A stretch of DNA of 64,000 bases from a candidate division WOR-1 bacterium RIFOXYB2_FULL_46_45 (GTDB lineage Bacteria; Margulisbacteria; WOR-1; XYC2-FULL-46-14): the NCBI GenBank assembly GCA_001771585.1, contig MEUE01000001.1, positions 869,984 through 933,983 of the forward strand, written 5' to 3'. The translations under genes were made by a program, and so were the position numbers. The notes under the pieces were generated by a model that saw only the letters and a list, made by a program, of their open reading frames with translations, was not told where the DNA came from and made no database searches. This document shows positions 1 to 64,000 of the stretch, piece by piece; position 1 is the first letter of the stretch, and every line of letters starts with the position of its first letter.

Positions 1-341
1 TGAAGAGACAAATCATCATCAAACACCGTATTCCCATGCAAAATAAACGACCCCACCCTTTCACACCTATAAGCTTCAGCGAAGCCCATCTGCCGGCCAT
101 AGGCTGGAAAAACGGTAATTCTTCTCTTAAGTTCGGGAGATAAACCCCTAAAAGGTTCGGCGGACAACAGTTTTGCTGGAGAAGTATGGTTAATGACAAC
201 ATATTTTCCGGTCCTCTCCAACTGCTCAAAATTAACATTTGAAAAGGGAGGGCCCTTAACTGCAACAACAGCACTGCGGGCAATGCTATAAACTCTTGCC
301 GGTATGCTTCTATAAGCCGCTCCGAAATCAATTGATCTCAT
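1..341 (-). CDS. Partial CDS, unknown protein (N-terminal 113 residues)
   Basis: An open reading frame starts with ATG at 341 and runs leftward off the window without a stop, so only the N-terminal 113 residues are visible. They begin MRSIDFGAAYRSIPARVY and include YVVINHTSPAKLL and, further on, TVFPAYGRQMGF. I recognise no domain, signal peptide or membrane segment. It lies 35 bases downstream of the TPR gene on the same strand, so the two are probably co-transcribed. The Shine-Dalgarno sequence is weak. The absence of stops over 341 bases and the operon position support a real gene; function is unknown. Confidence 0.6.
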   Translation of the reverse strand, partial: MRSIDFGAAYRSIPARVYSIARSAVVAVKGPPFSNVNFEQLERTGKYVVINHTSPAKLLSAEPFRGLSPELKRRITVFPAYGRQMGFAEAYRCERVGSFILHGNTVFDDDLSL

Positions 342-376
342 ATTCAACTATCATTTTTTAATTTTGGCTCATTTTT

Positions 377-814
377 TTATGGATAAGGTCGAACTTTATA
401 CCACGTACTTATAGGAGGGATCTCTATACCCTTTATTGCATCTTCCAGTTTACTTGTTGCCCGCCTATATTCCTTTAAAGCTAAAATCCCCTTATCCAAA
501 TCAGTTGCTATTTCAAAAGAATTCCTCGCCGTGGAAAGTTCTCTTTCCATTAATTGTGCCAACCCCAAATTAAACCATAAAACAGGAAGCTCATTGGGGA
601 ACTCGAGAGTGGCGTTATACAATATATTTTTGGCTTCTGTATAATTACCCGACATTAAGTATGCCAGCCCCAAATTATTTAATCTTGCTGCCGCAGGATA
701 ATTGCCCTTAAACAAAAAACGTAATCCTCTCTCTCCAAAGAACATAGAGTCAGGGAATTTCCTGGCTAATTTGCCCGAACATCTCGCTGGAATAAATCTG
801 GACACTTTTAACAT
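377..814 (-). CDS. Small tetratricopeptide-repeat (TPR) protein
   Basis: The 145-residue protein has two consecutive TPR-like helix pairs at about residues 43-72 and 77-106 (ARLNNLGLAYLMSGNYTEA, then LWFNLGLAQLMERELSTA). TPRs are protein-interaction scaffolds; the partner is not evident. The N-terminus is basic and has no signal peptide, so the protein is probably cytoplasmic. The start at 814 is supported by GGGAGG followed by TTGAAAA directly before ATG. It probably forms an operon with the partial gene ending the window on the left and is divergent from the aldolase at 914. Confidence in TPR identity is moderate because only two repeats are present. Confidence 0.75.
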   Translation of the reverse strand: MLKVSRFIPARCSGKLARKFPDSMFFGERGLRFLFKGNYPAAARLNNLGLAYLMSGNYTEAKNILYNATLEFPNELPVLWFNLGLAQLMERELSTARNSFEIATDLDKGILALKEYRRATSKLEDAIKGIEIPPISTWYKVRPYP

Positions 815-901
815 TTTTCAACCCTCCCAATTATTATCTTTGCGTTTTTCCAAAAATTTCAATGTTTTTTATACTGCCGCTCGGAGTAATAATTTTCATG
901 T

Positions 902-907
902 TATAAT
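902..907 (+). promoter_or_regulatory. -10 element placed for a leaderless mRNA
   Basis: A perfect TATAAT ends 6 bases before the ATG at 914, and no Shine-Dalgarno lies between them. Transcription would begin at or next to the start codon. No clear -35 is visible. Confidence 0.6.
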
Positions 908-913
908 ATAAAA

Positions 914-1870
914 ATGTACAGACCGCAAATCAAGGTTCTCGATTGCACCATCCGCGACGGCGGGCTTATCAATAACCACCAGTTTGAGGATAATTTCGTC
1001 CGCGCGGTTTATAAGGCATTATCCGAAGCCGGAGTCGATTATATCGAACTCGGCTACCAGGCCTCGACCAAATTCTTCTCTCCCGACAAGTTCGGCAAAT
1101 GGAAATTCTGTGACGAAGCCCACTTGAGAAAAATAACCGAAGGGATCGAATCCAAAAGCAAGCTCTCTACCATGGTTGATATTGGCAGGGTCATTTTGGA
1201 TGAGGTGAAGCCGAAAAAAGAGAGCGTAGTTGATATGATCCGGGTCGCCTGTTATGTCAAAGATATCGACAAGGCAATCGCGCACCTTAATGTATATAAC
1301 GATAAAGGCTATGAAACCACCGTCAATATCATGGCTATTTCAACCGCCCTGGCGCCGGACTTGGAAGAAGGGTTGGCAGAGCTCGCCTTGTCCCCGGTCA
1401 AAGCGGTTTATATTGTGGACAGCTACGGGGCCCTCTTTTCGGAGCAGGTCCATTTTCTGGTTGAGCTGGCAAAGAAGCATTTGAATCCGAAAGGAATTGA
1501 GGTCGGCTTTCACGCCCACAACAACCAGCAGCTCGGTTTTGCCAACACAATTGAAGCGATTCGAAAAGGCGCTAATTATATGGACGCGACAATCTACGGA
1601 ATCGGCCGCGCTGCCGGGAACTGCCCGCTGGAACTTCTGCTGGCTTTCCTCAAGAATCCAAAATTTAAACTTGATCCGATCCTAAAAATAATCGGGGAAG
1701 AGTTTCTTCCTTTGAGAGAAAAAATCGAATGGGGCTACATGATCCCCGACATGGTTACCGGAATCTTAAACCAGCACCCCAGAGCCGCTATCGCCTACCG
1801 TGGAAATAAAGAAAAAGTCGGCTTTGACGAATTTTACCGCTCGTTGTTGAATGACAGCGAATTGAGCTAG
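914..1870 (+). CDS. HMGL-like (DRE-TIM) aldolase-domain protein
   Basis: This 318-residue protein belongs to the DRE-TIM metallolyase group (HMG-CoA lyase, 4-hydroxy-2-oxovalerate aldolase, isopropylmalate synthase). Residues 10-17 read DCTIRDGG, the strand-1 motif holding the catalytic Arg and metal-binding Asp. GFHAHNNQ around residues 198-205 supplies the two metal-binding His residues (H200, H202), and YGIGRAAGNCPLE is the glycine-rich strand near the active site. The length suits a single TIM barrel without the LeuA regulatory domain. The exact substrate cannot be told; a pyruvate-type aldol cleavage or condensation is likely. It stands alone, with a TATAAT six bases upstream and no Shine-Dalgarno, so its mRNA is probably leaderless. 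Confidence 0.85.
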   Translation: MYRPQIKVLDCTIRDGGLINNHQFEDNFVRAVYKALSEAGVDYIELGYQASTKFFSPDKFGKWKFCDEAHLRKITEGIESKSKLSTMVDIGRVILDEVKPKKESVVDMIRVACYVKDIDKAIAHLNVYNDKGYETTVNIMAISTALAPDLEEGLAELALSPVKAVYIVDSYGALFSEQVHFLVELAKKHLNPKGIEVGFHAHNNQQLGFANTIEAIRKGANYMDATIYGIGRAAGNCPLELLLAFLKNPKFKLDPILKIIGEEFLPLREKIEWGYMIPDMVTGILNQHPRAAIAYRGNKEKVGFDEFYRSLLNDSELS

Positions 1871-1894
1871 GCGATCATCGGCGGCACCATCCTC

Positions 1895-1969
1895 TTGACA
1901 ATTATTATTTGCCATGTTAACCTATTTATACTTGGTTAACATAAGTTAATCAATCAGCTCTTAGTTAAC
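1895..1969 (+). promoter_or_regulatory. Promoter with GTTAAC operator array ahead of HTH/Doc-like operon
   Basis: TTGACA at 1895-1900 is followed 17 bases later by TAACCT (1918-1923), a weak -10. The palindrome GTTAAC occurs at 1916-1921, 1935-1940 and 1964-1969, with the variant GTTAAT at 1945-1950. Centre spacings are 19, 10 and 19 bases, about two, one and two helical turns. The sites overlap the presumed -10 and leader of the toxin-antitoxin-like operon, which fits autoregulation by the HTH protein encoded next. The binding itself is inferred. Confidence 0.6.
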
Positions 1970-1988
1970 ATCAAAAAAGGCGGTTTTT

Positions 1989-2246
1989 ATGGTAAAAAAA
2001 GAATATGCCTCAATCCCTGAACTGGCAAAAATACTTGGGATCAGCCGGATTGCCGTGTATAAAAAGGTAAAAAATGGCCAAATAAAAGCGGAAAAAATTG
2101 GCAGGAACTATGCCATTCCCCAAAAATATATCGCTGCCCTTATTGGAAAAGAGCTAGATGAAGAAGACAAAAAGAATATTGACCAAGCAATCAAAAAAAC
2201 CATTAAAGACTTTGGAGAAACGCTAAAACTATTAGGAAAGGAATAA
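1989..2246 (+). CDS. Helix-turn-helix protein, probable antitoxin/autoregulator
   Basis: The 85-residue protein has an excisionase/MerR-like HTH at about residues 6-52 (ASIPELAKILGISRIAVYKK, then KNGQIKAEKIGRNYAIP). Its C-terminus from about residue 57 is highly charged and Lys/Glu-rich, as in antitoxins that wrap a toxin. It overlaps the Doc-like gene by one base (TAATG), and AAAAGGCGG precedes its ATG. The GTTAAC array just upstream is a likely operator. Antitoxin function is inferred from arrangement and size; the HTH is visible in the sequence. It could instead be a plain regulator. Confidence 0.75.
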   Translation: MVKKEYASIPELAKILGISRIAVYKKVKNGQIKAEKIGRNYAIPQKYIAALIGKELDEEDKKNIDQAIKKTIKDFGETLKLLGKE

Positions 2247-2665
2247 TGAAGCAATTAACCGTTAAAGAGGTAGAATACCTGGCATACAGACTGGCAAAAG
2301 AACTGCTTTCTTATAATGAACCTATCCCCGATTTTGGAACCCGTTTCCCAAACATCCTGGAAAGCTGCCTGGCAACTCCGTTTCAAAGCTTTGGCGGAAA
2401 ATCCCTCTACCCATCTCTACTGGCAAAGGCCAGTATCCTGCTTTACTTGATGATAAAGAACCATCCTTTTCAAAATGAAAACAAACGGATCGCAATAACA
2501 ACCCTTTTGATTTTTTTGTTCAAAAACAATAAATGGCTGGAAGTCGAAACAAAAAAACTCTATGATTTTACCATGCATATTACAACCAGCCTTCCGGAAA
2601 TAAAAGATGAAACACTGCTGGCAATTGAAAAATTCCTGCAAATTCATTTGGTGGAGAAAAAATAA
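2246..2665 (+). CDS. Fic/Doc-family protein, probable toxin with altered motif
   Basis: This 139-residue protein is Doc-sized and carries a Fic-fold core at residues 73-81, H-P-F-Q-N-E-N-K-R, followed by the hydrophobic helix IAITTLLIF. The catalytic His (H73) and the N-K-R anion hole (79-81) are kept. The acidic position after the variable residue is Asn (N77), and the small Gly/Ala of the loop is Glu (E78). Family members modify target proteins with AMP or, for P1 Doc, phosphorylate EF-Tu. Because N77 replaces the usual metal-binding Asp/Glu, activity may be altered or lost. It is preceded by AAAGGAA and follows the HTH gene with a one-base overlap, the usual antitoxin-toxin order. Confidence 0.8.
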   Translation: MKQLTVKEVEYLAYRLAKELLSYNEPIPDFGTRFPNILESCLATPFQSFGGKSLYPSLLAKASILLYLMIKNHPFQNENKRIAITTLLIFLFKNNKWLEVETKKLYDFTMHITTSLPEIKDETLLAIEKFLQIHLVEKK

Positions 2666-3232
2666 ATGATCATCGGCATAATCCGCGGCGCAAACACCGA
2701 TAACATTGAGAAAATAGTCGAAGCCGGTTTTGGCGGCGGACTAGACAAGATCGAAATTGCCTTAAATTCTACCGATGCGCTTGAGCAAATTGAATTAGTT
2801 TCTAAAAAACACAAAATCGGAGCTGGAACTGTTCTTAATTTAGAAGACTGTAAAAAAGCACTCAAGGCCGGGGCTAAGTTTATCGTCTCCCCCATTGCCG
2901 ACCCTGAAACAATAAAATATTGCGTGAAAAATAAGATTGAAGTCTACCCCTGCGGAGTAACCCCAAACGAAGTCTATACTGCCTGGAAGCTCGGGGCTAC
3001 TATGGTAAAAATATTTCCGGTAAAAAATTTCGGCGGGCCGTCATATATCAAAGAATTAAAAGGGCCCTTTAACGATGTTAAGCTTCTCGCCTGCGGAGGG
3101 GTGCGGCCGGACAATATTAAGGAATATTTTGAGGCCGGCGCAGATGCGGTTGCGGTTGGGGGAACAATTTTTTCTTCGATGGATCCGGAGAAAATTAAAA
3201 AAGAGGCAAAAGAGTTTAGTTCATCGACATAG
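2666..3232 (+). CDS. eda: KDPG/KHG-family aldolase
   Basis: The 188-residue protein matches 2-dehydro-3-deoxy-phosphogluconate/4-hydroxy-2-oxoglutarate aldolases. The N-terminal IIRG gives the phosphate-contacting Arg, KIEIAL holds the catalytic Glu (E30), GAGTVL follows, and VKIFP contains the Schiff-base Lys (K115). The C-terminal ACGGVRPDN and AVAVGGTIF form the phosphate site. It would cleave KDPG or KHG to pyruvate plus glyceraldehyde 3-phosphate or glyoxylate. The ATG directly abuts the stop of the Doc-like gene and GGTGGAG lies 10 bases upstream, so it is read from the toxin-antitoxin-like operon, an odd partnership. Its 3' end overlaps the convergent FkbM gene by 17 bases. No Entner-Doudoroff dehydratase is nearby, so the physiological substrate is uncertain. 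Confidence 0.88.
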   Translation: MIIGIIRGANTDNIEKIVEAGFGGGLDKIEIALNSTDALEQIELVSKKHKIGAGTVLNLEDCKKALKAGAKFIVSPIADPETIKYCVKNKIEVYPCGVTPNEVYTAWKLGATMVKIFPVKNFGGPSYIKELKGPFNDVKLLACGGVRPDNIKEYFEAGADAVAVGGTIFSSMDPEKIKKEAKEFSSST

Positions 3233-4037
3233 AAAGAGAACATCCCGCTGGGACAATCCTCTCAACTCCCCTTTTGGCGTATATAAAACCAAATCCCGGT
3301 TTCTTGTCTTCTTTAATCCAAACTGTAAATCCCGCACGGCGAAGTCTCTTTGCAATTTCTACATGAGAAAGACAGGATAAATGGTTATGAAACTCGATTA
3401 CTATTTTGTCTATTCTGCTCAACGTCTCTTCATCCAAATTACCAAATATTAATCCCTCCGCCCCTTCGCAATCCATTTTTAGAAAATTAATTCTCTCTAT
3501 ATTGTTTCCCCTTAAGATATCTTTTAGCGTAGTTGTTTCTACCTCTACGCTCCCTCTCCCCTCCGCAATCCGATCAGAAACAGAATGACCAAGACAGGTA
3601 GAACTAATATGAATTCTCTGTAAACCCCTTTCCCCCGTGACCGCTAAAGGAAAGAGATTCGTCGGTTGACGACCGTTTACGTTTTTTCTTAACATTGCAA
3701 AATTATCTTTAATTGGTTCAAAGGCAATGATTTTACCTTTTGTTTTCATGGCAGCATACAATGTAAATATTCCTACGTTTGCCCCAATATCAACAACAAC
3801 ATCATTTGGTCCGATTTCAAAACCAGGAGGACAGTAAACCTGATCAACAAAAATTTCTCTGACTTCTCCCAAAAAAGCCGGATCCGGGACAGAATAAATC
3901 CTATTCCCCCCTAAGCGTGGGACTGCCGTAGTAGGAGTATCCCTCAATAATTTGGCTGCCAGAATACCATCCCAATTTTTAAATGATCTAACTAATCTTA
4001 CTGCGCTTATACCTTTTCCAATAATAGCCGCTAGCAT
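3216..4037 (-). CDS. FkbM-family SAM-dependent methyltransferase
   Basis: The 273-residue protein has a class I methyltransferase domain. VVDIGANVGIFTLY (about residues 81-94) is SAM motif I, IIAFEPIKDNF follows as the acidic strand-2 motif, and LKMDCEGAE is the FkbM-typical motif after strand 4. FkbM proteins O-methylate sugars or polyketides, in bacteria often surface glycans. About 80 N-terminal residues precede the domain. The gene lies 35 bases after a Cys-cluster gene on the same strand and overlaps the KDPG aldolase gene tail to tail. The substrate is unknown; a glycan modification role is an inference from family. Confidence 0.85.
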   Translation of the reverse strand: MLAAIIGKGISAVRLVRSFKNWDGILAAKLLRDTPTTAVPRLGGNRIYSVPDPAFLGEVREIFVDQVYCPPGFEIGPNDVVVDIGANVGIFTLYAAMKTKGKIIAFEPIKDNFAMLRKNVNGRQPTNLFPLAVTGERGLQRIHISSTCLGHSVSDRIAEGRGSVEVETTTLKDILRGNNIERINFLKMDCEGAEGLIFGNLDEETLSRIDKIVIEFHNHLSCLSHVEIAKRLRRAGFTVWIKEDKKPGFGFIYAKRGVERIVPAGCSLSMSMN

Positions 4038-4072
4038 AATTATTTATCCCAATAAATGGATAGAAATTTCAT

Positions 4073-4468
4073 TCAATCTTCCGCATAATACCCGCACCCC
4101 GGCAGAAAGACCGGCTTTTTAAAGTAATCCAACAGCGGATAATTGCGGCAAATAGAGGGACGCCAGAAATAATTTTTGCATTTCCCGTCTTCCCCGCGAT
4201 GATAACAGGAAAACACCAAATCTTGATGTTCAAAATCGATCTCAATCAGATAAAAATCAAAAAGCCATGAAATCCAGCGGATAACAAGTTCGGTAAAAAA
4301 TTTTGAGGACAAAAAAGCCGGCGCGATTTTCATCCGGATCTCCCGACAGCAGTTTCCGCACATTTTGCATCGGCCGGTAATTTTGTGGCGGGTCGGAAAA
4401 AGGGACTTGAGCCCCATCGTCACAAAATTGTCCAAAAGGACCAAAAGCATTATGCCTCTTTTCAACAT
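4073..4468 (-). CDS. YkgJ-type cysteine-cluster protein (zinc/iron-chelating domain)
   Basis: The 131-residue protein contains CKMCGNCCREI (residues 34-44) and later single Cys residues in FSCYHR, KCKNYF, ICRNYP and LPGCGYY. This is the pattern of the YkgJ/Fe-S-cluster-like family, which is thought to bind zinc or iron and whose function is unsettled. The N-terminal residues 4-18 are hydrophobic but short and may be a weak anchor. TAGAAT ends 9 bases before the ATG at 4468, with AAGAAG in between. It is first in a leftward pair with the FkbM methyltransferase. Confidence 0.8.
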   Translation of the reverse strand: MLKRGIMLLVLLDNFVTMGLKSLFPTRHKITGRCKMCGNCCREIRMKIAPAFLSSKFFTELVIRWISWLFDFYLIEIDFEHQDLVFSCYHRGEDGKCKNYFWRPSICRNYPLLDYFKKPVFLPGCGYYAED

Positions 4469-4536
4469 CTTCTTTTTATTCTATATCATTTAGTGTGAAA
4501 TTTCCCTGAATAATGTAAGATATATAGGTGGGAAGG

Positions 4537-4570
4537 GAATCAGGATATCAGAACATCGGAATATCAGAGA
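4537..4570. repeat. ATCAG-word repeat tract
   Basis: The tract is built from repeats of the words ATCAGGAT, ATCAGAAC and ATATCAGAG with small changes. The same type of word (CTGAT on this strand) recurs at 13741-13778 and 31364-31402. Confidence 0.55.
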
Positions 4571-4592
4571 AGCGAGGCAGGGGAGGTACAAT

Positions 4593-4901
4593 ATGCAAAA
4601 CCTGTATTACCTAGACCATATAAAGATCGTAAAAAAAGAAGACGGCTCTCCTCTTTTAAGAGGGGCCTTTCACCTGTTTGACCATCACGATGAAATTAAG
4701 CGGTTTCTGCTCCTAAAGCGGCTCGTCCCTTCGATCTCCCATACCGACTTCAAAGAGATCGATTTTCTGCGCCCGGTGATTTATATAGACCATCCCGCCG
4801 AATCCTTCACGGAGGCGGAAATTGAAAAGATCAAGCTGGAGCTGTGGCAAAGCTTCGGTCGTTTTTTTCGGGAGAAGCTGTCGGCTGTAAGTAAAGTGTG
4901 A
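4593..4901 (+). CDS. Hypothetical protein, 102 residues
   Basis: An ATG at 4593 is preceded by a strong GGGGAGG, which supports translation. The product is hydrophilic, with HLFDHHDEIKRF and a C-terminal helix (TEAEIEKIKLELWQSFGRFF). There is no signal peptide or membrane segment. I recognise no family. It stands alone between the divergent YkgJ-type gene and tRNA-Gln, and a short-word repeat tract made of ATCAG/ATATCAG units (4537-4570) lies just before the ribosome-binding site. Confidence 0.6.
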   Translation: MQNLYYLDHIKIVKKEDGSPLLRGAFHLFDHHDEIKRFLLLKRLVPSISHTDFKEIDFLRPVIYIDHPAESFTEAEIEKIKLELWQSFGRFFREKLSAVSKV

Positions 4902-5001
4902 GTGTGAGTTTGAGTTCTTAGTCTTGAGCTCAATCCGATTGTCCTCGTTCTTGTCCTTGTCCTAATTTTCGAACAAGAAGAACGAGAACAAGGACGAGGC
5001 A
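4893..5001. repeat. Short-word repeats forming an imperfect inverted repeat
   Basis: From 4893 GTGTGAG and GTTTGAG words are repeated. From about 4942 CCTCGTTCTTGTCC-type words are mirrored after a short AT-rich centre by GAACAAGAAG and AACGAGAACAAGGACGAGG, ending at 5000. The two arms are imperfect complements made from the same words. There is no gene in this stretch apart from the end of the 102-residue protein and the tRNA that follows. Confidence 0.6.
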
Positions 5002-5027
5002 AAATTTTCTCACTCTGTTCGAAAATT

Positions 5028-5098
5028 TTGGGGGACAGGGACTTGAACCCCGATTCTCGCCTCCAAAGGGCGGTGTCCTACCATTAGACGATCCCCCA
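5028..5098 (-). tRNA. tRNA-Gln (anticodon TTG)
   Basis: Read on the minus strand, the 7-bp acceptor stem TGGGGGA/TCCCCCA closes a cloverleaf with a short D arm (GTC TAATGGTAG GAC), an anticodon loop CTTTGGA giving anticodon TTG, and a T arm with loop TTCAAGT. The U1-A72 pair is typical of bacterial tRNA-Gln. The first anticodon-stem pair would be a C-A mismatch. The 3' CCA is not encoded; the bases after the discriminator are AAA. Confidence 0.9.
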
Positions 5099-5102
5099 CC
5101 TC

Positions 5103-5156
5103 GTCCCGCTATCGCGGGACTCGGAATGACAAATTTCAAATGACAAATGTCAAATT
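5103..5156. repeat. Hairpin and CAAAT-word repeats next to tRNA-Gln
   Basis: GTCCCGC (5103-5109) pairs with GCGGGAC (5114-5120) across a 4-base loop. It is followed by AATGACAAATTTCAAATGAC-type words repeated to about 5156. It lies just 5' of the tRNA on its strand and contains no obvious promoter. Confidence 0.5.
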
Positions 5157-5163
5157 AATTATA

Positions 5164-5646
5164 TCAGAATTTCAGGAATTTGACGTCGTTATAGCCGCGG
5201 GGCTTGGGTTGTTGCCGCGGAGGCGCCGGCGGCGGCTGAGGAATAATATGCGGAGGGACCATCCGATGCTCCGGTTCTTTTCTTGTCTCAATCCGTTGCG
5301 GTAAAATCGGCTTATATTCGACTTTAGGAATCGGCATGATCGGCAGCTGTTCCGGCTGCGGTTGCTCCGCTTTAAAAACCAAATCTCCCTCTTTCGCCTT
5401 TTTCGAAATCTTGAGCCCGATCTCGGAACCCTTGCGGGCTCCCAAAATGGTCTTGTGGTTGACCTGCATCGAATCTACTTTCTGCGTGAATTCCCCCTCT
5501 CCGGTGCGGATCAAAATGTGGTCGCCGGCCTTGAGCGGGGCGGAAAGTTTGACTACCGCGACATTAATTTTTCCAAAGTAGTGCGTGATTTTACCAATCG
5601 GCTTTGGTCCGCTAGCTTTTTTCTTTTTCGCCGGAGGTTTCTTCAT
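5164..5646 (-). CDS. Translation-factor beta-barrel (EF-Tu domain 2-like) protein with Pro-rich tail
   Basis: The 160-residue protein begins with a Lys-rich segment. Residues about 15-95 resemble the second, beta-barrel domain of elongation factors (IGKITHYFGKINVAVVKLSAPLK, interrupted by AGDHILIRTG and GSEIGLKI). From about residue 96 it is rich in Pro and Gln. There is no GTPase domain. Similar stand-alone proteins are annotated as elongation-factor-like; their function is unknown, and an RNA or ribosome contact is only a guess. It overlaps the 3' end of the GlmU-like gene by 35 bases and is the last gene of the leftward apbE-ackA operon. Confidence 0.7.
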   Translation of the reverse strand: MKKPPAKKKKASGPKPIGKITHYFGKINVAVVKLSAPLKAGDHILIRTGEGEFTQKVDSMQVNHKTILGARKGSEIGLKISKKAKEGDLVFKAEQPQPEQLPIMPIPKVEYKPILPQRIETRKEPEHRMVPPHIIPQPPPAPPRQQPKPRGYNDVKFLKF

Positions 5647-6460
5647 AAATTTTCTCCATCAGTTTAGCATAATCCGCCGAAAAAGGAACTCCGCGGCGGG
5701 CCATCATCGCTTTGGCGGTCTCTTTCGCCTTTTGAAGATCAACTCTCCCCCCCTTGCCCCCCCACGAAAAAGAAGGGACAAACTTGGTGACCGGAAGGGC
5801 TCCAAAAATATTCGCGAAAACGCCAACCACCGCTCCGGTATAAATCAGCGTCCCGATCGCCGTCTTGGCGTGATCACCGATAAAACAACCGACAAAGGTT
5901 TCCCCTGTATCAATCCCCTCTCCGTTGATTACAACTTTAACCGAACTATAATTGTTTTTTAAATTTGAATTAGTGGTTCCGGCCCCCAAATTGACCCACT
6001 CCCCGATGTACGAGTGCCCGATAAAACCGTAATGTCCCTTGTTGGTGTAATCGAGAATGACCGAATGGACCAGCTCCCCCGCGATGCGGCAATGTTTTCC
6101 GACATAAAGCGGCCCGCGGAGAAACGACTGCGGATGGACAATTGTCCCTTCTCCGATAAAGATCGGACCAAACGTCGCGTCAAGAACCGCACAGGCGCCG
6201 ATTTGAGCCCCTTTGGCAATATGGATCTTTTTCGGCTTGATCAGTACCGCCGATTTGTGGATTGTCCCGTTTTTTTTCGGCTTGATGATCTTAAAATCCG
6301 CTTCCAGCTCCTCTTTTAATGAGGAGACAAGATCCCACGGATATTTGATCTCTTTGATTAATCTCTTTTTTTCTTTGATCGGCCGCGCTCCGCAAATCAA
6401 ATCGCCAAAAGACCGCATGTATGTTAGGGGAAGCAGGTTCTTTCTTTTTTCTTCGCTCAT
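5612..6460 (-). CDS. GlmU-like left-handed beta-helix protein lacking most of the nucleotidyltransferase domain
   Basis: The 282-residue protein resembles the Bacteroidota-type GlmU/sugar nucleotidyltransferase, but shortened. Residues 8-35 (NLLPLTYMRSFGDLICGARP) match the N-terminal edge of those proteins. The sequence then passes quickly to YPWDLVSSLKEELEADF, which normally follows the catalytic nucleotidyl domain, and to hexapeptide repeats (about 65-235). Residues about 150-165 (HSYIGEWVNLGAGTTNSNL) form the GlmU-like acyltransferase core. The catalytic pyrophosphorylase core seems to be missing, so an acyltransferase or binding role is likelier than nucleotide-sugar synthesis. Its ATG overlaps the ackA stop (ATGA), so translation is coupled to ackA. 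Confidence 0.75.
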   Translation of the reverse strand: MSEEKRKNLLPLTYMRSFGDLICGARPIKEKKRLIKEIKYPWDLVSSLKEELEADFKIIKPKKNGTIHKSAVLIKPKKIHIAKGAQIGACAVLDATFGPIFIGEGTIVHPQSFLRGPLYVGKHCRIAGELVHSVILDYTNKGHYGFIGHSYIGEWVNLGAGTTNSNLKNNYSSVKVVINGEGIDTGETFVGCFIGDHAKTAIGTLIYTGAVVGVFANIFGALPVTKFVPSFSWGGKGGRVDLQKAKETAKAMMARRGVPFSADYAKLMEKIYEETSGEKEKS

Positions 6461-7641
6461 TTTGTCCTCTGGTAGTCCGGCCGCTCGAATGAGTAGGTAA
6501 ATTTGGTGTGAACATCGTAGCGGTTTTCCAAAATCGCGACGACATCCTCGATAAAGACCCGCTCCTCGTCGGTTGGGATGACCAAAATTTTACTCTGTGA
6601 ACCTGGAAACGAGATATCGGCTTCGACCTCATGGCTCTTCGCGACCCGATTTTTCTCCCTGTCCAGAACCAAACCCAACCCCTCACACCCCTCCAGCACC
6701 CTCTCCCGCAGTTTCCAGTTTTTCTCCCCCGCCCCGGCGGTAAAGACCAGTGCGTCAAGTTTTCCCAAAACCGCTAGATACGCCCCCAGATATTTTTTGA
6801 GGCGGTAAACTTCAATATCGATCGCCAACTGCGCCCTCTGATCCCCCGCTTCGGCCGACTTATAAATGTCACGGCGGTCCATATATTTTCCGGTGATCCC
6901 AAAGAGTCCGCTTTTTTTATTTAAAATATTGTCGAGCTGGTCGGCATAAAAACCCTCTTTCTCAATCATAAAAAGGAGAATACCCGGATCAATATCTCCG
7001 CTTCTGGTCCCCATCACCGCCCCTTCCAACGGCGTGAGCCCCATGCTAGTATCAACCGATATTCCGTTTTTGATCGCCGCGATGCTGACCCCATTGCCGA
7101 TGTGCATAGTGATGACGTTGGTTTCGGCCACCGGCTTTTTGAGCATGACCGCCGCTCTCCTTGAAACATAAAGATGCGAAGTGCCGTGGAAGCCGTAGCG
7201 GCGCACCCCGTACATCTTGTACCATTCGTAGGGGACCGCGTAGGTGTAGGCAATCTCCGGCATCGTCTGGTGAAAGGCGGTGTCAAAGACCGCGATGTGC
7301 GGGATCTTCGGCCAAACTTTTTGCGCCGATTCGATCCCTTCGATATTGGGCGGATTGTGCAAGGGGGCAAGATCTTTGACTTTTTTTATCTCTTCCAAAA
7401 CCTCGGGAGTTATCAGCATGGAGCTCTTAAACTTTTCTCCCCCGTGGACTACCCGATGTCCCACCGCCGCGATTTCGGGGAGCTCTTTTAAAATCTGCTT
7501 GAGGGCAACTTCGTGGCTAACACATCCGTCGGCAATCCCGATCCTCTCAACCTGCCCTTCAACCAAAACCTCCTGCTTCCCCCAGGCGAAGACCTTATAT
7601 TTTATGGAAGAACTGCCGCAGTTTAACGCTAAAATTTTCAT
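6457..7641 (-). CDS. ackA: Acetate kinase
   Basis: The 394-residue length is typical. NCGSSSIKYKVF near the N-terminus is the first phosphate-binding motif, GHRVVHGGEKF holds the substrate Arg, FHGTSHLYVSRRA the catalytic His region, THIGNG-like MHIGNGVS and MGLTPLEGAVMGTRSGDIDPG are family signatures, and FTAGAGEKNW is the adenosine site. The enzyme interconverts acetyl phosphate plus ADP with acetate plus ATP, the last step of fermentative acetate production. No phosphotransacetylase gene is in the window. It overlaps apbE upstream by 4 bases and the GlmU-like gene downstream by 4 bases. Confidence 0.97.
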   Translation of the reverse strand: MKILALNCGSSSIKYKVFAWGKQEVLVEGQVERIGIADGCVSHEVALKQILKELPEIAAVGHRVVHGGEKFKSSMLITPEVLEEIKKVKDLAPLHNPPNIEGIESAQKVWPKIPHIAVFDTAFHQTMPEIAYTYAVPYEWYKMYGVRRYGFHGTSHLYVSRRAAVMLKKPVAETNVITMHIGNGVSIAAIKNGISVDTSMGLTPLEGAVMGTRSGDIDPGILLFMIEKEGFYADQLDNILNKKSGLFGITGKYMDRRDIYKSAEAGDQRAQLAIDIEVYRLKKYLGAYLAVLGKLDALVFTAGAGEKNWKLRERVLEGCEGLGLVLDREKNRVAKSHEVEADISFPGSQSKILVIPTDEERVFIEDVVAILENRYDVHTKFTYSFERPDYQRTK

Positions 7642-8474
7642 TGCCAGGATTTTAAAACCTTTCCGTTTGAATCGACAACTATCGCCTTGACCCCTTCAAG
7701 TGTTTTTACCAATTCAATCCCCCTGGCCGGCCCCATAACAAAAATCGCGGTAGAAAGGGCATCGGCAAAGCCGGCATCTTTGGCGATGACCGTCACCGAC
7801 CGGCAGGTTGCTGACATTTTTCCTGTTTTCGCATTAACGATATGTTCTCCCTGTTCGGAATTGCCGGAGGTGGAAAGCGCCTCTCCGTTGTTTAAAAGGA
7901 TGGTTTCTTTTGTGTCGGCCAGTCCGATCTTCCACGGACCGCCGATCGCCGCCATACTGCTTCTCATATCTATCAGCGCCGATTTAACCCCGCGCTTTAT
8001 AAGCGCCTGCCGCGCTTTTTCAACCGCGAAACCTTTCCCCATCCCCCCCAAATCAATCTGCAGTTTCGGGTCTTTTATAAAAACATTTTTGTGGAACGGT
8101 TCAAGTGCAACCTTGCTGTAATCTTTGAGGGTCACGTCAAACGCTCCGCGCGTAAGGTTTGAAACAAAAAGCGCCTGTTCGATCGCGGCAAAAGTCTCTT
8201 TCGCCACCGCCACTTTTTCCACTCCCGCCGCCCGGTTGATCTTGCTCAACTCGCTCTTTTCGTCGTACTTGTCCAGAAGCCCGGCAATGCGTTTAATTGT
8301 ATCAACCGCCTCTTTCACATGTTCGGGAGAGCCGGGATGGTTGACCACAACCCGCAGTTCTGTCCCCATCACTCTCATGCGGATGACCGAATTGTTGCGA
8401 ATATTCCTTGAATAAGTTACCGCCGCCGCCACCAGCAAAACAATAACCAGGGTGAAAATAACTAGCCGTTGCAT
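7638..8474 (-). CDS. apbE: FAD:protein FMN transferase
   Basis: The 278-residue protein has one N-terminal hydrophobic segment (residues 3-20) that would anchor it outside the cytoplasmic membrane; there is no lipobox Cys. The ApbE signatures are present: MGTELRVVV near the start, FDVTLKDYSKV, IDLGGMGKGFAVEKA (the FAD/Mg site) and FADALSTAIFVMG near the C-terminus. Family enzymes attach FMN covalently to Thr or Ser of Rnf/Nqr subunits and other extracytoplasmic flavoproteins. No Rnf or Nqr gene is visible here. It is the first gene of the leftward operon and is divergent from pyrB. Confidence 0.92.
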   Translation of the reverse strand: MQRLVIFTLVIVLLVAAAVTYSRNIRNNSVIRMRVMGTELRVVVNHPGSPEHVKEAVDTIKRIAGLLDKYDEKSELSKINRAAGVEKVAVAKETFAAIEQALFVSNLTRGAFDVTLKDYSKVALEPFHKNVFIKDPKLQIDLGGMGKGFAVEKARQALIKRGVKSALIDMRSSMAAIGGPWKIGLADTKETILLNNGEALSTSGNSEQGEHIVNAKTGKMSATCRSVTVIAKDAGFADALSTAIFVMGPARGIELVKTLEGVKAIVVDSNGKVLKSWQ

Positions 8475-8486
8475 AGGTACTTATGA

Positions 8487-8492
8487 TATAAT
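8487..8492 (+). promoter_or_regulatory. -10 element for a leaderless pyrB mRNA
   Basis: TATAAT ends 7 bases before the GTG start at 8500, with no Shine-Dalgarno in between. Confidence 0.55.
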
Positions 8493-8499
8493 AATTACG

Positions 8500-9435
8500 G
8501 TGCAAATTCAATCCGGAAAAGATCTTCTCGGTCTCCGCGAGCTTCCCGAAGCGGACATTGAATCAATTCTCAAAACCGCCGCTTCGATGAAAGAAATTTT
8601 TACCCGCCCGGTCCGCCGCGTCCCACCGCTCATCGCAAAAAATATCGTTACCCTTTTTTATGAGCCGAGTACCCGCACCGCCGCCTCGTTCCATCTGGCG
8701 GCCAGGATGCTCTCCGCCAGCGTAAACAACATCCAGGTCACCTCCTCTTCCGTAAAGAAAGGGGAGACCTTGATTGATACGGTCAAAAACCTGGAAGCGA
8801 TGGGAATGGACGCGGTCATCATCCGCCACTCGATGGCGGGAGCGCCGCATTTGGTGGCGCAAAACATCAAGGGCTCGGTAATCAACGCCGGGGACGGCTT
8901 CAACGAACATCCGACCCAGGGACTGCTCGATATCTTCACCATGCGGGAGAAGAAGGGGAAATTAAAAGATAAAAAGGTGTTGATTGTCGGTGATATTCTC
9001 CACTCCCGGGTCGCGCGCTCAAATATCTGGGGACTAAAAACACTGGGAGCAAAAGTAACGGTAGTCGGCCCGCCAACGCTCATTCCAAAAGATATCGAAA
9101 AGACCGGAGTGACGGTTTCTTATAATCTTGATAAAGAAATAAAAGACGCGGACTTTGTCAATGTTTTAAGAATCCAGCTGGAACGGCAGGAGGCGGGGCT
9201 TTTTCCTTCGCTTGAAGAATACCACAAGCTCTACGGGATCAACGCCGAGCGGCTGAAGAAAGCAAAGAACGATGTGGTGGTCATGCATCCCGGACCGATC
9301 AACCGCGGAGTGGAAATCTCCTCCGACGTCGCCGACGGACCGTATAATGTTATTCTCGACCAGGTTACCAACGGTGTAGCAGTTCGAATGGCGGTTTTGT
9401 TCCTCTTGTTGGGCGGCAAAAGGGCTAAAAGATAA
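8500..9435 (+). CDS. pyrB: Aspartate carbamoyltransferase catalytic subunit
   Basis: The protein is 311 residues when started at GTG 8500. An upstream ATG at 8452 would add 16 unconserved residues and place the TATAAT inside the gene. FYEPSTRTAASF is the carbamoyl-phosphate motif, HSMAGAPH and FNEHPTQGLLD are active-site loops, and MHPGPINRG is the aspartate-binding C-terminal motif. It makes N-carbamoyl-L-aspartate, the committed step of pyrimidine synthesis. No PyrI regulatory subunit or dihydroorotase follows, so the gene is monocistronic; pyrE is 3.8 kb away. It converges on the next gene with a 12-base gap. Confidence 0.96.
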   Translation: MQIQSGKDLLGLRELPEADIESILKTAASMKEIFTRPVRRVPPLIAKNIVTLFYEPSTRTAASFHLAARMLSASVNNIQVTSSSVKKGETLIDTVKNLEAMGMDAVIIRHSMAGAPHLVAQNIKGSVINAGDGFNEHPTQGLLDIFTMREKKGKLKDKKVLIVGDILHSRVARSNIWGLKTLGAKVTVVGPPTLIPKDIEKTGVTVSYNLDKEIKDADFVNVLRIQLERQEAGLFPSLEEYHKLYGINAERLKKAKNDVVVMHPGPINRGVEISSDVADGPYNVILDQVTNGVAVRMAVLFLLLGGKRAKR

Positions 9436-9447
9436 ATTAATCGCTTA

Positions 9448-10920
9448 TTAGGAAGGGCGGGGAACGAATTTATACTTATTTGCCAGAATAAAACGCTGGA
9501 CTTCCTCCAAACCCCTTTCCTCTCCTCCGATCAGGCCTTTGACCATTTTTGGAAGATTTCTCTTTCCACTCCTAAGGTATTCGCCGTCTAATTCTGGATT
9601 TTCTTTTATCTCAACCAGAAGGCGCAAAGAAAACGAATCTCCTTTGTACGCTTTTTCGAGAAGGAATAACAGGAACGCATCCCTGGTCCCGTAAATCTCC
9701 GAGGGACAGCTTAAATGATAAGATAATTTCGAAAAGTTTTCTGCCAGTACCCGCAATCCTTCTTCTGAAAGACAGCCCACCATTTTCATAAAAATTTTAC
9801 ATTGATTAAAATGGTCCAAATATGAATTTTTTATCCACCTTTCGATTATTTTTTCTTCTATATATTTTATTGCCTTGACATTACCCTTTCCCGCTAAATG
9901 TAAAATTCTTAAAGGAAACACATCCCCTACCCCGTCAAGATCTTCAGAATTGTATAAGAGCATGGCCCTGGTATTGTCATTAAATTTTATAAGATCCTCT
10001 ATCGAAAGAAGATTGACCGCCCGCCTGAAAATCGCAATATCCTGCAAAAAGAGATGGCCATACCCTTCCCACGCTTTTATCCAGCCGGTTACGGTTTGGA
10101 TGGCCTTTCTGCCCCCTTCTTCGGCCAAACGGACTGTCTCTTTTAACACTTCAAAAGAGACGCCTTCGGAAGGAAGGGAGGGACCGGCTCTTCCTGGCTC
10201 TTCCGGCAAAACTTCCAACAGCCCCTCATAAAGCCCTACTCTGACTAAATGTTCAATGTATTCAACGGAACAGTCGTTTCTTTTATTTTGAAGATATTTA
10301 ACGGCTGCGGCATTCCCTTTTTGGGCCAGTTCGATCATCTTTGCAAGTTGCAGGTCTTCTACCCCGTCGGCATTGCCCGGATTATAATTGAAATCATCCC
10401 GATTGACTAAAGCCGCCAGAGCATCAAAAGATAAGCAATCCAAAATCCGCTTAAAAAGCCCGGATTGGCTTAAAACCCTTGTCCGATAAAGGGGCATGCC
10501 CGTCATGTCGCGCTCCAGACGGCCGACCGCTTCAATGTCTCCTTTTTCGGCAGATTCAACCAGGTACAAATAAAGCGGCACAATTAAATCCTTCTCTTCT
10601 TGCTCGTCCATACCTTCAAACTCCGGAGAATCAAGCGCATCAGAAATCGCTTTTGGCCCTAAAATGTTTAGGGCCTTGATTAAAACAATCTTCTGTCGGG
10701 ATAAGGACCGAAAAAGAGAGAAGGTCGTTTCCCCTCCGGCGGAAAGTATCCTTGAAAAGACCGGGCGGGCGATCGGCAGTCCGCAGGCCAGCAAAGTGTC
10801 GATTAGAGCTTCCATCTTCTCCCCGCCCTCTGCTATCCGGCTTTCAAAAAATCTTTTCGCGTCAAAATCAACCGCGCAGCTGACATCCATCGCGATCATC
10901 TTCGGTAAAACATTTCTCAT
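9448..10920 (-). CDS. Hypothetical helical-repeat protein, 490 residues
   Basis: The start is taken at ATG 10920 because AAGGAG lies 11 bases upstream; longer in-frame starts lack support. The protein is mostly helical and hydrophilic, with recurring segments of the kind LAEKGNVKAIKYI, LAQKGNAAAVKYLQ and SAEKGDIEAVGRL, each around a small-residue turn. This resembles a solenoid of short alpha-alpha repeats (Sel1- or ankyrin-like in shape, but not a clear match). There is no signal peptide. It follows nnrE by 91 bases on the same strand and may be read from the same promoter. Function is unknown; a protein-binding scaffold is plausible. Confidence 0.65.
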   Translation of the reverse strand: MRNVLPKMIAMDVSCAVDFDAKRFFESRIAEGGEKMEALIDTLLACGLPIARPVFSRILSAGGETTFSLFRSLSRQKIVLIKALNILGPKAISDALDSPEFEGMDEQEEKDLIVPLYLYLVESAEKGDIEAVGRLERDMTGMPLYRTRVLSQSGLFKRILDCLSFDALAALVNRDDFNYNPGNADGVEDLQLAKMIELAQKGNAAAVKYLQNKRNDCSVEYIEHLVRVGLYEGLLEVLPEEPGRAGPSLPSEGVSFEVLKETVRLAEEGGRKAIQTVTGWIKAWEGYGHLFLQDIAIFRRAVNLLSIEDLIKFNDNTRAMLLYNSEDLDGVGDVFPLRILHLAGKGNVKAIKYIEEKIIERWIKNSYLDHFNQCKIFMKMVGCLSEEGLRVLAENFSKLSYHLSCPSEIYGTRDAFLLFLLEKAYKGDSFSLRLLVEIKENPELDGEYLRSGKRNLPKMVKGLIGGEERGLEEVQRFILANKYKFVPRPS

Positions 10921-11011
10921 TATTTCGTTGTCTCCTTTTTTCCCATCAAATGTATATCGTCCATGGTTTGTAAAAATTTCACTTGCGCAGAAAATTTTTT
11001 TGGCAGGAAAA

Positions 11012-11605
11012 CTAGAAAGTAATCCCAATATCCCTAACTATTATCTCCCCGCAAACTTTTGGTCCGTCATTTTTATAAAACCCGTTTTTCGGAGCGACAA
11101 ATGTAACGGTTTTTGTTGCCTTAATAGCACAACCTAAAATTTTCCCGGTAGTCGCATCTAATCCGGACGGCACATCAATCGCCAAAACCGGCTTCCCCAA
11201 AGAATTAATTTTTTCGATGATACCTTTGTACGGTTCTTTTACTTCTGAAGAAAGGCCGATTCCAAAAATCGCATCAATAACAACCTCTGCCCCGGAAACT
11301 TTTTTAACAAAGCGGGCCTTCATCTTTTTTAAAATCTCGTAATTGGTCTTCGCGTCTCCATGCGGCTCACCAAGCAACAGGATTTTTACTTTGCGGCCAT
11401 GATTGATAAGGTGCCGCGCCGCCACCAGCCCATCCCCGCCATTGTTCCCCTTTCCGCAGACAACCAGAAAAGAAGCTCCCATAGTCATAGCGATTTCGGC
11501 AACCGAGCGGCCGGCGTTTTCCATGAGGATTAAAGAAGGGACGCGGAATTTTTCCTGCACCAGAAGATCAAACTCTTTGGCTTTACTCTTCGATAAGAAT
11601 CGCAT
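11012..11605 (-). CDS. nnrE: NAD(P)H-hydrate epimerase (YjeF N-terminal domain)
   Basis: The 197-residue protein corresponds to the N-terminal half of bifunctional Nnr proteins. VVCGKGNNGGDGLVAARHL (about residues 48-66) is the family signature, and VVIDAIFGIG and VLAIDVPSGLDATTG complete the Rossmann-like active site. It epimerises damaged R-NAD(P)HX to the S form for repair by the dehydratase. The ADP-dependent dehydratase half (NnrD) is absent here and must be elsewhere if present. It overlaps the ferredoxin gene by 23 bases, an unusually long overlap, so the two are surely co-transcribed. Confidence 0.93.
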   Translation of the reverse strand: MRFLSKSKAKEFDLLVQEKFRVPSLILMENAGRSVAEIAMTMGASFLVVCGKGNNGGDGLVAARHLINHGRKVKILLLGEPHGDAKTNYEILKKMKARFVKKVSGAEVVIDAIFGIGLSSEVKEPYKGIIEKINSLGKPVLAIDVPSGLDATTGKILGCAIKATKTVTFVAPKNGFYKNDGPKVCGEIIVRDIGITF

Positions 11606-11774
11606 CTACCGGGCACATATCTTCGATCTCTTCGAGGTTTCCCGCATTGCCCGATTCGCAATGCTGGGATTTAACGATGGCTTTTCCGTCTGAGCTCATC
11701 CCGAAAACTTCTCCGCAGGCATCAATGCAGAGCCCGCAGCCGATGCAGAGGGACTCGTCAACTCTAATTGTCAT
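11583..11774 (-). CDS. Small [4Fe-4S] ferredoxin
   Basis: The 63-residue protein has C10-x2-C13-x2-C16 and C54-P, the pattern of a single [4Fe-4S] ferredoxin. C20 takes the place of the proline-linked fourth ligand of two-cluster ferredoxins, and C39 is extra. It is an electron carrier whose partner is unknown; NnrE and the DUF1858 protein are its operon neighbours. Its start overlaps the DUF1858 stop by 4 bases. The small size and Cys spacing make the identification firm. Confidence 0.9.
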   Translation of the reverse strand: MTIRVDESLCIGCGLCIDACGEVFGMSSDGKAIVKSQHCESGNAGNLEEIEDMCPVDAILIEE

Positions 11775-11968
11775 TTGTTTAACTCCTTTAACAGTTCGTC
11801 CAGGGCAAGCCCGTGCACTTCGCAGGCCTGGGAAAGAGTTTCCCCGGAAGCGATTGAACAGCCGAGGCAGTGCATCCCTTTTCCCATCAGTATCGGAGCC
11901 GCTTGTGGGTTGATCTTCAAAATCTCCGCTATGATCGTATCTCCGGTTATTTGTTTTTTCTCTTCCAT
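11771..11968 (-). CDS. DUF1858 domain protein
   Basis: The 65-residue protein consists of one DUF1858 domain: TIIAEILKINPQAAPILMGKGMHCLGCSIASGETLSQAC. The paired Cys in HCLGC are conserved in the family, which is found alone or fused to hybrid-cluster proteins and may bind metal or take part in thiol redox chemistry. It is first in a tight operon with ferredoxin and nnrE. TATAAT ends 6 bases before the ATG, with TTGAGT 17 bases further upstream, so the mRNA looks leaderless. Confidence 0.88.
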   Translation of the reverse strand: MEEKKQITGDTIIAEILKINPQAAPILMGKGMHCLGCSIASGETLSQACEVHGLALDELLKELNK

Positions 11969-11974
11969 GCTTCT

Positions 11975-11980
11975 ATTATA
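11975..11980 (-). promoter_or_regulatory. -10 element of the DUF1858-ferredoxin-nnrE operon
   Basis: On the minus strand TTGAGT (12003-11998) and TATAAT (11980-11975) are 17 bases apart, and TATAAT ends 6 bases before the ATG at 11968. There is no Shine-Dalgarno. Confidence 0.65.
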
Positions 11981-11992
11981 CTAAATGCCAAA

Positions 11993-13018
11993 CTAAAACT
12001 CAACCTGCACCATTGCCAGCAAACTCTTGCTGAAGTCGGAAGCGGTCTCAACTTTTTGCAGGCGGGCGTTGGCGACAAACTTGATCTCCTTGGTCTTATA
12101 ATAATTCATGCCGAAAGTGTAAGCTAAAATGCTGTCTCCCTCCTGATCGAGGTTCGGATCCCAGCTTTCATAAACCAAAATATTTTCAATTTGCGGAGAG
12201 AGGTTCTGGACAATGATGTTATAAAAATCGAGGGTGCGGTTGGTCCCGGTCTTGTCGGTCCCGTTGGCGTATTCGAAGATGCCGGTAAACATCCCCTGGG
12301 TCGACTTGAAATACGCTCCAAAGTTGCCTCGATTCTTCCCGTTGTAGGTCCCGAGATATTCCGAGATCCCCAATTCGGCGGCATCCTTTATTTTCATAAT
12401 ATATCTGCCGACAAAATCTTTCGATTTTGAAGCGCCGACAACCGATCCCTGCCCGTTTACGATCGCCAGGTCATAAGAACCTCCCGCGTCGCGAGAGTAG
12501 TTTTGGATCCCGTAATCTTCCCGGTCCCAAAAACAGGTATTATAGAAAGCACGGGTCATATCGTATTTTTTGGAAGAGCTCAACCACAGATCATAGCCAA
12601 ACGGCAGAGGGAAGCGGCCAAAACGAAAGATGTTTCCCTGCCCAATCAGGTTTGGGACATCGATATAGACATCCCCCAAGGCAACCGCGCCGGAGGTGGG
12701 AACACTTTGCAAATCGATTTCGGTCCGGTAGGTAACTCCGCCGCTTAGTTCTCCGGTCGCCCGAACGATAGTAGGCCCCAAATAAAACGATTCGGAGGTA
12801 TTTCCTCCCCCCATCCCAAAACGGACCTGGGTGTAGCCGCTCAATACGGCAATATTACTCGCCGCGGACTTCGCTTCTTTCGGCTTGAGGTCGATCTTGA
12901 CCGGCTGGTTGCTCTTTGGCTGCGTAACGGAAGTGTAAGGAGCCGGATAGGTTACGGCATAAGATAAGGAAGAAAAAAGAAATAAAGATAAAAAGAGGCC
13001 AAGCGTTTTGCGTAACAT
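11993..13018 (-). CDS. Outer-membrane porin-like beta-barrel protein
   Basis: The 341-residue product starts at ATG 13018 with a clear signal peptide (LRKTLGLFLSLFLFSSLSYA), since the upstream ATG overlaps the -10. The mature part alternates aromatic and polar residues in beta-strand fashion (YTQVRFGMGG, IFRFGRFPLPFGYDLWL, ILAYTFGMNYY) and ends in Phe (VQVEF), the usual C-terminus recognised by the BAM complex. It looks like a porin related in style to the phosphate-selective OprO/P group, though substrate cannot be read. TATAAT (13034-13029, minus) ends 10 bases before the start, so the leader is very short. Confidence 0.78.
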   Translation of the reverse strand: MLRKTLGLFLSLFLFSSLSYAVTYPAPYTSVTQPKSNQPVKIDLKPKEAKSAASNIAVLSGYTQVRFGMGGGNTSESFYLGPTIVRATGELSGGVTYRTEIDLQSVPTSGAVALGDVYIDVPNLIGQGNIFRFGRFPLPFGYDLWLSSSKKYDMTRAFYNTCFWDREDYGIQNYSRDAGGSYDLAIVNGQGSVVGASKSKDFVGRYIMKIKDAAELGISEYLGTYNGKNRGNFGAYFKSTQGMFTGIFEYANGTDKTGTNRTLDFYNIIVQNLSPQIENILVYESWDPNLDQEGDSILAYTFGMNYYKTKEIKFVANARLQKVETASDFSKSLLAMVQVEF

Positions 13019-13059
13019 GTATGGAAGCATTATAACATGCCGGACGGCTTATAAACTGC

Positions 13060-13196
13060 AAGGCGGAGGCATAGGCACAGGCATAGGTAAGGAGAAGGAA
13101 AGGAAAATAAAAATTATAATATTTAATTTTTCCCGCTTTCCTTTTTTTCTTTCCTCTCCTTTACCTTCCTATTCCTATGCCTGCGCCTACGCCTTT
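13060..13196. repeat. Short-word imperfect inverted repeat
   Basis: The left arm (13060-13107) is made of AGGCATAGGCAC-like words and AAGGAGAAGGAAAGG. An AT-rich centre follows, then a right arm (about 13136-13196) of CTTTCC words and CCTATGCCTGCGCC words, which are imperfect complements. It fills the gap between the divergent porin and pyrE genes. No gene is seen in it. Confidence 0.65.
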
Positions 13197-13218
13197 GTAT
13201 TACCCTCTTTATGCATGC

Positions 13219-13224
13219 TATAAT
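13219..13224 (+). promoter_or_regulatory. -10 element for a leaderless pyrE mRNA
   Basis: TATAAT ends 7 bases before the ATG at 13232; no Shine-Dalgarno is present. Confidence 0.55.
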
Positions 13225-13231
13225 TAAAATA

Positions 13232-13744
13232 ATGAAAGAGGAACTCAAAAAACTGCTCAAAGCTACCGGCGCCGTAAAGTTCGGAGAGTTCACTCTGTCA
13301 TCGGGCAAAAAATCGGACTTTTACGTCGACTGCCGCAAAGTTACGCTTCATCCTCAAGGTGCAAAACTGATCGGAAAAATCATCCTTGAAAAAATCAAGG
13401 GGTTAAAGATCGACGCGGTTGGAGGAATGACGATGGGAGCCGACCCGATCATCGGCGCGGTGATAACCTTGTCCGACCTCCCCGGCTTCATCGTCCGCAA
13501 AAAAGCGAAAGAACACGGGACCAAACAGAAAATTGAAGGGATTATTGAAAAGGGTTTTAATGTATTAATAGTGGAAGACGTCGCGACGACCGGGGCATCC
13601 GCACTTGAGGCCATCACCGCTGCGGAAGAAGCCGGAGCGAAAGTTGTCAAAGTTATTTCTGTCGTCGACCGCGAAGAAGGGGCCTCCGAGGCGCTCAAAA
13701 ATTATTCTTTCGATCCGATTTTCAAAAAGTCTGATCTTGCCTGA
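13232..13744 (+). CDS. pyrE: Orotate phosphoribosyltransferase
   Basis: The 170-residue protein starts at ATG 13232; an earlier ATG at 13211 would precede the -10 and adds unconserved residues. FGEFTLSSGKKSDFYVDCRKV is split by the family start motif SGKKSDFY, and VLIVEDVATTGASALEA is the PRPP-binding motif with the two acidic residues. It converts orotate plus PRPP to OMP. The short length is normal for the PyrE class found in archaea and some bacteria. It stands alone upstream of tRNA-Thr. Confidence 0.95.
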   Translation: MKEELKKLLKATGAVKFGEFTLSSGKKSDFYVDCRKVTLHPQGAKLIGKIILEKIKGLKIDAVGGMTMGADPIIGAVITLSDLPGFIVRKKAKEHGTKQKIEGIIEKGFNVLIVEDVATTGASALEAITAAEEAGAKVVKVISVVDREEGASEALKNYSFDPIFKKSDLA

Positions 13745-13778
13745 TAAACTGATTTCCTGATATACTGATTTTCTGATC
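13741..13778. repeat. CTGAT-word repeat tract
   Basis: CTGAT recurs five times at 8-10 base intervals (CTGATAAA, CTGATTTC, CTGATATA, CTGATTTT, CTGATCT) between pyrE and tRNA-Thr. Confidence 0.6.
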
Positions 13779-13779
13779 T

Positions 13780-13852
13780 GCCCGTGTAGCTCAGTTGGTA
13801 GAGCATTTCCATGGTAAGGAAAAGGTCGTCGGTTCGATTCCGACCGCGGGCT
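13780..13852 (+). tRNA. tRNA-Thr (anticodon GGT)
   Basis: The acceptor GCCCGTG pairs with CGCGGGC and the discriminator is T. The D arm is GCTC-AGTTGGTA-GAGC, the anticodon stem TTTCC/GGAAA carries loop ATGGTAA (anticodon GGT), and the T loop is TTCGATT. CCA is not encoded. It lies just upstream of tuf, as tRNA-Thr does in many bacteria. Confidence 0.95.
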
Positions 13853-13853
13853 G

Positions 13854-13889
13854 TTGACTTTTTTGAGCATTGCTGTGTATAATTATAAT
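13854..13889 (+). promoter_or_regulatory. tuf promoter
   Basis: TTGACT (13854-13859) and TATAAT (13878-13883) are separated by 18 bases; a second overlapping TATAAT sits at 13884-13889. Transcription would start near 13890-13897 and give a leader of about 65 bases with AAGGGAGG before tuf. Confidence 0.7.
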
Positions 13890-13960
13890 GTTGGGAAGGT
13901 TGGGGTAGAACATTGTTCTACCCGTACACTGAGAAAAAAATCTAAGGGAGGAAACAAAAA

Positions 13961-15160
13961 ATGGCAAGAGAAAAGTTTGAGAGAAAAAAGCCCCACTTGA
14001 ACGTAGGAACAATCGGACACGTCGATCACGGGAAGACCACACTGACTTCGGCTATGACCAGCTGTCTGGCCGCGGCAGGATTGGCGAAGGCGAAAAAATT
14101 TGACGAAATCGATTCCGCTCCGGAAGAAAAGGCGCGCGGTATTACCATCGCCATCGCCCACGTTGAATACGAATCCGACAAAAGGCACTATGCCCACATA
14201 GACTGCCCGGGACACGCCGACTATGTTAAGAACATGATCATCGGAGCCGCCCAAATGGACGGCGCCATCCTGGTTGTTTCCGCGGCCGACGGACCGATGC
14301 CGCAAACCCGCGAACACATCCTCTTGGCTCGCCAGGTTAATGTCCCCTATATCGTTGTTTTCTTAAATAAAGTGGATATGGTTGACGACAAAGAACTGAT
14401 CGAACTGGTTGAAGTTGAAACCAGGGAACTTTTACAAAAAAATGAATTCCCGGGAGACAAAACTCCGATCATCAAAGGTTCCGCTCTCCAAGCGATGGAA
14501 TGCGCTTGTGGCAAGAGAGAATGCGCCAAGTGCGGACCGATCTTCCAACTGGTTGATGCCCTTGACTCCTACATCCCTGATCCGCAAAGACCGATTGACA
14601 AGCCTTTTCTAATGCCGATCGAAGACGTTTTCACCATCACCGGACGCGGCACCGTCGGAACCGGAAGAATTGAAAGAGGAAAGATCAAGGTCAACGAAGA
14701 AGTTGAGATTGTCGGACTGGGCTCCCATACCAAATCGGTCGTTACCGGAGTGGAAATGTTCAGAAAAACCCTTGATGAAGGATTGGCCGGAGACAATGTC
14801 GGCCTGCTCCTTCGTGGAACAACCAAAGAAGAGCTGACCCGCGGAATGGTCTTGGCCAAACCCGGAAGCATCAAGCCGCACAAAAAGTTTGAAGCGCAGA
14901 TTTACGTACTTAAAAAAGAAGAAGGCGGCCGCCATACCCCGTTCTTACCGGGCTATAAACCGCAGTTCTTTATCCGCACCACCGACGTTACCGGAGAGAT
15001 CAAACTTCCGGATAAGGTTGAGATGGTCATGCCCGGAGACAACATCGTTATCACGGTTGAACTGATTACCGATGTTGCCATCGAAGAGGGTATGCGCTTC
15101 GCTATCCGCGAAGGGGGCCACACCGTCGGCGCCGGCGCGATTGCCAAAATTATCGAGTAA
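13961..15160 (+). CDS. tuf: Elongation factor Tu with a Cys-rich insert
   Basis: EF-Tu, 399 residues, delivers aminoacyl-tRNA to the ribosome. [27 protein letters not shown] and GSALQA are the GTPase motifs. Two points are unusual. Residues 179-192 read [14 protein letters not shown], giving C181-x-C183-x4-C188-x2-C191 in the loop before [10 protein letters not shown], a possible zinc site where most EF-Tu proteins have an acidic linker. In addition the switch I continuation reads [12 protein letters not shown] instead of the common ITINTAHVEY. The Shine-Dalgarno AAGGGAGG is strong. The gene follows tRNA-Thr and is followed directly by vanW, not by secE/nusG or fusA. Confidence 0.98.
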
Positions 15161-16504
15161 TTGAACAACAAATTTAACTTAACGGTTAAAGTTCTCTCTG
15201 TTGTCGCCGTAATCTCGTTATGCTTTGCCCTTTTCTTCCTTGCCGTCGACTTTTTTGGCAGCCGGGGCCGTTTCCCCGCCAATTCTTTTATCGGTAAAGT
15301 CGATGTTTCGGGGCTCGATAAAGCCGAAGCCGTTCAAAGAATAAAAACTACCCCTGTTCCCGCCGCTTTTGAACCGATGGTTTATTTCAACGCTTCCGGC
15401 GAGACCTTTGCCTATTCGACGCAGGAGCTTGGCATTTATATCAAAGCGGAAGAATCGGTTAACAACGCCCTATCCCAAGCCAACCGCGGCAACTATGTTG
15501 AGGGGCTGCAAAAAAGGATATATAAAGAAGTCGAAAGCTTCCCTTTAATTCTGGATGCCGAACCGGCGGTTTTGCAAACTCTTTTGGAAGATCTCGCTAC
15601 CAAAGTTGAGTCGGTGGCGCAAAACGCTTCGATTTCACTGGACGAAAAAACCTTGGCCTATAACATCGTCGAGGATTTTCCGGGACGCAAACTGGACATT
15701 AAAAAAAGCATCGACGAATGCCGCTCCCGCCTGAACGAATCTAAAAACACTTTTTCCCTCTCCCTCGATTATTATGAGCTGCCGCGCGTAACCGAATACG
15801 CGTTAAGGTCGGCGCCTCCGGTCCACAAACTGGCCTCCTTTACCACTTATTATGGAACCCACGATTCTCCCAACCGGATCCACAACATAAAACTGATCGC
15901 CTCCTGGCTGGATAATACTCTTTTATTGTCCGATGAAAGTTTTTCGCTGGTAAAAGCGATCGGCAATTTTTCTCCGGAGCGAGGATTTAAACAGGCCTAT
16001 GTCATCTCCGGGGGGGTCCTGGTCCCGGAATACGGCGGGGGGACCTGCCAGATCGGAACCACTTTATATAACGCGGTCGCGCTGGCGGATTTAAACGTTA
16101 TTTCGAGAAGGAACCATTCTTTCTATTTCAGCATTTACCCGTTTGGAAGAGACGCGACCGTTTATCCGGGCTCCTCTGATTTCAGGTTTCAAAATAATAC
16201 CGGAGCGCCGATCCTGTTAAAGGCGGAGGCGACCGGACGGCTCTTGCGTTTCGCGGTTTACGGAACCCCGACCGGAAAAAAGGTGGAATTCTCGGAACCG
16301 GCAGTTTACTCTTTAACCTCAAGGGGCTTTGTCCCTTCCAACCGCTGGGCGGTTTTACGTAGTAATTCACCGTTTAGGACGATCGTCATCCGTAAAGTTT
16401 ATGATAAAACCGGGAAACTGCTAAAAGAAGAAACGATCACCAGCTTCTACAAGCTTTATGGGGACGGAACCAATGTCCCAATCAAACGAAGAGAAGGGCT
16501 ATGA
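15161..16504 (+). CDS. VanW-family protein with N-terminal membrane anchor
   Basis: The 447-residue protein starts with TTG directly after the tuf stop codon. Residues about 10-30 form a membrane segment (VLSVVAVISLCFALFFLAV). A putative peptidoglycan-binding region (about 45-210) follows, then the VanW domain (about 225-390) with FTTYYGTHDSPNRIHNI, the GGGTCQIGTTLYNAV signature and FYFSIYPFGRDATVYPG. VanW proteins are envelope-associated and of unsettled function. The stop overlaps lpxC (ATGA), so the gene is coupled to lipid A synthesis. No strong Shine-Dalgarno precedes the TTG, so translation may depend on tuf. Confidence 0.88.
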   Translation: MNNKFNLTVKVLSVVAVISLCFALFFLAVDFFGSRGRFPANSFIGKVDVSGLDKAEAVQRIKTTPVPAAFEPMVYFNASGETFAYSTQELGIYIKAEESVNNALSQANRGNYVEGLQKRIYKEVESFPLILDAEPAVLQTLLEDLATKVESVAQNASISLDEKTLAYNIVEDFPGRKLDIKKSIDECRSRLNESKNTFSLSLDYYELPRVTEYALRSAPPVHKLASFTTYYGTHDSPNRIHNIKLIASWLDNTLLLSDESFSLVKAIGNFSPERGFKQAYVISGGVLVPEYGGGTCQIGTTLYNAVALADLNVISRRNHSFYFSIYPFGRDATVYPGSSDFRFQNNTGAPILLKAEATGRLLRFAVYGTPTGKKVEFSEPAVYSLTSRGFVPSNRWAVLRSNSPFRTIVIRKVYDKTGKLLKEETITSFYKLYGDGTNVPIKRREGL

Positions 16505-17262
16505 TCACCCTTTCGGGCGTCGGCATCCATTCGGGAAAAAAATCGACCGTAAAAATCTTGCCCCAACCGGCCGGCTTCGGCATCAAGTTTTCTCTTGGGG
16601 ATGAAATTTTTCCAGTCGATATTACTCTCGTAACCGGTTCCGCGCTGGCAACCACCCTGGGGAAAATTACCCAGGTTGAGCATCTTTTGGCGGCGGCAAG
16701 AGGGATGCGGGTAACGGATATTTTGGTTAAATGCGAATCAAACGAAATCCCGATTTTGGACGGCAGCTCCCTCCCGTATGTTTTGGCTTTTGAGAAAGCG
16801 GGGCTGGCGGGAAAAGACAAATCTTCTCCCCTGATTTTGAAAGAAACCGTCAGGATTGAAGAAGGGGGAAAACTAATCGTCGCGGAGCCGGCCGAAAACT
16901 TCTCGATTGAATTTTCGGTTGATTACCCGGTCATCGGCAAACAATCTTTTTATTATGACGGGAGCGTTGAATCCTTTAAGAAAGAGATCGCTCCGGCCAG
17001 GACTTTTGGATATGAAAAAGACCTTGAATCTCTCCATCAAAACGGACTGGCGCTCGGCGCCTCGCTCGACAACGCGCTGGGGATTGATGAAAAGGGATAC
17101 ATGAACCCGCCGCGCTTTGAAAATGAACCGGTCCGCCACAAAATTCTTGATTTAATCGGCGATCTGGCTTTGCTGGGAAGGCCGATAAATGCTAAAATTA
17201 AAGCATATAAATCGAGCCATCGGTTGAATCAATTATTAGTCAGGAGGATTATTAATGCTTAA
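16501..17262 (+). CDS. lpxC: UDP-3-O-acyl-N-acetylglucosamine deacetylase (short LpxC)
   Basis: The 253-residue protein keeps LpxC catalytic residues: E60-H61 in QVEHLLAA, H213 and D217 in [11 protein letters not shown] (zinc ligands with H61), and H240 in SSHRLN. It performs the committed step of lipid A synthesis. It is about 50 residues shorter than the E. coli enzyme, mostly through compact loops. AGAAGGG precedes its ATG, which overlaps vanW by 4 bases, and its 3' end overlaps fabZ-lpxA by 8 bases. Confidence 0.93.
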
Positions 17263-18529
17263 CATCCAGGATATCATGAAGGCCATCCCCCACCGCTACC
17301 CCTTCCTTTTGATCGACCGGATCATTGAATTGGAGGACGGGAAAAGGGCGGTCGGGTTAAAAAACGTGACGATCAACGAACATTTTTTCCAGGGACACTT
17401 CCCGGGACAACCGGTCATGCCCGGAGTTTTGATCGTTGAAGCGCTGGCGCAAGTCGGCGCGGTGCTGGCGCTAAGAAACCCCTCGGCAGAAGGCAAGATC
17501 ATTTATTTTGGCGGAATTGACAATGTCCGCTTCAGAAGGCCGGTGGAGCCGGGCGACCAGCTGACCTTAATCGCCGAAGTCCTCTGGTCCCGCCGCGGAA
17601 TTGGAAAAATGAAGGCAACCGCCAAAGTCGGGGATGAACTGGCGGTTGAAGGGGAATTTACTTTCTCTCTGGCAGACCAGGGTTTTGGCGGAGCGCAGAT
17701 CCATCCGACCGCGACAATTCATCCGACCGCGCAGATTGAAAAAGGGGCAAAGATCGGACCGTACGTCGTGATCGGTCCTGAAGTTATAATTGGCGAAGGG
17801 ACAAAAATCGATTCCCATTCGGTTGTCGCCCGCTGGACCAAGATCGGAAAAAACAACCATATCTATCACGGCGTTTCGATCGGAACCCCTCCGCAAGACA
17901 TCCACTACAAAGGGGAGAAAAACGAGATTGTGATTGGAGACAAAAACACGATCCGTGAATTTGCCACGATCCACCTGCCGACCGGGGAAGGGAAAAAGAC
18001 GGTGATCGGCTCCGAAAATTACGTCATGGTCCACGCCCATATCCCCCACAACTGCACGATCGGGAACCAAACTGTGATCGGCGGCTACGTTGGGCTGGCG
18101 GGACACACGGTCGTAGAAGACATGGCGATTATCGGCGGCTTGACCGGAGTCCACCAGTTTGTCCGGATCGGAAAAATGGCGATGATCGGCGGAACTTCCA
18201 AAGTGGTACAGGATATTCCTCCCTTCATGCTGGCGGACGGCAACCCGGCGCAAATCCACAACGTAAACGTGGTCGGTCTGCAGAGAAGGGGTGTTTCCCA
18301 GGAAGCGATCGCGGAGGTCAAGAAGGCCTTTAAGATAATATATGAGACCAAACAGAATACCGCGGCGATTGTGTCGGAACTCAAAAAACGCCTGCGGCCG
18401 CTGGAAGAAATTAGCACCCTTATAAAATTCCTCGAGACCGAAAGCCGTAGGGGGATCAACAAAAAGACCCCAATTGAGGATTTTGAAGGGGACCTGATTT
18501 TTCCGGAGATACCCGAACTCGGGATATGA
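17255..18529 (+). CDS. FabZ-LpxA fusion: hydroxyacyl-ACP dehydratase and UDP-GlcNAc acyltransferase
   Basis: This 424-residue protein joins two enzymes. Residues 1-143 are FabZ, with hot-dog motif [20 protein letters not shown] (H48, E62 catalytic). Residues about 148-424 are LpxA, with hexapeptide repeats ([20 protein letters not shown]), catalytic H265 in HAHIPHNC, and the C-terminal helical domain. FabZ and LpxA compete for or consume the same 3-hydroxyacyl-ACP, so fusion would place the branch point between fatty acid and lipid A synthesis in one polypeptide. AGGAGG precedes ATG 17255, and no stop or frameshift separates the parts. Confidence 0.95.
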
Positions 18530-19659
18530 AAATCCTAGTCTCCGCCGGGGAAGTTTCGAGCGATCTTTACGGTTCGTTTCTAGTCAAAGAGATTGTAAGG
18601 ACAAGTCGCGACTTGTCCTTACAAATCCTCGGCATGGGAGGAGAAAAACTCGCCGCCGCCGGGATGGATGTCCGCTGCGATATTATTGAAAGAAGCTCTG
18701 TCGGATTGGTTGAAACCCTTCCCAATATCCCCGCAATTTATTTGGTCCTGCGCAAAATGATCTCTCTCTTGGACAAAGAAAAACCGGACCTGGTCCTGGC
18801 GATCGATTCGCAGGGATTTAATCTCCCCCTGTTGCGGGAGGCAAAAAAGCGGGGGATCAAAACCGCTTATTTTATTCCTCCCCAGGAATGGCTGTGGGGG
18901 ACCGAAGAGAATTTAAAAAAAGTCGTCGCCGTCTGCGACCTAATAATTGAAATATTTGAAGACGGTTATAAGGCTTACAAAGAAAACGGCGGGAATGTAA
19001 AATATTTCGGCCATCCGATTTTAGATATCGCCAAATCCACCCTTCCTAAAGAAACCTTCCTAAAGAAACACGGATTAAAAAACGCCTTCCCGATAATCTC
19101 GCTGGGGCTTGGCAGCAGAAAACAGGAGCTGAAAAAGCTTCTGCCCAAAATTTTGAAGACAGCCGAACTTGTTGCAAAAGAATTTAGGGGAGCGCAATTT
19201 CTAATTCCTCTCTCGAACACGAAATTCAGAAAAACCATCGAAAGGCACCTGAAAAAATACAAAATAAACGCGAAAACAATCGAGGATTCCAGTTATAACA
19301 TTTTAAATGCTTCCGATCTTCTGATAACAAAATCCGGGACAATCAATGTGGAAGCATGCGTATTAAATATTCCAAATATCATGATGTATGAGGTCCACCC
19401 GTTTACGTATTGGATCGCCGAAAAAGTTTTAAAAATAAAAGTTCCTCCTTATTTCAGCCTGCCAAATTTGATAGCTAAAGAAAAGATCATCCCCGAGTTT
19501 GTGCAAAAAGAGGCCGACCCCAAAAAGATTGCCGCAGAAGCGGTAAAAATCCTAAAAAATCCTCAAGAGATAAAAATCCGCATGCAAAAAGTCACCGCCG
19601 CGCTGGGCTCTCCCGGGGCTATAAAAAAGATTTCAGCTGAAATTTCCTCCTTAATTTGA
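18526..19659 (+). CDS. lpxB: Lipid A disaccharide synthase
   Basis: The 377-residue protein joins UDP-diacylglucosamine and lipid X to make the lipid A disaccharide (GT19 family). [53 protein letters not shown] and [11 protein letters not shown] are LpxB landmarks. It overlaps the fusion gene by 4 bases (ATGA). A perfect 32-base palindrome lies inside the coding region (18593-18624) and encodes [10 protein letters not shown] between the first helix and ILGMGG; there are about two residues more here than in E. coli LpxB. Reading frame and active-site motifs are intact. Confidence 0.95.
18593..18624. repeat. Perfect 32-base palindrome inside lpxB
   Basis: TTGTAAGGACAAGTCG is followed at once by its exact reverse complement. 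The type of sequence (GTAAGGACA words closing on CG) resembles the intergenic GTAGGGAAC palindromes at 29134 and 39090. Confidence 0.9.
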
Positions 19660-19711
19660 CGATAACAATATAGAAACAGACCGGGACATTCCCGAGAGGA
19701 GAACGTAAATA

Positions 19712-21535
19712 ATGCTAAGAGGCAGTACTCCACCAACAGGAACTCCAGGATTAGTAAGAAGATTTACAATGGGAGTTAGCAACACTATTGCAGAAATGCT
19801 CCCAGCATCTACACGCGCCAGCCAGCTTGAGGCAAGAATATTAAATGGAAATATCCCTCCTATAAGAATTGTTGAATCCGCAAGAAGCTTAGCAGCACTT
19901 AATCAAGCTGAGGCATCGCAAGGTGTTCAACAAGCTTCATCCCTGAGGGCCGCAATAGCTTCGGGTTACGCAAGACTATATGAAACATTAACCGTTCAGG
20001 GTGAACGAATAGCCCTCTTACAGGAAATAGCCACTCTGGAGAAAATACAGAGAAATGGCGCAAATTATTACCCAAAACCAATTGAAGTGACTGGATTACT
20101 AACCCGTGGGGCACCAATTTCGCAAGATATCATGGCGGTATTTACTGCTGGACAAGGAGATGCTACGGGAAGAAGCATGGCAATGTTTGAAGGAATGGTC
20201 CGGGCGCTTCCAGCAAATGGGATTGTCGACTTATTGTTTAGAAAAAAATGGTCTCTTAGTGCAAATATTATCGCCGCATTACCCTTGGAAACGCTTCTTC
20301 AAGTCTCCCAGCTTATGAATGAAGGCCAGAGACAAAATTTATTGAGTTCACAGGTCACGCCGATTGCGGCAAAATTAGCGCCTACCAATCCAGTATTTGT
20401 AGCAGGAAATGAAATATGCCGCTGTCGGCCTTTTGGAGAAATGCTTTCATTTTGTGCGAAACAAAGCCCTTCAGATGGAATAATAGCAATGAGAACTATA
20501 GCTTCTCAAAACCATGATCGAATTTTAGATATTTTCCCAAATTTATTGCCCCAAGCGATCGGTCAATTTATGCAGGATCCCACAATTCGAACAATTGTAG
20601 CCGCATTTGGAGAAAACTCAATATGCAGTCTAATAAATGGTATGGATCGAGAACAAGTTAATGCGTTTATGCAAAATTTGGATATTGATACTTTTAATTC
20701 GATCTTTAGTAAGCGCAAACCTACAGAAAGATTAGTTGAAATAGCGACTTCCCCCAGAAAAACTTCTCCTGTTATTATTTCAGCCGCCCTTGTTGCTGCG
20801 CAAAACTTTGCCCCTTGGTTATCTACGCGGATTGGTCATTTTATTATTAGCCAAACCGATGAAAATTTATTAATTATTATTTCAGGCCTTTCTGTCAATT
20901 GGGGGGCATACATATTGAGGATAATTGCACGAAACAATATTAAACGAGCAACCCAATTAATACTGAGTAATGTACAGGCCGAAAATCTACCGAATTGGGG
21001 AAGCGTATATTTAAGTGCGCTGCGGCAGTACCAGGAAAACGAATTGGCGGACATTATTCAAAGACAAATAGACAGGATGCTTACCGCAAAAAGAGAAGCC
21101 GAAAAGCCCTCAATCGTAAAACAATATGATGCTGTTCTTTCAATGGGAAAATATGGTTTTACACCCTTAATGTCGGCCGAACAAGCTGATGCCCAGTATA
21201 AATTATTCTTGACTGTTCATCCGGATCGAACAGGGGGAGCAATTGATCTTGCCGCGCTTCGATCTATGGGGATTGATCCGGGAACGATTGGACCTCTTTG
21301 GACTCAAGCAAAAGCATATTTTAGGGCTAAGGGGGCCTATTCTGCTCTTTGTAGCTTAAAATTGGGATTTGAGAGAGCTACATCATTAGAAGCAGCTGAT
21401 TTATTATATGCTAAACTGAATACCGATTTAACCCAACAAGAAACCAAACAAACTTTAGCGCGCATTTGGACAGATGCTAGAAGATTTATTGAACTTTATA
21501 AGCATTATCAATGGGAATTAATTCCGATTCAATAA
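19712..21535 (+). CDS. Hypothetical 607-residue protein with a J-domain-like HPD motif
   Basis: GAGGAG lies 11 bases upstream of ATG 19712. The protein is largely helical, hydrophilic and without signal peptide. Segments such as NGIVDLLFRKKWSLSANIIAALPLETLLQV suggest short helical repeats, but I recognise no family over most of it. Near the C-terminus, AEQADAQYKLFLTVHPDRTGG (H503-P504-D505) looks like the helix II and HPD loop of a DnaJ domain, followed by a helix containing WTQAKAYFRAKGAY. If genuine, it would recruit and stimulate an Hsp70. Codon use here is A/T-richer than in the neighbouring lpx genes, which may signal transfer. Confidence 0.6.
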   Translation: MLRGSTPPTGTPGLVRRFTMGVSNTIAEMLPASTRASQLEARILNGNIPPIRIVESARSLAALNQAEASQGVQQASSLRAAIASGYARLYETLTVQGERIALLQEIATLEKIQRNGANYYPKPIEVTGLLTRGAPISQDIMAVFTAGQGDATGRSMAMFEGMVRALPANGIVDLLFRKKWSLSANIIAALPLETLLQVSQLMNEGQRQNLLSSQVTPIAAKLAPTNPVFVAGNEICRCRPFGEMLSFCAKQSPSDGIIAMRTIASQNHDRILDIFPNLLPQAIGQFMQDPTIRTIVAAFGENSICSLINGMDREQVNAFMQNLDIDTFNSIFSKRKPTERLVEIATSPRKTSPVIISAALVAAQNFAPWLSTRIGHFIISQTDENLLIIISGLSVNWGAYILRIIARNNIKRATQLILSNVQAENLPNWGSVYLSALRQYQENELADIIQRQIDRMLTAKREAEKPSIVKQYDAVLSMGKYGFTPLMSAEQADAQYKLFLTVHPDRTGGAIDLAALRSMGIDPGTIGPLWTQAKAYFRAKGAYSALCSLKLGFERATSLEAADLLYAKLNTDLTQQETKQTLARIWTDARRFIELYKHYQWELIPIQ

Positions 21536-21557
21536 ATATATGACGCCTATAATTTAA

Positions 21558-22067
21558 CTAAAAATCAAATCCAATCTTAATTTTCCCACCCAGCTTATTT
21601 GCAATCTTCTTGATCGTTTCCAATGAGAGGTTCTCCATCCCTATTTCAACTCTGGACAACATCTGCTGAGTAATCCCGATCCGTTTTGCCAATTGCTGCT
21701 GGGTAACTTTCTTTTTAAGCCTTGCCTCTTTAATTTTCTGCCCAATTTCCGCGCTTATTTTATCTCTAGGTTTTTTGGGCGTCCGGATTTTAATCCCCCG
21801 CTCTTTATATTTTTCCGCCAGTTTTTCATAAATCGCCTGCCAATATTTTATTCGTGGATTATTCCATTGGTCTTTGCGCATAATGTTTTTGAGGCGCGTC
21901 CAGTTCCTAAAAAATACCAGCGGCTTAATGTATTCCAAAAACACTTCTTGGGCAGAATTTTTACGAGCGAGTAAAAGCGCCGCAGTTTCCAAAAATCTGG
22001 GATGTTTTTCATCCGCAAAAATCTCTTCGATGTTCAGATCTCTATCCCACAACCAATCTCTTTTCAT
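21558..22067 (-). CDS. HTH (XRE-type) regulator with unknown N-terminal domain
   Basis: The start is placed at ATG 22067 (169 residues), because a sigma-70 promoter lies just upstream and longer in-frame starts would run through it and into the divergent aminotransferase gene. The C-terminal third (about residues 108-165) is an XRE HTH: IGQKIKEARLKKKVTQQQLAKRIGITQQMLSRVE. The first 95 residues are helical with many Trp and Arg and match nothing I know. It is probably autoregulated: a 12-bp inverted repeat overlaps its promoter. It might belong to a toxin-antitoxin pair, but no partner gene is adjacent. Confidence 0.75.
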   Translation of the reverse strand: MKRDWLWDRDLNIEEIFADEKHPRFLETAALLLARKNSAQEVFLEYIKPLVFFRNWTRLKNIMRKDQWNNPRIKYWQAIYEKLAEKYKERGIKIRTPKKPRDKISAEIGQKIKEARLKKKVTQQQLAKRIGITQQMLSRVEIGMENLSLETIKKIANKLGGKIKIGFDF

Positions 22068-22077
22068 CTTGAGACAA

Positions 22078-22124
22078 TTCTTACACCTTATAAGTTGTAT
22101 TGTCAAGTATTCATACAACTTATA
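22078..22124 (-). promoter_or_regulatory. Promoter overlapped by a 12-bp inverted-repeat operator
   Basis: On the minus strand TTGACA (22106-22101) and TAAGAA (22083-22078) are 17 bases apart. TATAAGTTGTAT (22089-22100) is mirrored by ATACAACTTATA (22113-22124) with a 12-base centre holding the -35. The HTH gene starts 10 bases after the -10. Confidence 0.75.
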
Positions 22125-22159
22125 GTGTGTAAAGATTTTGTCTCTTTCTTCTCCCATGC

Positions 22160-22165
22160 TATAAT
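22160..22165 (+). promoter_or_regulatory. -10 element for a leaderless aminotransferase mRNA
   Basis: TATAAT ends 7 bases before ATG 22173; TTGTCT at 22138-22143 is a possible -35 with a 16-base spacer. There is no Shine-Dalgarno. Confidence 0.6.
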
Positions 22166-22172
22166 ATGAATA

Positions 22173-23270
22173 ATGAGCGTCCCATTCTTCGACATAAAAA
22201 GGCAGATTGCGACGATCCGGCCGGAAATTGACGCGGCGGTAAAAGAGACGATTGATAGCGGCGTCTTTATCCTCGGGCCGCAAGTAGATGTCCTGGAAAC
22301 CGAGATCGCGTCATACTGCGGGACCAAATACGCCGTCGCGGTCGCGTCAGGGACAGACGCCCTTGAACTCGCTTTAGTCGCCTGCGGGATCAAATCCGGG
22401 GACGAGGTTATCACCTCCCCTTTCACCTTTATCGCCACCGCCGAAGCGATCGACTATGTCGGCGCCAAGCCGGTCTTTGTCGATATTGACGAAAAAAGCT
22501 TTAATATCGATCCGGCCAAAATAGAAGAAAAAATTACACCAAAAACCAAGGCAATTCTTCCGGTCCATCTCTACGGCCAGTGCGCCGAGATGGATAAAAT
22601 AATGGCAATCGCGAAAAAACATAAGTTGAAAGTTATCGAGGATTGCTGTCAGGCGATCGGAGCTGAATTTGGCGAAAAAAAATCGGGATCCTTTGGCGAT
22701 GCCGGGGCCTTTTCTTTTTTTCCGACCAAAAACCTCGGTTGTTTCGGCGACGGCGGGATAATTACGACCAATGACGAAAAAATTGCCAAAGAAATCAAGG
22801 TTTTGCGCAACCACGGGAGCCGTCAGGCCTATCATCACAACGTGATCGGCTACAACAGCCGCCTTGACGCTCTGCAGGCCGCAATTTTGAGAGTAAGATT
22901 GAAGCATTTAGACAAATGGTCCGAAGGGAGAAATAAAAACGCGGCGCTTTACCGCAAACTTCTTACAAAAACCTCTCTGCCGTACGAAAACAAAAACGGG
23001 AAACACGTTTACAATCAATTTACCGTTAAAACCGCGTACCGCAACAACCTGCAGGCAAAACTAAAGGCCGAAAATATCGGTTCGATGGTCTACTATCCGA
23101 TTTCGCTCCATCTGCAGGAGGCCTTTGCCGGACTGGGATATAAAAAAGGCGACCTCCCGGTGTCGGAAAAAATCCAGGAGCAGGTTTTATCCCTGCCGAT
23201 CTTCCCCGAATTGACCAATGAAGAGATAGAAAGGGTTTGCGAAGCAATCAACAAGCATGGCGAAAGTTAA
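22173..23270 (+). CDS. DegT/DnrJ/EryC1/StrS-family sugar aminotransferase
   Basis: The 365-residue PLP enzyme shows [11 protein letters not shown] (PLP phosphate contact), [26 protein letters not shown] (Asp that binds the pyridine N), and [14 protein letters not shown], whose Lys forms the internal aldimine. Family enzymes transaminate nucleotide-linked keto sugars for surface glycans. It overlaps the Gfo/Idh/MocA gene by 14 bases. An oxidoreductase plus aminotransferase pair is typical of making a 3-amino sugar such as UDP-GlcNAc3N for lipid A (GnnA/GnnB), and the lpx genes lie only 2.5 kb upstream, so that role is plausible but inferred. Confidence 0.9.
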
Positions 23271-24171
23271 AGTCGGCGTGATCGGCTGCGGCAAGATGGG
23301 CTCTTTCCACTCTAAAATCCTGAAAGAGTTGGCCGAAGCGAAATTAGTCGGGGTATTCGATGAGGACAAGGACAAGAACAAGGAAGTAGCGGAACGGTTC
23401 GGAGTTCGGCCCTATTCTTCTTATGAGTTGCTCTTAAAGGATGTTGATGCTGTTATAATCGCCACTCCCACCCCAACCCATTTTGAAATCGCCAAAGATG
23501 CCATCCTCTGCCACAAGCATGTTTTGATCGAGAAGCCGCTGGCCGATTCGACCGCGCTGGCGGAAGAGCTGGTTTCTCTCTCAAAAAATAAAAACCTGAA
23601 ATGCTCTGTCGGGATGATTGAACGCTTCAATCCGGCCTTCCAAAAATTGCTGAAGATGATCAAGGGGCAAAAAATTATCGGGGTTGACATCAAGCGCTTG
23701 AGTCCCTACCCGGAGAGAATCAAAGAGAGCGTTATTTTTGACATGATGATCCACGATATCGATCTGGCTTTGACCCTCAACCGAACCAAGGTTGAAGACC
23801 TGCGCGCCTACGGAAAGAAAAAAAGATCGGAGACGATCGACGAATCCTATGTCACCCTTTATTTTAAGGACGGGATGATTGCTAAGCTCGATGCCAGCCG
23901 GCTGAAAGAACAGAAAGAAAGAAAAGTAACGGTTACAACCGAAAAGGGAATTTATGAGGCCGATTTGTTAAATAAAAAATTATCGGTTCGCAGTTTTGAC
24001 AACCTGATTGAAAAGTCGGCGGAAGAAGTCAAGAACGAAGACCAGCTTTCTCTTGAACTGAGGAGCTTTCTTCTCTCTATCCAAAAGGACCGCTCTCCTG
24101 AAGTTTCTCTTGAAGACGGACTAAATTCCCTAAAGATCGCCGAGGAGGTGGAAAAAACCGCATGCTCATAA
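23257..24171 (+). CDS. Gfo/Idh/MocA-family NAD(P)-dependent sugar dehydrogenase
   Basis: The 304-residue protein starts with a Rossmann fold ([17 protein letters not shown]), then [11 protein letters not shown] and HVLIEKPLA, where the Lys is catalytic in this family. [14 protein letters not shown] carries the conserved Asp/His pair. It probably oxidises or reduces a nucleotide sugar in partnership with the overlapping aminotransferase. A run of repeated GACAAGGACAAGAAC words encodes DEDKDKNKE at about residues 36-44, in the loop after the second strand. It overlaps rseP by 10 bases. Confidence 0.9.
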
Positions 24172-25217
24172 CAATTTTGTCTTTTGTTTTTGTCTTTACG
24201 ATTTTGGCGCTGGCGCACGAGTTGGGACATTTTTATTTTGCCCGCAGAGCCGGGATCCGCGTGCACGAATTCGGTTTCGGTTTTGGTCCCCGCCTCTTTG
24301 CGGTTAAACGGGGCGATACGGTTTTCTCTCTCAATCTTGTCCCTATCCTGGCGTTTGTCCGTATTGCCGGAGCGGATACGGAAGGATCAACCGATGAAGA
24401 CGACCGCAACACTCCCGAAAACGAAAAGTTTTACGGCAAGTCGATCAAGGACCGTTTTCTTTCGATGGTGGCGGGACCGGTCGCGAATCTGTTGGTCGCC
24501 TTTATTGTCCTCACTCTGGTTTTTGCCTTTGTCGGGGTTCCCAAAAATATTACCAACGAGATCGGGGCGATCACTAAAAAATCGGCGGCGGAGGCGGCCG
24601 GGCTCAAAATCGGCGACAAAGTGATCTCGATTGACGGAAAAAAATACGCGAGCATGGACAAGATTATCGAAAAAATCCACAAAAGTTCGGGAAAAGAATT
24701 AACTCTGGGGATTGAACGGGACGGAAAAGAAATTTTCATCAAAGCCGCGCCGCAATACAATAAGAGATTAAAAGTCGGTCTGATCGGATTTGCTCCCAAG
24801 CCCAGCTACGAGAGGGTTAATCCTCTGATGGCGATTTATTACGGCGGGCATCAGGTTGTGATGATGTCGGTTATGACCGTTTCGGTTCTTTTGATGCTTT
24901 TTACCGGCAAAGTTTCGCTGGCAGATTTGGCCGGACCGGTCGGGATCGCGCAGATCACCGGACAGTACGCGCAGTCGGGGATGCTCTCTCTTCTCCATTT
25001 TCTGGCGTTATTAAATGTTAACATCGGAATTCTAAATTTGCTCCCTCTCCCTGCCCTTGACGGAGGAAGGATCGTTTTCCTGGCGATTGAGGCGGTCCGC
25101 AAGAAGGCGATCGATCCGGCGCTGGAAAACAAAATTCACCAATGGGGGCTGATCCTCCTCCTCGGCCTGATGGCGGTTGTTACACTAAATGATTTGGTGA
25201 GGATTTTTAGGTCTTGA
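24162..25217 (+). CDS. rseP: RseP/RIP-type site-2 zinc metalloprotease
   Basis: The 351-residue membrane protein has HELGH (H19, E20, H23) in its first transmembrane segment, several further hydrophobic segments, one PDZ domain (about 125-200, AAGLKIGDKVISIDGKKY) and LPLPALDGGRIVF near the C-terminus, which gives the third zinc ligand. It cleaves membrane-spanning substrates such as anti-sigma factors. One PDZ domain is fewer than in E. coli RseP. GAGGTGG precedes the ATG. It ends the sugar-aminotransferase operon; the usual neighbours dxr and bamA are absent. Confidence 0.93.
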   Translation: MLITILSFVFVFTILALAHELGHFYFARRAGIRVHEFGFGFGPRLFAVKRGDTVFSLNLVPILAFVRIAGADTEGSTDEDDRNTPENEKFYGKSIKDRFLSMVAGPVANLLVAFIVLTLVFAFVGVPKNITNEIGAITKKSAAEAAGLKIGDKVISIDGKKYASMDKIIEKIHKSSGKELTLGIERDGKEIFIKAAPQYNKRLKVGLIGFAPKPSYERVNPLMAIYYGGHQVVMMSVMTVSVLLMLFTGKVSLADLAGPVGIAQITGQYAQSGMLSLLHFLALLNVNIGILNLLPLPALDGGRIVFLAIEAVRKKAIDPALENKIHQWGLILLLGLMAVVTLNDLVRIFRS

Positions 25218-25338
25218 CAAAATAAAATAGTGTAAACTATACTGTAATCAATTTAGGTTAATTGATAAATGTAGGGTAGGAATTATATCCCCGTATTTTT
25301 GTGTTGCCAACTCAAAATTACGCCTATTTATTGAGTTG
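25214..25338. promoter_or_regulatory. Facing promoters and palindrome in a gene-free gap
   Basis: Plus strand: TTGACA (25214-25219), 18 bases, TATACT (25238-25243). Minus strand: TTGGCA (25310-25305), 17 bases, TATAAT (25287-25282). Between the two predicted starts lies ATCAATT-TAGGTT-AATTGAT (25247-25266), and CAACTCAA/TTGAGTTG (25308-25338) makes a hairpin over the minus -35. No open reading frame with a start codon follows either promoter, so small or antisense RNAs are possible. Confidence 0.4.
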
Positions 25339-25419
25339 TCAAGCGCATTTTACGGCCTCGGCCTTATTCCCACCACGCCAACCCCCAATCAAAATCATCG
25401 TCGCAGGCAGAAAGGATAG

Positions 25420-26826
25420 TTACGCGGCTATATCAGAAGCTCGATAGTGCCCTATTTTTTCATTTGCGACTCGTTCGATCTCACCATGCTCTACCGACAT
25501 ATTCATAGGAAAAAAAACCGATTCATAAAAACCACCGGTCACGGGATTAACCCCTACCTTGATAACTGCCCCCATCCTTGCCGCCAAAGCGGCAGAACCC
25601 CACAGGCCCATTCCAGAAGTCAAGCCTCCCCCGCCGGTCGAAACGCCAAGATGATAGGCAGACTCAAGGAAAAATCCATACGGCAGCTCATTAAAAGCAA
25701 AAGGATTTCTCTTGGTTGGGTTTGGATGACTGAATTGCCGGATTGCTATTAATAGTTCCGGATGGATTTGTTCTGGATGTGTTTCTGCAACCTTTACCAA
25801 AGAACCAAAAAGTTTTTCTACAATGATACCATGGCCATTGTCTGATGTTCGCAGTTCCCAAACCTGGTCAGTATGCTTGATTGCTTCAATTTTAACTGCA
25901 ACCGGTTTTTTGTTTTCTTGTCCTCGCAAATGCCTAGCCAAAGACAAATCTTGAAATCTAACGTCCTCATAAGGAGGAAACGCATTCGCCTCATTTAACC
26001 AAGTAGTTCGCACCGCGTTCTTGATATTGCAAACAGGTTTAACCCCAAATAAAACTCTTGGTAAATCCAACACATCAAGACCTTCTCCGACAGACCACAA
26101 AATCGTGTTCCGATCGGCAGGGACTTGCTCTTTCTCGGAAACCACCGCGAAATTGGCGCCAATAAATCTCAAGGCCATAGCATGGCAATGCATGGCCAGG
26201 AATTCCGGAAGATCAAGCCCCATAAGACGCGGGAATTCGGCCAGCTCTTGGTCGGTAGAAAAAAAGGCCTGCCCCAAACTAATAATATCATCAAAATAGC
26301 TTGTATAAGCATCTAGCAAACGAACAAACTCTGAAAACGACCCCCAACTGGTTTTGGGAAAATATTCCTCAGTTAAATTTGGAGCAGAAAGCTCCGTATA
26401 TATGTTGCTCAGTCCTATTTTAGATTCTTCAATAATAGCCTTTGGGGAAACATGGTTAACTTCATGTGTAAGATAAGCGTGAAGATTTTGAACAACTTCC
26501 CTCTCATGGGGAGATTGTTGGCTAAGCGTATCTATCTCTTTCCAGGGCCCTCTTGTCCAAAACATAAAATCGGTCGGTATGTTTTTCCAAGCCAATCGAC
26601 CGCGGTCCTGAGAGTCGAGAATTCTTCGTAACGCACACCCATATTTTTCTTTCCCGGTTAAGTAATCCTCATATTTTTTGGGCATTAAACTTTGGCAATA
26701 TCCTGTCTTGGTTTGTTCCGCCACTTCCCCATATAAACGAGCATATTGCCCCCGCCGCGGAGAATGCAATACGCGCAAAAATCCTTCTTTTATAAAACCC
26801 AATGGGGTTACTCTATGCATGCTCAC
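25420..26826 (-). CDS. Orphan histidine-kinase-like protein with HATPase domain
   Basis: The 468-residue protein begins with GTG 26826, 7 bases after AAGGA. LTHEVNHVSP (H121-E122) resembles the H-box of bacterial histidine kinases. Residues 267-281 (CNIKNAVRTTWLNEAN) fit a degenerate N-box. DNGHGI (329-334) is the G1 box, and GGLTSGMGLWGSAALAARMGA with GMGL (405-408) is the G2 box. There is no membrane segment, sensor domain or adjacent response regulator. It could be a soluble kinase, an anti-sigma-type kinase or an inactive HATPase protein. The N-box Asn context is unusual, so catalytic activity is uncertain. The gene stands alone between rseP and folD. Confidence 0.65.
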   Translation of the reverse strand: MSMHRVTPLGFIKEGFLRVLHSPRRGQYARLYGEVAEQTKTGYCQSLMPKKYEDYLTGKEKYGCALRRILDSQDRGRLAWKNIPTDFMFWTRGPWKEIDTLSQQSPHEREVVQNLHAYLTHEVNHVSPKAIIEESKIGLSNIYTELSAPNLTEEYFPKTSWGSFSEFVRLLDAYTSYFDDIISLGQAFFSTDQELAEFPRLMGLDLPEFLAMHCHAMALRFIGANFAVVSEKEQVPADRNTILWSVGEGLDVLDLPRVLFGVKPVCNIKNAVRTTWLNEANAFPPYEDVRFQDLSLARHLRGQENKKPVAVKIEAIKHTDQVWELRTSDNGHGIIVEKLFGSLVKVAETHPEQIHPELLIAIRQFSHPNPTKRNPFAFNELPYGFFLESAYHLGVSTGGGGLTSGMGLWGSAALAARMGAVIKVGVNPVTGGFYESVFFPMNMSVEHGEIERVANEKIGHYRASDIAA

Positions 26827-26891
26827 ATCATTATCCTTGCCATATATTTCATAAATTTATCGTGAGGAAATCTAAAAAATTGCAGACGATT

Positions 26892-27743
26892 TTAGGAAAC
26901 CGCTCGCTTCGCCGCTAAAACGGTATTCTTCATTAGCATCGCGATCGTCATCGGTCCCACCCCGCCCGGCACCGGAGTTATAAAAGAGGCCCTTTCTTTG
27001 GCAGATTCAAAATCAACGTCCCCCACCAGCTTGCCATCAATACGATTGACCCCCACATCTATGACCACCGCCCCCTCTTTGACCCAATCCCCCTTGATTA
27101 AGCAGGGCTTACCGACCGCCGCAACTAGAACATCGGCCCGGCGGCAGACCGAGGCCAAATCAGCCGTCCTGGAATGACAAAGGGTAACGGTCATATGATG
27201 TTCTAATAGCATAAGAGCCAACGGCTTCCCGACAATGTTGCTCCGCCCGACCACCACCGCCTCTTTCCCCAGGAGTTTTACCCCTGTGGATAATAAAAGA
27301 TGGATAACTCCGGAGGGAGTACAGGGCAAAAAGAGCGCCCCTTCCCCCCTTAAGAGTTTTCCCATGTTTACAACATGCAAACCGTCTACATCCTTCTCTG
27401 GAGAAATTGCCTCAAGTATCTTCTTCGGATCAATCTCTTTTGGAAGCGGAAGCTGAACCAAAATACCATAAACATCCTTTTGACGATTGAGCGACTCAAC
27501 CAGCGTCAACACCTCTTTTTCTTCAATATTACTTGAAAATTTATGGGTGTCGGTAAGGATTCCTACCTCGGCACAGGCCTTTTCCTTGTTGCGGACATAG
27601 ACCGCCGAAGCCGGATCGTCTCCAACCAATATAACCGAAAGCTTCGGAACAATATTATGTTTCTCTTTTAGCTCCGCAACCCTCTCAGCCAACTCGGCCC
27701 GAATCTCTCCCGCTATCTTTTTGCCGTCAATGATCTTTGCCAT
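26892..27743 (-). CDS. folD: Bifunctional methylene-THF dehydrogenase / methenyl-THF cyclohydrolase
   Basis: The 283-residue protein is typical FolD: VGDDPASAVYVRNKEKA with the catalytic Lys, GILVQLPLPKEID, PCTPSGVIHLL, VVGRSNIVGKPLALML for NADP binding and TPVPGGVGPMTIAML near the C-terminus. It interconverts 5,10-methylene-THF and 10-formyl-THF. It links with the glycine cleavage genes and FtcD further along in one-carbon metabolism. AAAAGGAG precedes the ATG. It lies 37 bases after mnmE on the same strand. A perfect DnaA box (TGTGGATAA, 27285-27293) lies inside the gene. Confidence 0.97.
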   Translation of the reverse strand: MAKIIDGKKIAGEIRAELAERVAELKEKHNIVPKLSVILVGDDPASAVYVRNKEKACAEVGILTDTHKFSSNIEEKEVLTLVESLNRQKDVYGILVQLPLPKEIDPKKILEAISPEKDVDGLHVVNMGKLLRGEGALFLPCTPSGVIHLLLSTGVKLLGKEAVVVGRSNIVGKPLALMLLEHHMTVTLCHSRTADLASVCRRADVLVAAVGKPCLIKGDWVKEGAVVIDVGVNRIDGKLVGDVDFESAKERASFITPVPGGVGPMTIAMLMKNTVLAAKRAVS

Positions 27744-27758
27744 TTTATACTCCTTTTA

Positions 27759-27778
27759 TTATCCACAAGTTGTCCACA
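27759..27778. promoter_or_regulatory. Two DnaA boxes between mnmE and folD
   Basis: TTATCCACA (27759-27767) is a perfect DnaA box and TTGTCCACA (27770-27778) a one-mismatch box in the same direction, 11 bases apart. They lie 3.7 kb left of dnaA. Confidence 0.6.
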
Positions 27779-27780
27779 GG

Positions 27781-29112
27781 CTACTTACCCACACAAAATT
27801 CCCCAAACACCTTGTCAAGCACCTGTTCCGTAACCGCTTTGCCGGTCACCTCGCCGAGCGCGGCCGCCGCGTCCCGTAAATCAATTGTAAGCAAATCGAC
27901 CGGCTGTTTTATTTTAATAGATTGCAAGCCCCTTGACAAGGACTCTTTTGCGCGCAACAAACACTCCTTGTGCCGTGCAGTCAAAAGAATCACGTCGGCA
28001 TCATTGGCAATCCCCTTTCCTAACACCACCTTCAAAATAACCCTCTTCAACCCCCCCACCCCTTTTCCATTTATCAAAGAGACCTTAACGACCCGACCAA
28101 TCTCTTTCCCCGCCAAGCCCCTTACCCCCAAGTCAATTTTATTGGCAACAATTATTACCGCCCTCCCCTTTAGCTTCCCCAAAAGCACCTTCTCCTGCCG
28201 ACTAATTTTCGAGGAAGCGTCAAGAACAAAAAGAATCAAGTCGGCCCGATCAATCTCTGATTTTGCCCTTTCTATTCCCGCTTTTTCAATCTCGCAAACC
28301 GCCTCTCTTATCCCCGCCGTATCGGTAATTTTTAGCACAACATCACCAATACTTAACTGCTCTTCCAGAGTGTCCCTGGTCGTCCCCGGATGCTTCGTTA
28401 CGATCGCCCGTTCTTCCCCGAGCAGGACATTTAATAAAGTAGATTTGCCGACATTGGGGGCTCCGATAATCGCAGTGCGAACCCCCTCCCGCAAAATTTT
28501 TCCCGCCTCCGCCGTTGCCAAATAAGAATCAATAATTTTTAAAATGCCAAGAATCTCTTTCTCCAAACGCCGCGGAGAAACCGAACCGATCTCGTCCGAA
28601 AAATCGATCGACGCCTCGATCGCGGCAATAAGCGCAATCGCCCGATCATACAAGGCATTAATCTTTTCGGACAAATGCCCCTTGAGCTGTCGGGTTGACT
28701 GCTCAACAAATATCCCGCTCTTCCCTTTTATTAAACCAAGGACCGCCTCGGCCTGTGCCAGATCGATCTTTCCGTTTAAAAAGGCCCTTTTAGTAAACTC
28801 GCCCCGCTCGGCCAGCCGCGCCCCCAAACCGACAATTTGGCTCAAAATCGCCCGAAGAACCCCCACCCCGCCATGACAATGAACTTCCGCCACATCTTCT
28901 CCGGTATAGCTTCGTGGTGCTTTATCCCAAAAATGTTTCACGTGAAACATTTTTGAATAATAAACCCGATGAGAAGTGGGTCTTTTGGTGATTTTGAGCA
29001 GTTTTTGAAGGATTTTTAAAGAATCCGGGCCGCTGATGCGAATTATTCCGATTCCACCCTCGCCTATTGGCGTCGCTATGGCTGCGATGGTATCTTGGGG
29101 ATATGGCTTCAT
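27781..29112 (-). CDS. mnmE: tRNA modification GTPase MnmE (TrmE)
   Basis: The protein is 443 residues from ATG 29112; conserved sequence begins at KPYPQDTIAAIATPIGEGGIGIIRISG (read as the N-terminal folate-binding domain), and an upstream in-frame extension would read through a palindrome. IGAPNVGKSTLLN is the G1 loop, TKHPGTTRD the G2, DTAG the G3 and NKID the G4. The last residues EFCVGK carry the catalytic Cys of the family. With MnmG it modifies U34 of several tRNAs. A perfect parS site is embedded in the N-terminal domain, encoding MFHVKH. It follows jag in the leftward origin operon. Confidence 0.96.
   Translation of the reverse strand: MKPYPQDTIAAIATPIGEGGIGIIRISGPDSLKILQKLLKITKRPTSHRVYYSKMFHVKHFWDKAPRSYTGEDVAEVHCHGGVGVLRAILSQIVGLGARLAERGEFTKRAFLNGKIDLAQAEAVLGLIKGKSGIFVEQSTRQLKGHLSEKINALYDRAIALIAAIEASIDFSDEIGSVSPRRLEKEILGILKIIDSYLATAEAGKILREGVRTAIIGAPNVGKSTLLNVLLGEERAIVTKHPGTTRDTLEEQLSIGDVVLKITDTAGIREAVCEIEKAGIERAKSEIDRADLILFVLDASSKISRQEKVLLGKLKGRAVIIVANKIDLGVRGLAGKEIGRVVKVSLINGKGVGGLKRVILKVVLGKGIANDADVILLTARHKECLLRAKESLSRGLQSIKIKQPVDLLTIDLRDAAAALGEVTGKAVTEQVLDKVFGEFCVGK
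28934..28949. promoter_or_regulatory. parS site inside mnmE
   Basis: TGTTTCACGTGAAACA is the exact 16-base consensus ParB-binding palindrome, extended by AAAA and TTTT flanks. It lies 2.5 kb from dnaA, in frame inside mnmE. Confidence 0.92.
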
Positions 29113-29133
29113 ATTAAATTTTAATATACCCAT

Positions 29134-29171
29134 CAAACGTAGAGAACAAAAATTTTTGTTCTCTACGTTTG
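29134..29171. repeat. Perfect 38-base palindrome between jag and mnmE
   Basis: CAAACGTAGAGAACAAAAA is followed by its exact reverse complement. The core GTAGAGAACAAAAA matches the core GTAGGGAACGAAAA of the palindrome at 39090-39125 with two changes per arm. It is not followed by a T-run, so it is not a classic terminator. Confidence 0.85.
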
Positions 29172-29177
29172 ACATCG

Positions 29178-29798
29178 CTATCTGGGACTAATTACCAATC
29201 TCCGATCCCTCCCCATCCCCTCACTATGCGTGGTTATCTTCGGATCATCTTTTAGTGCCATATGGACGATCCGGCGTTCTCCGGCCGACATGGGAGGCAA
29301 AACCTTCTCCTGTCCGCTTGCGGCAACGTCCTTGGCCGCGCTCAACGCCAACCGCTCAATCGCCTGTTTTTGTTTTTCCCTATACCCTCCGGCATCAACA
29401 TAGGTCCTTATTCTTCCACCATAAGCGCGGCTTAGGGCCGCCGAAATTAAGACCTGTAAGGCATCAATAGTTGCTCCGTCCTTCCCGATGATCTGGCCAA
29501 GGTCCTCCCCTTTTATATCGACTATAACCTCCCTATCTTCTCCTGTTTTTGCCTCCGCAACAGCCAAAAGTCCCATATAATTTAAAATTTCCTGCATTAT
29601 CTCCTGGCCCCTTGCTTCGGGAGAGATCTTCTTCCATGCTTCTATTTCAATGTCCTTTCCTCCAATAATCCCCAGCACTCCGGCCTTCCCTTCGGATACC
29701 ACCTTATGTTCAATCTCGTCTTTTGAAACCCCCAATATCTGTGCCGCCCCCTCAATTGCTTCTTCTAAATTACCTGCCTTGAAAGTTACTTTGTCCAT
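29178..29798 (-). CDS. jag: Jag/KhpB RNA-binding protein
   Basis: The 206-residue protein has an N-terminal Jag domain (about 1-50, FKAGNLEEAIEGAAQILG), a KH domain (about 75-150, with IIGKDGATIDALQVL as GxxG loop), and a C-terminal R3H domain (PMSAGERRIVHMAL ending in RRLVISPR). It binds RNA and is linked in Gram-positive bacteria to cell elongation. AAGGAGG lies upstream of ATG 29798. It follows yidC in the usual rnpA-yidD-yidC-jag-mnmE order. Confidence 0.95.
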   Translation of the reverse strand: MDKVTFKAGNLEEAIEGAAQILGVSKDEIEHKVVSEGKAGVLGIIGGKDIEIEAWKKISPEARGQEIMQEILNYMGLLAVAEAKTGEDREVIVDIKGEDLGQIIGKDGATIDALQVLISAALSRAYGGRIRTYVDAGGYREKQKQAIERLALSAAKDVAASGQEKVLPPMSAGERRIVHMALKDDPKITTHSEGMGRDRRLVISPR

Positions 29799-29825
29799 TT
29801 AATCAAGTCCTCCTTTTTGCCAAAA

Positions 29826-29841
29826 TGTTTCACGTGAAACA
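29826..29841. promoter_or_regulatory. parS site between yidC and jag
   Basis: A second perfect TGTTTCACGTGAAACA, again flanked by AAAA and TTTT, 876 bases centre to centre... measured from the copy at 28934 the offset is 892 bases. It lies 1.6 kb from dnaA. Confidence 0.93.
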
Positions 29842-29856
29842 TTTTTAGGCCGTTCC

Positions 29857-29994
29857 GAACCTGCGAATAAATTCGCGGTTCCGGCTCGGATCCCGCGAAA
29901 ATGAATTTTCGCACCCAATCTTGGGATTAAGAGGGTGCGAGATTTTGATCTCGCGGGAACCCCCTGGGAACCGAGACTTCAGTCTCAGGTTCCC
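29857..29994. repeat. Array of four hairpins between yidC and jag
   Basis: Four inverted repeats stand in a row: 29857-29881 (GAACC/GGTTC outer, GCGAAT/ATTCGC inner), 29895-29912 (GCGAAAAT/ATTTTCGC), 29937-29954 (GCGAGAT/ATCTCGC) and 29966-29994 (GGGAACC/GGTTCCC outer, GAGACT/AGTCTC inner). Longer pairings are also possible, such as TCCCGCGA (29891-29898) with TCGCGGGA (29951-29958). The stretch would be a structured spacer in the yidC-jag mRNA. No gene lies in it. Confidence 0.85.
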
Positions 29995-29996
29995 GA

Positions 29997-30644
29997 TTAG
30001 GCCCGTTTGGGCATTACCTTATGAACAATCCACAGTTGCTGAACTACCGCCATTAAATTTGAAACCAGCCAATAAATCTGAACCCCGGTCGGAAAACTTA
30101 AACAAATAAAAGTTAAAAAGATCGGCATGAAGTAGGTCATCATCTGCATCTGGCTATTTGCAACATTGCTGGTCGGCATCGTCTTTTGCATCCAATAGGT
30201 AGATAGCCCTATTAAAATGGGAAAAATAAAGAGGTGGTCCGGCTTTGCCAGATTGGCAATCCACAAAAAAGAGGCATTAACCTTGGGATCGGCAATAATG
30301 GCAACAAATTCTTTCCCTTGTAAAACCATAAATAGTCCGATAAAAAATGGCAGTTTAAGCAGGGTAGGGAGACAGCCGCCAAAGGGATTGACCTTTTCCT
30401 TCTTATAAAGCTCCATCATCTCTTTTTGGAGCTTCTGCGGTTCGTCCTTAAACTTTTTCTGGATCTCCTGCATCAACGGCTGTATTCTTTGGAAGGCAGC
30501 CATTTGGACGGTTGACTGCAGGGTGAGGGGGTAGAGGACCACGTTCACCGCGATGGTAAAAAGCATGATCGCCAAGCCATAGTTCCCCGAGATCGAATAA
30601 AAAAACTGGAGCCCTTGCAGCATCAAATTCGTTATGATTTCCAT
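29997..30644 (-). CDS. yidC: Membrane protein insertase YidC (short form)
   Basis: The 215-residue protein is the YidC/Oxa1 core only. About five hydrophobic segments are visible (YGLAIMLFTIAVNVVLYPLTL; the segment starting LPFFIGLFMVL; HLFIFPILIGLSTYW; MTYFMPIFLTFICLSFP; QIYWLVSNLMAVV). The cytoplasmic loop holds QRIQPLMQEIQKKFKDEPQKLQKE. The large periplasmic domain of Gram-negative YidC is missing, and there is no lipobox as in Gram-positive SpoIIIJ. It inserts proteins into the inner membrane. AAAGGAG precedes ATG 30644, next to yidD. Confidence 0.95.
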   Translation of the reverse strand: MEIITNLMLQGLQFFYSISGNYGLAIMLFTIAVNVVLYPLTLQSTVQMAAFQRIQPLMQEIQKKFKDEPQKLQKEMMELYKKEKVNPFGGCLPTLLKLPFFIGLFMVLQGKEFVAIIADPKVNASFLWIANLAKPDHLFIFPILIGLSTYWMQKTMPTSNVANSQMQMMTYFMPIFLTFICLSFPTGVQIYWLVSNLMAVVQQLWIVHKVMPKRA

Positions 30645-30863
30645 TTAAACTCCTTTTTGAGGAACCGGATCGTATCCCCCCTTTGAAAACGGATTACATC
30701 GTAAAATTCGCCATGCTATCTTAAAAAACGCACCTATACCATAAACATCAACCGCCTCAATGGCGTATTGGGAACAACTGGGATAAAAACGGCACGAACA
30801 AGGTAGGATAGGGGATATCATTTTTTGGTAAGATAACAATAAAAATTTAATTGCTTGCTTCAA
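30645..30863 (-). CDS. yidD: Membrane protein insertion efficiency factor YidD
   Basis: The protein is 72 residues if it starts at TTG 30863, one base after the rnpA stop, with GGAG nine bases upstream. A TTG at 30902 would add 13 unconserved residues and has a badly placed Shine-Dalgarno. [31 protein letters not shown] and [15 protein letters not shown] are the family core (quoted in parts: [25 protein letters not shown]). YidD assists YidC-dependent insertion. It sits in the standard rnpA-yidD-yidC order. Confidence 0.93.
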
Positions 30864-30864
30864 A

Positions 30865-31173
30865 CTAAATTCGCTCCAAGGCGGCTGCCACAAAAGAACC
30901 AATATCCTTAAAATTTGCTGTCATAACGGACAAATTTGGATAAAATAGTGTTTGATACTTGGCTTCTCTTCCTAACACTATCTTTTTATAGGCCTCTCTG
31001 ATCCGCCTTCTAATTCTATTTCTGGTTACCGCCGGTCCAACCTTTTTAGAAACTGCGACTGCCAATCCGTTCTTTTCGCCGCCTTGAACATACGCGTTAA
31101 ATAACCGGCAAAAAAACTTTCTTCCTCTTCTTCTTATATGCTGAATTTCTTTGTCGGTCAGGGAGAACTTCAA
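30865..31173 (-). CDS. rnpA: Ribonuclease P protein component
   Basis: The 102-residue protein starts with TTG at 31173 that overlaps the rpmH stop (TTGA). [25 protein letters not shown] holds the RNR signature ([12 protein letters not shown]), the RNA-binding motif of the RNase P protein. It helps the catalytic RNA mature tRNA 5' ends. The N-terminal [18 protein letters not shown] is the usual start region. Overlap with rpmH suggests translational coupling. Confidence 0.96.
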
Positions 31174-31289
31174 ACGGCCAGTCTCCTGCGTCCTTTTTTT
31201 CTGCGGGAAGCGAGGACCTTTTTATTTCTTCTCAGGTATCCGTGCTTTCTTTTCCTGCGTCGCCGATGCGGTTGGTATTCTCTCTTCAT
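31170..31289 (-). CDS. rpmH: Ribosomal protein bL34
   Basis: A 39-residue protein starts at ATG 31289: MKREYQPHRRRRKRKHGYL, then [20 protein letters not shown]. It is shorter than the usual 44-46 residues but keeps the whole bL34 pattern. Gly/Phe at HGF is HGY here. It heads the rpmH-rnpA-yidD-yidC-jag-mnmE block next to oriC. Its TGA stop overlaps the rnpA TTG start. A promoter with TTGACA and TAGAAT lies just upstream, ending 8 bases from the ATG. Confidence 0.96.
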   Translation of the reverse strand: MKREYQPHRRRRKRKHGYLRRNKKVLASRRKKGRRRLAV

Positions 31290-31297
31290 ATCTATTC

Positions 31298-31327
31298 ATT
31301 CTACCAGAAAAAAAAACATTTTGTCAA
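31298..31327 (-). promoter_or_regulatory. rpmH promoter
   Basis: On the minus strand TTGACA (31327-31322) and TAGAAT (31303-31298) are 18 bases apart. The -10 ends 8 bases before the rpmH ATG, so the leader is absent or a base or two long. Confidence 0.7.
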
Positions 31328-31363
31328 CTTGCTTTTATCTCGTAAGTATGATTAAATAAATAA

Positions 31364-31402
31364 CGCTCTGATTCTCTGATAATCTGATTCTCTGATGTTC
31401 TG
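31364..31402. repeat. CTGAT-word tract upstream of dnaA
   Basis: CTCTGATT, CTCTGATAAT, CTGATT and CTCTGATGTT words follow each other in the rpmH-dnaA gap. They are the same kind of words as at 4537 and 13741. Confidence 0.55.
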
Positions 31403-31405
31403 CCC

Positions 31406-31414
31406 TGTGGATAA
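31406..31414 (-). promoter_or_regulatory. DnaA box upstream of dnaA
   Basis: TGTGGATAA is a perfect DnaA box on the minus strand, 36 bases before the dnaA ATG. It is followed by GTTGATAAGTTGTTGATAATTG, where TTGATAA words repeat; a role in dnaA autoregulation or as part of the origin is likely. Confidence 0.75.
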
Positions 31415-31450
31415 AGTTGTTGATAAGTTGTTGATAATTGTGGACAAGTA

Positions 31451-32812
31451 ATGACAGAAGCACTAAATATTGAAGAAATTTGGAATTTACTCATTCCGGA
31501 AGTAGAAAAAAGCTTAACTAAGCCGATTTACGAAACCCTCTTAACTTCAGCGCGACCGACCACTTTTAAGGACGGAACGCTTGAAATTGCCGTACCGCAA
31601 GATGTCATCAAACAATGGCTCTCCAGCCATTGTTTGACTATTCTGGAAGAAGAGGCGAAGGCGCTTAATAGTAACATTAAAAAACTTATTTTTGTCGTCG
31701 GGCCGCGTGAACTTTTTACGACCCCCGAGCTGGAAGAGGGCTATTCCGACAACTTCCAGGAAACCGTTTCCCGGGAAGTACAAAAAACCTATCTTAATCA
31801 TCGCTACACTTTTGATACTTTTGTGATCGGAGCGGGGAACCGCTTTGCCCATGCCGCGGCGAAAGCTGTGGCCGAATCTCCGGCCACCGCCTATAATCCT
31901 TTATTTCTCTACGGCGGGGTGGGGCTTGGAAAAACTCATCTTATGCAGGCGGTCGGCCACGAAGTCTTGAAAAAATTAAAAAACAAAAAGGTCCTCTATA
32001 TCACCTGTGAAATGTTTACCAACGAGCTGATCAACGCCATCCGCAACGACAGCACCGCGCGGTTTCGTGACAAATACCGAAATATTGATATTCTGATGGT
32101 CGACGATATCCAGTTCCTGGCAAAAAAAGAGGCGACGCAGGAAGAATTTTTCCACACCTTTAACGCCTTGCACTCTTCCAATAAACAAATTATCGTAAGT
32201 TCAGACCGCCCCCCAAAAGAAATACCGACGCTTGAGGATCGCCTGCGTTCACGCTTTGAGTGGGGCTTAACCGCCGATCTCCAGCCTCCCGATTTTGAAA
32301 CCCGCATCGCCATCCTGCGAAAAAAAGCGGAGTTTATTGAATTGGTTATCCCAAACGATATCCTAACCTACATCGCTTCAAGGGTTGAATCCAACATCCG
32401 GGAGCTTGAAGGAGCACTGATAAAAGTAGTCGCCTTCGCTTCCTTGTCCAGCTCCGAAATTTCTTTTGAACTGGTCGAAAAAGTTTTGAAAGATATTTCT
32501 ACTTCCTCTAAAGGTAAAAATTCTTTTTCAATCGACCTGATCAAAAAAGCTACCGCGGATTATTATTCGGTAAAAATTGACGAGATGTCGGCAAAGATCC
32601 GGACAAAAAATATCGCGCTGGCGCGGCAGGTGGCCATGTATCTGGTTCGTGAAATGACCAATTCTTCTCTGCCTAAAATAGGGGAGGAATTTGGCGGAAG
32701 GGATCATACCACGGTAATGCATGCTTGTGAAAAAATCACCAAGGCGCGCAAAACCGATGAAGACGTGCGTGACGCGCTCAAGGAAATCGAATTAATTTTA
32801 AAGAAGAAGTAG
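31451..32812 (+). CDS. dnaA: Chromosomal replication initiator DnaA
   Basis: The 453-residue protein has an N-terminal interaction domain, then YTFDTFVIGAGNRFAHAAA, the AAA+ Walker A GGVGLGKTHLM, Walker B ILMVDDIQFL, and the C-terminal DNA-binding signature GGRDHTTVMHACEKI. It opens oriC by binding DnaA boxes and DnaA-trios. There is no strong Shine-Dalgarno; GATAAT lies 12 bases before the ATG. It heads the rightward dnaA-dnaN-DUF721-gyrB-gyrA cluster, with the origin between dnaA and dnaN. Confidence 0.98.
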   Translation: MTEALNIEEIWNLLIPEVEKSLTKPIYETLLTSARPTTFKDGTLEIAVPQDVIKQWLSSHCLTILEEEAKALNSNIKKLIFVVGPRELFTTPELEEGYSDNFQETVSREVQKTYLNHRYTFDTFVIGAGNRFAHAAAKAVAESPATAYNPLFLYGGVGLGKTHLMQAVGHEVLKKLKNKKVLYITCEMFTNELINAIRNDSTARFRDKYRNIDILMVDDIQFLAKKEATQEEFFHTFNALHSSNKQIIVSSDRPPKEIPTLEDRLRSRFEWGLTADLQPPDFETRIAILRKKAEFIELVIPNDILTYIASRVESNIRELEGALIKVVAFASLSSSEISFELVEKVLKDISTSSKGKNSFSIDLIKKATADYYSVKIDEMSAKIRTKNIALARQVAMYLVREMTNSSLPKIGEEFGGRDHTTVMHACEKITKARKTDEDVRDALKEIELILKKK

Positions 32813-33007
32813 GGGATAACCGGTGGAAAACCTTGTGGACGAAGGGTGGATAAACCGGTGGACAACAAAAACTTATCCACTATCCACAATTTTGGGGGTA
32901 TAATAGTAGTGGAGAAATTGCTGCTTGGTAAGTAAATACTTTAATTATCCACTTATCAACAGCTTCTACTACTACTATTTTATTTAATAATAAAGAGGGA
33001 GGAAGGT
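32813..33007. other. oriC: oriC candidate between dnaA and dnaN
   Basis: The 195-base gap contains DnaA boxes: GGTGGATAA (32845-32853, minus, one mismatch), TTATCCACT (32873-32881), CTATCCACA (32880-32888), TTATCCACT (32945-32953) and TTATCAACA (32953-32961), each one mismatch from TTATCCACA. The last pair is followed by GCTTCTACTACTACTA, a DnaA-trio array (TAG repeats on the other strand), then an AT-rich stretch to 33000, the likely unwinding element. This order of boxes, trios and AT-rich DNA matches the Bacillus subtilis basal unwinding system. A TATAAT (32899-32904 region) may drive dnaN. Confidence 0.88.
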
Positions 33008-34125
33008 ATGGAATTTATATGTTTAAGGGAAGATTTGCAAAAAGGGGTGCAAATTGTTGAACGGATCGTTTCGGTTCGCACTACTTTACCGATTGTTGGG
33101 AATATACTTTTCGAAACGACCAAAAACGGCTTAAAACTTTCGGCAAATAATCTTGAAGTCGGCGTTGAAATTATGATCCCCGCAAAAATAATAAAAGACG
33201 GAGCGGTTTTAGTCCCGGCAAAAACTTTGGCCGGGATTGTCGCCAAACTTCCGCCGGAAGAGATCCTTTTTAAATTAAAAGACCGCGGGATCATAAATTT
33301 AAGTTATAAGAAATCCACTTTTAATTTACACGGTCTGCCGGCCGATGAGTTTCCCAGTATTCCCAAAGTAAAAGAGGATAAAAGCTTTAAGATTGAAGCA
33401 GGAACTTTATCGGAAATGGTTGCCTGGACCGTTTTCGCGGCTTCAACTTCCGAAGACAAACTTATTTTAAACGGGGTTTTGTTTGATGTCGGCAAAAAAA
33501 TCTTGCGTATGGTGGCTACCGACGGTTTTCGCCTTTCCTGCAAGGCGGAAAAAATTAGCGATGTTACCGGTGAAACTTCATTAATTATTCCAACCCGTGC
33601 CCTAAACGAATTGAACCGCATCCTGCAATTGGTTGAAGCGGGGGAAATAAAAGTAGTGGCCGGGCACGACCAGATTTCGTTCCGCTCAAAAGATTTTTAT
33701 CTGGTTTCAAAGATCATCCAGGGGAAATTTCCGGATTATAATCAGGTCATACCCAAGAAGTCCGATACCAAAGTGAAGATGGACAGTAAAGCCCTTTTGG
33801 CTTCGGCGGAACGGGTGCAGGTGATTGCCGCCTCATCGGCGAATATCGCCCGGTTTGAGGTGAAGGGATCGGAACTGCACATGCTCGCTTCCGCTCCGGA
33901 TGTCGGAAATATTGAAGAAATTTTGGAAGTTGAAGTGAAAGGACCGGAGAAAAAAGCGATCGCTTTTAATATTAGATTAATAATTGACGCCTTGAAGGTG
34001 ATCGGGGAGAGGGAGATAACTTTTGAAGTCAGTTCTCCCTTAAGTCCCGGGGTGCTTCGTCCGGCGGATGGGGCGGACTATATATATATTGTAATGCCGA
34101 TCAGGACACAGGAAACGGTAACCGC

Positions 34126-34129
<4 letters not shown>
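33008..34129 (+). CDS. dnaN: DNA polymerase III sliding clamp, beta subunit
   Basis: The 373-residue protein has the three-domain clamp length. Landmarks are LSANNLEVGVEI, ADEFPSIP, LMVATDGFRLS-like ILRMVATDGFRLSCKAE, and PTRALNELNRIL; the C-terminus IVMPIR is the family end. GAGGGAGGAAGG precedes ATG 33008. It overlaps the DUF721 gene by 4 bases (GTGA). recF, often next in this cluster, is missing here. Confidence 0.98.
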
Positions 34130-36379
<2,250 letters not shown>

Positions 36380-36388
36380 GAGAAGAAA

Positions 36389-38884
36389 ATGACACCGAAA
36401 AAAGAAAAAGAAGAAAAAGAAATAAACCTCTTTTCAAAAGTTGTTCCGGCTTCGATCGAACAGGAGATGAAATCTTCCTATATCGACTACGCCATGTCGG
36501 TCATTGTCGGACGCGCCCTTCCGGATGTGCGCGACGGGCTGAAGCCGGTCCACCGCCGTATTCTCTATGCCATGGACGAGCTGGGACTGCAGCCGGGAAA
36601 GCCGTATAAAAAATCGGCCCGCGTCGTCGGTGAAGTTTTGGGTAAATACCATCCGCACGGCGACATCGCGGTCTACGATTCTTTGGTCCGCATGGCGCAG
36701 GAATTTTCGCTCCGCTACATGCTGGTGGACGGCCAGGGAAACTTCGGTTCGGTCGACGGCGACTCCGCCGCGGCAATGCGTTATACCGAAACCCGGCTGG
36801 GGAAAATTTCAACCGAGATGCTGGCCGACATCGAAAAAGAGACGGTTAACTTCGGCCCCAACTTTGACGAATCGTTGCAGGAGCCGCTGGTCCTGCCGTC
36901 GCGGGTCCCCAATCTTTTAATCAACGGATCTTCCGGCATCGCGGTCGGTATGGCGACCAATATCCCGCCGCACAATTTGGGAGAAGCGGTCGATGCCGCG
37001 GTCGCTTTGATCGACGATCCCAAACTGGAAATCTCAGATCTGATGAAAATTATCAAGGGGCCCGATTTTCCGACCGGGGCGATCATCTGCGGAAGGGCGG
37101 GGATCAAAGACGCCTATCTGACCGGCCGCGGACTGCTCAAAGTCCGGGCCCGGGTTGAATTTGAGGAGCATCGCGGAAAAGAAGTCATCATCGTCACCGA
37201 AATTCCCTATCTCTCCAACAAGGCGGAACTGGTTACCGAAATCGCGGAGCTGGTAAAAGATAAGAAAATTGTCGGGATCTCCGACCTGCGCGACGAATCG
37301 GACCGCAAAGGGATGAGGGTCTACATTGAAATTAAAAAAGATGTCAGCAAGGACGTGGTCTTAAACCAGCTTTACAAGCGGACCCGGATGGAAGCGACTT
37401 ACGGTGTCAACCTGGTCGCGCTGGTAAACAACGAACCGAAACTTTTGAATCTCAAAGACATGCTGGCGGAATATCTGAAACACCGAGAAGAAGTGGTAAT
37501 CCGCCGCACCAAATTTGAATTAAAGAAGGCGGAAGAACAGGCCCATATTCTGGAAGGATTGCTGATCGCGGTTTCCAATATCGATAAAGTCGTGAAATTG
37601 ATCCGCGAATCGAAGAATCCGGACGAAGCCCGCGAAGGGTTGATGCAAAAATTCAAACTCTCCAAGATACAGGCCCAGGCGATCCTCGATTTGCGGCTGC
37701 AAAGATTGACCCAGCTTGAACGGCACAAGATCGACGAAGAATACAAGGGGCTGCTGGAGAGAATAAAAGAGCTCAAAAAGATCCTGGCCGATCGCAAAGA
37801 GGTCTTGAGGATAATAAAGAGAGAGCTTCTTGAAGTAAAAGATAAATACGGCGACAAGCGCCGGACCACTATTTCCGGAGAGATCGAAGATGTCGAGCTG
37901 GAAGAGTTGATCCCGGAAGAAGAGGTGGCGGTCTTAATCACCCGCGACGGCTATGTAAAAAGGATGCCGGTCTCAACTTTCCGCGCCCAGCTTAGGGGTG
38001 GGAGGGGGGTTGCGGGAATGGCGACGGCGGAAGAAGACCAAATCGACAGTTTGTGTGTCGCCTCTACCCACGACTTTGTTCTTTTCTTCACCAACAAGGG
38101 GAGAGTTTACAAACTTAAAGTTTATGATCTCCCGCAGTCGTCCCGTGCCGCCAAGGGGCAGTCGATTGCCAATGTTTTGCAGGTGACCGAAGGGGAAGTG
38201 GTCACCGCCAATGTTTTGGTGAAATCTTTTGACGCCAAGAACTTCCTGATGATGGCGACGCAAAACGGGTTGATTAAAAAAGTTACACTTGAAGACTTTG
38301 CCAATATCCGCAGGAGCGGCATTATTGCCATCAAATTAAAGGACAAGGACGAATTGGGCTGGGTAAAAGAGACCCAGGGGAAAGACGAGCTGATCCTTGG
38401 TGCGCAAAGCGGATTGATGATCCGCTTCAAAGAAGGGAACGTCCGCCCGATGGGGCGTGCCGCCTCAGGCGTCCGCGGGATTCGCCTCGCCAAGGGCGAC
38501 CAGGTGGTCTCTATGGACATTGTGACGCCGAAAGGGGATCTTTTGGTCATCTCCGAATCGGGTTTTGGAAAAAGGATGAAAATCGGAGAATTTGGGGTCC
38601 AGAACCGGGGAGGGAAGGGGCACATCGCGATAAAACTGCGCGACAAAGACAAAGTTGCCGGGATGAAGATAATCAACCCGGACGACGAGTTGCTTTTTGT
38701 GACAAAAAATGGAACAATGAGCAGGCAAACGGCGGCCGGGATTTCAACCCAGGGGCGCTACGCCAAAGGGGTCCGGATCCAGCGCCTTGATCCGGGGGAT
38801 GAAGTTGCCGATGTCGCCAGGGTGGTTACCAAGGAACAGGAAGAAGCGGTAATCGCCGAAGGAGCAAAAAAAGATGAAAAATAA
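36389..38884 (+). CDS. gyrA: DNA gyrase subunit A
   Basis: The 831-residue protein has the breakage-reunion domain ([21 protein letters not shown] in parts, [17 protein letters not shown]) with the catalytic Tyr in [12 protein letters not shown], the coiled-coil arm, and a six-bladed C-terminal domain. QLRGGRG starts the first blade as a GyrA-box, and a later blade has QNRGGKG. The box supports true gyrase rather than topoisomerase IV. AGGAG lies before ATG 36389. Its end overlaps the DUF2892 gene by 11 bases. Confidence 0.98.
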
Positions 38885-39071
38885 TCTTGGTTCGGCGGAT
38901 CGGATTGTTCGGGTTTTGCTCGGCTTAACTTTTGTTTATGTTGCCCTTTACGCTCCGGTAAGCGTGGCAATGATGTGGACCCTGACGATGGCGGCGATTA
39001 TTTTAATCGCCACCGGAATTGCCAGCTTTTGTCCGCTCTACGCGGCGATAAGATTTAAGAGCTGCTGCTAA
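38874..39071 (+). CDS. DUF2892 small membrane protein
   Basis: The 65-residue protein starts [22 protein letters not shown] and has two membrane segments separated by a short turn, ending with [15 protein letters not shown]. This is the DUF2892 (YgaP membrane domain) family, often fused to rhodanese domains; the Cys residues near the end may bind or pass sulfur, which is uncertain. GAAGGAG precedes its ATG inside gyrA, so it is co-transcribed. The terminator at 39090 follows. Confidence 0.88.
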
Positions 39072-39089
39072 TAAAACATTTACAGGCGA

Positions 39090-39132
39090 GGCCGTAGGGA
39101 ACGAAAATTTTCGTTCCCTACGGCCTTTTTTT
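39090..39132 (+). terminator. Rho-independent terminator made of a perfect palindrome
   Basis: GGCCGTAGGGAACGAAAA (39090-39107) is followed by its exact reverse complement to 39125, then TTTTTTT. It ends the dnaA-gyrA transcript. Its core resembles the 29134-29171 palindrome. Confidence 0.9.
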
Positions 39133-39164
39133 GAGCGGGCGGAAAAATTGCTAGTATCATTATT

Positions 39165-39830
39165 ATGAACAAGCACACCCGGCAGATTTTTCTGTTTTTT
39201 GCCTTATTTATGCTTTATTCCGCCGGTTCTTTCGCGGAAGAAAATGCGGAAGGGAAAAAGATCGATTTCTCTATAAATCTCTTTGTCATGAATGCCCCAA
39301 ACACCGCGTCTTTTTCTTATATTAGCGAGTCGGACAACCTCTCTCCTTCCGGTGTAGAAATTAAAATGTCGGTCTCCTTAGAAAACCACCTAAAATACTC
39401 GTTGGGGATCGCTTCCGCCAGCCAAAATTATGGCGCGCATAAATCGGGCTTTTTGTGGGTAACTGCCTGGGATGAGTTTTCATCCGTTAAAGTTTCTACC
39501 GCTTTTATTGAATTGCTATATTCATTTGAGCTGGTGGTGGAGGCGGAACAAAATATCGGCATACGGATTAGTTATGTTGATATGACAAGGACGGCAGGGA
39601 TAACGCATGACGACCCTTACATAGCGGACCATTTCCAAAGTCTTAGCGGCCAGGGATATGAGATCTCTTTTCCAATCGAGATAAAGAGGCGCTGGAACGA
39701 TCTGACCTTTAACTTTTCGTACATTCCCGGAATATGGAATGTTCCTCTGGCGGGAACGGAAGACAATCTCCCCGTTTCACACTCATTTACGGGCGGCACT
39801 TCTACTCTGATGTTTGGGATTACTTTATAA
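39165..39830 (+). CDS. Secreted, probably outer-membrane, protein of unknown function
   Basis: The 221-residue protein has a signal peptide (KHTRQIFLFFALFMLYSAGSFA, cleavage after about residue 25). The mature part has alternating beta-strand patterns (FSINLFVMNAP, LKYSLGIASASQNYG, LVVEAEQNIGIRISYVDM, DLTFNFSYIPGIW) and ends STLMFGITL. A small beta-barrel is likely. TAGTAT ends 7 bases before the ATG with no Shine-Dalgarno, again consistent with a leaderless mRNA. I do not recognise a family. Confidence 0.65.
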   Translation: MNKHTRQIFLFFALFMLYSAGSFAEENAEGKKIDFSINLFVMNAPNTASFSYISESDNLSPSGVEIKMSVSLENHLKYSLGIASASQNYGAHKSGFLWVTAWDEFSSVKVSTAFIELLYSFELVVEAEQNIGIRISYVDMTRTAGITHDDPYIADHFQSLSGQGYEISFPIEIKRRWNDLTFNFSYIPGIWNVPLAGTEDNLPVSHSFTGGTSTLMFGITL

Positions 39831-39851
39831 AGAGAAGGGGGGGGGGCAAAC

Positions 39852-40388
39852 ATGAAAAACCCGGTGTTGGTGGAAAAAATCGAAAACAGGATTTATTTGA
39901 TTCGGGGACAGAAAGTGATGCTGGATTTTCATTTGGCAGAGCTATACGCGGCCAAAACAAAAGCACTGAAACAAGCAGTTAGAAGGAATATTGACAGATT
40001 TCCCGAAGATTTTATGTTCCAATTGAATTGGGAAGAGGTGGATTCTCTAAGGTCACAATTTGTGACCTTAGAAACAAAGGTTGAGGGGAAAGGAAAACAT
40101 TTAAAGTATCTTCCTTATGCTTTTACCGAACAGGGAGTTGCGATGCTTTCAAGCGTTTTAAAAAGTAAACAAGCAGTTCAAGTGAATATTGCCATCATGA
40201 GAGCATTTGTAAAACTTAGACAGATTCTGGCGACACATAAGGATATTGCCTACAAGCTAACGGAGTTAGAAAAAAGAGTTGAAAAAAATGAAGTCGAAAC
40301 CAGGGAAGTCTTTGATGCCATCCGACAACTTATGTTGCCACCAGAAAAACCGAAGAGAAGGATTGGTTTTTTGGTTGATAGGGAATAA
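39852..40388 (+). CDS. ORF6N-domain protein
   Basis: The 178-residue protein shows the ORF6N pattern: [42 protein letters not shown] in parts, then [18 protein letters not shown], and a C-terminal coiled coil ([21 protein letters not shown]-like). The domain is related to phage KilA-N/Ant proteins and binds DNA; chromosomal copies are mostly of unknown role and are often mobile. A run of ten G (39837-39846) sits where the Shine-Dalgarno should be, six bases before the ATG. A 25-base palindrome (40047-40071) lies inside the gene. Confidence 0.85.
40047..40071. repeat. 25-base palindrome inside the ORF6N gene
   Basis: CTAAGGTCACAA, one T, then TTGTGACCTTAG: 12-base arms that match exactly. It codes LRSQFVTLE, directly before the variable linker that precedes [11 protein letters not shown]. 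Confidence 0.8.
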
Positions 40389-40389
40389 A

Positions 40390-40917
40390 TCACATGCTAC
40401 CAATCTGCTTAATCACTTCATCTGCGGCCGAAGCGACCGCCTGTGAGAGGGTTTCACTTTCCGCCGGCGGGATTTTTTGCAGAACATAGTCGGCGGTGTC
40501 AATTATTTCGTCTTTGCCGATACCAATCCTAATCCTTGTAAACTCCGAACCTTTGGCGTGGGCAAGAATTGATTCGACTCCGCGATGGCCGCCGGAGCTC
40601 CCTTTGTCGCGGATCCTGATTTCCCCAATCGGCAAATCGACGTCGTCATAAATTAAAATTAAATTTTTCGGCGGGAACTTGTACCAGGCCAACAGTTCTG
40701 CCAGTGCTTCTCCGGAGTTGTTCATAAAGGTCTGCGGTTCCGCCAGAATAATTTTCCTCTGCTTGAAGGTTGTTTCTGCGACATAGGACTTGAATTTGTG
40801 TTTGAAATCGGAGACATTAAGCCGCGCTGCCAGCTCGTCCACAACTTTGAAGCCGAGGTTGTGGCGGGTCTCTTCGTATTCTTTCCCAGGGTTGCCTAAT
40901 CCGATTATAAGGTACAT
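40390..40917 (-). CDS. pth: Peptidyl-tRNA hydrolase
   Basis: The 175-residue protein has GLGNPGKEYEETRHNLGF with catalytic H19, EPQTFMNNSGEA, YDDVDLPIGEIRIRDKGSSGGHRGVESI in parts, and FTRIRIGIGK. It frees tRNA from dropped peptidyl-tRNA. The gene is short relative to some homologues (about 185-195) but complete. It is convergent with the ORF6N gene, one base apart. No Shine-Dalgarno is clear. Confidence 0.96.
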   Translation of the reverse strand: MYLIIGLGNPGKEYEETRHNLGFKVVDELAARLNVSDFKHKFKSYVAETTFKQRKIILAEPQTFMNNSGEALAELLAWYKFPPKNLILIYDDVDLPIGEIRIRDKGSSGGHRGVESILAHAKGSEFTRIRIGIGKDEIIDTADYVLQKIPPAESETLSQAVASAADEVIKQIGSM

Positions 40918-40996
40918 AGTAAAACAATGTGAAATTTACCGGAAAAGATCACGATACATTTATAACAGGACCGGGGGCATTTTACAAGGGGCAATC

Positions 40997-41647
40997 ATGA
41001 TCCAACTCAAACTAATAGCATTTAACTTAGATAAAGCGGTTGAGGCGGGCGGGGTAATTTCTCTCAAGGATGCGGAAGCGCGGCCGGAGGAATTGCAGCG
41101 AATGGGTTTGCCGATGGCGCTGCCGATAATCAGGAGATTTATCAAACAAGGGAAACTCTCACAGTTGGTAGAATATCTGGAAGAGATAAAGGCAGGAGAG
41201 GGCTCCATCCCCAAAATAGAACTGGTAACAATAAGGGAAGGATTGAAGATGGGGAAGATTATGTTTACCAATGGACTTTATGAATTGATGATGAAGGCCG
41301 ATCCGTCTTTACCAAAACCGGCATTTTGGGATGATGCTGAAATTGGAATTGCCGCAGGGAGAGACCTTCCTGTTGTTGGTATACGAGCAGGTTGGGTTGA
41401 TCAGATTTTGGGGTCATATAATCGGTTAACCGGTTCAAACCTGGTCGTTCCTACGATAGACGAACTAAAAGAAGCGGCGCATAAAGTTGAAATCGGAAGG
41501 AATAAATACAAGGAAGTTGGGCAATGGACAAGTAATATGCAGGGAGATTGGAGATGTTTTTATTTCCTGCGGTCCGGTCGCAGCGACGACGACCATCCAG
41601 ACTGCTACTACTCCTTCCTAGGCCTCCGTGTCGCCGAGAGGACTTAA
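40997..41647 (+). CDS. Hypothetical protein, 216 residues
   Basis: The start at ATG 40997 is chosen for AAGGGG five bases upstream. The sequence begins MIQLKLIAFNLDKAVEAGG; helices follow to about residue 75, and the C-terminal half includes WDDAEIGIAAGRDLPVVGI and ends WRCFYFLRSGRSDDDHPDC, YYSFLGLRVAERT. The last 40 residues recall the end of formylglycine-generating-enzyme-like (C-lectin fold) domains, where an Arg-rich strand is followed by GFRVA, but the match is weak. No signal peptide is present. It stands alone. Confidence 0.6.
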   Translation: MIQLKLIAFNLDKAVEAGGVISLKDAEARPEELQRMGLPMALPIIRRFIKQGKLSQLVEYLEEIKAGEGSIPKIELVTIREGLKMGKIMFTNGLYELMMKADPSLPKPAFWDDAEIGIAAGRDLPVVGIRAGWVDQILGSYNRLTGSNLVVPTIDELKEAAHKVEIGRNKYKEVGQWTSNMQGDWRCFYFLRSGRSDDDHPDCYYSFLGLRVAERT

Positions 41648-41778
41648 TTTTATTACACTTTGTTCTTTTACCCTTTTGGGTTTTTTGAGGTGGGGGGAGA
41701 AAAATTTTTTAAAAGATTCGAAAGCCAGAGCCGGGGATCGCCAGCGGCGTGTTCGCGGTTGCGGGAGATGGGCATCAT

Positions 41779-42618
41779 TTATTTTTGGTAGAGACGGTAT
41801 TCAACTCCGAAGCGAATATCCGACTTCGGTCTTGAAGAGTCAGGTTCTTTATACCAGATAATGCTTAGCATTTCAAGATAGAAACTAAGTTTTTGGTCGG
41901 CGATCGGCTCAACCTGGATCCCCGGGCCGACTAAAATATTGTTCAGCCACGGTTCCGGTTTTCCGGCGATATTAAAATCGGTCCTCAGATAGGGCTTAAT
42001 CGTTTTGTTCGGCAGGTAAAAACCGGTCCTTTGTTCATAGGAGACCCGGTAGGTCTTAAACCCGTCCGGATACTGGTAAAAATCGGTGGTGCGGTAGGAG
42101 AGATTGGTCCAGACCGTTACCCAGGGATAAGCGGGATCGGGTGTTTGCTGGTTCCATTCGTGGTAAAGATCAAGTCCGAATCTTTTGTCGGTGGTCGGGA
42201 CCTTATTGGTCTTGGCGGTACTCTCGTCTTTTAAAAAACTCAACTCCAGCACTTCTCCAAAAAGCTTGACATCCTTTATCCACTCGTCGGCCCAGCCGCG
42301 GGGCTGGTAGGCGACAAAGGGCATCACGCGAAGCCCGTAGCCGGTGGCGACATTGTTGGTCCAATAATTCGAATCCTGGCTGGCGACAATTATCGCGGCC
42401 GCGTAAGGGCCGATAAAGAAAACTTCTTGTGAACCCTGGCCGACCAAATTAATCCCAACCCTCGTTTCACTGCGGCCGAGCAGTTGGTTAAATCCGATCT
42501 TTTCTCCGTTGGTTGCGTAATAGCCTCCCTTGTTCCAGGTATCAACCCAGACCCCGGCGGCAAAAGAAGACGCGGTAAAGGCAATCAGCATCAAGCAAGC
42601 TATAAGTGTTATCCGCAT
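41779..42618 (-). CDS. Secreted outer-membrane beta-barrel candidate
   Basis: The start at ATG 42618 has AAGGAG before it. The 279-residue product begins with a signal peptide (RITLIACLMLIAFTASSFA, cleavage near residue 22). The mature chain alternates aromatic strands (VWVDTWNKGGYYATNG, YRTTDFYQYPDGFKTYRVSYEQRTGFYL in parts, LSFYLEMLSIIWYKE) and ends FGVEYRLYQK. An outer-membrane protein is likely; it is similar in style to the porin at 11993 but not obviously homologous. It follows the carbohydrate-binding-like gene by 60 bases, so the pair may share a transcript. Confidence 0.68.
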   Translation of the reverse strand: MRITLIACLMLIAFTASSFAAGVWVDTWNKGGYYATNGEKIGFNQLLGRSETRVGINLVGQGSQEVFFIGPYAAAIIVASQDSNYWTNNVATGYGLRVMPFVAYQPRGWADEWIKDVKLFGEVLELSFLKDESTAKTNKVPTTDKRFGLDLYHEWNQQTPDPAYPWVTVWTNLSYRTTDFYQYPDGFKTYRVSYEQRTGFYLPNKTIKPYLRTDFNIAGKPEPWLNNILVGPGIQVEPIADQKLSFYLEMLSIIWYKEPDSSRPKSDIRFGVEYRLYQK

Positions 42619-42678
42619 ATTTGGCTCCTTCCTGTATATATATCGTGAGAAAGGGGTCGGAAATTTCACTATATTTTG

Positions 42679-43311
42679 CTATCGCGAGGAGAAGCGGAGG
42701 TTGTCCAAAATGAAGTGGACCGATCCGTTGCGGCTGGCGGCCAGGACGTAGAGCTGCATTTGTATCAGTCCTCCCGACTTGCCGAGTTTTTGCGGATTCC
42801 AAACGTTATCGCCCGCGCGGGGGTTGGTGTCGGTAAAATCGGAGAGAGGGATTCTAACTTCTTTCCACCCCTTCCAGTTGATTTTCAGCTCATAAGAGAA
42901 GCGGTCGTCAAAGACCGGCGAGTAGTTTTTTTTCGGGTCCTGTTCGATCTGCCAGTTGCCGTTGTCATCCTCGTAAAGTTCAATTTTCAATGTGCCGCTT
43001 TTGGGACCGAAGCCAAAAACGGAAAGTTCAAGCGAATTGAAGGAAGAAAAATCGTATTCGTCTTTGGCGAGATAGGCCCCCATTCCGCCGACGTACCAGT
43101 CGGAGGCCCGGCCGGAACAATCAAGCGCCAGGGCATCTTTGGCCGGAGAACCGGAAGATTTCAGTTTCAAATTATCAAAGACCCACCACTCCGGATCGCG
43201 GCCGGGATTCCCGTCCTCAAAGTTGTCGATCATGATACCGACGGAACCGGCGCCAAAAACCAGACTCGCGAACAAAACCGGGAGGCATAATGACAACAAC
43301 CAGCTTCGCAT
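42679..43311 (-). CDS. Secreted CBM11/CIA30-like carbohydrate-binding-fold protein
   Basis: Started at ATG 43311 (211 residues) because TATAAT ends six bases before it. A signal peptide (RSWLLSLCLPVLFASLVFG) is followed by GIMIDNFEDGNPGRDPEWW, a strand-rich core (LELSVFGFGPKSGTLKIELYE in parts) and the closing motifs WKEVRIPLSDF and GSVHFILDNLRF. These are features of galactose-binding-like beta-sandwich domains such as CBM11 and CIA30. It probably binds a glycan at the cell surface or in the periplasm. There is no catalytic domain. Confidence 0.75.
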   Translation of the reverse strand: MRSWLLSLCLPVLFASLVFGAGSVGIMIDNFEDGNPGRDPEWWVFDNLKLKSSGSPAKDALALDCSGRASDWYVGGMGAYLAKDEYDFSSFNSLELSVFGFGPKSGTLKIELYEDDNGNWQIEQDPKKNYSPVFDDRFSYELKINWKGWKEVRIPLSDFTDTNPRAGDNVWNPQKLGKSGGLIQMQLYVLAASRNGSVHFILDNLRFSSR

Positions 43312-43317
43312 AATTCT

Positions 43318-43323
43318 ATTATA
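43318..43323 (-). promoter_or_regulatory. -10 element for a leaderless mRNA
   Basis: TATAAT on the minus strand ends 6 bases before ATG 43311; no Shine-Dalgarno is present. On the plus strand another TATAAT (43338-43343) points toward skp. Confidence 0.6.
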
Positions 43324-43354
43324 CACCCGAATTATGCTATAATGTTGGCTAATA

Positions 43355-43448
43355 ACTCACCCCCTGGCCCCCTCTCTATTCTAGAGAGGGGGAAAAGAGT
43401 CGGAAAAGGAAAGTCCCTCTCTTGGAAAGAGAGGGATTTAGGGTGAGT
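43355..43448. repeat. Two-hairpin repeat element upstream of skp
   Basis: The outer arms ACTCACCC (43355-43362) and GGGTGAGT (43441-43448) are exact complements. Inside are an 11-bp hairpin (43368-43392, CCCCCTCTCTA/TAGAGAGGGGG) and a 10-bp hairpin (43414-43436, TCCCTCTCTT/AAGAGAGGGA). It looks like a REP-type mobile palindromic unit and would fold in the skp leader, 20 bases before the start codon. Confidence 0.88.
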
Positions 43449-43467
43449 ATAAACATAGGAGGGAAAA

Positions 43468-43923
43468 ATGCACAAGAAATTATTTGCTTCCATGATCCTG
43501 TTTATGTTCTTCGCTTCAATGGCTCTGGCACAGGGTTCGACGATCGGATATATCGAGGTCCAGAAAATATTTAAAGAATACAAGGAAACCGTCAAAGCGC
43601 AGGGGGAACTCGACAAGAAACAAAAAGAGTTCCAGGACGAATTTGAAAAGAGCCAAAAGCAATTGGCCGACGCCCAAAAGGCGGGGAAGAGCGACAAAGA
43701 GCTCGATAAAATGAAAACCGATCTCGAAAAAAAACTGGAGCCGAAAAGGGCCGAACTGCTTCAGCTCAACCAGCAGCTTGCCACCAAATTGCAGAGTAAA
43801 ATTGTCGACGCCTCACAAAAAGTCGCGAAAAAACTGGGACTTGAAATTGTGGTCGACAAACAGGTGATCATCGTTGGCGGAATGGACGTAACCGACATGG
43901 TCCTCCAGGAGCTGAACAGATAA
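43468..43923 (+). CDS. skp: OmpH/Skp-family periplasmic chaperone
   Basis: The 151-residue protein has a signal peptide (HKKLFASMILFMFFASMALA), then STIGYIEVQKIFKEYKETV, a Lys/Glu/Gln-rich coiled coil (about 40-115) and a returning segment LGLEIVVDKQVIIVGGMDVTDMVLQEL. This is the Skp jellyfish fold that holds unfolded outer-membrane proteins. GGAGGG precedes the ATG. It is followed four bases later by lpxD, as in many diderms where skp and lpxD are neighbours. Confidence 0.93.
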   Translation: MHKKLFASMILFMFFASMALAQGSTIGYIEVQKIFKEYKETVKAQGELDKKQKEFQDEFEKSQKQLADAQKAGKSDKELDKMKTDLEKKLEPKRAELLQLNQQLATKLQSKIVDASQKVAKKLGLEIVVDKQVIIVGGMDVTDMVLQELNR

Positions 43924-43927
43924 TCCG

Positions 43928-44839
43928 GTGAAGCTTTCCGAGCTTGCCAAGCTGGTTAAAGGCGAAATCAGCGGAGATACTACTCTTTCGATTGGGGGAA
44001 TTTCCGAACCTTTAACTGCCAAAGCCGGCGACCTGGTCTTTGTCCTCGATAAAAAAGTTTTAGAAACAGCGGAACAATCTTCCGCCTCTGCCCTTATCGT
44101 TTCAAAAGGGACAAAAGCTTCCAAGCCCTCAATCGCGGTTGAAAATCCCCGTGCCGCCCTGGCGATCCTCCTCTCCCAATTTTCCCAAAGGGCCTGCCCC
44201 AAGCCGGGGATACATAAAAGTGCGGTGGTGGAAGCGAGTGCGAAGATCGGAAAAAATGTTTCGATCGGAGCCTTTACTTATGTGGGGGAGGGGAGCGAGA
44301 TCGGCGACGACTCGATTATCTATTCCAACGTTTCTATTTATGACCAGGTAAAGATCGGGAAAAAAGTTATCATCCATTCCGGTTCGGTGATCGGCCTGGA
44401 CGGCTTCGGCTTTATTGAGACCAAAGAATGTCCGGTAAAAATACCGCAAATCGGGACGGTCGTTATTGAGGACGAAGTGGAAATTTACAGCGGTTCAAGC
44501 GTTGCCCGCGCGACGATGGGAGAGACCCGGATTGGGAGAGGAACCAAAATTGACTGCCATTGCCACGTTGCCCACAACTGTAAAATCGGCCCAAACTGTC
44601 TTCTTGCCGGGGATGTCTCTTTATCCGGCTCGGTTACCCTTGGTAAAAATGTGATTGCCGCCGGCGGGGCGGGATTCCGCGACCATGTTACAATTGGAGA
44701 TAATTCCGTGGTCCTGGCGCGGGCCGGGGTCTCCAAAGATTTTCCTCCCGGTTCCGTCATCTCCGGCCATCCGGCCTGGGAGCATAAAAAAGAACTGCGG
44801 CTCCAGGCCAAACTGCGCCGCCTTTTAGAAGAAAAGTGA
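43928..44839 (+). CDS. lpxD: UDP-3-O-acylglucosamine N-acyltransferase
   Basis: The 303-residue protein has the N-terminal uridine-binding domain (ELAKLVKGEISGDTTLSIGGI, quoted as start and end) and hexapeptide repeats from about residue 95. CHVAHNCKIGPNC holds the catalytic His, and VLARAGVSKDFPPGSVISGHPA the C-terminal part before the helix KKELRLQAKLRRLLEEK. It adds the second acyl chain in lipid A synthesis, completing with lpxC, lpxA and lpxB the core set in this window. It starts with GTG and overlaps the glycosyltransferase by 4 bases (GTGA). Confidence 0.95.
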   Translation: MKLSELAKLVKGEISGDTTLSIGGISEPLTAKAGDLVFVLDKKVLETAEQSSASALIVSKGTKASKPSIAVENPRAALAILLSQFSQRACPKPGIHKSAVVEASAKIGKNVSIGAFTYVGEGSEIGDDSIIYSNVSIYDQVKIGKKVIIHSGSVIGLDGFGFIETKECPVKIPQIGTVVIEDEVEIYSGSSVARATMGETRIGRGTKIDCHCHVAHNCKIGPNCLLAGDVSLSGSVTLGKNVIAAGGAGFRDHVTIGDNSVVLARAGVSKDFPPGSVISGHPAWEHKKELRLQAKLRRLLEEK

Positions 44840-45954
44840 AGATCGCGTTTTTTGCCGATTCTTATAAGCCCTATCTTTCGGGAGTTACCAACTCAATCGA
44901 AAACCTGGCGCTTGAACTGCGCAAGCTTGGACACCGCGTCTATATTTTTGCCCCGCATTATCCAAACCATCTCGATACCGACCCCGACATTATTCGTTTT
45001 CCGTCTGTCGCGACGACTTATCCGAAATTCAGGTTGGCGATCCCGTATATAGGGCGCATACCCGAAGTTGATATTGTCCATTCCCACACCCCGTTCCAGG
45101 TCGGACAGCTGGCGCGCTATCTGGCGCGCAAGAAAAAAATCCCGCTGGCCTATTCTTTTCACACCCTGTTTACAAAATATGTCCACTACGCCCGCTTTAT
45201 TCCCGAGCCCCTTTCAAAAATGGGGATGGTCTCCTATCTCCGTTCGTTTTGCGAATCGACCGGCCTGATAATTACCCCTTCCGAATTTTCAAGGCGCGTT
45301 TTGCGCTCCTGGAAAATTAAACAGCCGATTGAAGTGGTCCCTTCCGGAGTGCGGATGGACCTTTTGGCGAATGACCGGGAAACCAGAGATAAAATCAGGG
45401 AGAGTTACGGAATCGGCAGCGAAGAAAAGGTCCTGCTTTATGTCGGAAGGATCTCCGAAGAAAAAAACCTTGATTTTCTTATCAAGGCCTTTAAAAAGAT
45501 TAAGCAAAACGGAAAAGAGGCGCGTTTGGTGCTGGTTGGAGGAGGCCCCCTGGTCAAAAAGTTTTCGGAAGAGGGGGCCATTTTGACCGGAGAGGTCCCG
45601 TATCCGGAAGTTTTGGCCCATTATTCGATCGGGGATATTTTTGTTTTTTCTTCGCTCACCGAAACGCAGGGGTTGGTGATCGCCGAAGCGAAAGCGGCGC
45701 GGCTTCCGGTCGTCGCTCTTTTTTCCGGGGCGCTGGTGGGGACGATCTGTTCGGGCTACGACGGTTACTTGGTGAACCGCGATCAAAAATCATTTGTTGA
45801 GCATGTTTCGCGTCTGCTGGAAGACGAGAAATTGAGGAAAGAGGTTGGAGCGGCGGCGCACGAGGACGCGGTCGACCGGTTTGCTTCCGATAAAGTTGCA
45901 AAAAAGATGGAGGGAGTTTATAATAAGCTGTTAACAGGGAGGGAACAAGAATGA
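44836..45954 (+). CDS. Glycosyltransferase family 4 protein
   Basis: The 372-residue GT-B protein starts with GTG overlapping lpxD. KIAFFADSYKPYLSGVTNSI is the usual N-terminal motif, HSHTPFQVGQLARYL follows, VLLYVGRISEEKNLDFLIKAF is the nucleotide-sugar domain start, and SLTETQGLVIAEAKAARLPVV contains the EX7E motif. It resembles glycosyltransferases that glucosylate diacylglycerol or phosphatidylinositol. Given lpxD as coupled neighbour, a role in envelope glycolipid synthesis is inferred. It overlaps the next gene by 4 bases. Confidence 0.88.
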   Translation: MKIAFFADSYKPYLSGVTNSIENLALELRKLGHRVYIFAPHYPNHLDTDPDIIRFPSVATTYPKFRLAIPYIGRIPEVDIVHSHTPFQVGQLARYLARKKKIPLAYSFHTLFTKYVHYARFIPEPLSKMGMVSYLRSFCESTGLIITPSEFSRRVLRSWKIKQPIEVVPSGVRMDLLANDRETRDKIRESYGIGSEEKVLLYVGRISEEKNLDFLIKAFKKIKQNGKEARLVLVGGGPLVKKFSEEGAILTGEVPYPEVLAHYSIGDIFVFSSLTETQGLVIAEAKAARLPVVALFSGALVGTICSGYDGYLVNRDQKSFVEHVSRLLEDEKLRKEVGAAAHEDAVDRFASDKVAKKMEGVYNKLLTGREQE

Positions 45955-46667
45955 AAAAATTAATTTTGTCGCTGGCCTTGTCGATTGTTTTGGCGGGTTC
46001 GGTTTTTGCGGCGTTTCCGATGCCGTCGGTTAATGGTCCAACCGGCCTGGTTAGAATTCCCGACGCCCAGGTTATTCCCTACAAAAATTGGAACATCGGC
46101 ATTGATTACGGGGCGGCTTATCCTGCCGGAAGCGCGAATACCGTTCCGGCCCTGCTCTACAAAGCGAACATGGGATCTTTTAACGGCTTTGAACTTGGCT
46201 TGGTTGGAGGATATGACGCTGTTGGAACCGCGCTTCGTGAAGGGGTCTTTATCAACTTGAAATATGCCCCGTCGATCGGCGACGGCTCCGACCCGCTCCT
46301 TTTGGCGATGGGGGTTGAAAACCTTGCTTCTTTTACCCAGACGGCAATTTATATGGTGGCGACCAAGCCGTTTAAGCAGGGACCGTCGCTCTCCTTCGGT
46401 TTCATGGGAGATTTTCCCGGCAACAACCGCTTCCGTCCCTTGGGAATGGCGGGACTGGATGTCCCGATGGGGGCCGGACTGCATATTTTGGGAGATCTTT
46501 TTGCCGGAGAGACCGTTTTTCAGGTCAATGCCGGAATACGCTATTTTCTTTTACCGACCTTCGCGATCGACGGCAGGGCGATCAATATTGCCGGCCCGAG
46601 CAACACGCAGGTGTCAAAGGATTCAAAACAATATCTGGTCGGCATCTCCTGGGCCAACCCGTTTTAA
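45951..46667 (+). CDS. Outer-membrane beta-barrel protein, YjbH-like
   Basis: The 238-residue protein has a signal peptide (KKLILSLALSIVLAGSVFA). The mature N-terminus NGPTGLVRIPDAQVIPYKNW is very close to the start pattern of YjbH/exopolysaccharide-type beta-barrel proteins. Later strands (FELGLVGGYDAVG, VFINLKYAP, LSFGFMGDFPG, VFQVNAGIRYF) end with LVGISWANPF, a C-terminal Phe. GGGAGGG precedes its ATG. It probably sits in the outer membrane; a polysaccharide export link is suggested by similarity to YjbH and by the upstream glycosyltransferase but remains inferred. Confidence 0.75.
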   Translation: MKKLILSLALSIVLAGSVFAAFPMPSVNGPTGLVRIPDAQVIPYKNWNIGIDYGAAYPAGSANTVPALLYKANMGSFNGFELGLVGGYDAVGTALREGVFINLKYAPSIGDGSDPLLLAMGVENLASFTQTAIYMVATKPFKQGPSLSFGFMGDFPGNNRFRPLGMAGLDVPMGAGLHILGDLFAGETVFQVNAGIRYFLLPTFAIDGRAINIAGPSNTQVSKDSKQYLVGISWANPF

Positions 46668-46669
46668 GA

Positions 46670-47716
46670 ATGGCCAAGCCGCGGAATGCAGTTAGCAACC
46701 TAAAAGAATATATCCCGGGGAAAAACCCGGAGAAGGCCAAAGTTATCAAGCTGGCTTCAAACGAGAATCCTCTTGGCCCGTCCCCCAAAGCGCTTTTGGC
46801 GATTAAAAAAGAATTAAAAAAGATCAGCGTTTACCCCGACCAGAATTCGTTGTTGCTGTCGCGGCAGCTCTCTAAAAAATTTAATGTTTCGGAGAAAAAC
46901 CTGGTCATCGGCAACGGCTCCGACGAAGTGCTGCAGTTGATTGCCGCCGCCTATTTGTCCTCCGGCGACGAGGTTTTAATTTCAAGGAACACTTTTTCAA
47001 CCTATGAATTTGTAACCAGATTATTTGACGGGAACCCGGTCTTTGTCGATTTAAAAAACAATACTTACGATCTTCCCGGCTTCGCCTCCAAAAGCACCGA
47101 TAAAACCAAAATTATTTTTCTCTGCAATCCGAACAGCCCGACCGGGACGAGCTTTACCGCCGCGGAGCTGGATTCCTTCATGGCTAACATCCCCGACAAT
47201 TATATTGTTGTGATCGACGAGGCCTATGCCGAATATGTCGAGTCGGAAGACTATCCGGATTCCTTAAAGTATGTCAGGCAGGGGAAAAATGTTATCGTAC
47301 TTCGGACTTTTTCGAAGCTCTACGGCCTGGCCGGCTTGCGCTGCGGCTACGGGATCGCCAAAGAGGAGATAATTAAATATCTAAAGATGGTAAAACTTCC
47401 GTTTGGAGTGAATCGCCTGGCCGTCGCGGCGGCTTCCGCCGCGTTGGATGATAAGGCGTTTGTCAAAAAGAGCTTAAAGACCAACAAAGACGGAAAAAAG
47501 TATCTCTATTCCCAATTATCCCCAATTAAAACGGAAGCCAATTTCATCTGTCTAGATATCAAAAAGAGCGCGGATGAAGTTTTCTTGCGGCTGATGGCCG
47601 AAGGGGTAATCATCCGCCCTTTGACTTCATTCGGGATACCAAATGCCATCCGGGTTACGATCGGGACAATGGAACAGAACAAAAAGTTTGTGGCGGCATT
47701 GAAGAAAGTTTTGTAA
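46670..47716 (+). CDS. hisC: Histidinol-phosphate aminotransferase family protein
   Basis: The 348-residue PLP enzyme shows KLASNENPLGPSPKAL, GNGSDEVLQLIAAAY, LCNPNSPTGTSF, VIDEAYAEYVE and RTFSKLYGLAGLRCGYG, whose Lys binds PLP. It converts imidazole-acetol phosphate to histidinol phosphate; some relatives act on aromatic or cobalamin precursors. No other his genes are nearby, so the substrate is not certain. It starts three bases after the beta-barrel gene with little Shine-Dalgarno and leads directly into gcvT. Confidence 0.92.
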   Translation: MAKPRNAVSNLKEYIPGKNPEKAKVIKLASNENPLGPSPKALLAIKKELKKISVYPDQNSLLLSRQLSKKFNVSEKNLVIGNGSDEVLQLIAAAYLSSGDEVLISRNTFSTYEFVTRLFDGNPVFVDLKNNTYDLPGFASKSTDKTKIIFLCNPNSPTGTSFTAAELDSFMANIPDNYIVVIDEAYAEYVESEDYPDSLKYVRQGKNVIVLRTFSKLYGLAGLRCGYGIAKEEIIKYLKMVKLPFGVNRLAVAAASAALDDKAFVKKSLKTNKDGKKYLYSQLSPIKTEANFICLDIKKSADEVFLRLMAEGVIIRPLTSFGIPNAIRVTIGTMEQNKKFVAALKKVL

Positions 47717-48769
47717 ATGTTAAAAAGAACACCGTTATATGATAAACACCTTACCCTAAAGGCCAAAATGGTCCCTTTTGCCGGATGGGAAATGCCGATC
47801 TATTATCCCCAAGGGATTATTGCCGAACATAAGGCGGTCCGTTCCTCCTGCGGGGTGTTTGATATAGGACACATGGGGATAATCAAGCTCAAAGGTCAAA
47901 GTGCAAAGCTCAAAAGTGCGGAGCTATTTTTAAATAAAATTGGAACGAATGATGTCGCGAAATTAAGCGATTATTCCTGCCAGTATTCGGTGATTTGCAA
48001 CGAAGAGGGCGGGGTAGTCGATGATATCTTGATCTATAAATTCCCCGATCATTATATTGTCGTTGCCAATGCTTCAAATACCGATAAGGTACTCGCCTGG
48101 TTCTCCTCACATGCGGAGGGAGTTGAAATCAAACTATTAGACGACACTTCGATGCTTGCGATTCAGGGTCAGCAGGCAGAGAGTGTTGTCGTTGAACTTT
48201 TTGGAGACGAAGAGATCGCGAAACTTAAACGCAATCATTGCCTGGTTTTGGGAGATATAACCGTTTCCCGCACCGGCTATACCGGAGAAGACGGCTTTGA
48301 GCTTTTTGTCCCAAATAAAAAAATGGCGGAGCTGTGGGATAGCATTATCGGGATGAAAGTCCAGCCGTGCGGCTTGGGGGCTCGTGATACTTTAAGACTG
48401 GAAGCGGGCCTTCCATTATACGGGCATGAATATAACGACAAGACGACTCCCCTTGAAGCCGGTTATTCCTGGGCGGTTAAGTTAGGCAAAGAATTTATCG
48501 GGCGGGGAGCGCTCTTAAAGGAGCGAAAAAGAAAACTGGTTGGGATTGTGCTGGAAGAAAAAAACATCCCTCGAGAGGGTTTCAAGGTTTATAATGGCGG
48601 AACCGATCCGATCGGGGAAGTTACCTCCGGAACCTTTTCTCCCTCTCTTGAAAAACCGATCGCTTTGGCGTATATTTATAACAGAGAGACGGGAGACAAG
48701 GTGAGCCTGGAAATCAGAGGGAAAAGAATTGAAGGAAAAATTGTTTCCCTTCCATTTATAAAAAGATAG
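47717..48769 (+). CDS. gcvT: Glycine cleavage T protein (aminomethyltransferase)
   Basis: The 350-residue protein has VPFAGWEMPIYYPQGIIAEH, GVFDIGHMG, ISRTGYTGEDGFEL-like VSRTGYTGEDGFELFV, and RDTLRLEAGLPLYGHE, the folate-site signatures. It moves the aminomethyl group from GcvH to THF as 5,10-methylene-THF, the substrate of FolD. Repeated CTCAAAGGTCAAAG words encode LKGQSAKLKSAELF at about residues 57-70. ATG directly follows the hisC stop. Confidence 0.96.
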   Translation: MLKRTPLYDKHLTLKAKMVPFAGWEMPIYYPQGIIAEHKAVRSSCGVFDIGHMGIIKLKGQSAKLKSAELFLNKIGTNDVAKLSDYSCQYSVICNEEGGVVDDILIYKFPDHYIVVANASNTDKVLAWFSSHAEGVEIKLLDDTSMLAIQGQQAESVVVELFGDEEIAKLKRNHCLVLGDITVSRTGYTGEDGFELFVPNKKMAELWDSIIGMKVQPCGLGARDTLRLEAGLPLYGHEYNDKTTPLEAGYSWAVKLGKEFIGRGALLKERKRKLVGIVLEEKNIPREGFKVYNGGTDPIGEVTSGTFSPSLEKPIALAYIYNRETGDKVSLEIRGKRIEGKIVSLPFIKR

Positions 48770-48778
48770 GAGCATAAA

Positions 48779-49153
48779 ATGTATCCGGAAAATTTGAAGT
48801 ATTCAACCGAGCACGAATGGGCCAAAGTAGACGGGGTGATGGCAACCATCGGGATTTCACATTATGCCCAGGATTCGCTGGGGGATGTGGTTTATGTAGA
48901 ACTGCCGGCGGAGGGTAAAACCGTCGGCGCCATGGACAATATCGGAGTGGTCGAATCGGTGAAAACCGTTTCAACGCTTTATTCTCCGGTCGCGGGAGAA
49001 GTGGTTGAGGTCAACAAGGAATTGCAGGAGAAGCCGGCCTTGGTCAACGAAGATCCGTACGGCAAAGGGTGGATGCTGAAAATAAAAATGTCCAATCCGG
49101 CAGACCTTGATAAATTGCTTTCCGCTTCCGACTATCAGGCGCAACTGCACTAA
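48779..49153 (+). CDS. gcvH: Glycine cleavage H protein
   Basis: The 124-residue protein has STEHEWAKVDG, IGISHYAQDSLGDVVYVELP and VESVKTVSTLYSPVAGEV, with the lipoylated Lys in ESVKT. It carries the aminomethyl group between P, T and L proteins. AGGAGC precedes the ATG. The stop overlaps gcvPA by one base (TAATG). Confidence 0.97.
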   Translation: MYPENLKYSTEHEWAKVDGVMATIGISHYAQDSLGDVVYVELPAEGKTVGAMDNIGVVESVKTVSTLYSPVAGEVVEVNKELQEKPALVNEDPYGKGWMLKIKMSNPADLDKLLSASDYQAQLH

Positions 49154-50439
49154 TGGGCGGATATATTTCCAATACCGAAGCCGACCGCAGGGAAATGCTC
49201 GATTTTTTGGGAATCGCTTCCGTCGGCGAACTTTTCAAGGGAATTCCCGAATCGGTTCGCCTAAAAAAAGAGTTGGATCTTCCTGCCGCACTTTCAGAGA
49301 TGGAGGTGATGGATGAACTTTCTAATCTCGCTTCCAAAAACCTAACCCAATATCCGTCTTTCCTCGGAGCCGGAAGCTACAGCCATTTTATCCCCTCGGT
49401 CGTAAAACATATCTGTTCCCGTTCCGAATTCTATACCGCATATACCCCCTATCAGGCCGAGGCCTCGCAGGGGACATTGCAATCAATTTTCGAATACCAA
49501 TCAATGATTTGCAGTTTAACCGGAATGGATGTCGCCAATGCTTCGATGTACGACGGCGCGACTGCGATGGCAGAAGCGGCTCTTTTGGCCTGTTCGGTTA
49601 CAAAAAGAGATGAAATTGTCGTTTCAAAAACGGTCCACCCCGCTTATCGGGAAGTTTTAAAAACCTATGCGACCGGAGCGGACAAAAAAGTTATAGAGAT
49701 TGCTTTTGGGGAATCAACTATTTCTCCCAATGCGGCTTGTGTCATAGTCCAGCAGCCCGACTTTTTTGGGTGCATAGTTAATCTGGACGGGATTGCGGGA
49801 AAGCTTCGCCAAAACGGGACGCTTTTTATTGTCGGTGTAAATCCAATTTCTCTTGGAATTTTAAAACCACCAGAGGCGGACATTATAGTTGGAGAAGGGC
49901 AGCCGCTTGGCAATCCGCAGAACTTTGGCGGGCCGGGGCTGGGGATTTTTGCCGTCAAAGAAAAATATCTGCGCAACATTCCGGGCCGTCTGGTTGGAAA
50001 GACCGTTGATAAAGACGGAAAAGAGGCCTATTGTTTGACTTTGCAGACCAGAGAGCAGCATATCCGCAGAGAGAAGGCCGGATCAAATATTTGTTCTAAT
50101 GAAGCGCTTTGCGCCTTGGCCGCGGCAGTGTATTTGTCGTCTCTTGGCGCCAAAGGATTAAAGAAGGTTGCCGAAAGCTGTTATGAGAAAGCACATTATT
50201 TGGCAGATAAATTAAAAGATAGAGTTCTTTTTAAGAAAGCACTCTTCTTTAACGAATTTGCAATTAAGGTTGATCGGCCGGTTTCGGAGGTTAACCAAAA
50301 GCTGTTAGAAAACGGCATCATCGGCGGGCTCGATCTTGGCAAATTCTATTCCACACTTAAGAATCATATGCTGGTCGCAGTTACCGAGACGACCAAAAAA
50401 GAAGATATGGACAAGTTTGTGGAGATAGTTTCCGCGTGA
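49153..50439 (+). CDS. gcvPA: Glycine dehydrogenase subunit 1 (GcvPA)
   Basis: The 428-residue protein is the first half of the split P protein: YISNTEADRREMLDFLGI, FLGAGSYSHFIPSVVKHI, FYTAYTPYQAEASQGTLQ, EYQSMICSLTGMDVANASMYDGAT in parts, and LQTREQHIRREKAGSNICSN. It needs GcvPB, which carries the PLP Lys, to decarboxylate glycine. gcvPB does not follow; after a 32-base gap comes an unrelated gene on the other strand. The subunit must be encoded elsewhere or the system is incomplete. Confidence 0.95.
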   Translation: MGGYISNTEADRREMLDFLGIASVGELFKGIPESVRLKKELDLPAALSEMEVMDELSNLASKNLTQYPSFLGAGSYSHFIPSVVKHICSRSEFYTAYTPYQAEASQGTLQSIFEYQSMICSLTGMDVANASMYDGATAMAEAALLACSVTKRDEIVVSKTVHPAYREVLKTYATGADKKVIEIAFGESTISPNAACVIVQQPDFFGCIVNLDGIAGKLRQNGTLFIVGVNPISLGILKPPEADIIVGEGQPLGNPQNFGGPGLGIFAVKEKYLRNIPGRLVGKTVDKDGKEAYCLTLQTREQHIRREKAGSNICSNEALCALAAAVYLSSLGAKGLKKVAESCYEKAHYLADKLKDRVLFKKALFFNEFAIKVDRPVSEVNQKLLENGIIGGLDLGKFYSTLKNHMLVAVTETTKKEDMDKFVEIVSA

Positions 50440-50471
50440 AATTTTACCTTGTCGCTAAATTCCTAGCGAGA

Positions 50472-51242
50472 TTACTCCAAAAGACCAAGTAAAAACCGGG
50501 CTGCGTTTTCCGCTTCTTCAAAAAAATTGATTGGTATCGTCCCTAATGCTTCACTTCTCAAAGGATGGTTGAAAGGAGGGATATTATGCCGGCGACCATG
50601 CAACCTATTATGGGCGTCCATTAGATCTCGGGAATCCTCGGTCATTCCTCCCGGTCCAAACTGCAGTGGCAGACGAGGCAAGGACAGTAGCTTTGCATCC
50701 GCAGAGAATGCTTCTGCTTCTAATGCCTGCCACCTTCTCCATTCTTGGGATTCTTTAGTTTTTCCCAATCTTTCAGTCAAAGCCGCTCCGACCTCTGGAT
50801 CAAGGCGGCTGATGTTGGGGAAGCAAAAATTATTGATATAGGTCATCATGCAGGCGATGGCGAGAGAAAGATCGTCCGCGGAAATCACCTTTCCCAATAG
50901 ATCCACCGCGTCATCAAATGATATTTCCGGAATTGAAACTGGTGAGGCAGCCAGGCGATCTATCTGTAAGAAGGGGGTGATTGTTGCGGCGTCAACGGGT
51001 CCATGTGTAATCCTTTGCCGAAGGCGGTCTTCATTTTCAAGGGCATTGGACAACAATTGCAGGCAGATATGGGGCTGACTGTTCAATTCCGTTACCGCCG
51101 CAAGGGCAAGCGGAGAAATTGCTTGCCAAAAAGGAAGTTCCACCGTATGTATTGGATGTCCGGTATTTAATCGTGCGATCCTAGTATCAAGCGCTCCCTG
51201 CAGTCTTGGACTGAAACCGAAGATTGTGTTTACGTTTGCCAT
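50472..51242 (-). CDS. Hypothetical helical protein, 256 residues
   Basis: The start at ATG 51242 follows GGAGGG, so the longer reading to 51284 is rejected. The sequence starts MANVNTIFGFSPRLQGALD and is helical with many Leu, Ala and Arg; LGKVISADDLSLAIACMMTYINN and RWQALEAEAFSADAKLLSLP are examples (each cited in part). There is no signal peptide or membrane segment. I do not recognise a family. It resembles other stand-alone, helical, unknown proteins here (9448, 19712, 56048) in composition only. Confidence 0.6.
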   Translation of the reverse strand: MANVNTIFGFSPRLQGALDTRIARLNTGHPIHTVELPFWQAISPLALAAVTELNSQPHICLQLLSNALENEDRLRQRITHGPVDAATITPFLQIDRLAASPVSIPEISFDDAVDLLGKVISADDLSLAIACMMTYINNFCFPNISRLDPEVGAALTERLGKTKESQEWRRWQALEAEAFSADAKLLSLPRLPLQFGPGGMTEDSRDLMDAHNRLHGRRHNIPPFNHPLRSEALGTIPINFFEEAENAARFLLGLLE

Positions 51243-51313
51243 AAAAAGCCCTCCTTGTTTTACCCGCTTATTCTTCGTGCGCATTTTTGAGAAATTTCAG
51301 GGGATTTTGCGAA

Positions 51314-52444
51314 TTACGTTATAAATTCTAAATAGCTATCTTTGGTTATTACTTGGTACTTGGCATTTTTATATGTTTTTGTCCATTCCAGAGGCTTTTT
51401 TTGCCGGTTTTTGCCCCATTTTATCTCATAGCCGTAAAGGGCTCCTCTCCGCTCTTCCACAAGATCAATTTCTTTTTGATCATAGGTCCGCCAGAAATAG
51501 TTATTAGACGATATTTGGTTGTATTCTTGCTTTTTTATCCTTTCGGAGACAATGTAATTTTCCCAAAGCATCCCAACATCATCCCTTGAAGTTATGGTGT
51601 TAAAATTATTAATTAACGCATTTCTTATCCCAATATCATAAAAATAATAGCGTGAGTTTTTAGTTATTTCTTTGCGCAAGTTTCTGCTGAAGCCTCCGAT
51701 GCGATAAACCACAAAAGCTTTTTCCAGGAGATCTAAATATCTTTCGGCGGTGTTTTTGCTGATCAATAGCTGGGTCCCGAGTTCGGAAAACGACACTTCT
51801 TTTCCTATTTGAAAAGCGATAAGCTGAAGAAGACGGACGAGCTTGTCCGAATGTTTTAACCCGTCCAGTTCTAAGATGTCTTTATATAAATAAGAACTTA
51901 CGACTTCTTTCAAGTACCGCTTTCTCTCTTTGTTGTCTTTTGTAATTACGATTTCAGGATATGATCCGTAAATAAGGCGTGATTCCAGGTTCGCGCTGGT
52001 TTCATGCGGCTGTTCAAGCTCCATTATTTCCATTTGCGACAGGGGATACATTTTAAGGGTGATTTTTCGACCGGTTAAAGGCTCTCCAATATTTTTTGCC
52101 AGATCAAAAGCGGAAGATCCGGTGGCAATTATCTCAATCCCTTTAATATGATCAATGATCAACTTGAGGTTTATCCCGATGTTCTTGATCTTTTGGGCCT
52201 CGTCAATAACCAGGAGCCGGTTTCCGCCAACAAAGCTTATTAGCTTTTCAATTGATTGAGAGGAAAGCTGTTCCTGGACAAAAATATCCTCCCCGCTCAC
52301 GAGCAGATGCTTTTTTTTGTTTTCTTTTAAGAAGTGGTTGAGAAGGGTGGTTTTGCCGCAACGGCGCGGACCGTAAATAACCACCGCCCGATTCGCTCGC
52401 AAGGCCTTTTTCAGGTTTTTTAATTGCCGTTGGGGGATGTACAT
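51314..52444 (-). CDS. AAA ATPase with DUF4143 domain
   Basis: The 376-residue protein has Walker A GPRRCGKTT (25-33), Walker B RLLVIDEAQK, a sensor-like IIATGSSAFDL, then the DUF4143 region (about 200-376) with SSYLYKDILEL, LLISKNTAERYLDLLEKAFVVYRI (a winged-helix) and FWRTYDQKEIDLV, a PD-(D/E)xK-nuclease-like strand. Such proteins are widespread, often mobile, and of unknown role, sometimes compared with toxin-antitoxin or defence ATPases. GGAGG precedes ATG 52444. Its promoter is covered by an inverted repeat, so it is probably regulated. Confidence 0.9.
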   Translation of the reverse strand: MYIPQRQLKNLKKALRANRAVVIYGPRRCGKTTLLNHFLKENKKKHLLVSGEDIFVQEQLSSQSIEKLISFVGGNRLLVIDEAQKIKNIGINLKLIIDHIKGIEIIATGSSAFDLAKNIGEPLTGRKITLKMYPLSQMEIMELEQPHETSANLESRLIYGSYPEIVITKDNKERKRYLKEVVSSYLYKDILELDGLKHSDKLVRLLQLIAFQIGKEVSFSELGTQLLISKNTAERYLDLLEKAFVVYRIGGFSRNLRKEITKNSRYYFYDIGIRNALINNFNTITSRDDVGMLWENYIVSERIKKQEYNQISSNNYFWRTYDQKEIDLVEERRGALYGYEIKWGKNRQKKPLEWTKTYKNAKYQVITKDSYLEFIT

Positions 52445-52470
52445 TAAGCGCCTCCAAAAATACAGTCAAC

Positions 52471-52511
52471 CAACTGACCAAATTATACTAAATTGGGTCA
52501 GTTGTTGTCAA
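52471..52511 (-). promoter_or_regulatory. Promoter with inverted-repeat operator for the AAA/DUF4143 gene
   Basis: On the minus strand TTGACA (52511-52506) and TATAAT (52487-52482) are 18 bases apart. CAACTGACC (52471-52479) and GGTCAGTTG (52496-52504) are exact complements, one inside the spacer and one just after the -10, an arrangement typical of repressor sites. Confidence 0.75.
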
Positions 52512-53020
52512 GGGGCGATATCGGCTCTCGATAGCGGCTTGTCGATCACGTACCCCTCTCCGCCTAAAATGACTTCATCCTTCCCGTTGACTGTGATCTT
52601 TACCTCGTTGATGCCGGGGAGTCCGGTGAAAGAATAGACAATCTGCCCGATCATCCCTTCAACGCGGGTTGCCCCGCCGCCGTAGGACTCAAGCGCTAAA
52701 TTAAAATCGACGGTTGCCAACTTCCCTTGCCGGTCAACTTTATTGATATGCGCTCCTTTGGGGATTTCGGTATAGTAGCCCAGCTTCCGCTCTTCGGCGG
52801 TCGGCCCTTTTCCCAAACTCTGCGCGACGATTATCAGGGGGCTGACATTTTTGAGCGGCGGCCTCTCCACTGCCGCCAGTTTTTCGTCTTTCAAAAAATA
52901 AACCTTAATCTTTTCGGATGAAGAGAGATTCAAGCGGGGCAAGAAATAAATTACGGCGGCAATAATCGCCAGAAGAATCAGGGCCAATAAGAGAAACCTT
53001 CTCTTTTGCGCCTTTTTCAT
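52508..53020 (-). CDS. GerMN-domain membrane-anchored protein
   Basis: The 170-residue protein has one N-terminal membrane segment (RFLLLALILLAIIAAVIYFL) and a GerMN domain (about 40-160): KVYFLKDEKLAAVER, AQSLGKGPTAEER, YYTEIPKGAHINKV, ATVDFNLALESYGGGATR and VYSFTGLPGINEVKITVNG. GerMN is found in spore GerM and in envelope lipoproteins such as LpqB; its ligand is unknown. It faces the periplasm. TATAAT ends six bases before ATG 53020, so the mRNA is probably leaderless. Confidence 0.88.
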   Translation of the reverse strand: MKKAQKRRFLLLALILLAIIAAVIYFLPRLNLSSSEKIKVYFLKDEKLAAVERPPLKNVSPLIIVAQSLGKGPTAEERKLGYYTEIPKGAHINKVDRQGKLATVDFNLALESYGGGATRVEGMIGQIVYSFTGLPGINEVKITVNGKDEVILGGEGYVIDKPLSRADIAP

Positions 53021-53026
53021 GCATTT

Positions 53027-53032
53027 ATTATA
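53027..53032 (-). promoter_or_regulatory. -10 element for a leaderless GerMN mRNA
   Basis: TATAAT on the minus strand ends 6 bases before ATG 53020; no Shine-Dalgarno. Confidence 0.6.
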
Positions 53033-53040
53033 ACATTATT

Positions 53041-53231
53041 CTCACTAATTTATTTAATCGCAAATTATGCGAATTTCCTATTCACGAATTACTCGAATTT
53101 ACGCCAATTAACTCGAATGAGCAAGCTTCTTTATTCGTGTTTTTTTATTCGCATAAATTAGAGTGGATTCGCGGAATTAGAGATGGGAAATTAGTGTTTG
53201 TTCGAGATTAATGAATTCGTGAAAATTAGAG
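53041..53231. repeat. ATTCGNGAATTA-word repeat tract between GerMN gene and mfd
   Basis: Words such as GCGAATTT, CACGAATTACTCGAATTT, ATTCGTG and GGAATTAGAG fill about 190 bases in both directions, giving an imperfect inverted repeat around 53115-53135. There is no gene in it; the mfd -10 lies at its right edge. Confidence 0.65.
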
Positions 53232-53237
53232 TATAAT
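53232..53237 (+). promoter_or_regulatory. -10 element for a leaderless mfd mRNA
   Basis: TATAAT ends 6 bases before ATG 53244; no Shine-Dalgarno. Confidence 0.55.
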
Positions 53238-53243
53238 TAAATC

Positions 53244-55766
53244 ATGCTGGAAGAAATAAAAGAAAAGATCAACACAAGCCAACAGCCCTTCTTAATTATT
53301 ACCGGCTCAACCAAAGAAGCGGAGATAGTCGCCGCGTCAATTGGGGGGATGGTCTTTCCCTCCCCCCAGGAAGACAACAAAGAAATTACCGCACAGCGCA
53401 TCCGCGTACTAAACGAAATGCCGAGAATTGTTGTCGCGCCGGCAAAGGCAATCGCTGCGAAAACGCTTTCCCACTTACAAATTAGTACTTACAACTTACA
53501 ACTTTCCCTAAATAAAGAATATCAAATTGAAAAACTAACAGATAAGCTGATTGAACTGGGATACAAGCGGCAGGAAATTGTCGGAGAGCGGGGCGAATTT
53601 GCGGTGAGGGGCGGGATTGTCGACATCTTTCATTATGAACCGGTCCGGATCGAATTCTTCGGAGATAAAATAGAATCGATCCGCGTTTTTGACGCGCAGA
53701 CCCAGCGCTCCGTCCGCAAACTGGAAAAATTTACGATCCTTCCGATTATTGAGAAAGGGGAGACCTCGTTTCTTGAACATCTGGCAAAAGATACGGTCAT
53801 CCTTAAAGTCGAGATTAAAGAAACGGAAGAGGGAATCCCTCCGATCAAGAAAAAAACGGTTAAAGAGGGGATCAACCGCGAGCTTTTGCTCGAATTGAAA
53901 GACGGCGACCTTGTCGTCCACGAAAATTACGGGATCGGCATCTACCGCGGACTGCAAAAGATGGAAATGGACGGCGCGGAGCAGGAATATCTTTTGCTCG
54001 AATACGCCCGCAACGACCGTTTGTACGTTCCGCTCCAGCAGATGGGGCTGATTGAAAAATATTCCGGAGACCCGAACCCGAAAATCTACCGCCTGCACGG
54101 GAAAGAGTGGAAAAAGACCAAATCAAAAGTAGAAAAAAGCCTGCAGGACTTAACGGACGACCTGCTCCATCTTTACGCGGTCCGTAGCCGGACCTTTGGC
54201 TACGCTTTTCCAAAAGACGAGCAGACCCAAAACGAGCTGGCCGCCACCTTCCCTTACGAAGAGACCCCCGATCAGCAAAAGGCGATCAGGGATGTGATGG
54301 CCGACATGGAATCGGACCATCCGATGGACCGTCTGATTTGCGGGGATGTCGGCTACGGCAAGACCGAAGTGGCGATCCGGGCGGCATTTAAGGCGGCCGT
54401 CTCCGGCAAACAGGCGGCGGTTCTGGCTCCCACCACCATTTTAGCCCAACAGCACTTTGTAACTTTTTCCGAACGGCTGAAAAATTATCCGGTAAAGATA
54501 GAAGTCGTTTCGCGCTTCAAGAGCAGGGAGGAGCAGAAAGAAATTTTGGCGAAAACGGCGCGGCATGAGGTTGATATTTTGATCGGAACGCACCGGCTTT
54601 TGCAAAAGGATGTCGCTTTTGCCGACCTGGGACTTTTGATCGTCGACGAAGAACAGCGTTTTGGGGTCGGCCATAAAGAGAAACTAAAAAAACTGCGCGC
54701 CAATGTTGATGTGATAACTTTAACCGCGACGCCGATCCCGCGCACCCTCTATTTTTCACTCTCCGGAGCCAGGGATATGAGCTTGATCAACACCGCGCCG
54801 GTCGACCGCCTGCCGATCAAGACGCGGGTTTTGGCATGGGACGAGGAGTTGATCAAAGAAGCAATTTTGCGGGAGTTAGATCGGGGAGGCCAGGTTTATT
54901 TTGTCCATAATCGAGTGCAGACGATCAACTCTGTCGCGGCGAAAATAAAAAAACTGGTTCCCGAAGCGAAGATAGCGGTCGGCCACGGGCAGATGAGGGA
55001 AAACGAGCTGGCAAAGATTATGGCGGGATTCCAGGAGAAAAAATTCGACCTTCTGCTCTGCACGACAATTATCGAATCGGGGCTTGATATTCCCAACGTC
55101 AACACTTTGATCGTCGACCATGCCGAGCGCTTTGGCCTGGCTGAATTGTATCAGCTTCGGGGAAGGGTGGGGCGCTCTTCTTCCCGCGCTTACGCCTATC
55201 TTTTTTATCACAAAGAAAAGGTCCTGACGCAAGACGCGCTTGAGCGGCTCTCGGCGATCCAGGAATTTACTGAACTCGGCTCCGGCTATCGGCTGGCTTT
55301 ACGCGATTTGGAAATAAGAGGATCGGGAACCTTATTGGGTGCCCGCCAGCACGGGCATATCGTTTCGGTCGGTTTTGACATGTATTGCGACCTGTTGGAA
55401 GAGGCGGTCAAGAAGGCAAAGGGGATAGAAGAGCCGCTGCCGCGGCAGGTTATCGTTGATCTAAAAATCTCGGCCTACATCCCGCCCTCTTATATTTCGG
55501 ACGAACGCCAGCGCGTCGCGACCTATCGCCGCTTAACCCTCTTATCGGACAAAAAACAACTTGATGAAATGAAGACAGAGCTTTCCGACCGTTATGGAGC
55601 GATTCCTAATCCGTTGAACTCGCTATTGGAAATTGTCGATCTAAGAATCAACGCCCAAAAGGCGGGGGTTAAGCTGATCAAAGAAGAAAAAGAGAGAATT
55701 TTAGTGGAGTGGTTGGACGGGAGGCATAAGTATTTGACTATGAAAGATATTCGCTTATTATTTTAG
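53244..55766 (+). CDS. mfd: Transcription-repair coupling factor Mfd, short form
   Basis: The 840-residue protein keeps the RNA-polymerase-interaction domain (DGDLVVHENYGIGIYRGLQKM, quoted in part), the RecG-like translocase (Walker A GDVGYGKTEVAIRAAF, VDEEQRFGVGHKE, TATPIPRTL, YFVHNRVQ, GRVGRSSSRAYAYL) and the C-terminal TRCF domain. It is about 300 residues shorter than E. coli Mfd, because the N-terminal UvrB-like module is cut down to roughly 150 residues, so UvrA recruitment may differ. Repeated ACTTACAA words encode LQISTYNLQLSLN near residue 75. Its end overlaps the next, convergent gene by 29 bases. Confidence 0.95.
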   Translation: MLEEIKEKINTSQQPFLIITGSTKEAEIVAASIGGMVFPSPQEDNKEITAQRIRVLNEMPRIVVAPAKAIAAKTLSHLQISTYNLQLSLNKEYQIEKLTDKLIELGYKRQEIVGERGEFAVRGGIVDIFHYEPVRIEFFGDKIESIRVFDAQTQRSVRKLEKFTILPIIEKGETSFLEHLAKDTVILKVEIKETEEGIPPIKKKTVKEGINRELLLELKDGDLVVHENYGIGIYRGLQKMEMDGAEQEYLLLEYARNDRLYVPLQQMGLIEKYSGDPNPKIYRLHGKEWKKTKSKVEKSLQDLTDDLLHLYAVRSRTFGYAFPKDEQTQNELAATFPYEETPDQQKAIRDVMADMESDHPMDRLICGDVGYGKTEVAIRAAFKAAVSGKQAAVLAPTTILAQQHFVTFSERLKNYPVKIEVVSRFKSREEQKEILAKTARHEVDILIGTHRLLQKDVAFADLGLLIVDEEQRFGVGHKEKLKKLRANVDVITLTATPIPRTLYFSLSGARDMSLINTAPVDRLPIKTRVLAWDEELIKEAILRELDRGGQVYFVHNRVQTINSVAAKIKKLVPEAKIAVGHGQMRENELAKIMAGFQEKKFDLLLCTTIIESGLDIPNVNTLIVDHAERFGLAELYQLRGRVGRSSSRAYAYLFYHKEKVLTQDALERLSAIQEFTELGSGYRLALRDLEIRGSGTLLGARQHGHIVSVGFDMYCDLLEEAVKKAKGIEEPLPRQVIVDLKISAYIPPSYISDERQRVATYRRLTLLSDKKQLDEMKTELSDRYGAIPNPLNSLLEIVDLRINAQKAGVKLIKEEKERILVEWLDGRHKYLTMKDIRLLF

Positions 55767-56055
55767 GAGAAACGGTTTCGGCGATTAAGTTATTATTTCC
55801 GTCCAAGATTCTTAAGAGGCCGTCTTTCACTTCAACCTTCCCGTCTTTAATTATGTTCGCTTTCACATTGTGCAGATAAAGACCGACTAAGAAGTCGGCA
55901 ACCTGGGGGTTTAGGATCCCGCGGACAAAGGGCTGCGGCTCGACGATCACTTCGGTGTGCATCGCTTTCACTACCGGCACCCGATTGTGCTTGCGCCAGA
56001 GCTGCTTGAGCGACTCTTCCAAAAGATCAAGATAAGTTCTTTTTTGTTTAAGCAT
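55738..56055 (-). CDS. Hypothetical protein, 105 residues
   Basis: ATG 56055 follows GGGGAAACGCT and overlaps the stop of the upstream gene by 8 bases, so it is the second gene of a leftward pair. The sequence has LLEESLKQLWRKHNRVP, then short beta strands (AMHTEVIVEPQPFVRGIL; LHNVKANIIKDGKVEV; LLRILDGNNNLIAE). I recognise no family. Its 3' end overlaps mfd tail to tail by 29 bases. Confidence 0.6.
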   Translation of the reverse strand: MLKQKRTYLDLLEESLKQLWRKHNRVPVVKAMHTEVIVEPQPFVRGILNPQVADFLVGLYLHNVKANIIKDGKVEVKDGLLRILDGNNNLIAETVSPKIISEYLS

Positions 56056-56731
56056 AGCGTTTCCCCAGGATCGTTAATTCCTTTATTGCTCCGGAAGTTA
56101 TCTTTGGATCGATTCCCGCCCCTTGCAATAACTTGCCAAGGCTGGCGACCCTGGTTTCAGAAGATGGAGCTTCGTCCCTTTTTGCTCCTGCCGTTTTTTT
56201 TGTTTGCGCCAGCTGCCGCAGCGGATCGGAATAAGCGGGATGCCTTACCGTGTTCGGATGAACTCCCGGCGTACTTGGTTTGTTTTCAAGAAGAGCGGTC
56301 GGATTTTTTTTATCGGCAGCCCTCTTTAATCCGAGAACAAACTTCGCGTTGGCGGTAGAATTCGCGGCCAGTTGTTTGGCCGACTCTTTTACAACTACCG
56401 GGGCTCCATGGTTTGTTGGAAGAGGAAGGAGTCCGCTGTCAATGGAAGAATAAAGATGCAGAGCGATTGCTCCTTGTTGTTGGGGGGAAAGCCCTTTGCT
56501 TCTTAGAAAATCGGGGAGCAGTTCGGCGGGGACCAGTTTTCCTTCAAGAGAAAAAACGACGCCTTGTTTCTTTAAGGCCGCGCAGATAAAATTCGCGGCA
56601 TCCGGAACTAATTTGGCAAGCTCGGGAGACAATTCAACGCCCCGCACTTCCTGCCGCCTTTCTATTACAGACCGCGGGAGCGGTTGCGGAGCAAAGTAAT
56701 CAGGCCTAGATTGTTGTATTTGATTTCCCAT
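56048..56731 (-). CDS. Hypothetical protein, 227 residues
   Basis: ATG 56731 follows GGGAGAG; the longer reading to 56875 crosses the divergent mazG promoter and is rejected. The protein starts MGNQIQQSRPDYFAPQPLP, has a helical central part (LSPELAKLVPDAANFICAALKK cited in part, LPDFLRSKGLSPQQQGAIALHL) and a low-complexity, Ala/Lys/Pro-rich segment (about 150-200), then a C-terminal helix with SLGKLLQGAGIDPKITSGAI. It has no signal peptide. Function is unknown; it is probably co-expressed with the 105-residue protein. Confidence 0.6.
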   Translation of the reverse strand: MGNQIQQSRPDYFAPQPLPRSVIERRQEVRGVELSPELAKLVPDAANFICAALKKQGVVFSLEGKLVPAELLPDFLRSKGLSPQQQGAIALHLYSSIDSGLLPLPTNHGAPVVVKESAKQLAANSTANAKFVLGLKRAADKKNPTALLENKPSTPGVHPNTVRHPAYSDPLRQLAQTKKTAGAKRDEAPSSETRVASLGKLLQGAGIDPKITSGAIKELTILGKRYA

Positions 56732-56797
56732 ACTATCTCTCCCGCTTGTATATCGTAATAGGATAGGCATTTCTTGCATGGTATAATAGACATATAT

Positions 56798-57160
56798 ATG
56801 AAGGAATTCGACCGTCTGGTTGAGGTAGTCAACCGCCTGCGGAAGGAGTGCCCCTGGGACCGCGAACAGACCCACGAGAGCCTAAAGCCCTACATGCGGG
56901 AAGAGCTCAACGAGGCGCTGGAGGCGATCGACAGCAAGGACCCGGAAAAGATGAAAGACGAGCTGGGGGATCAGCTCCTGCATATCATCATGCACGCGGC
57001 GATCAGCAATGATTTTACGATCGAAGATATCATTAAAAACATCACCGACAAAATGGTCCGCCGCCATCCGCACGTCTTCGCGGACGGAACGGCAAAGACC
57101 AAAGAAGAAGTGCTGAAAAAATGGAAAGAAATTAAAAGGAGTGAAAAAGGTGAAAAATAA
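56798..57160 (+). CDS. mazG: MazG-family nucleotide pyrophosphohydrolase
   Basis: The 120-residue protein has one MazG domain: VVNRLRKECPWDREQTHESLKPYMREELNEALEAI in parts, then KDELGDQLLHIIMHAAI with the EExxE and ExxD metal-binding acids, and RRHPHVFADG. It hydrolyses NTPs, perhaps aberrant ones. It is about half the length of E. coli MazG, which has two domains. The start at 56798 is preferred, since TATAAT ends 10 bases before it; an earlier ATG at 56774 would lie upstream of the -10. It overlaps ftsH by 20 bases. Confidence 0.92.
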   Translation: MKEFDRLVEVVNRLRKECPWDREQTHESLKPYMREELNEALEAIDSKDPEKMKDELGDQLLHIIMHAAISNDFTIEDIIKNITDKMVRRHPHVFADGTAKTKEEVLKKWKEIKRSEKGEK

Positions 57161-58940
57161 AAAGACCGATTGGCGGGCCGTGATCCTCTACTTACTGGGC
57201 GGGTTTTTGATCCTCTCCTTGTTCCTGCCGGTCAAAACCGGCAATCAGCCGAAAGATACCGCTTTTTCCGACTTTCTGAATCGATTGGACAAAGGGGAAG
57301 TTACCGAAGTTGTGATCAAGGGAGAAATTATCGAAGGGAAATTTAAGGACGGCGGTCTGTTTAAGACCCAGGCGCTCAATTATCCGAATTTAGTACAGGA
57401 TTTAAGGACCAAGGGGGTGGCGATCAAAGTCGAAAACCCGGCTGAATCTCTCTGGTTTTGGAACCTGGCTTCTCAGCTGATCTTTCCGATCCTCTTTTTC
57501 GGTTTTCTCTGGTGGATGCTTTTGAGGCAGGCGGGGAATGCCAACAACCAGGCGATGGCCTTTGGAAAATCGACCGCCAAGCCGCTGGTCGGCAAGATGA
57601 ATGTTACCTTTGCCGACGTGGCGGGAGTGGATGAGGCAAAAGAAGAGTTGAAAGAGATCGTTGACTTCTTAAAGTTCCCTCAAAAATATCACGCGCTCGG
57701 AGCAAAGATTCCCAAGGGACTGCTCTTGATGGGGGCGCCGGGAACGGGTAAAACCCTTTTGGCCCGCGCGATTGCCGGAGAGGCGGGAGTTCCTTTCTTC
57801 TCCATCTCCGGCTCGGATTTTGTGGAGATGTTTGTCGGGGTGGGGGCGGCCAGAGTCCGGGGTGTTTTCCGCGAAGCTAAAAAACAGACCCCCGCGATTA
57901 TTTTTATGGACGAAATTGATGCGGTCGGCAGGCACCGGGGGGCGGGATTAGGAGGAGGACACGATGAAAGGGAGCAGACCCTAAACCAGCTTTTGGTGGA
58001 GATGGACGGCTTTGATCCCAAGACCAATATTATTGTTGTCGCGGCGACCAACCGGCCGGACATTTTGGACCCGGCGCTCCTTCGTCCGGGACGCTTTGAC
58101 CGGCAGATCGTACTCGATAAACCGGACCAAAAAGGGAGACGCCAAATCCTGGATATCCACGCTAAAGGAAAACCGTTTGCGCCGGATGTTGACCTTGATG
58201 TAGTTTCACGAAGGACCCCCGGCTATACCGGAGCGGACCTTGAAAGCGTTTTGAACGAAGCGGCAATTTTGACCGGCCGCTTTAACAAAAAAATAATCAC
58301 TATGGCCGAAGTCGAAGAAGCAATCGACCGGGTGATGGCCGGTCCGCAGAGGAAGAGCCGGGTCGTCTCCGAAAAAGAAAAAAACATTATAGCGTATCAC
58401 GAAGTCGGCCACGCGATCTTGTCAAAACTCCTGCCGGATGCCGACCCGGTCCACAAGATTTCGGTCCTTCCCCGCGGAATGGCGCTCGGATACACTTTGC
58501 AGCTGCCGATCGAGGATAAGCATTTGATCTCTGAAAAGCAGATCACGGCGGACATCATTGTCCTGCAGGGGGGGAGAGTGGCGGAAGAAATTTTCTTCAA
58601 TGAGATTACTTCGGGGGCGCAGAATGATCTGGAACGGGCCACCTCTCTTGCCAAAAAGATGGTCTGCGAATTCGGGATGTCGGAGCTGGGACCGCGCACT
58701 TTTGGGAAAAAAGAACATCAGATATTTTTAGGGCGCGACATCGCGGAGATGAAAGATTTTTCCGACCAGACCGCTGACGCGATCGATACCCAGATCAATA
58801 AAATTGTCGCGGCCTGCCACGAAAAAGCCAAAAACCTGATCAATGCCAACAAGGGGAAATTTGAGGAGATCGCCAAAGTTTTGAAAGAAAAAGAAGTTTT
58901 GGAAGGGGAAGATTTAAAGAAGGCCCTCAAGGGGCTGTGA
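57141..58940 (+). CDS. ftsH: ATP-dependent zinc metalloprotease FtsH
   Basis: The 599-residue protein has two membrane segments (about 10-28 and 112-132) around a small periplasmic domain, an AAA domain with [23 protein letters not shown] and [12 protein letters not shown], and the zinc motif HEVGH (H420, E421, H424) in the protease domain. It degrades membrane and regulatory proteins; in diderms it also controls LpxC, which is in this window. It starts with GTG inside mazG. It directly abuts ftcD. Confidence 0.97.
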
Positions 58941-59753
58941 ATGCTTGAATGTGTCCCGAATTTTTCCGAAGCCCGCGATTTTGACGCGGTAGAAGAGATT
59001 CTTGGCGCAATCAAATCCGCCGAGATTTTGAATGTCCACACCGATATTGATCACAACCGCACCGTCGCAACCTTTACAGGAAGCGTCGAGCAGGCCGTTG
59101 CCGCCGCATTTGAACTTTCACGCTCCGCGGTTGAGCTGCTTGATATCAGGGAACACATCGGAGTACATCCGTTTATCGGGGTGGTTGATGTTATCCCTTT
59201 TATTCCGCTTGAGGGTTCCACCATGGACGACGCGGTCTCTGCCGCGCATATTTTGGGCGAGAAACTATGGAAAGAACTGAAGCTCCCGGTTTATTTTTAC
59301 GGCCACGCCGGCTTAGTCGACCTTCCTTTTGTGCGCAAAAACAGAGGGAAGTTTGATATTGGAGATAAGCTTAATCCGCATGCCGGAGCGGTCGCAATCG
59401 GCGCGCGCGATTTTTTGATCGCTTTTAATATCAATCTGAACACACCCGATTTTTCAATCGCGCAATCAATCGCCAAAAATATCCGCGAAAAGCGGAGCGG
59501 TATGAAGGGGGTCAGGGCGCTGGGGCTTTATCTTGAAAGCAGGAATGTCTCCCAGGTTTCGATCAACATCACCGATTGCCGGGCGACAACGCTGAAAATG
59601 GTTTTTGATGCCGTCTCAAAATGGGCGAGAGAATACAAGGTTGAAATCATTGAGTCCGAACTGGTGGGGATGCTCCCCCGCTTCGCCGTTTTTCCCGAGA
59701 TGGCCCGTTATCTTCACATGGGCGGATTTTCGGAGAAGAAGATTCTGTGTTAA
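58941..59753 (+). CDS. ftcD: Glutamate formimidoyltransferase (FtcD N-terminal type)
   Basis: The 270-residue protein starts LECVPNFSEARDFDAVEEI and has VHTDIDHNRTVATFTGS, IGVHPFIGVVDVIPFIPLEG in parts, FYGHAGLV-like PVYFYGHAGL, and VAIGARDFLIAFNINLNT. These are signatures of the formimidoyltransferase domain, including the catalytic His in IDHNRT. It moves the formimino group from formiminoglutamate to THF. The cyclodeaminase half is missing, as in many bacteria. It starts right after ftsH and ends 8 bases before valS; the metabolic link is to FolD and GcvT. Confidence 0.95.
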   Translation: MLECVPNFSEARDFDAVEEILGAIKSAEILNVHTDIDHNRTVATFTGSVEQAVAAAFELSRSAVELLDIREHIGVHPFIGVVDVIPFIPLEGSTMDDAVSAAHILGEKLWKELKLPVYFYGHAGLVDLPFVRKNRGKFDIGDKLNPHAGAVAIGARDFLIAFNINLNTPDFSIAQSIAKNIREKRSGMKGVRALGLYLESRNVSQVSINITDCRATTLKMVFDAVSKWAREYKVEIIESELVGMLPRFAVFPEMARYLHMGGFSEKKILC

Positions 59754-59761
59754 AATAAGGA

Positions 59762-62095
59762 ATGGCAGAAGAATTTTCCAAGGTCTACAATCCCGCCGAA
59801 ACCGAACAAAAATGGTATAAATTTTGGGAAGAAAACGGATTGTTTTCGCCCAAAGGGGACGGTGAACCGTTTACAATCGTAATCCCGCCTCCCAACGTCA
59901 CCGGCTCGCTCCACATGGGACACGCTCTCGATAATTCACTTCAAGATGTTTTGATCCGCTATAAAAGGATGCAGGGCTTCAAAACCCTCTGGGTTCCGGG
60001 GACCGACCATGCCGGGATCGCCACTCAAAATGTGGTTGAAAGGGCGTTGAAGAAAGAGGGGAAGAGAAAAGACGATCTGGGGCGCGAAAAGTTTGTTGAA
60101 AAAATATGGGAGTGGAAAAAAGAATACGGCGGCAAGATTACGCAACAATTAAGAAGATTGGGCGCTTCCTGCGACTGGAGCCGTGAACGTTTTACGATGG
60201 ACGAAGGGCTCTCAAAAGCGGTCCGCCGCGAATTCGTCCAGCTTTACAAAGAAGGATTAATTTACAGGGGAAAAAGGATCATCAACTGGTGCCCGCGCTG
60301 TAAGACCGCCCTTTCCGATATTGAAGTTGAATACGTGCCGCGAAAAGGGAAGCTTTGGCACATAAAATACGGTGAAGTTGTGGTTGCCACCACCCGCCCG
60401 GAGACGATGCTCGGCGATACCGCGGTGGCGGTTAACCCGACAGACGAAAGATATAAGCATTTGCATGGCAAGAGCGTTGTTCTTCCGATTGTCGGCAGGA
60501 CGATCCCGATTATTACCGACAATTTTGTCGACAAAGAATTTGGGACCGGAGCGGTCAAAGTTACTCCCGCGCATGACCCAAACGATTATGAGATGGGGGA
60601 GCGGCACAATCTGCCGAAGATTAACATATTGACTCCCGATGCACGGATTGTTGAGGGATATGAGGGATTAACGGGGAAGAGCAGGGAGGATGCGCGGAAG
60701 ATAATTGTTCAAATGCTGGAAGAACAGGGATTGATTGTGAAGATCGAGGATTACGAAAACTCGGTCGGCACCTGCTATCGCTGTAAAGAAATTGTCGAAC
60801 CGTATCTCTCCGACCAATGGTTTGTGAAGATAAAACCGCTGGCCGAAGTGGCGATCAAGGCGGTTGAAGACGGAAAAATCAAATTTGTCCCCGAGCGCTG
60901 GACCAAAGTTTATTTGCAATGGATGACCAACCTGCGCGATTGGTGCATCTCACGCCAATTGTGGTGGGGGCACCAAATTCCCGTCTGGTACCGCGGAGAA
61001 GAGATATATGTGGGAGAAGAAGCTCCAACGGGAGAAGGGTGGACACAGGATCCCGATGTCTTTGATACCTGGTTTTCGTCGGCGCTGTGGCCGTTTTCGA
61101 CCTTGGGCTGGCCGGAGCAGACCGACGATTTGAAAACATATTATCCTACTTCGGTTCTAGTTACAGGCTACGACATCATCACTTTCTGGGTTTCGCGGAT
61201 GATCATGACCGGGATGCACTTTATGAAAAAAGAACCTTTTGCAACCGTCTTTATCCACGGACTGGTCCGCGATATCACCGGCAAAAAGATGAGCAAGTCG
61301 CTTGGCAACGTGATTGATCCGATCGACATCATTGACCACGCCGGGGCGGACGCCCTTCGTTTCGCGCTTATTTCGCTGGTGGTGGGGCAGGGGCAGGATA
61401 TTAAGTTGTCGGAAGATAAGATTCAGGAAGCGAGGGGTTTTGTTACTAAGATATGGAATGTTACCCGCTTCGCTCAAATAACCAATAACCAAGATACAAT
61501 AACCAAACAAAATTCAAATTCAAAGCATGATAAATGGATATTATCCCGCTATAACAAAACAATCAAAGAAACAACGGGGTTGTTGGATAATTTTGAGATG
61601 GGGGCGGCGGCGCAGAAGCTCTATCATTTTGTCTGGCACGATTTTTGCGACTGGTATATCGAGTTCTCCAAACACGAGTCTAATCCGCCAGTGTTGTTTG
61701 AAGTGCTTGGCGGCATATTGAGGCTTTTGCATCCCTTTATGCCGTTTGTGACGGAGGAGTTGTATCAACGGATCTCGTCAACGGATAAACGGATGGAATC
61801 CATAATGGTACAAAAATGGCCGCAAGCGGAGGGGAATTTCATTGATGACAAAATAGAACAGGAGATTGATCGGTTGAGAGAAGCGATCACCGCGGTTAGA
61901 AAAATAAGATCAAAGCTTGGGCTCCCTTACAGCAAGCCGATTAAAGTTGTGATTGTTTCTAAAGAAAAATTTGATACCGATACGATTAAGAAGTTCGTAA
62001 AGGCGGAAGAGGTTGAGGTGACGGCAGAAGATAAAATTTCCCCAACTCCGCTAGCCACGGCTGAAATCGCCGGAGCGACGATTAAGGTTCAATAA
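59762..62095 (+). CDS. valS: Valyl-tRNA synthetase, compact form
   Basis: The 777-residue protein has HIGH-type H51-M-G-H54, the editing domain with TTRPETMLGDTAVAVNP and HDPNDYEMG, the WSIS-like NLRDWCISRQLWWGHQIPVW, and KMSKS at 509-513. The anticodon-binding domain follows. The C-terminal coiled-coil arm of E. coli ValRS is missing, so the protein is about 170 residues shorter. Repeated AATAACCAA and CAAATT words encode QITNNQDTITKQNSNSK in the linker after KIWNVTRFA. Its stop overlaps the convergent ymdB gene by 14 bases. Confidence 0.97.
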   Translation: MAEEFSKVYNPAETEQKWYKFWEENGLFSPKGDGEPFTIVIPPPNVTGSLHMGHALDNSLQDVLIRYKRMQGFKTLWVPGTDHAGIATQNVVERALKKEGKRKDDLGREKFVEKIWEWKKEYGGKITQQLRRLGASCDWSRERFTMDEGLSKAVRREFVQLYKEGLIYRGKRIINWCPRCKTALSDIEVEYVPRKGKLWHIKYGEVVVATTRPETMLGDTAVAVNPTDERYKHLHGKSVVLPIVGRTIPIITDNFVDKEFGTGAVKVTPAHDPNDYEMGERHNLPKINILTPDARIVEGYEGLTGKSREDARKIIVQMLEEQGLIVKIEDYENSVGTCYRCKEIVEPYLSDQWFVKIKPLAEVAIKAVEDGKIKFVPERWTKVYLQWMTNLRDWCISRQLWWGHQIPVWYRGEEIYVGEEAPTGEGWTQDPDVFDTWFSSALWPFSTLGWPEQTDDLKTYYPTSVLVTGYDIITFWVSRMIMTGMHFMKKEPFATVFIHGLVRDITGKKMSKSLGNVIDPIDIIDHAGADALRFALISLVVGQGQDIKLSEDKIQEARGFVTKIWNVTRFAQITNNQDTITKQNSNSKHDKWILSRYNKTIKETTGLLDNFEMGAAAQKLYHFVWHDFCDWYIEFSKHESNPPVLFEVLGGILRLLHPFMPFVTEELYQRISSTDKRMESIMVQKWPQAEGNFIDDKIEQEIDRLREAITAVRKIRSKLGLPYSKPIKVVIVSKEKFDTDTIKKFVKAEEVEVTAEDKISPTPLATAEIAGATIKVQ

Positions 62096-62870
62096 CCCGA
62101 TAAATCCTCTCAATCTTCTCTGTCTTCCCGCTCTTGTTGTCAATTGTCAGCACCACCGCATTGAAGAGGGCGGGACCCTTTTCTTCCGGGTCGTATTGGG
62201 TGGGGAGCTGGGTCAAATAGCGCTCCAGGATCGGGTCTTTTTGTACTCCAATAATCGAATCATAAGCGCCGACCATCCCGACATCGGTTAAATAAGCGGT
62301 TCCTCCGGGATAAATCCTCTCATCCGCGGTCTGGACATGGGTGTGGGTTCCTAAAACCGCCGAGACCTTCCCGCCCAGGAATACTGCCATGGCCATTTTT
62401 TCCGAACTGGCCTCGGCGTGGATATCAACTAAAATAAGATTGGTCTCTTTGCGCATTTTGGCCACCATCAACTCTGCGGTCTTAAAGGGGCAGTCGAGCG
62501 CTTTCATAAAGACCCGCCCGACCAGGCAGAAGAAGCCGATCTTCACTCCCCCTTTTTCAATGATTACATGGTCTTTCCCCGGAACCCCGGCCGGATAATT
62601 GGCCGGCCGTACCAGATAGGGGCAGCAGCGGTCGATCTCTTTTAAAAATTCACGCTTTTCCCAGATATGATTGCCGGAGGTCAAGACCTCAATTCCGGCC
62701 ATGGTCGCCTCATCATAAGTTTTCAAGGTTATCCCGGAGCCGTGCGCCAGGTTTTCACCGTTGGCGACAGTTAGGTCGATTGCAAATTCTTTTTTTAAGC
62801 CGGGGAGGATCTGCCGGATCGTCTTTCTCCCCAGCTTGCCGATGATGTCGCCGATAAAAAGTAATTTCAT
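62082..62870 (-). CDS. ymdB: YmdB-type metallophosphoesterase (TIGR00282)
   Basis: The 262-residue protein has LFIGDIIGKLGRKTI, VANGENLAHGSGI, EVLTSGNHIWEKRE, VDIHAEASSEKMAM and VLGTHTHVQTADERI, the metal-binding motifs of the calcineurin-like YmdB family. Members hydrolyse 2',3'-cyclic nucleotides and affect biofilm and RNA turnover in Firmicutes. It overlaps the rny stop by one base (TAATG); the rny-ymdB pair is conserved in many bacteria. Confidence 0.95.
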   Translation of the reverse strand: MKLLFIGDIIGKLGRKTIRQILPGLKKEFAIDLTVANGENLAHGSGITLKTYDEATMAGIEVLTSGNHIWEKREFLKEIDRCCPYLVRPANYPAGVPGKDHVIIEKGGVKIGFFCLVGRVFMKALDCPFKTAELMVAKMRKETNLILVDIHAEASSEKMAMAVFLGGKVSAVLGTHTHVQTADERIYPGGTAYLTDVGMVGAYDSIIGVQKDPILERYLTQLPTQYDPEEKGPALFNAVVLTIDNKSGKTEKIERIYRVIEP

Positions 62871-64000
62871 TATTTTGCTACGCCATGGGACCGGGTTTCA
62901 CGGATCACCGTAACTTTTACCTCTCCCGGATATTCCAGCTCCGACTCGATCTTTTTGGCGATATCGTGCGCCAGCTTGGCGGCGGCATCGTCATTGATCT
63001 TGTCCGGCTGGACCACCACTCTCACTTCTCTTCCGGCCTGAATGGCAAAACATCTTTCAACCCCGTCAAAGGTTTTTACGACATTTTCGAGATTTTGCAG
63101 ACGCTTAACATAGGCCTCAAGAGTGTCGCGGCGCGCGCCGGGGCGTGAAGCGGAAATCGCGTCCGAAACTTCAACCAAAATCGCTTCAATCGTTGACGGC
63201 TCAATGTCGTGATGGTGGGACTCAATGCAGTGGACCACCTCCGGAGATTCTCCCGCCTTTTGGGCGAAGAGCGCTCCGAGCTTGGTGTGGGTCCCTTCGG
63301 CTTCCTGGTCAATCGCTTTTCCGATATCATGCAGCAGTCCGCCGCGTTTGGCCAGCTTTACATTCACTCCCAGTTCCGCCGCCAGCATGCCGGCGAGATA
63401 AGAAACTTCTTTGGAATGCTGAAGGACATTTTGTCCGTAGCTGGTCCTGAAATGAAGGCGTCCCAAGAGCTGAATCAAGACCGCGGGGAGCCCTTGCACA
63501 TCGGCGTCAAAAGCCGCTTGTTCACCGTGTTCCCACATTGCCGCCTTGGCCTCTTCTTTGGCTTTGTTGTACATCTCTTCAACCCGGGCAGGATGGATCC
63601 TGCCGTCGACGATCAATTTATTCAAGGTCCTCTTCGCGATCTCCCTGCGCAGCGGATCAAAGCTGGAGAGGATAACCGCTTCGGGGGTGTCATCCACCAC
63701 CAGGTCAACTCCGGTTAGGGTTTCAAAGGCGCGGATATTGCGCCCCTCTTTTCCGATGATCCTTCCCTTCATATCGTCTGATGGAAGTTCAACCAACGAA
63801 GTGGTTGTTTCAACCACGTGGTCAACCGCGCAGCGCTGGATCGCGGTCGCCAAAATTTCGCGGCTCTTTTTTTCCGCCTCTTTCTTGGTCTCTTCTTCCA
63901 CCTTTCTCAAAATCGCTCCGGCCTCCTGCCGGGAGCTCTTTTCAACATTGTCCAGCAAAAGTTTTTTGGCCTCTTCGCGGGAGAGCTGCGCCACTTTTTC
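62870..64000 (-). CDS. rny: Ribonuclease Y, 5' end beyond the window
   Basis: The last 376 codons are present; the reading frame continues through position 64000 (EKVAQLSREEAKKLL), so the N-terminal membrane anchor and most of the coiled coil are outside. Visible are the end of the coiled coil, the KH domain (DDMKGRIIGKEGRNIRAFE, in parts, with GKEG loop), and the HD domain with LLHDIGKAID, SHHHDIEP and SAISASRPGARR-like AISASRPGARRDTL. It starts mRNA decay by endonuclease cuts at the membrane. Confidence 0.96.
   Translation of the reverse strand, partial: EKVAQLSREEAKKLLLDNVEKSSRQEAGAILRKVEEETKKEAEKKSREILATAIQRCAVDHVVETTTSLVELPSDDMKGRIIGKEGRNIRAFETLTGVDLVVDDTPEAVILSSFDPLRREIAKRTLNKLIVDGRIHPARVEEMYNKAKEEAKAAMWEHGEQAAFDADVQGLPAVLIQLLGRLHFRTSYGQNVLQHSKEVSYLAGMLAAELGVNVKLAKRGGLLHDIGKAIDQEAEGTHTKLGALFAQKAGESPEVVHCIESHHHDIEPSTIEAILVEVSDAISASRPGARRDTLEAYVKRLQNLENVVKTFDGVERCFAIQAGREVRVVVQPDKINDDAAAKLAHDIAKKIESELEYPGEVKVTVIRETRSHGVAK

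Follow-up and report, generated by a model that had tools for sequence, protein, structure and literature searches.

A four-hairpin segment between yidC and jag of a WOR-1 bacterium is very probably a copy of a small mobile element without its transposase gene

The window analysed here, a stretch of 64,000 nucleotides from candidate division WOR-1 bacterium RIFOXYB2_FULL_46_45, carries four consecutive hairpins between yidC and jag. We conclude that this segment is very probably a fossil copy, devoid of a transposase gene, of a small mobile element with heterodimers of bulged hairpins as its inverted ends, in the manner of MITEs and REPINs; the striking hairpin cluster beside parS would be mobile-element debris and no origin device. 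The features of the region are as follows.

29997 to 30644, minus strand: yidC, the upstream neighbour (open reading frame; tblastn to relatives).
29849 to 29996, limits approximate, minus strand: the whole inserted segment, lying after the yidC stop codon and before parS; it is absent from the spacers of 28 of 28 relatives, and loci L012 and L180 have an equal frame round a transposase relic.
29966 to 29994, minus strand: hairpin B2, GGGAACC-T-GAGACTGAAGTCTC-GGTTCCC with the T bulged, one element end; matches covariance model R1 at 29967-29993 (46.7 bits, E 3.9e-14) and has a verbatim copy at C1:204107.
29933 to 29962, minus strand: hairpin A', GGGT-TCCC-GCGAGATCAAAATCTCGC-ACCC, the inner hairpin of the B2-side unit; its place matches that of the A hairpins of L012, L180 and L170.
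29917 to 29932, no strand: the 16-nt centre, AATCTTGGGATTAAGA; tnpA or its relic occupies the same place in other copies.
29888 to 29916, plus strand: hairpin A, GGATCCC-GCGAAAATGAATTTTCGC-ACCC, inverted relative to A'; near copies at C1:204073-204135 and C1:104507.
29856 to 29882, plus strand: hairpin B1, CGAACC-T-GCGAATAAATTCGC-GGTTCC with the T bulged, the other element end; matches model R1 (42.6 bits, E 1.2e-12).
29826 to 29841, no strand: parS, TGTTTCACGTGAAACA, adjoining the insertion and outside its limits.
29178 to 29798, minus strand: jag, the downstream neighbour (open reading frame; 67% identity in the nearest relative), with its ribosome-binding site AAGGAGGA intact.

Read on the minus strand, the segment runs B2-A'-16 nt-A-B1, which amounts to two inverted units, B2-A' and A-B1. 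The B hairpin is 27-28 nt long, with the consensus GGAACC-T-GMGANTRAA(N)NTCKC-GGTTCC, and its unpaired T lies where two stems join. All four inverted repeats listed in the preliminary description are present, as B1, A, A' and B2, and the pairing between arms of different hairpins that it had pointed out is also real: TCCCGCGA at 29891 and TCGCGGGA at 29951 are exact complements. The minus strand folded as RNA to −75.4 kcal/mol as compared with −48.2 kcal/mol for 200 dinucleotide shuffles (z −6.8), and the plus strand folded as DNA gave a z of −7.1 with the same number of such shuffles. In the RNA structure of minimum free energy (−74.6 kcal/mol) both A hairpins are joined, while the local hairpins alone reach −63.3 kcal/mol. 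This strong folding and the two competing folds are in favour of an RNA structure in the yidC-jag mRNA that acts in cis, like a riboswitch or in processing, by switching between folds, and such an element would be transcribed if rnpA-yidD-yidC-jag-mnmE form one operon. However, an Rfam scan of the window returned only tRNAs, with no match to the hairpins, and the same hairpins occur elsewhere, one of them inside metH. Since the two A hairpins share a design in opposite orientations, their arms can also pair with each other, and the alternative pairing is best read as a by-product of inverted ends.

The preliminary description had set the hairpins in the origin operon, where ParB would load, and had raised the conservation of the spacer as a point to be checked. 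We located jag in 52 of the 57 genomes searched, the WOR-1 genome counted among them, and the yidC-jag spacer, which ranged from 0 to 206 bp, was measurable in 28 relatives among those with fetched loci. Not one of these 28 spacers held the hairpins; in the nearest relative, of the same family and another genus, the spacer is 84 bp long as against 198 bp in the window. Conservation in position was thus not borne out, and the 28 hairpin-free spacers exclude a role specific to this spacer; the same result largely refutes the RNA switch, whose position is conserved in no relative. An accessory element of the origin or of ParB could be suspected from the distance of about 15 bp to parS, given that the perfect 16-mer occurs only twice in the genome, both times in the window (28934-28949 and 29826-29841, 892 bp apart, the former within the mnmE reading frame). 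We consider this scarcely credible. Relatives keep parS without the hairpins, in the same place, either as the exact sequence (L027, L028, L029 and L043) or as the variant TGTTCCACGTGGAACA (L022 and L039); the other hairpin loci of the WOR-1 genome have no parS, and its second parS has no hairpins. Because the hairpins flank IS200-type transposase genes (see below), their closeness to parS looks incidental, and the proposed tie to ParB loading is not supported.

A further possibility is that the cluster was recruited between yidC and jag as a terminator or a stabiliser of mRNA, a secondary role that would be compatible with mobile origin. REP sequences are often located no more than 20 bp from the 3' end of the gene upstream (PMC3733652), and some B hairpins of relatives sit in A-tract/T-tract terminators (G011). 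A terminator scan of 29600-30700 was nevertheless negative on both strands, and none of the four hairpins is followed by a T-tract. We therefore regard such recruitment as unlikely; a mild effect of the hairpins on the yidC-jag transcript is possible.

The hairpins are dispersed well beyond this locus. A census of the WOR-1 genome, made from searches plus individual stretches, found single hairpins again at a locus of four hairpins between glyQ and glyS, at C1:104507 and in the metH reading frame, and the same hairpin words recur verbatim in many genera among the genomes of relatives. An exact pattern covering both hairpin types, searched in one genome per species over 84,980 species, matched only contigs of Saganbacteria, WOR-1 or Margulisiibacteriota, and viral contigs gave no match to it. 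The covariance model found the B hairpin in 28 of 30 genomes of the class Saganbacteria, with 6 copies in the WOR-1 genome and from 1 to at least 127 copies per positive genome among the best 139 candidates of each; in other classes of the phylum it found practically none. In G004, 9 of 12 hairpins are intergenic in about 395 kb of which about 90% is coding, and inverted hairpin dimers were seen at L054, L055, L059 and L117. This occurrence at other loci and throughout the class does not support a role specific to the spacer or the origin. Our literature search on repeats of Saganbacteria found nothing on the B hairpin family; mobile palindromes of the IS200 and REP types are known, and what is new is the class-wide hairpin variant in Saganbacteria.

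The B1 copy in metH was considered as an in-frame coding insertion of the RPE kind. The linker in which it sits is hypervariable and shows hardly any net gain in length relative to G001, and the claim of an insertion was dropped for this reason. At C1:104507 (L013, about 509-590), the loop of the B1 hairpin encloses a further palindrome, ACCTGCCTTGCCGGTAGGCAGGT, as if one palindrome family had inserted into another. In G025, bin.592, many contigs (L052, L075, L086, L090, L094 and others) start inside the palindrome AATCAACAGAATTAATTCTGTTGATT with a B2 hairpin within about 10 nt after it, which makes this palindrome an assembly-breaking repeat abutting B hairpins.

Pairing in the B family is maintained by changes on both sides of the stem. 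In 109 distinct copies gathered without demanding a match at the variable pairs, the most variable inner pair was C-G in 64 and A-T in 45, with 0 broken (shuffled mean 56), and the second was C-G in 63, A-T in 42 and G-C in 3, with 1 broken (shuffled mean 53). A count over the alignment gave 62 double-change cells versus 19 after shuffling, but those copies had been selected by pairing and the count is biased towards it, a bias of which the 109-copy count is free. G-U (G-T) pairs were nearly absent and filled 3 of about 760 cells, a scarcity more readily expected of a DNA hairpin than of an RNA hairpin. Such constraint at the DNA level further weighs against the switching RNA, which we hold to be very improbable. 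The suggestion of a structured element therefore stands insofar as the B copies hold their pairing by strong two-sided covariation, and falls insofar as it implied a function specific to the spacer or the origin.

The mobile-element reading draws on a link to an IS200-class transposase. Of the 30 nearest genomes, 20 had Y1_Tnp (PF01797) genes, and B hairpins lay within 250 bp of 11 of the 30 Y1_Tnp genes (24 copies in 24.6 kb). Farther out, these loci held 8 copies in 67.7 kb, and control jag and metH loci held 1 in 139.7 kb. Around the transposase genes most B hairpins had forward orientation on the left flank and reverse orientation on the right flank. A single branch in the tree of the 30 transposases separated the 11 B-linked proteins from those with CCCCACA palindromes; this split by hairpin type was recovered in 200 of 200 bootstrap trees and in 0 of 500 label shuffles. 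Proteins of the B-linked group have the HUH motif DHVH and a Y---Q context (SYIIGQ/QYIKEQ in L135/L144), which marks class 1 in the published classification of TnpA (PMC6006769), and B-linked transposases match TnpA of ISDra2 and IS608 in the PDB.

We also weighed a classical REP/RAYT system, in which REPs are moved by a REP-associated tyrosine transposase. In its favour are the numbers, up to at least 127 hairpins (among the best 139 candidates per genome) versus one or few transposase genes, and the inverted heterodimer pairs and intergenic bias, as in REPINs and BIMEs. The transposase itself argues otherwise: B-linked transposases scored 64.7 and 67.3 bits with the NCBIfam model transpos_IS200 (NF033573), over the cut-off of 55, and the former only 47 bits with REP_Tyr_transpos, under the cut-off of 80. 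Moreover, the active-site context is Y---Q and not Y---NP, and among 62 copies we found no conserved foot beside the hairpin, GTAG/CGTC or other. A RAYT-driven family is thus quite improbable.

The WOR-1 genome has no intact transposase of the B clade. Its Y1_Tnp at C1:696665 was considered as the driver and rejected, being of the other clade, with CCCCACA palindromes; a second Y1 match, at C3:101478, was also set aside and is an NP-type protein. The second Y1 clade (L126, which is C1:696665, and L122, L139 and L141) is flanked by a palindrome family of its own, CCCCACA...TGTGGGG and CCCACGA...TCGTGGG.

Copies with the same ends and different centres place the window copy in a series. G004 has an intact gene for a 126-aa transposase (L170, about 5365-5745, minus strand) with an A and a B1 hairpin directly behind it; another copy there reads B2-A-[MVYHYILNQRNGQNIDKRY...]-A-B1, with a short frame that resembles both ends of the transposase. 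Between glyQ and glyS of the WOR-1 genome lies B2-A-[MLYHYVFNTYKRKNSL..KGISARRFFQEYPSNR..]-A-B1. Both of these copies (L180 and L012) hold an internally deleted transposase relic, and in the window only 16 nt separate the A hairpins, with tnpA absent. The ends are the same and the centres shrink; the window copy is thus the furthest-reduced form of a shared layout, and at most a deletion derivative. A site with the pattern of insertion was found in G022, where a stop codon is directly followed by a B1-B2 dimer, about 90 bp long. In the sister species G028, the same two genes are adjacent with nothing between them, the flanks are 85-90% identical, and exactly the dimer is missing, with no obvious target duplication; the difference could also be a deletion in G028. 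At the window locus, where the nearest relative is of another genus, there is no orthologous empty site alignable base by base.

In IS608 and ISDra2, TnpA binds to single-stranded DNA at hairpins close to the element ends (PMC5934647). By analogy, the B hairpin is probably the recognition site of the transposase, with A as an inner hairpin. In related genomes, autonomous copies encode between such ends an HUH/Y1 transposase of the IS200/IS605 class of 125-175 aa, of which the genome under study retains only the deleted relic at glyQ/glyS; following the example of IS608 and ISDra2, the enzyme would bind the hairpin on single-stranded DNA, cleave beside it and rejoin the ends. The element would have landed directly after the yidC stop codon, sparing parS and the ribosome-binding site of jag, and the copy would then have lost its transposase gene. 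Past mobility through a B-clade transposase is what we infer from this arrangement, and the window copy is most likely inert now.

The window copy may be akin to IS200/IS605-derived MITEs (palindrome-associated transposable elements), which have IS200-type ends and no gene, but it ends in double hairpins (B plus A). The B elements share with the IS200/IS605 family, including IS608 and ISDra2, a linked class-1 TnpA (HUH, Y---Q; by NCBIfam and PDB similarity) and short imperfect end hairpins whose stems contain an unpaired base, and with IS608, ISDra2 and IS605 a second hairpin inside the end (PMC5934647). They differ in that the end hairpins are inverted, whereas those of IS608 are both on the top strand, in having two covarying hairpin types, in hairpins that far outnumber transposase genes, in the lack of a gene in the window copy and in the 62 copies having yielded no guide or cleavage tetranucleotides. 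REPINs and BIMEs are similar in that unlike palindromes stand a short distance apart in inverted pairs (PMC3116915, PMC3733652), and in their high copy number, extragenic location and transposase flanked by palindromes; in contrast to them, the B-linked transposase is class 1 and not RAYT (class 2), and the GTAG/CGTC foot is missing. Class 3 TnpA-Y1 with atypical hairpins (PMC6006769) likewise combines an IS-like transposase with a REP-like copy number of hairpins, yet has Y----Q and a CnGA foot where the B-linked proteins have Y---Q. The class-wide family of this uncultured lineage thus presents an IS200-class transposase that acts in a REP-like way, with few genes and many heterodimeric hairpins, and offers a helpful example of how IS200 elements may give rise to REP systems.

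Many B hairpins are extended by symmetric arms that are specific to the locus. Outside GGAACC/GGTTCC, at least 3 extra pairs were present in 18 of 62 copies as compared with 1.8% of mixed flanks, and at one locus two sister species have common terminator-like arms with different tips. These arms could come from insertion at a dyad axis or from later template switching. It is conceivable, if doubtful, that the IS200-class transposase inserts REP-like heterodimeric hairpins at the symmetry axes of palindromes, tips of terminators included, with locus-specific arms as the result; we know of no case of a preference for dyad axes or hairpin tips in IS200/IS605 or RAYT systems. An orthologous terminator-like hairpin of G011 and G014 (L100, about 3500, and L183) has the same outer arms and different inner stems.

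Other palindromes were noted in the window. Two perfect ones of 38-40 bp, at 29133-29172 and 39089-39126, have a common core, GTAGRGAACRAAAATTTTYGTTCYCTAC, of which these are the only two copies in the genome, one of them between jag and the probable mnmE start. A perfect 32-bp palindrome lies at 18593-18624, and adjacent CTCTCT...AGAGAG hairpins lie at 43368-43392 and 43414-43436.
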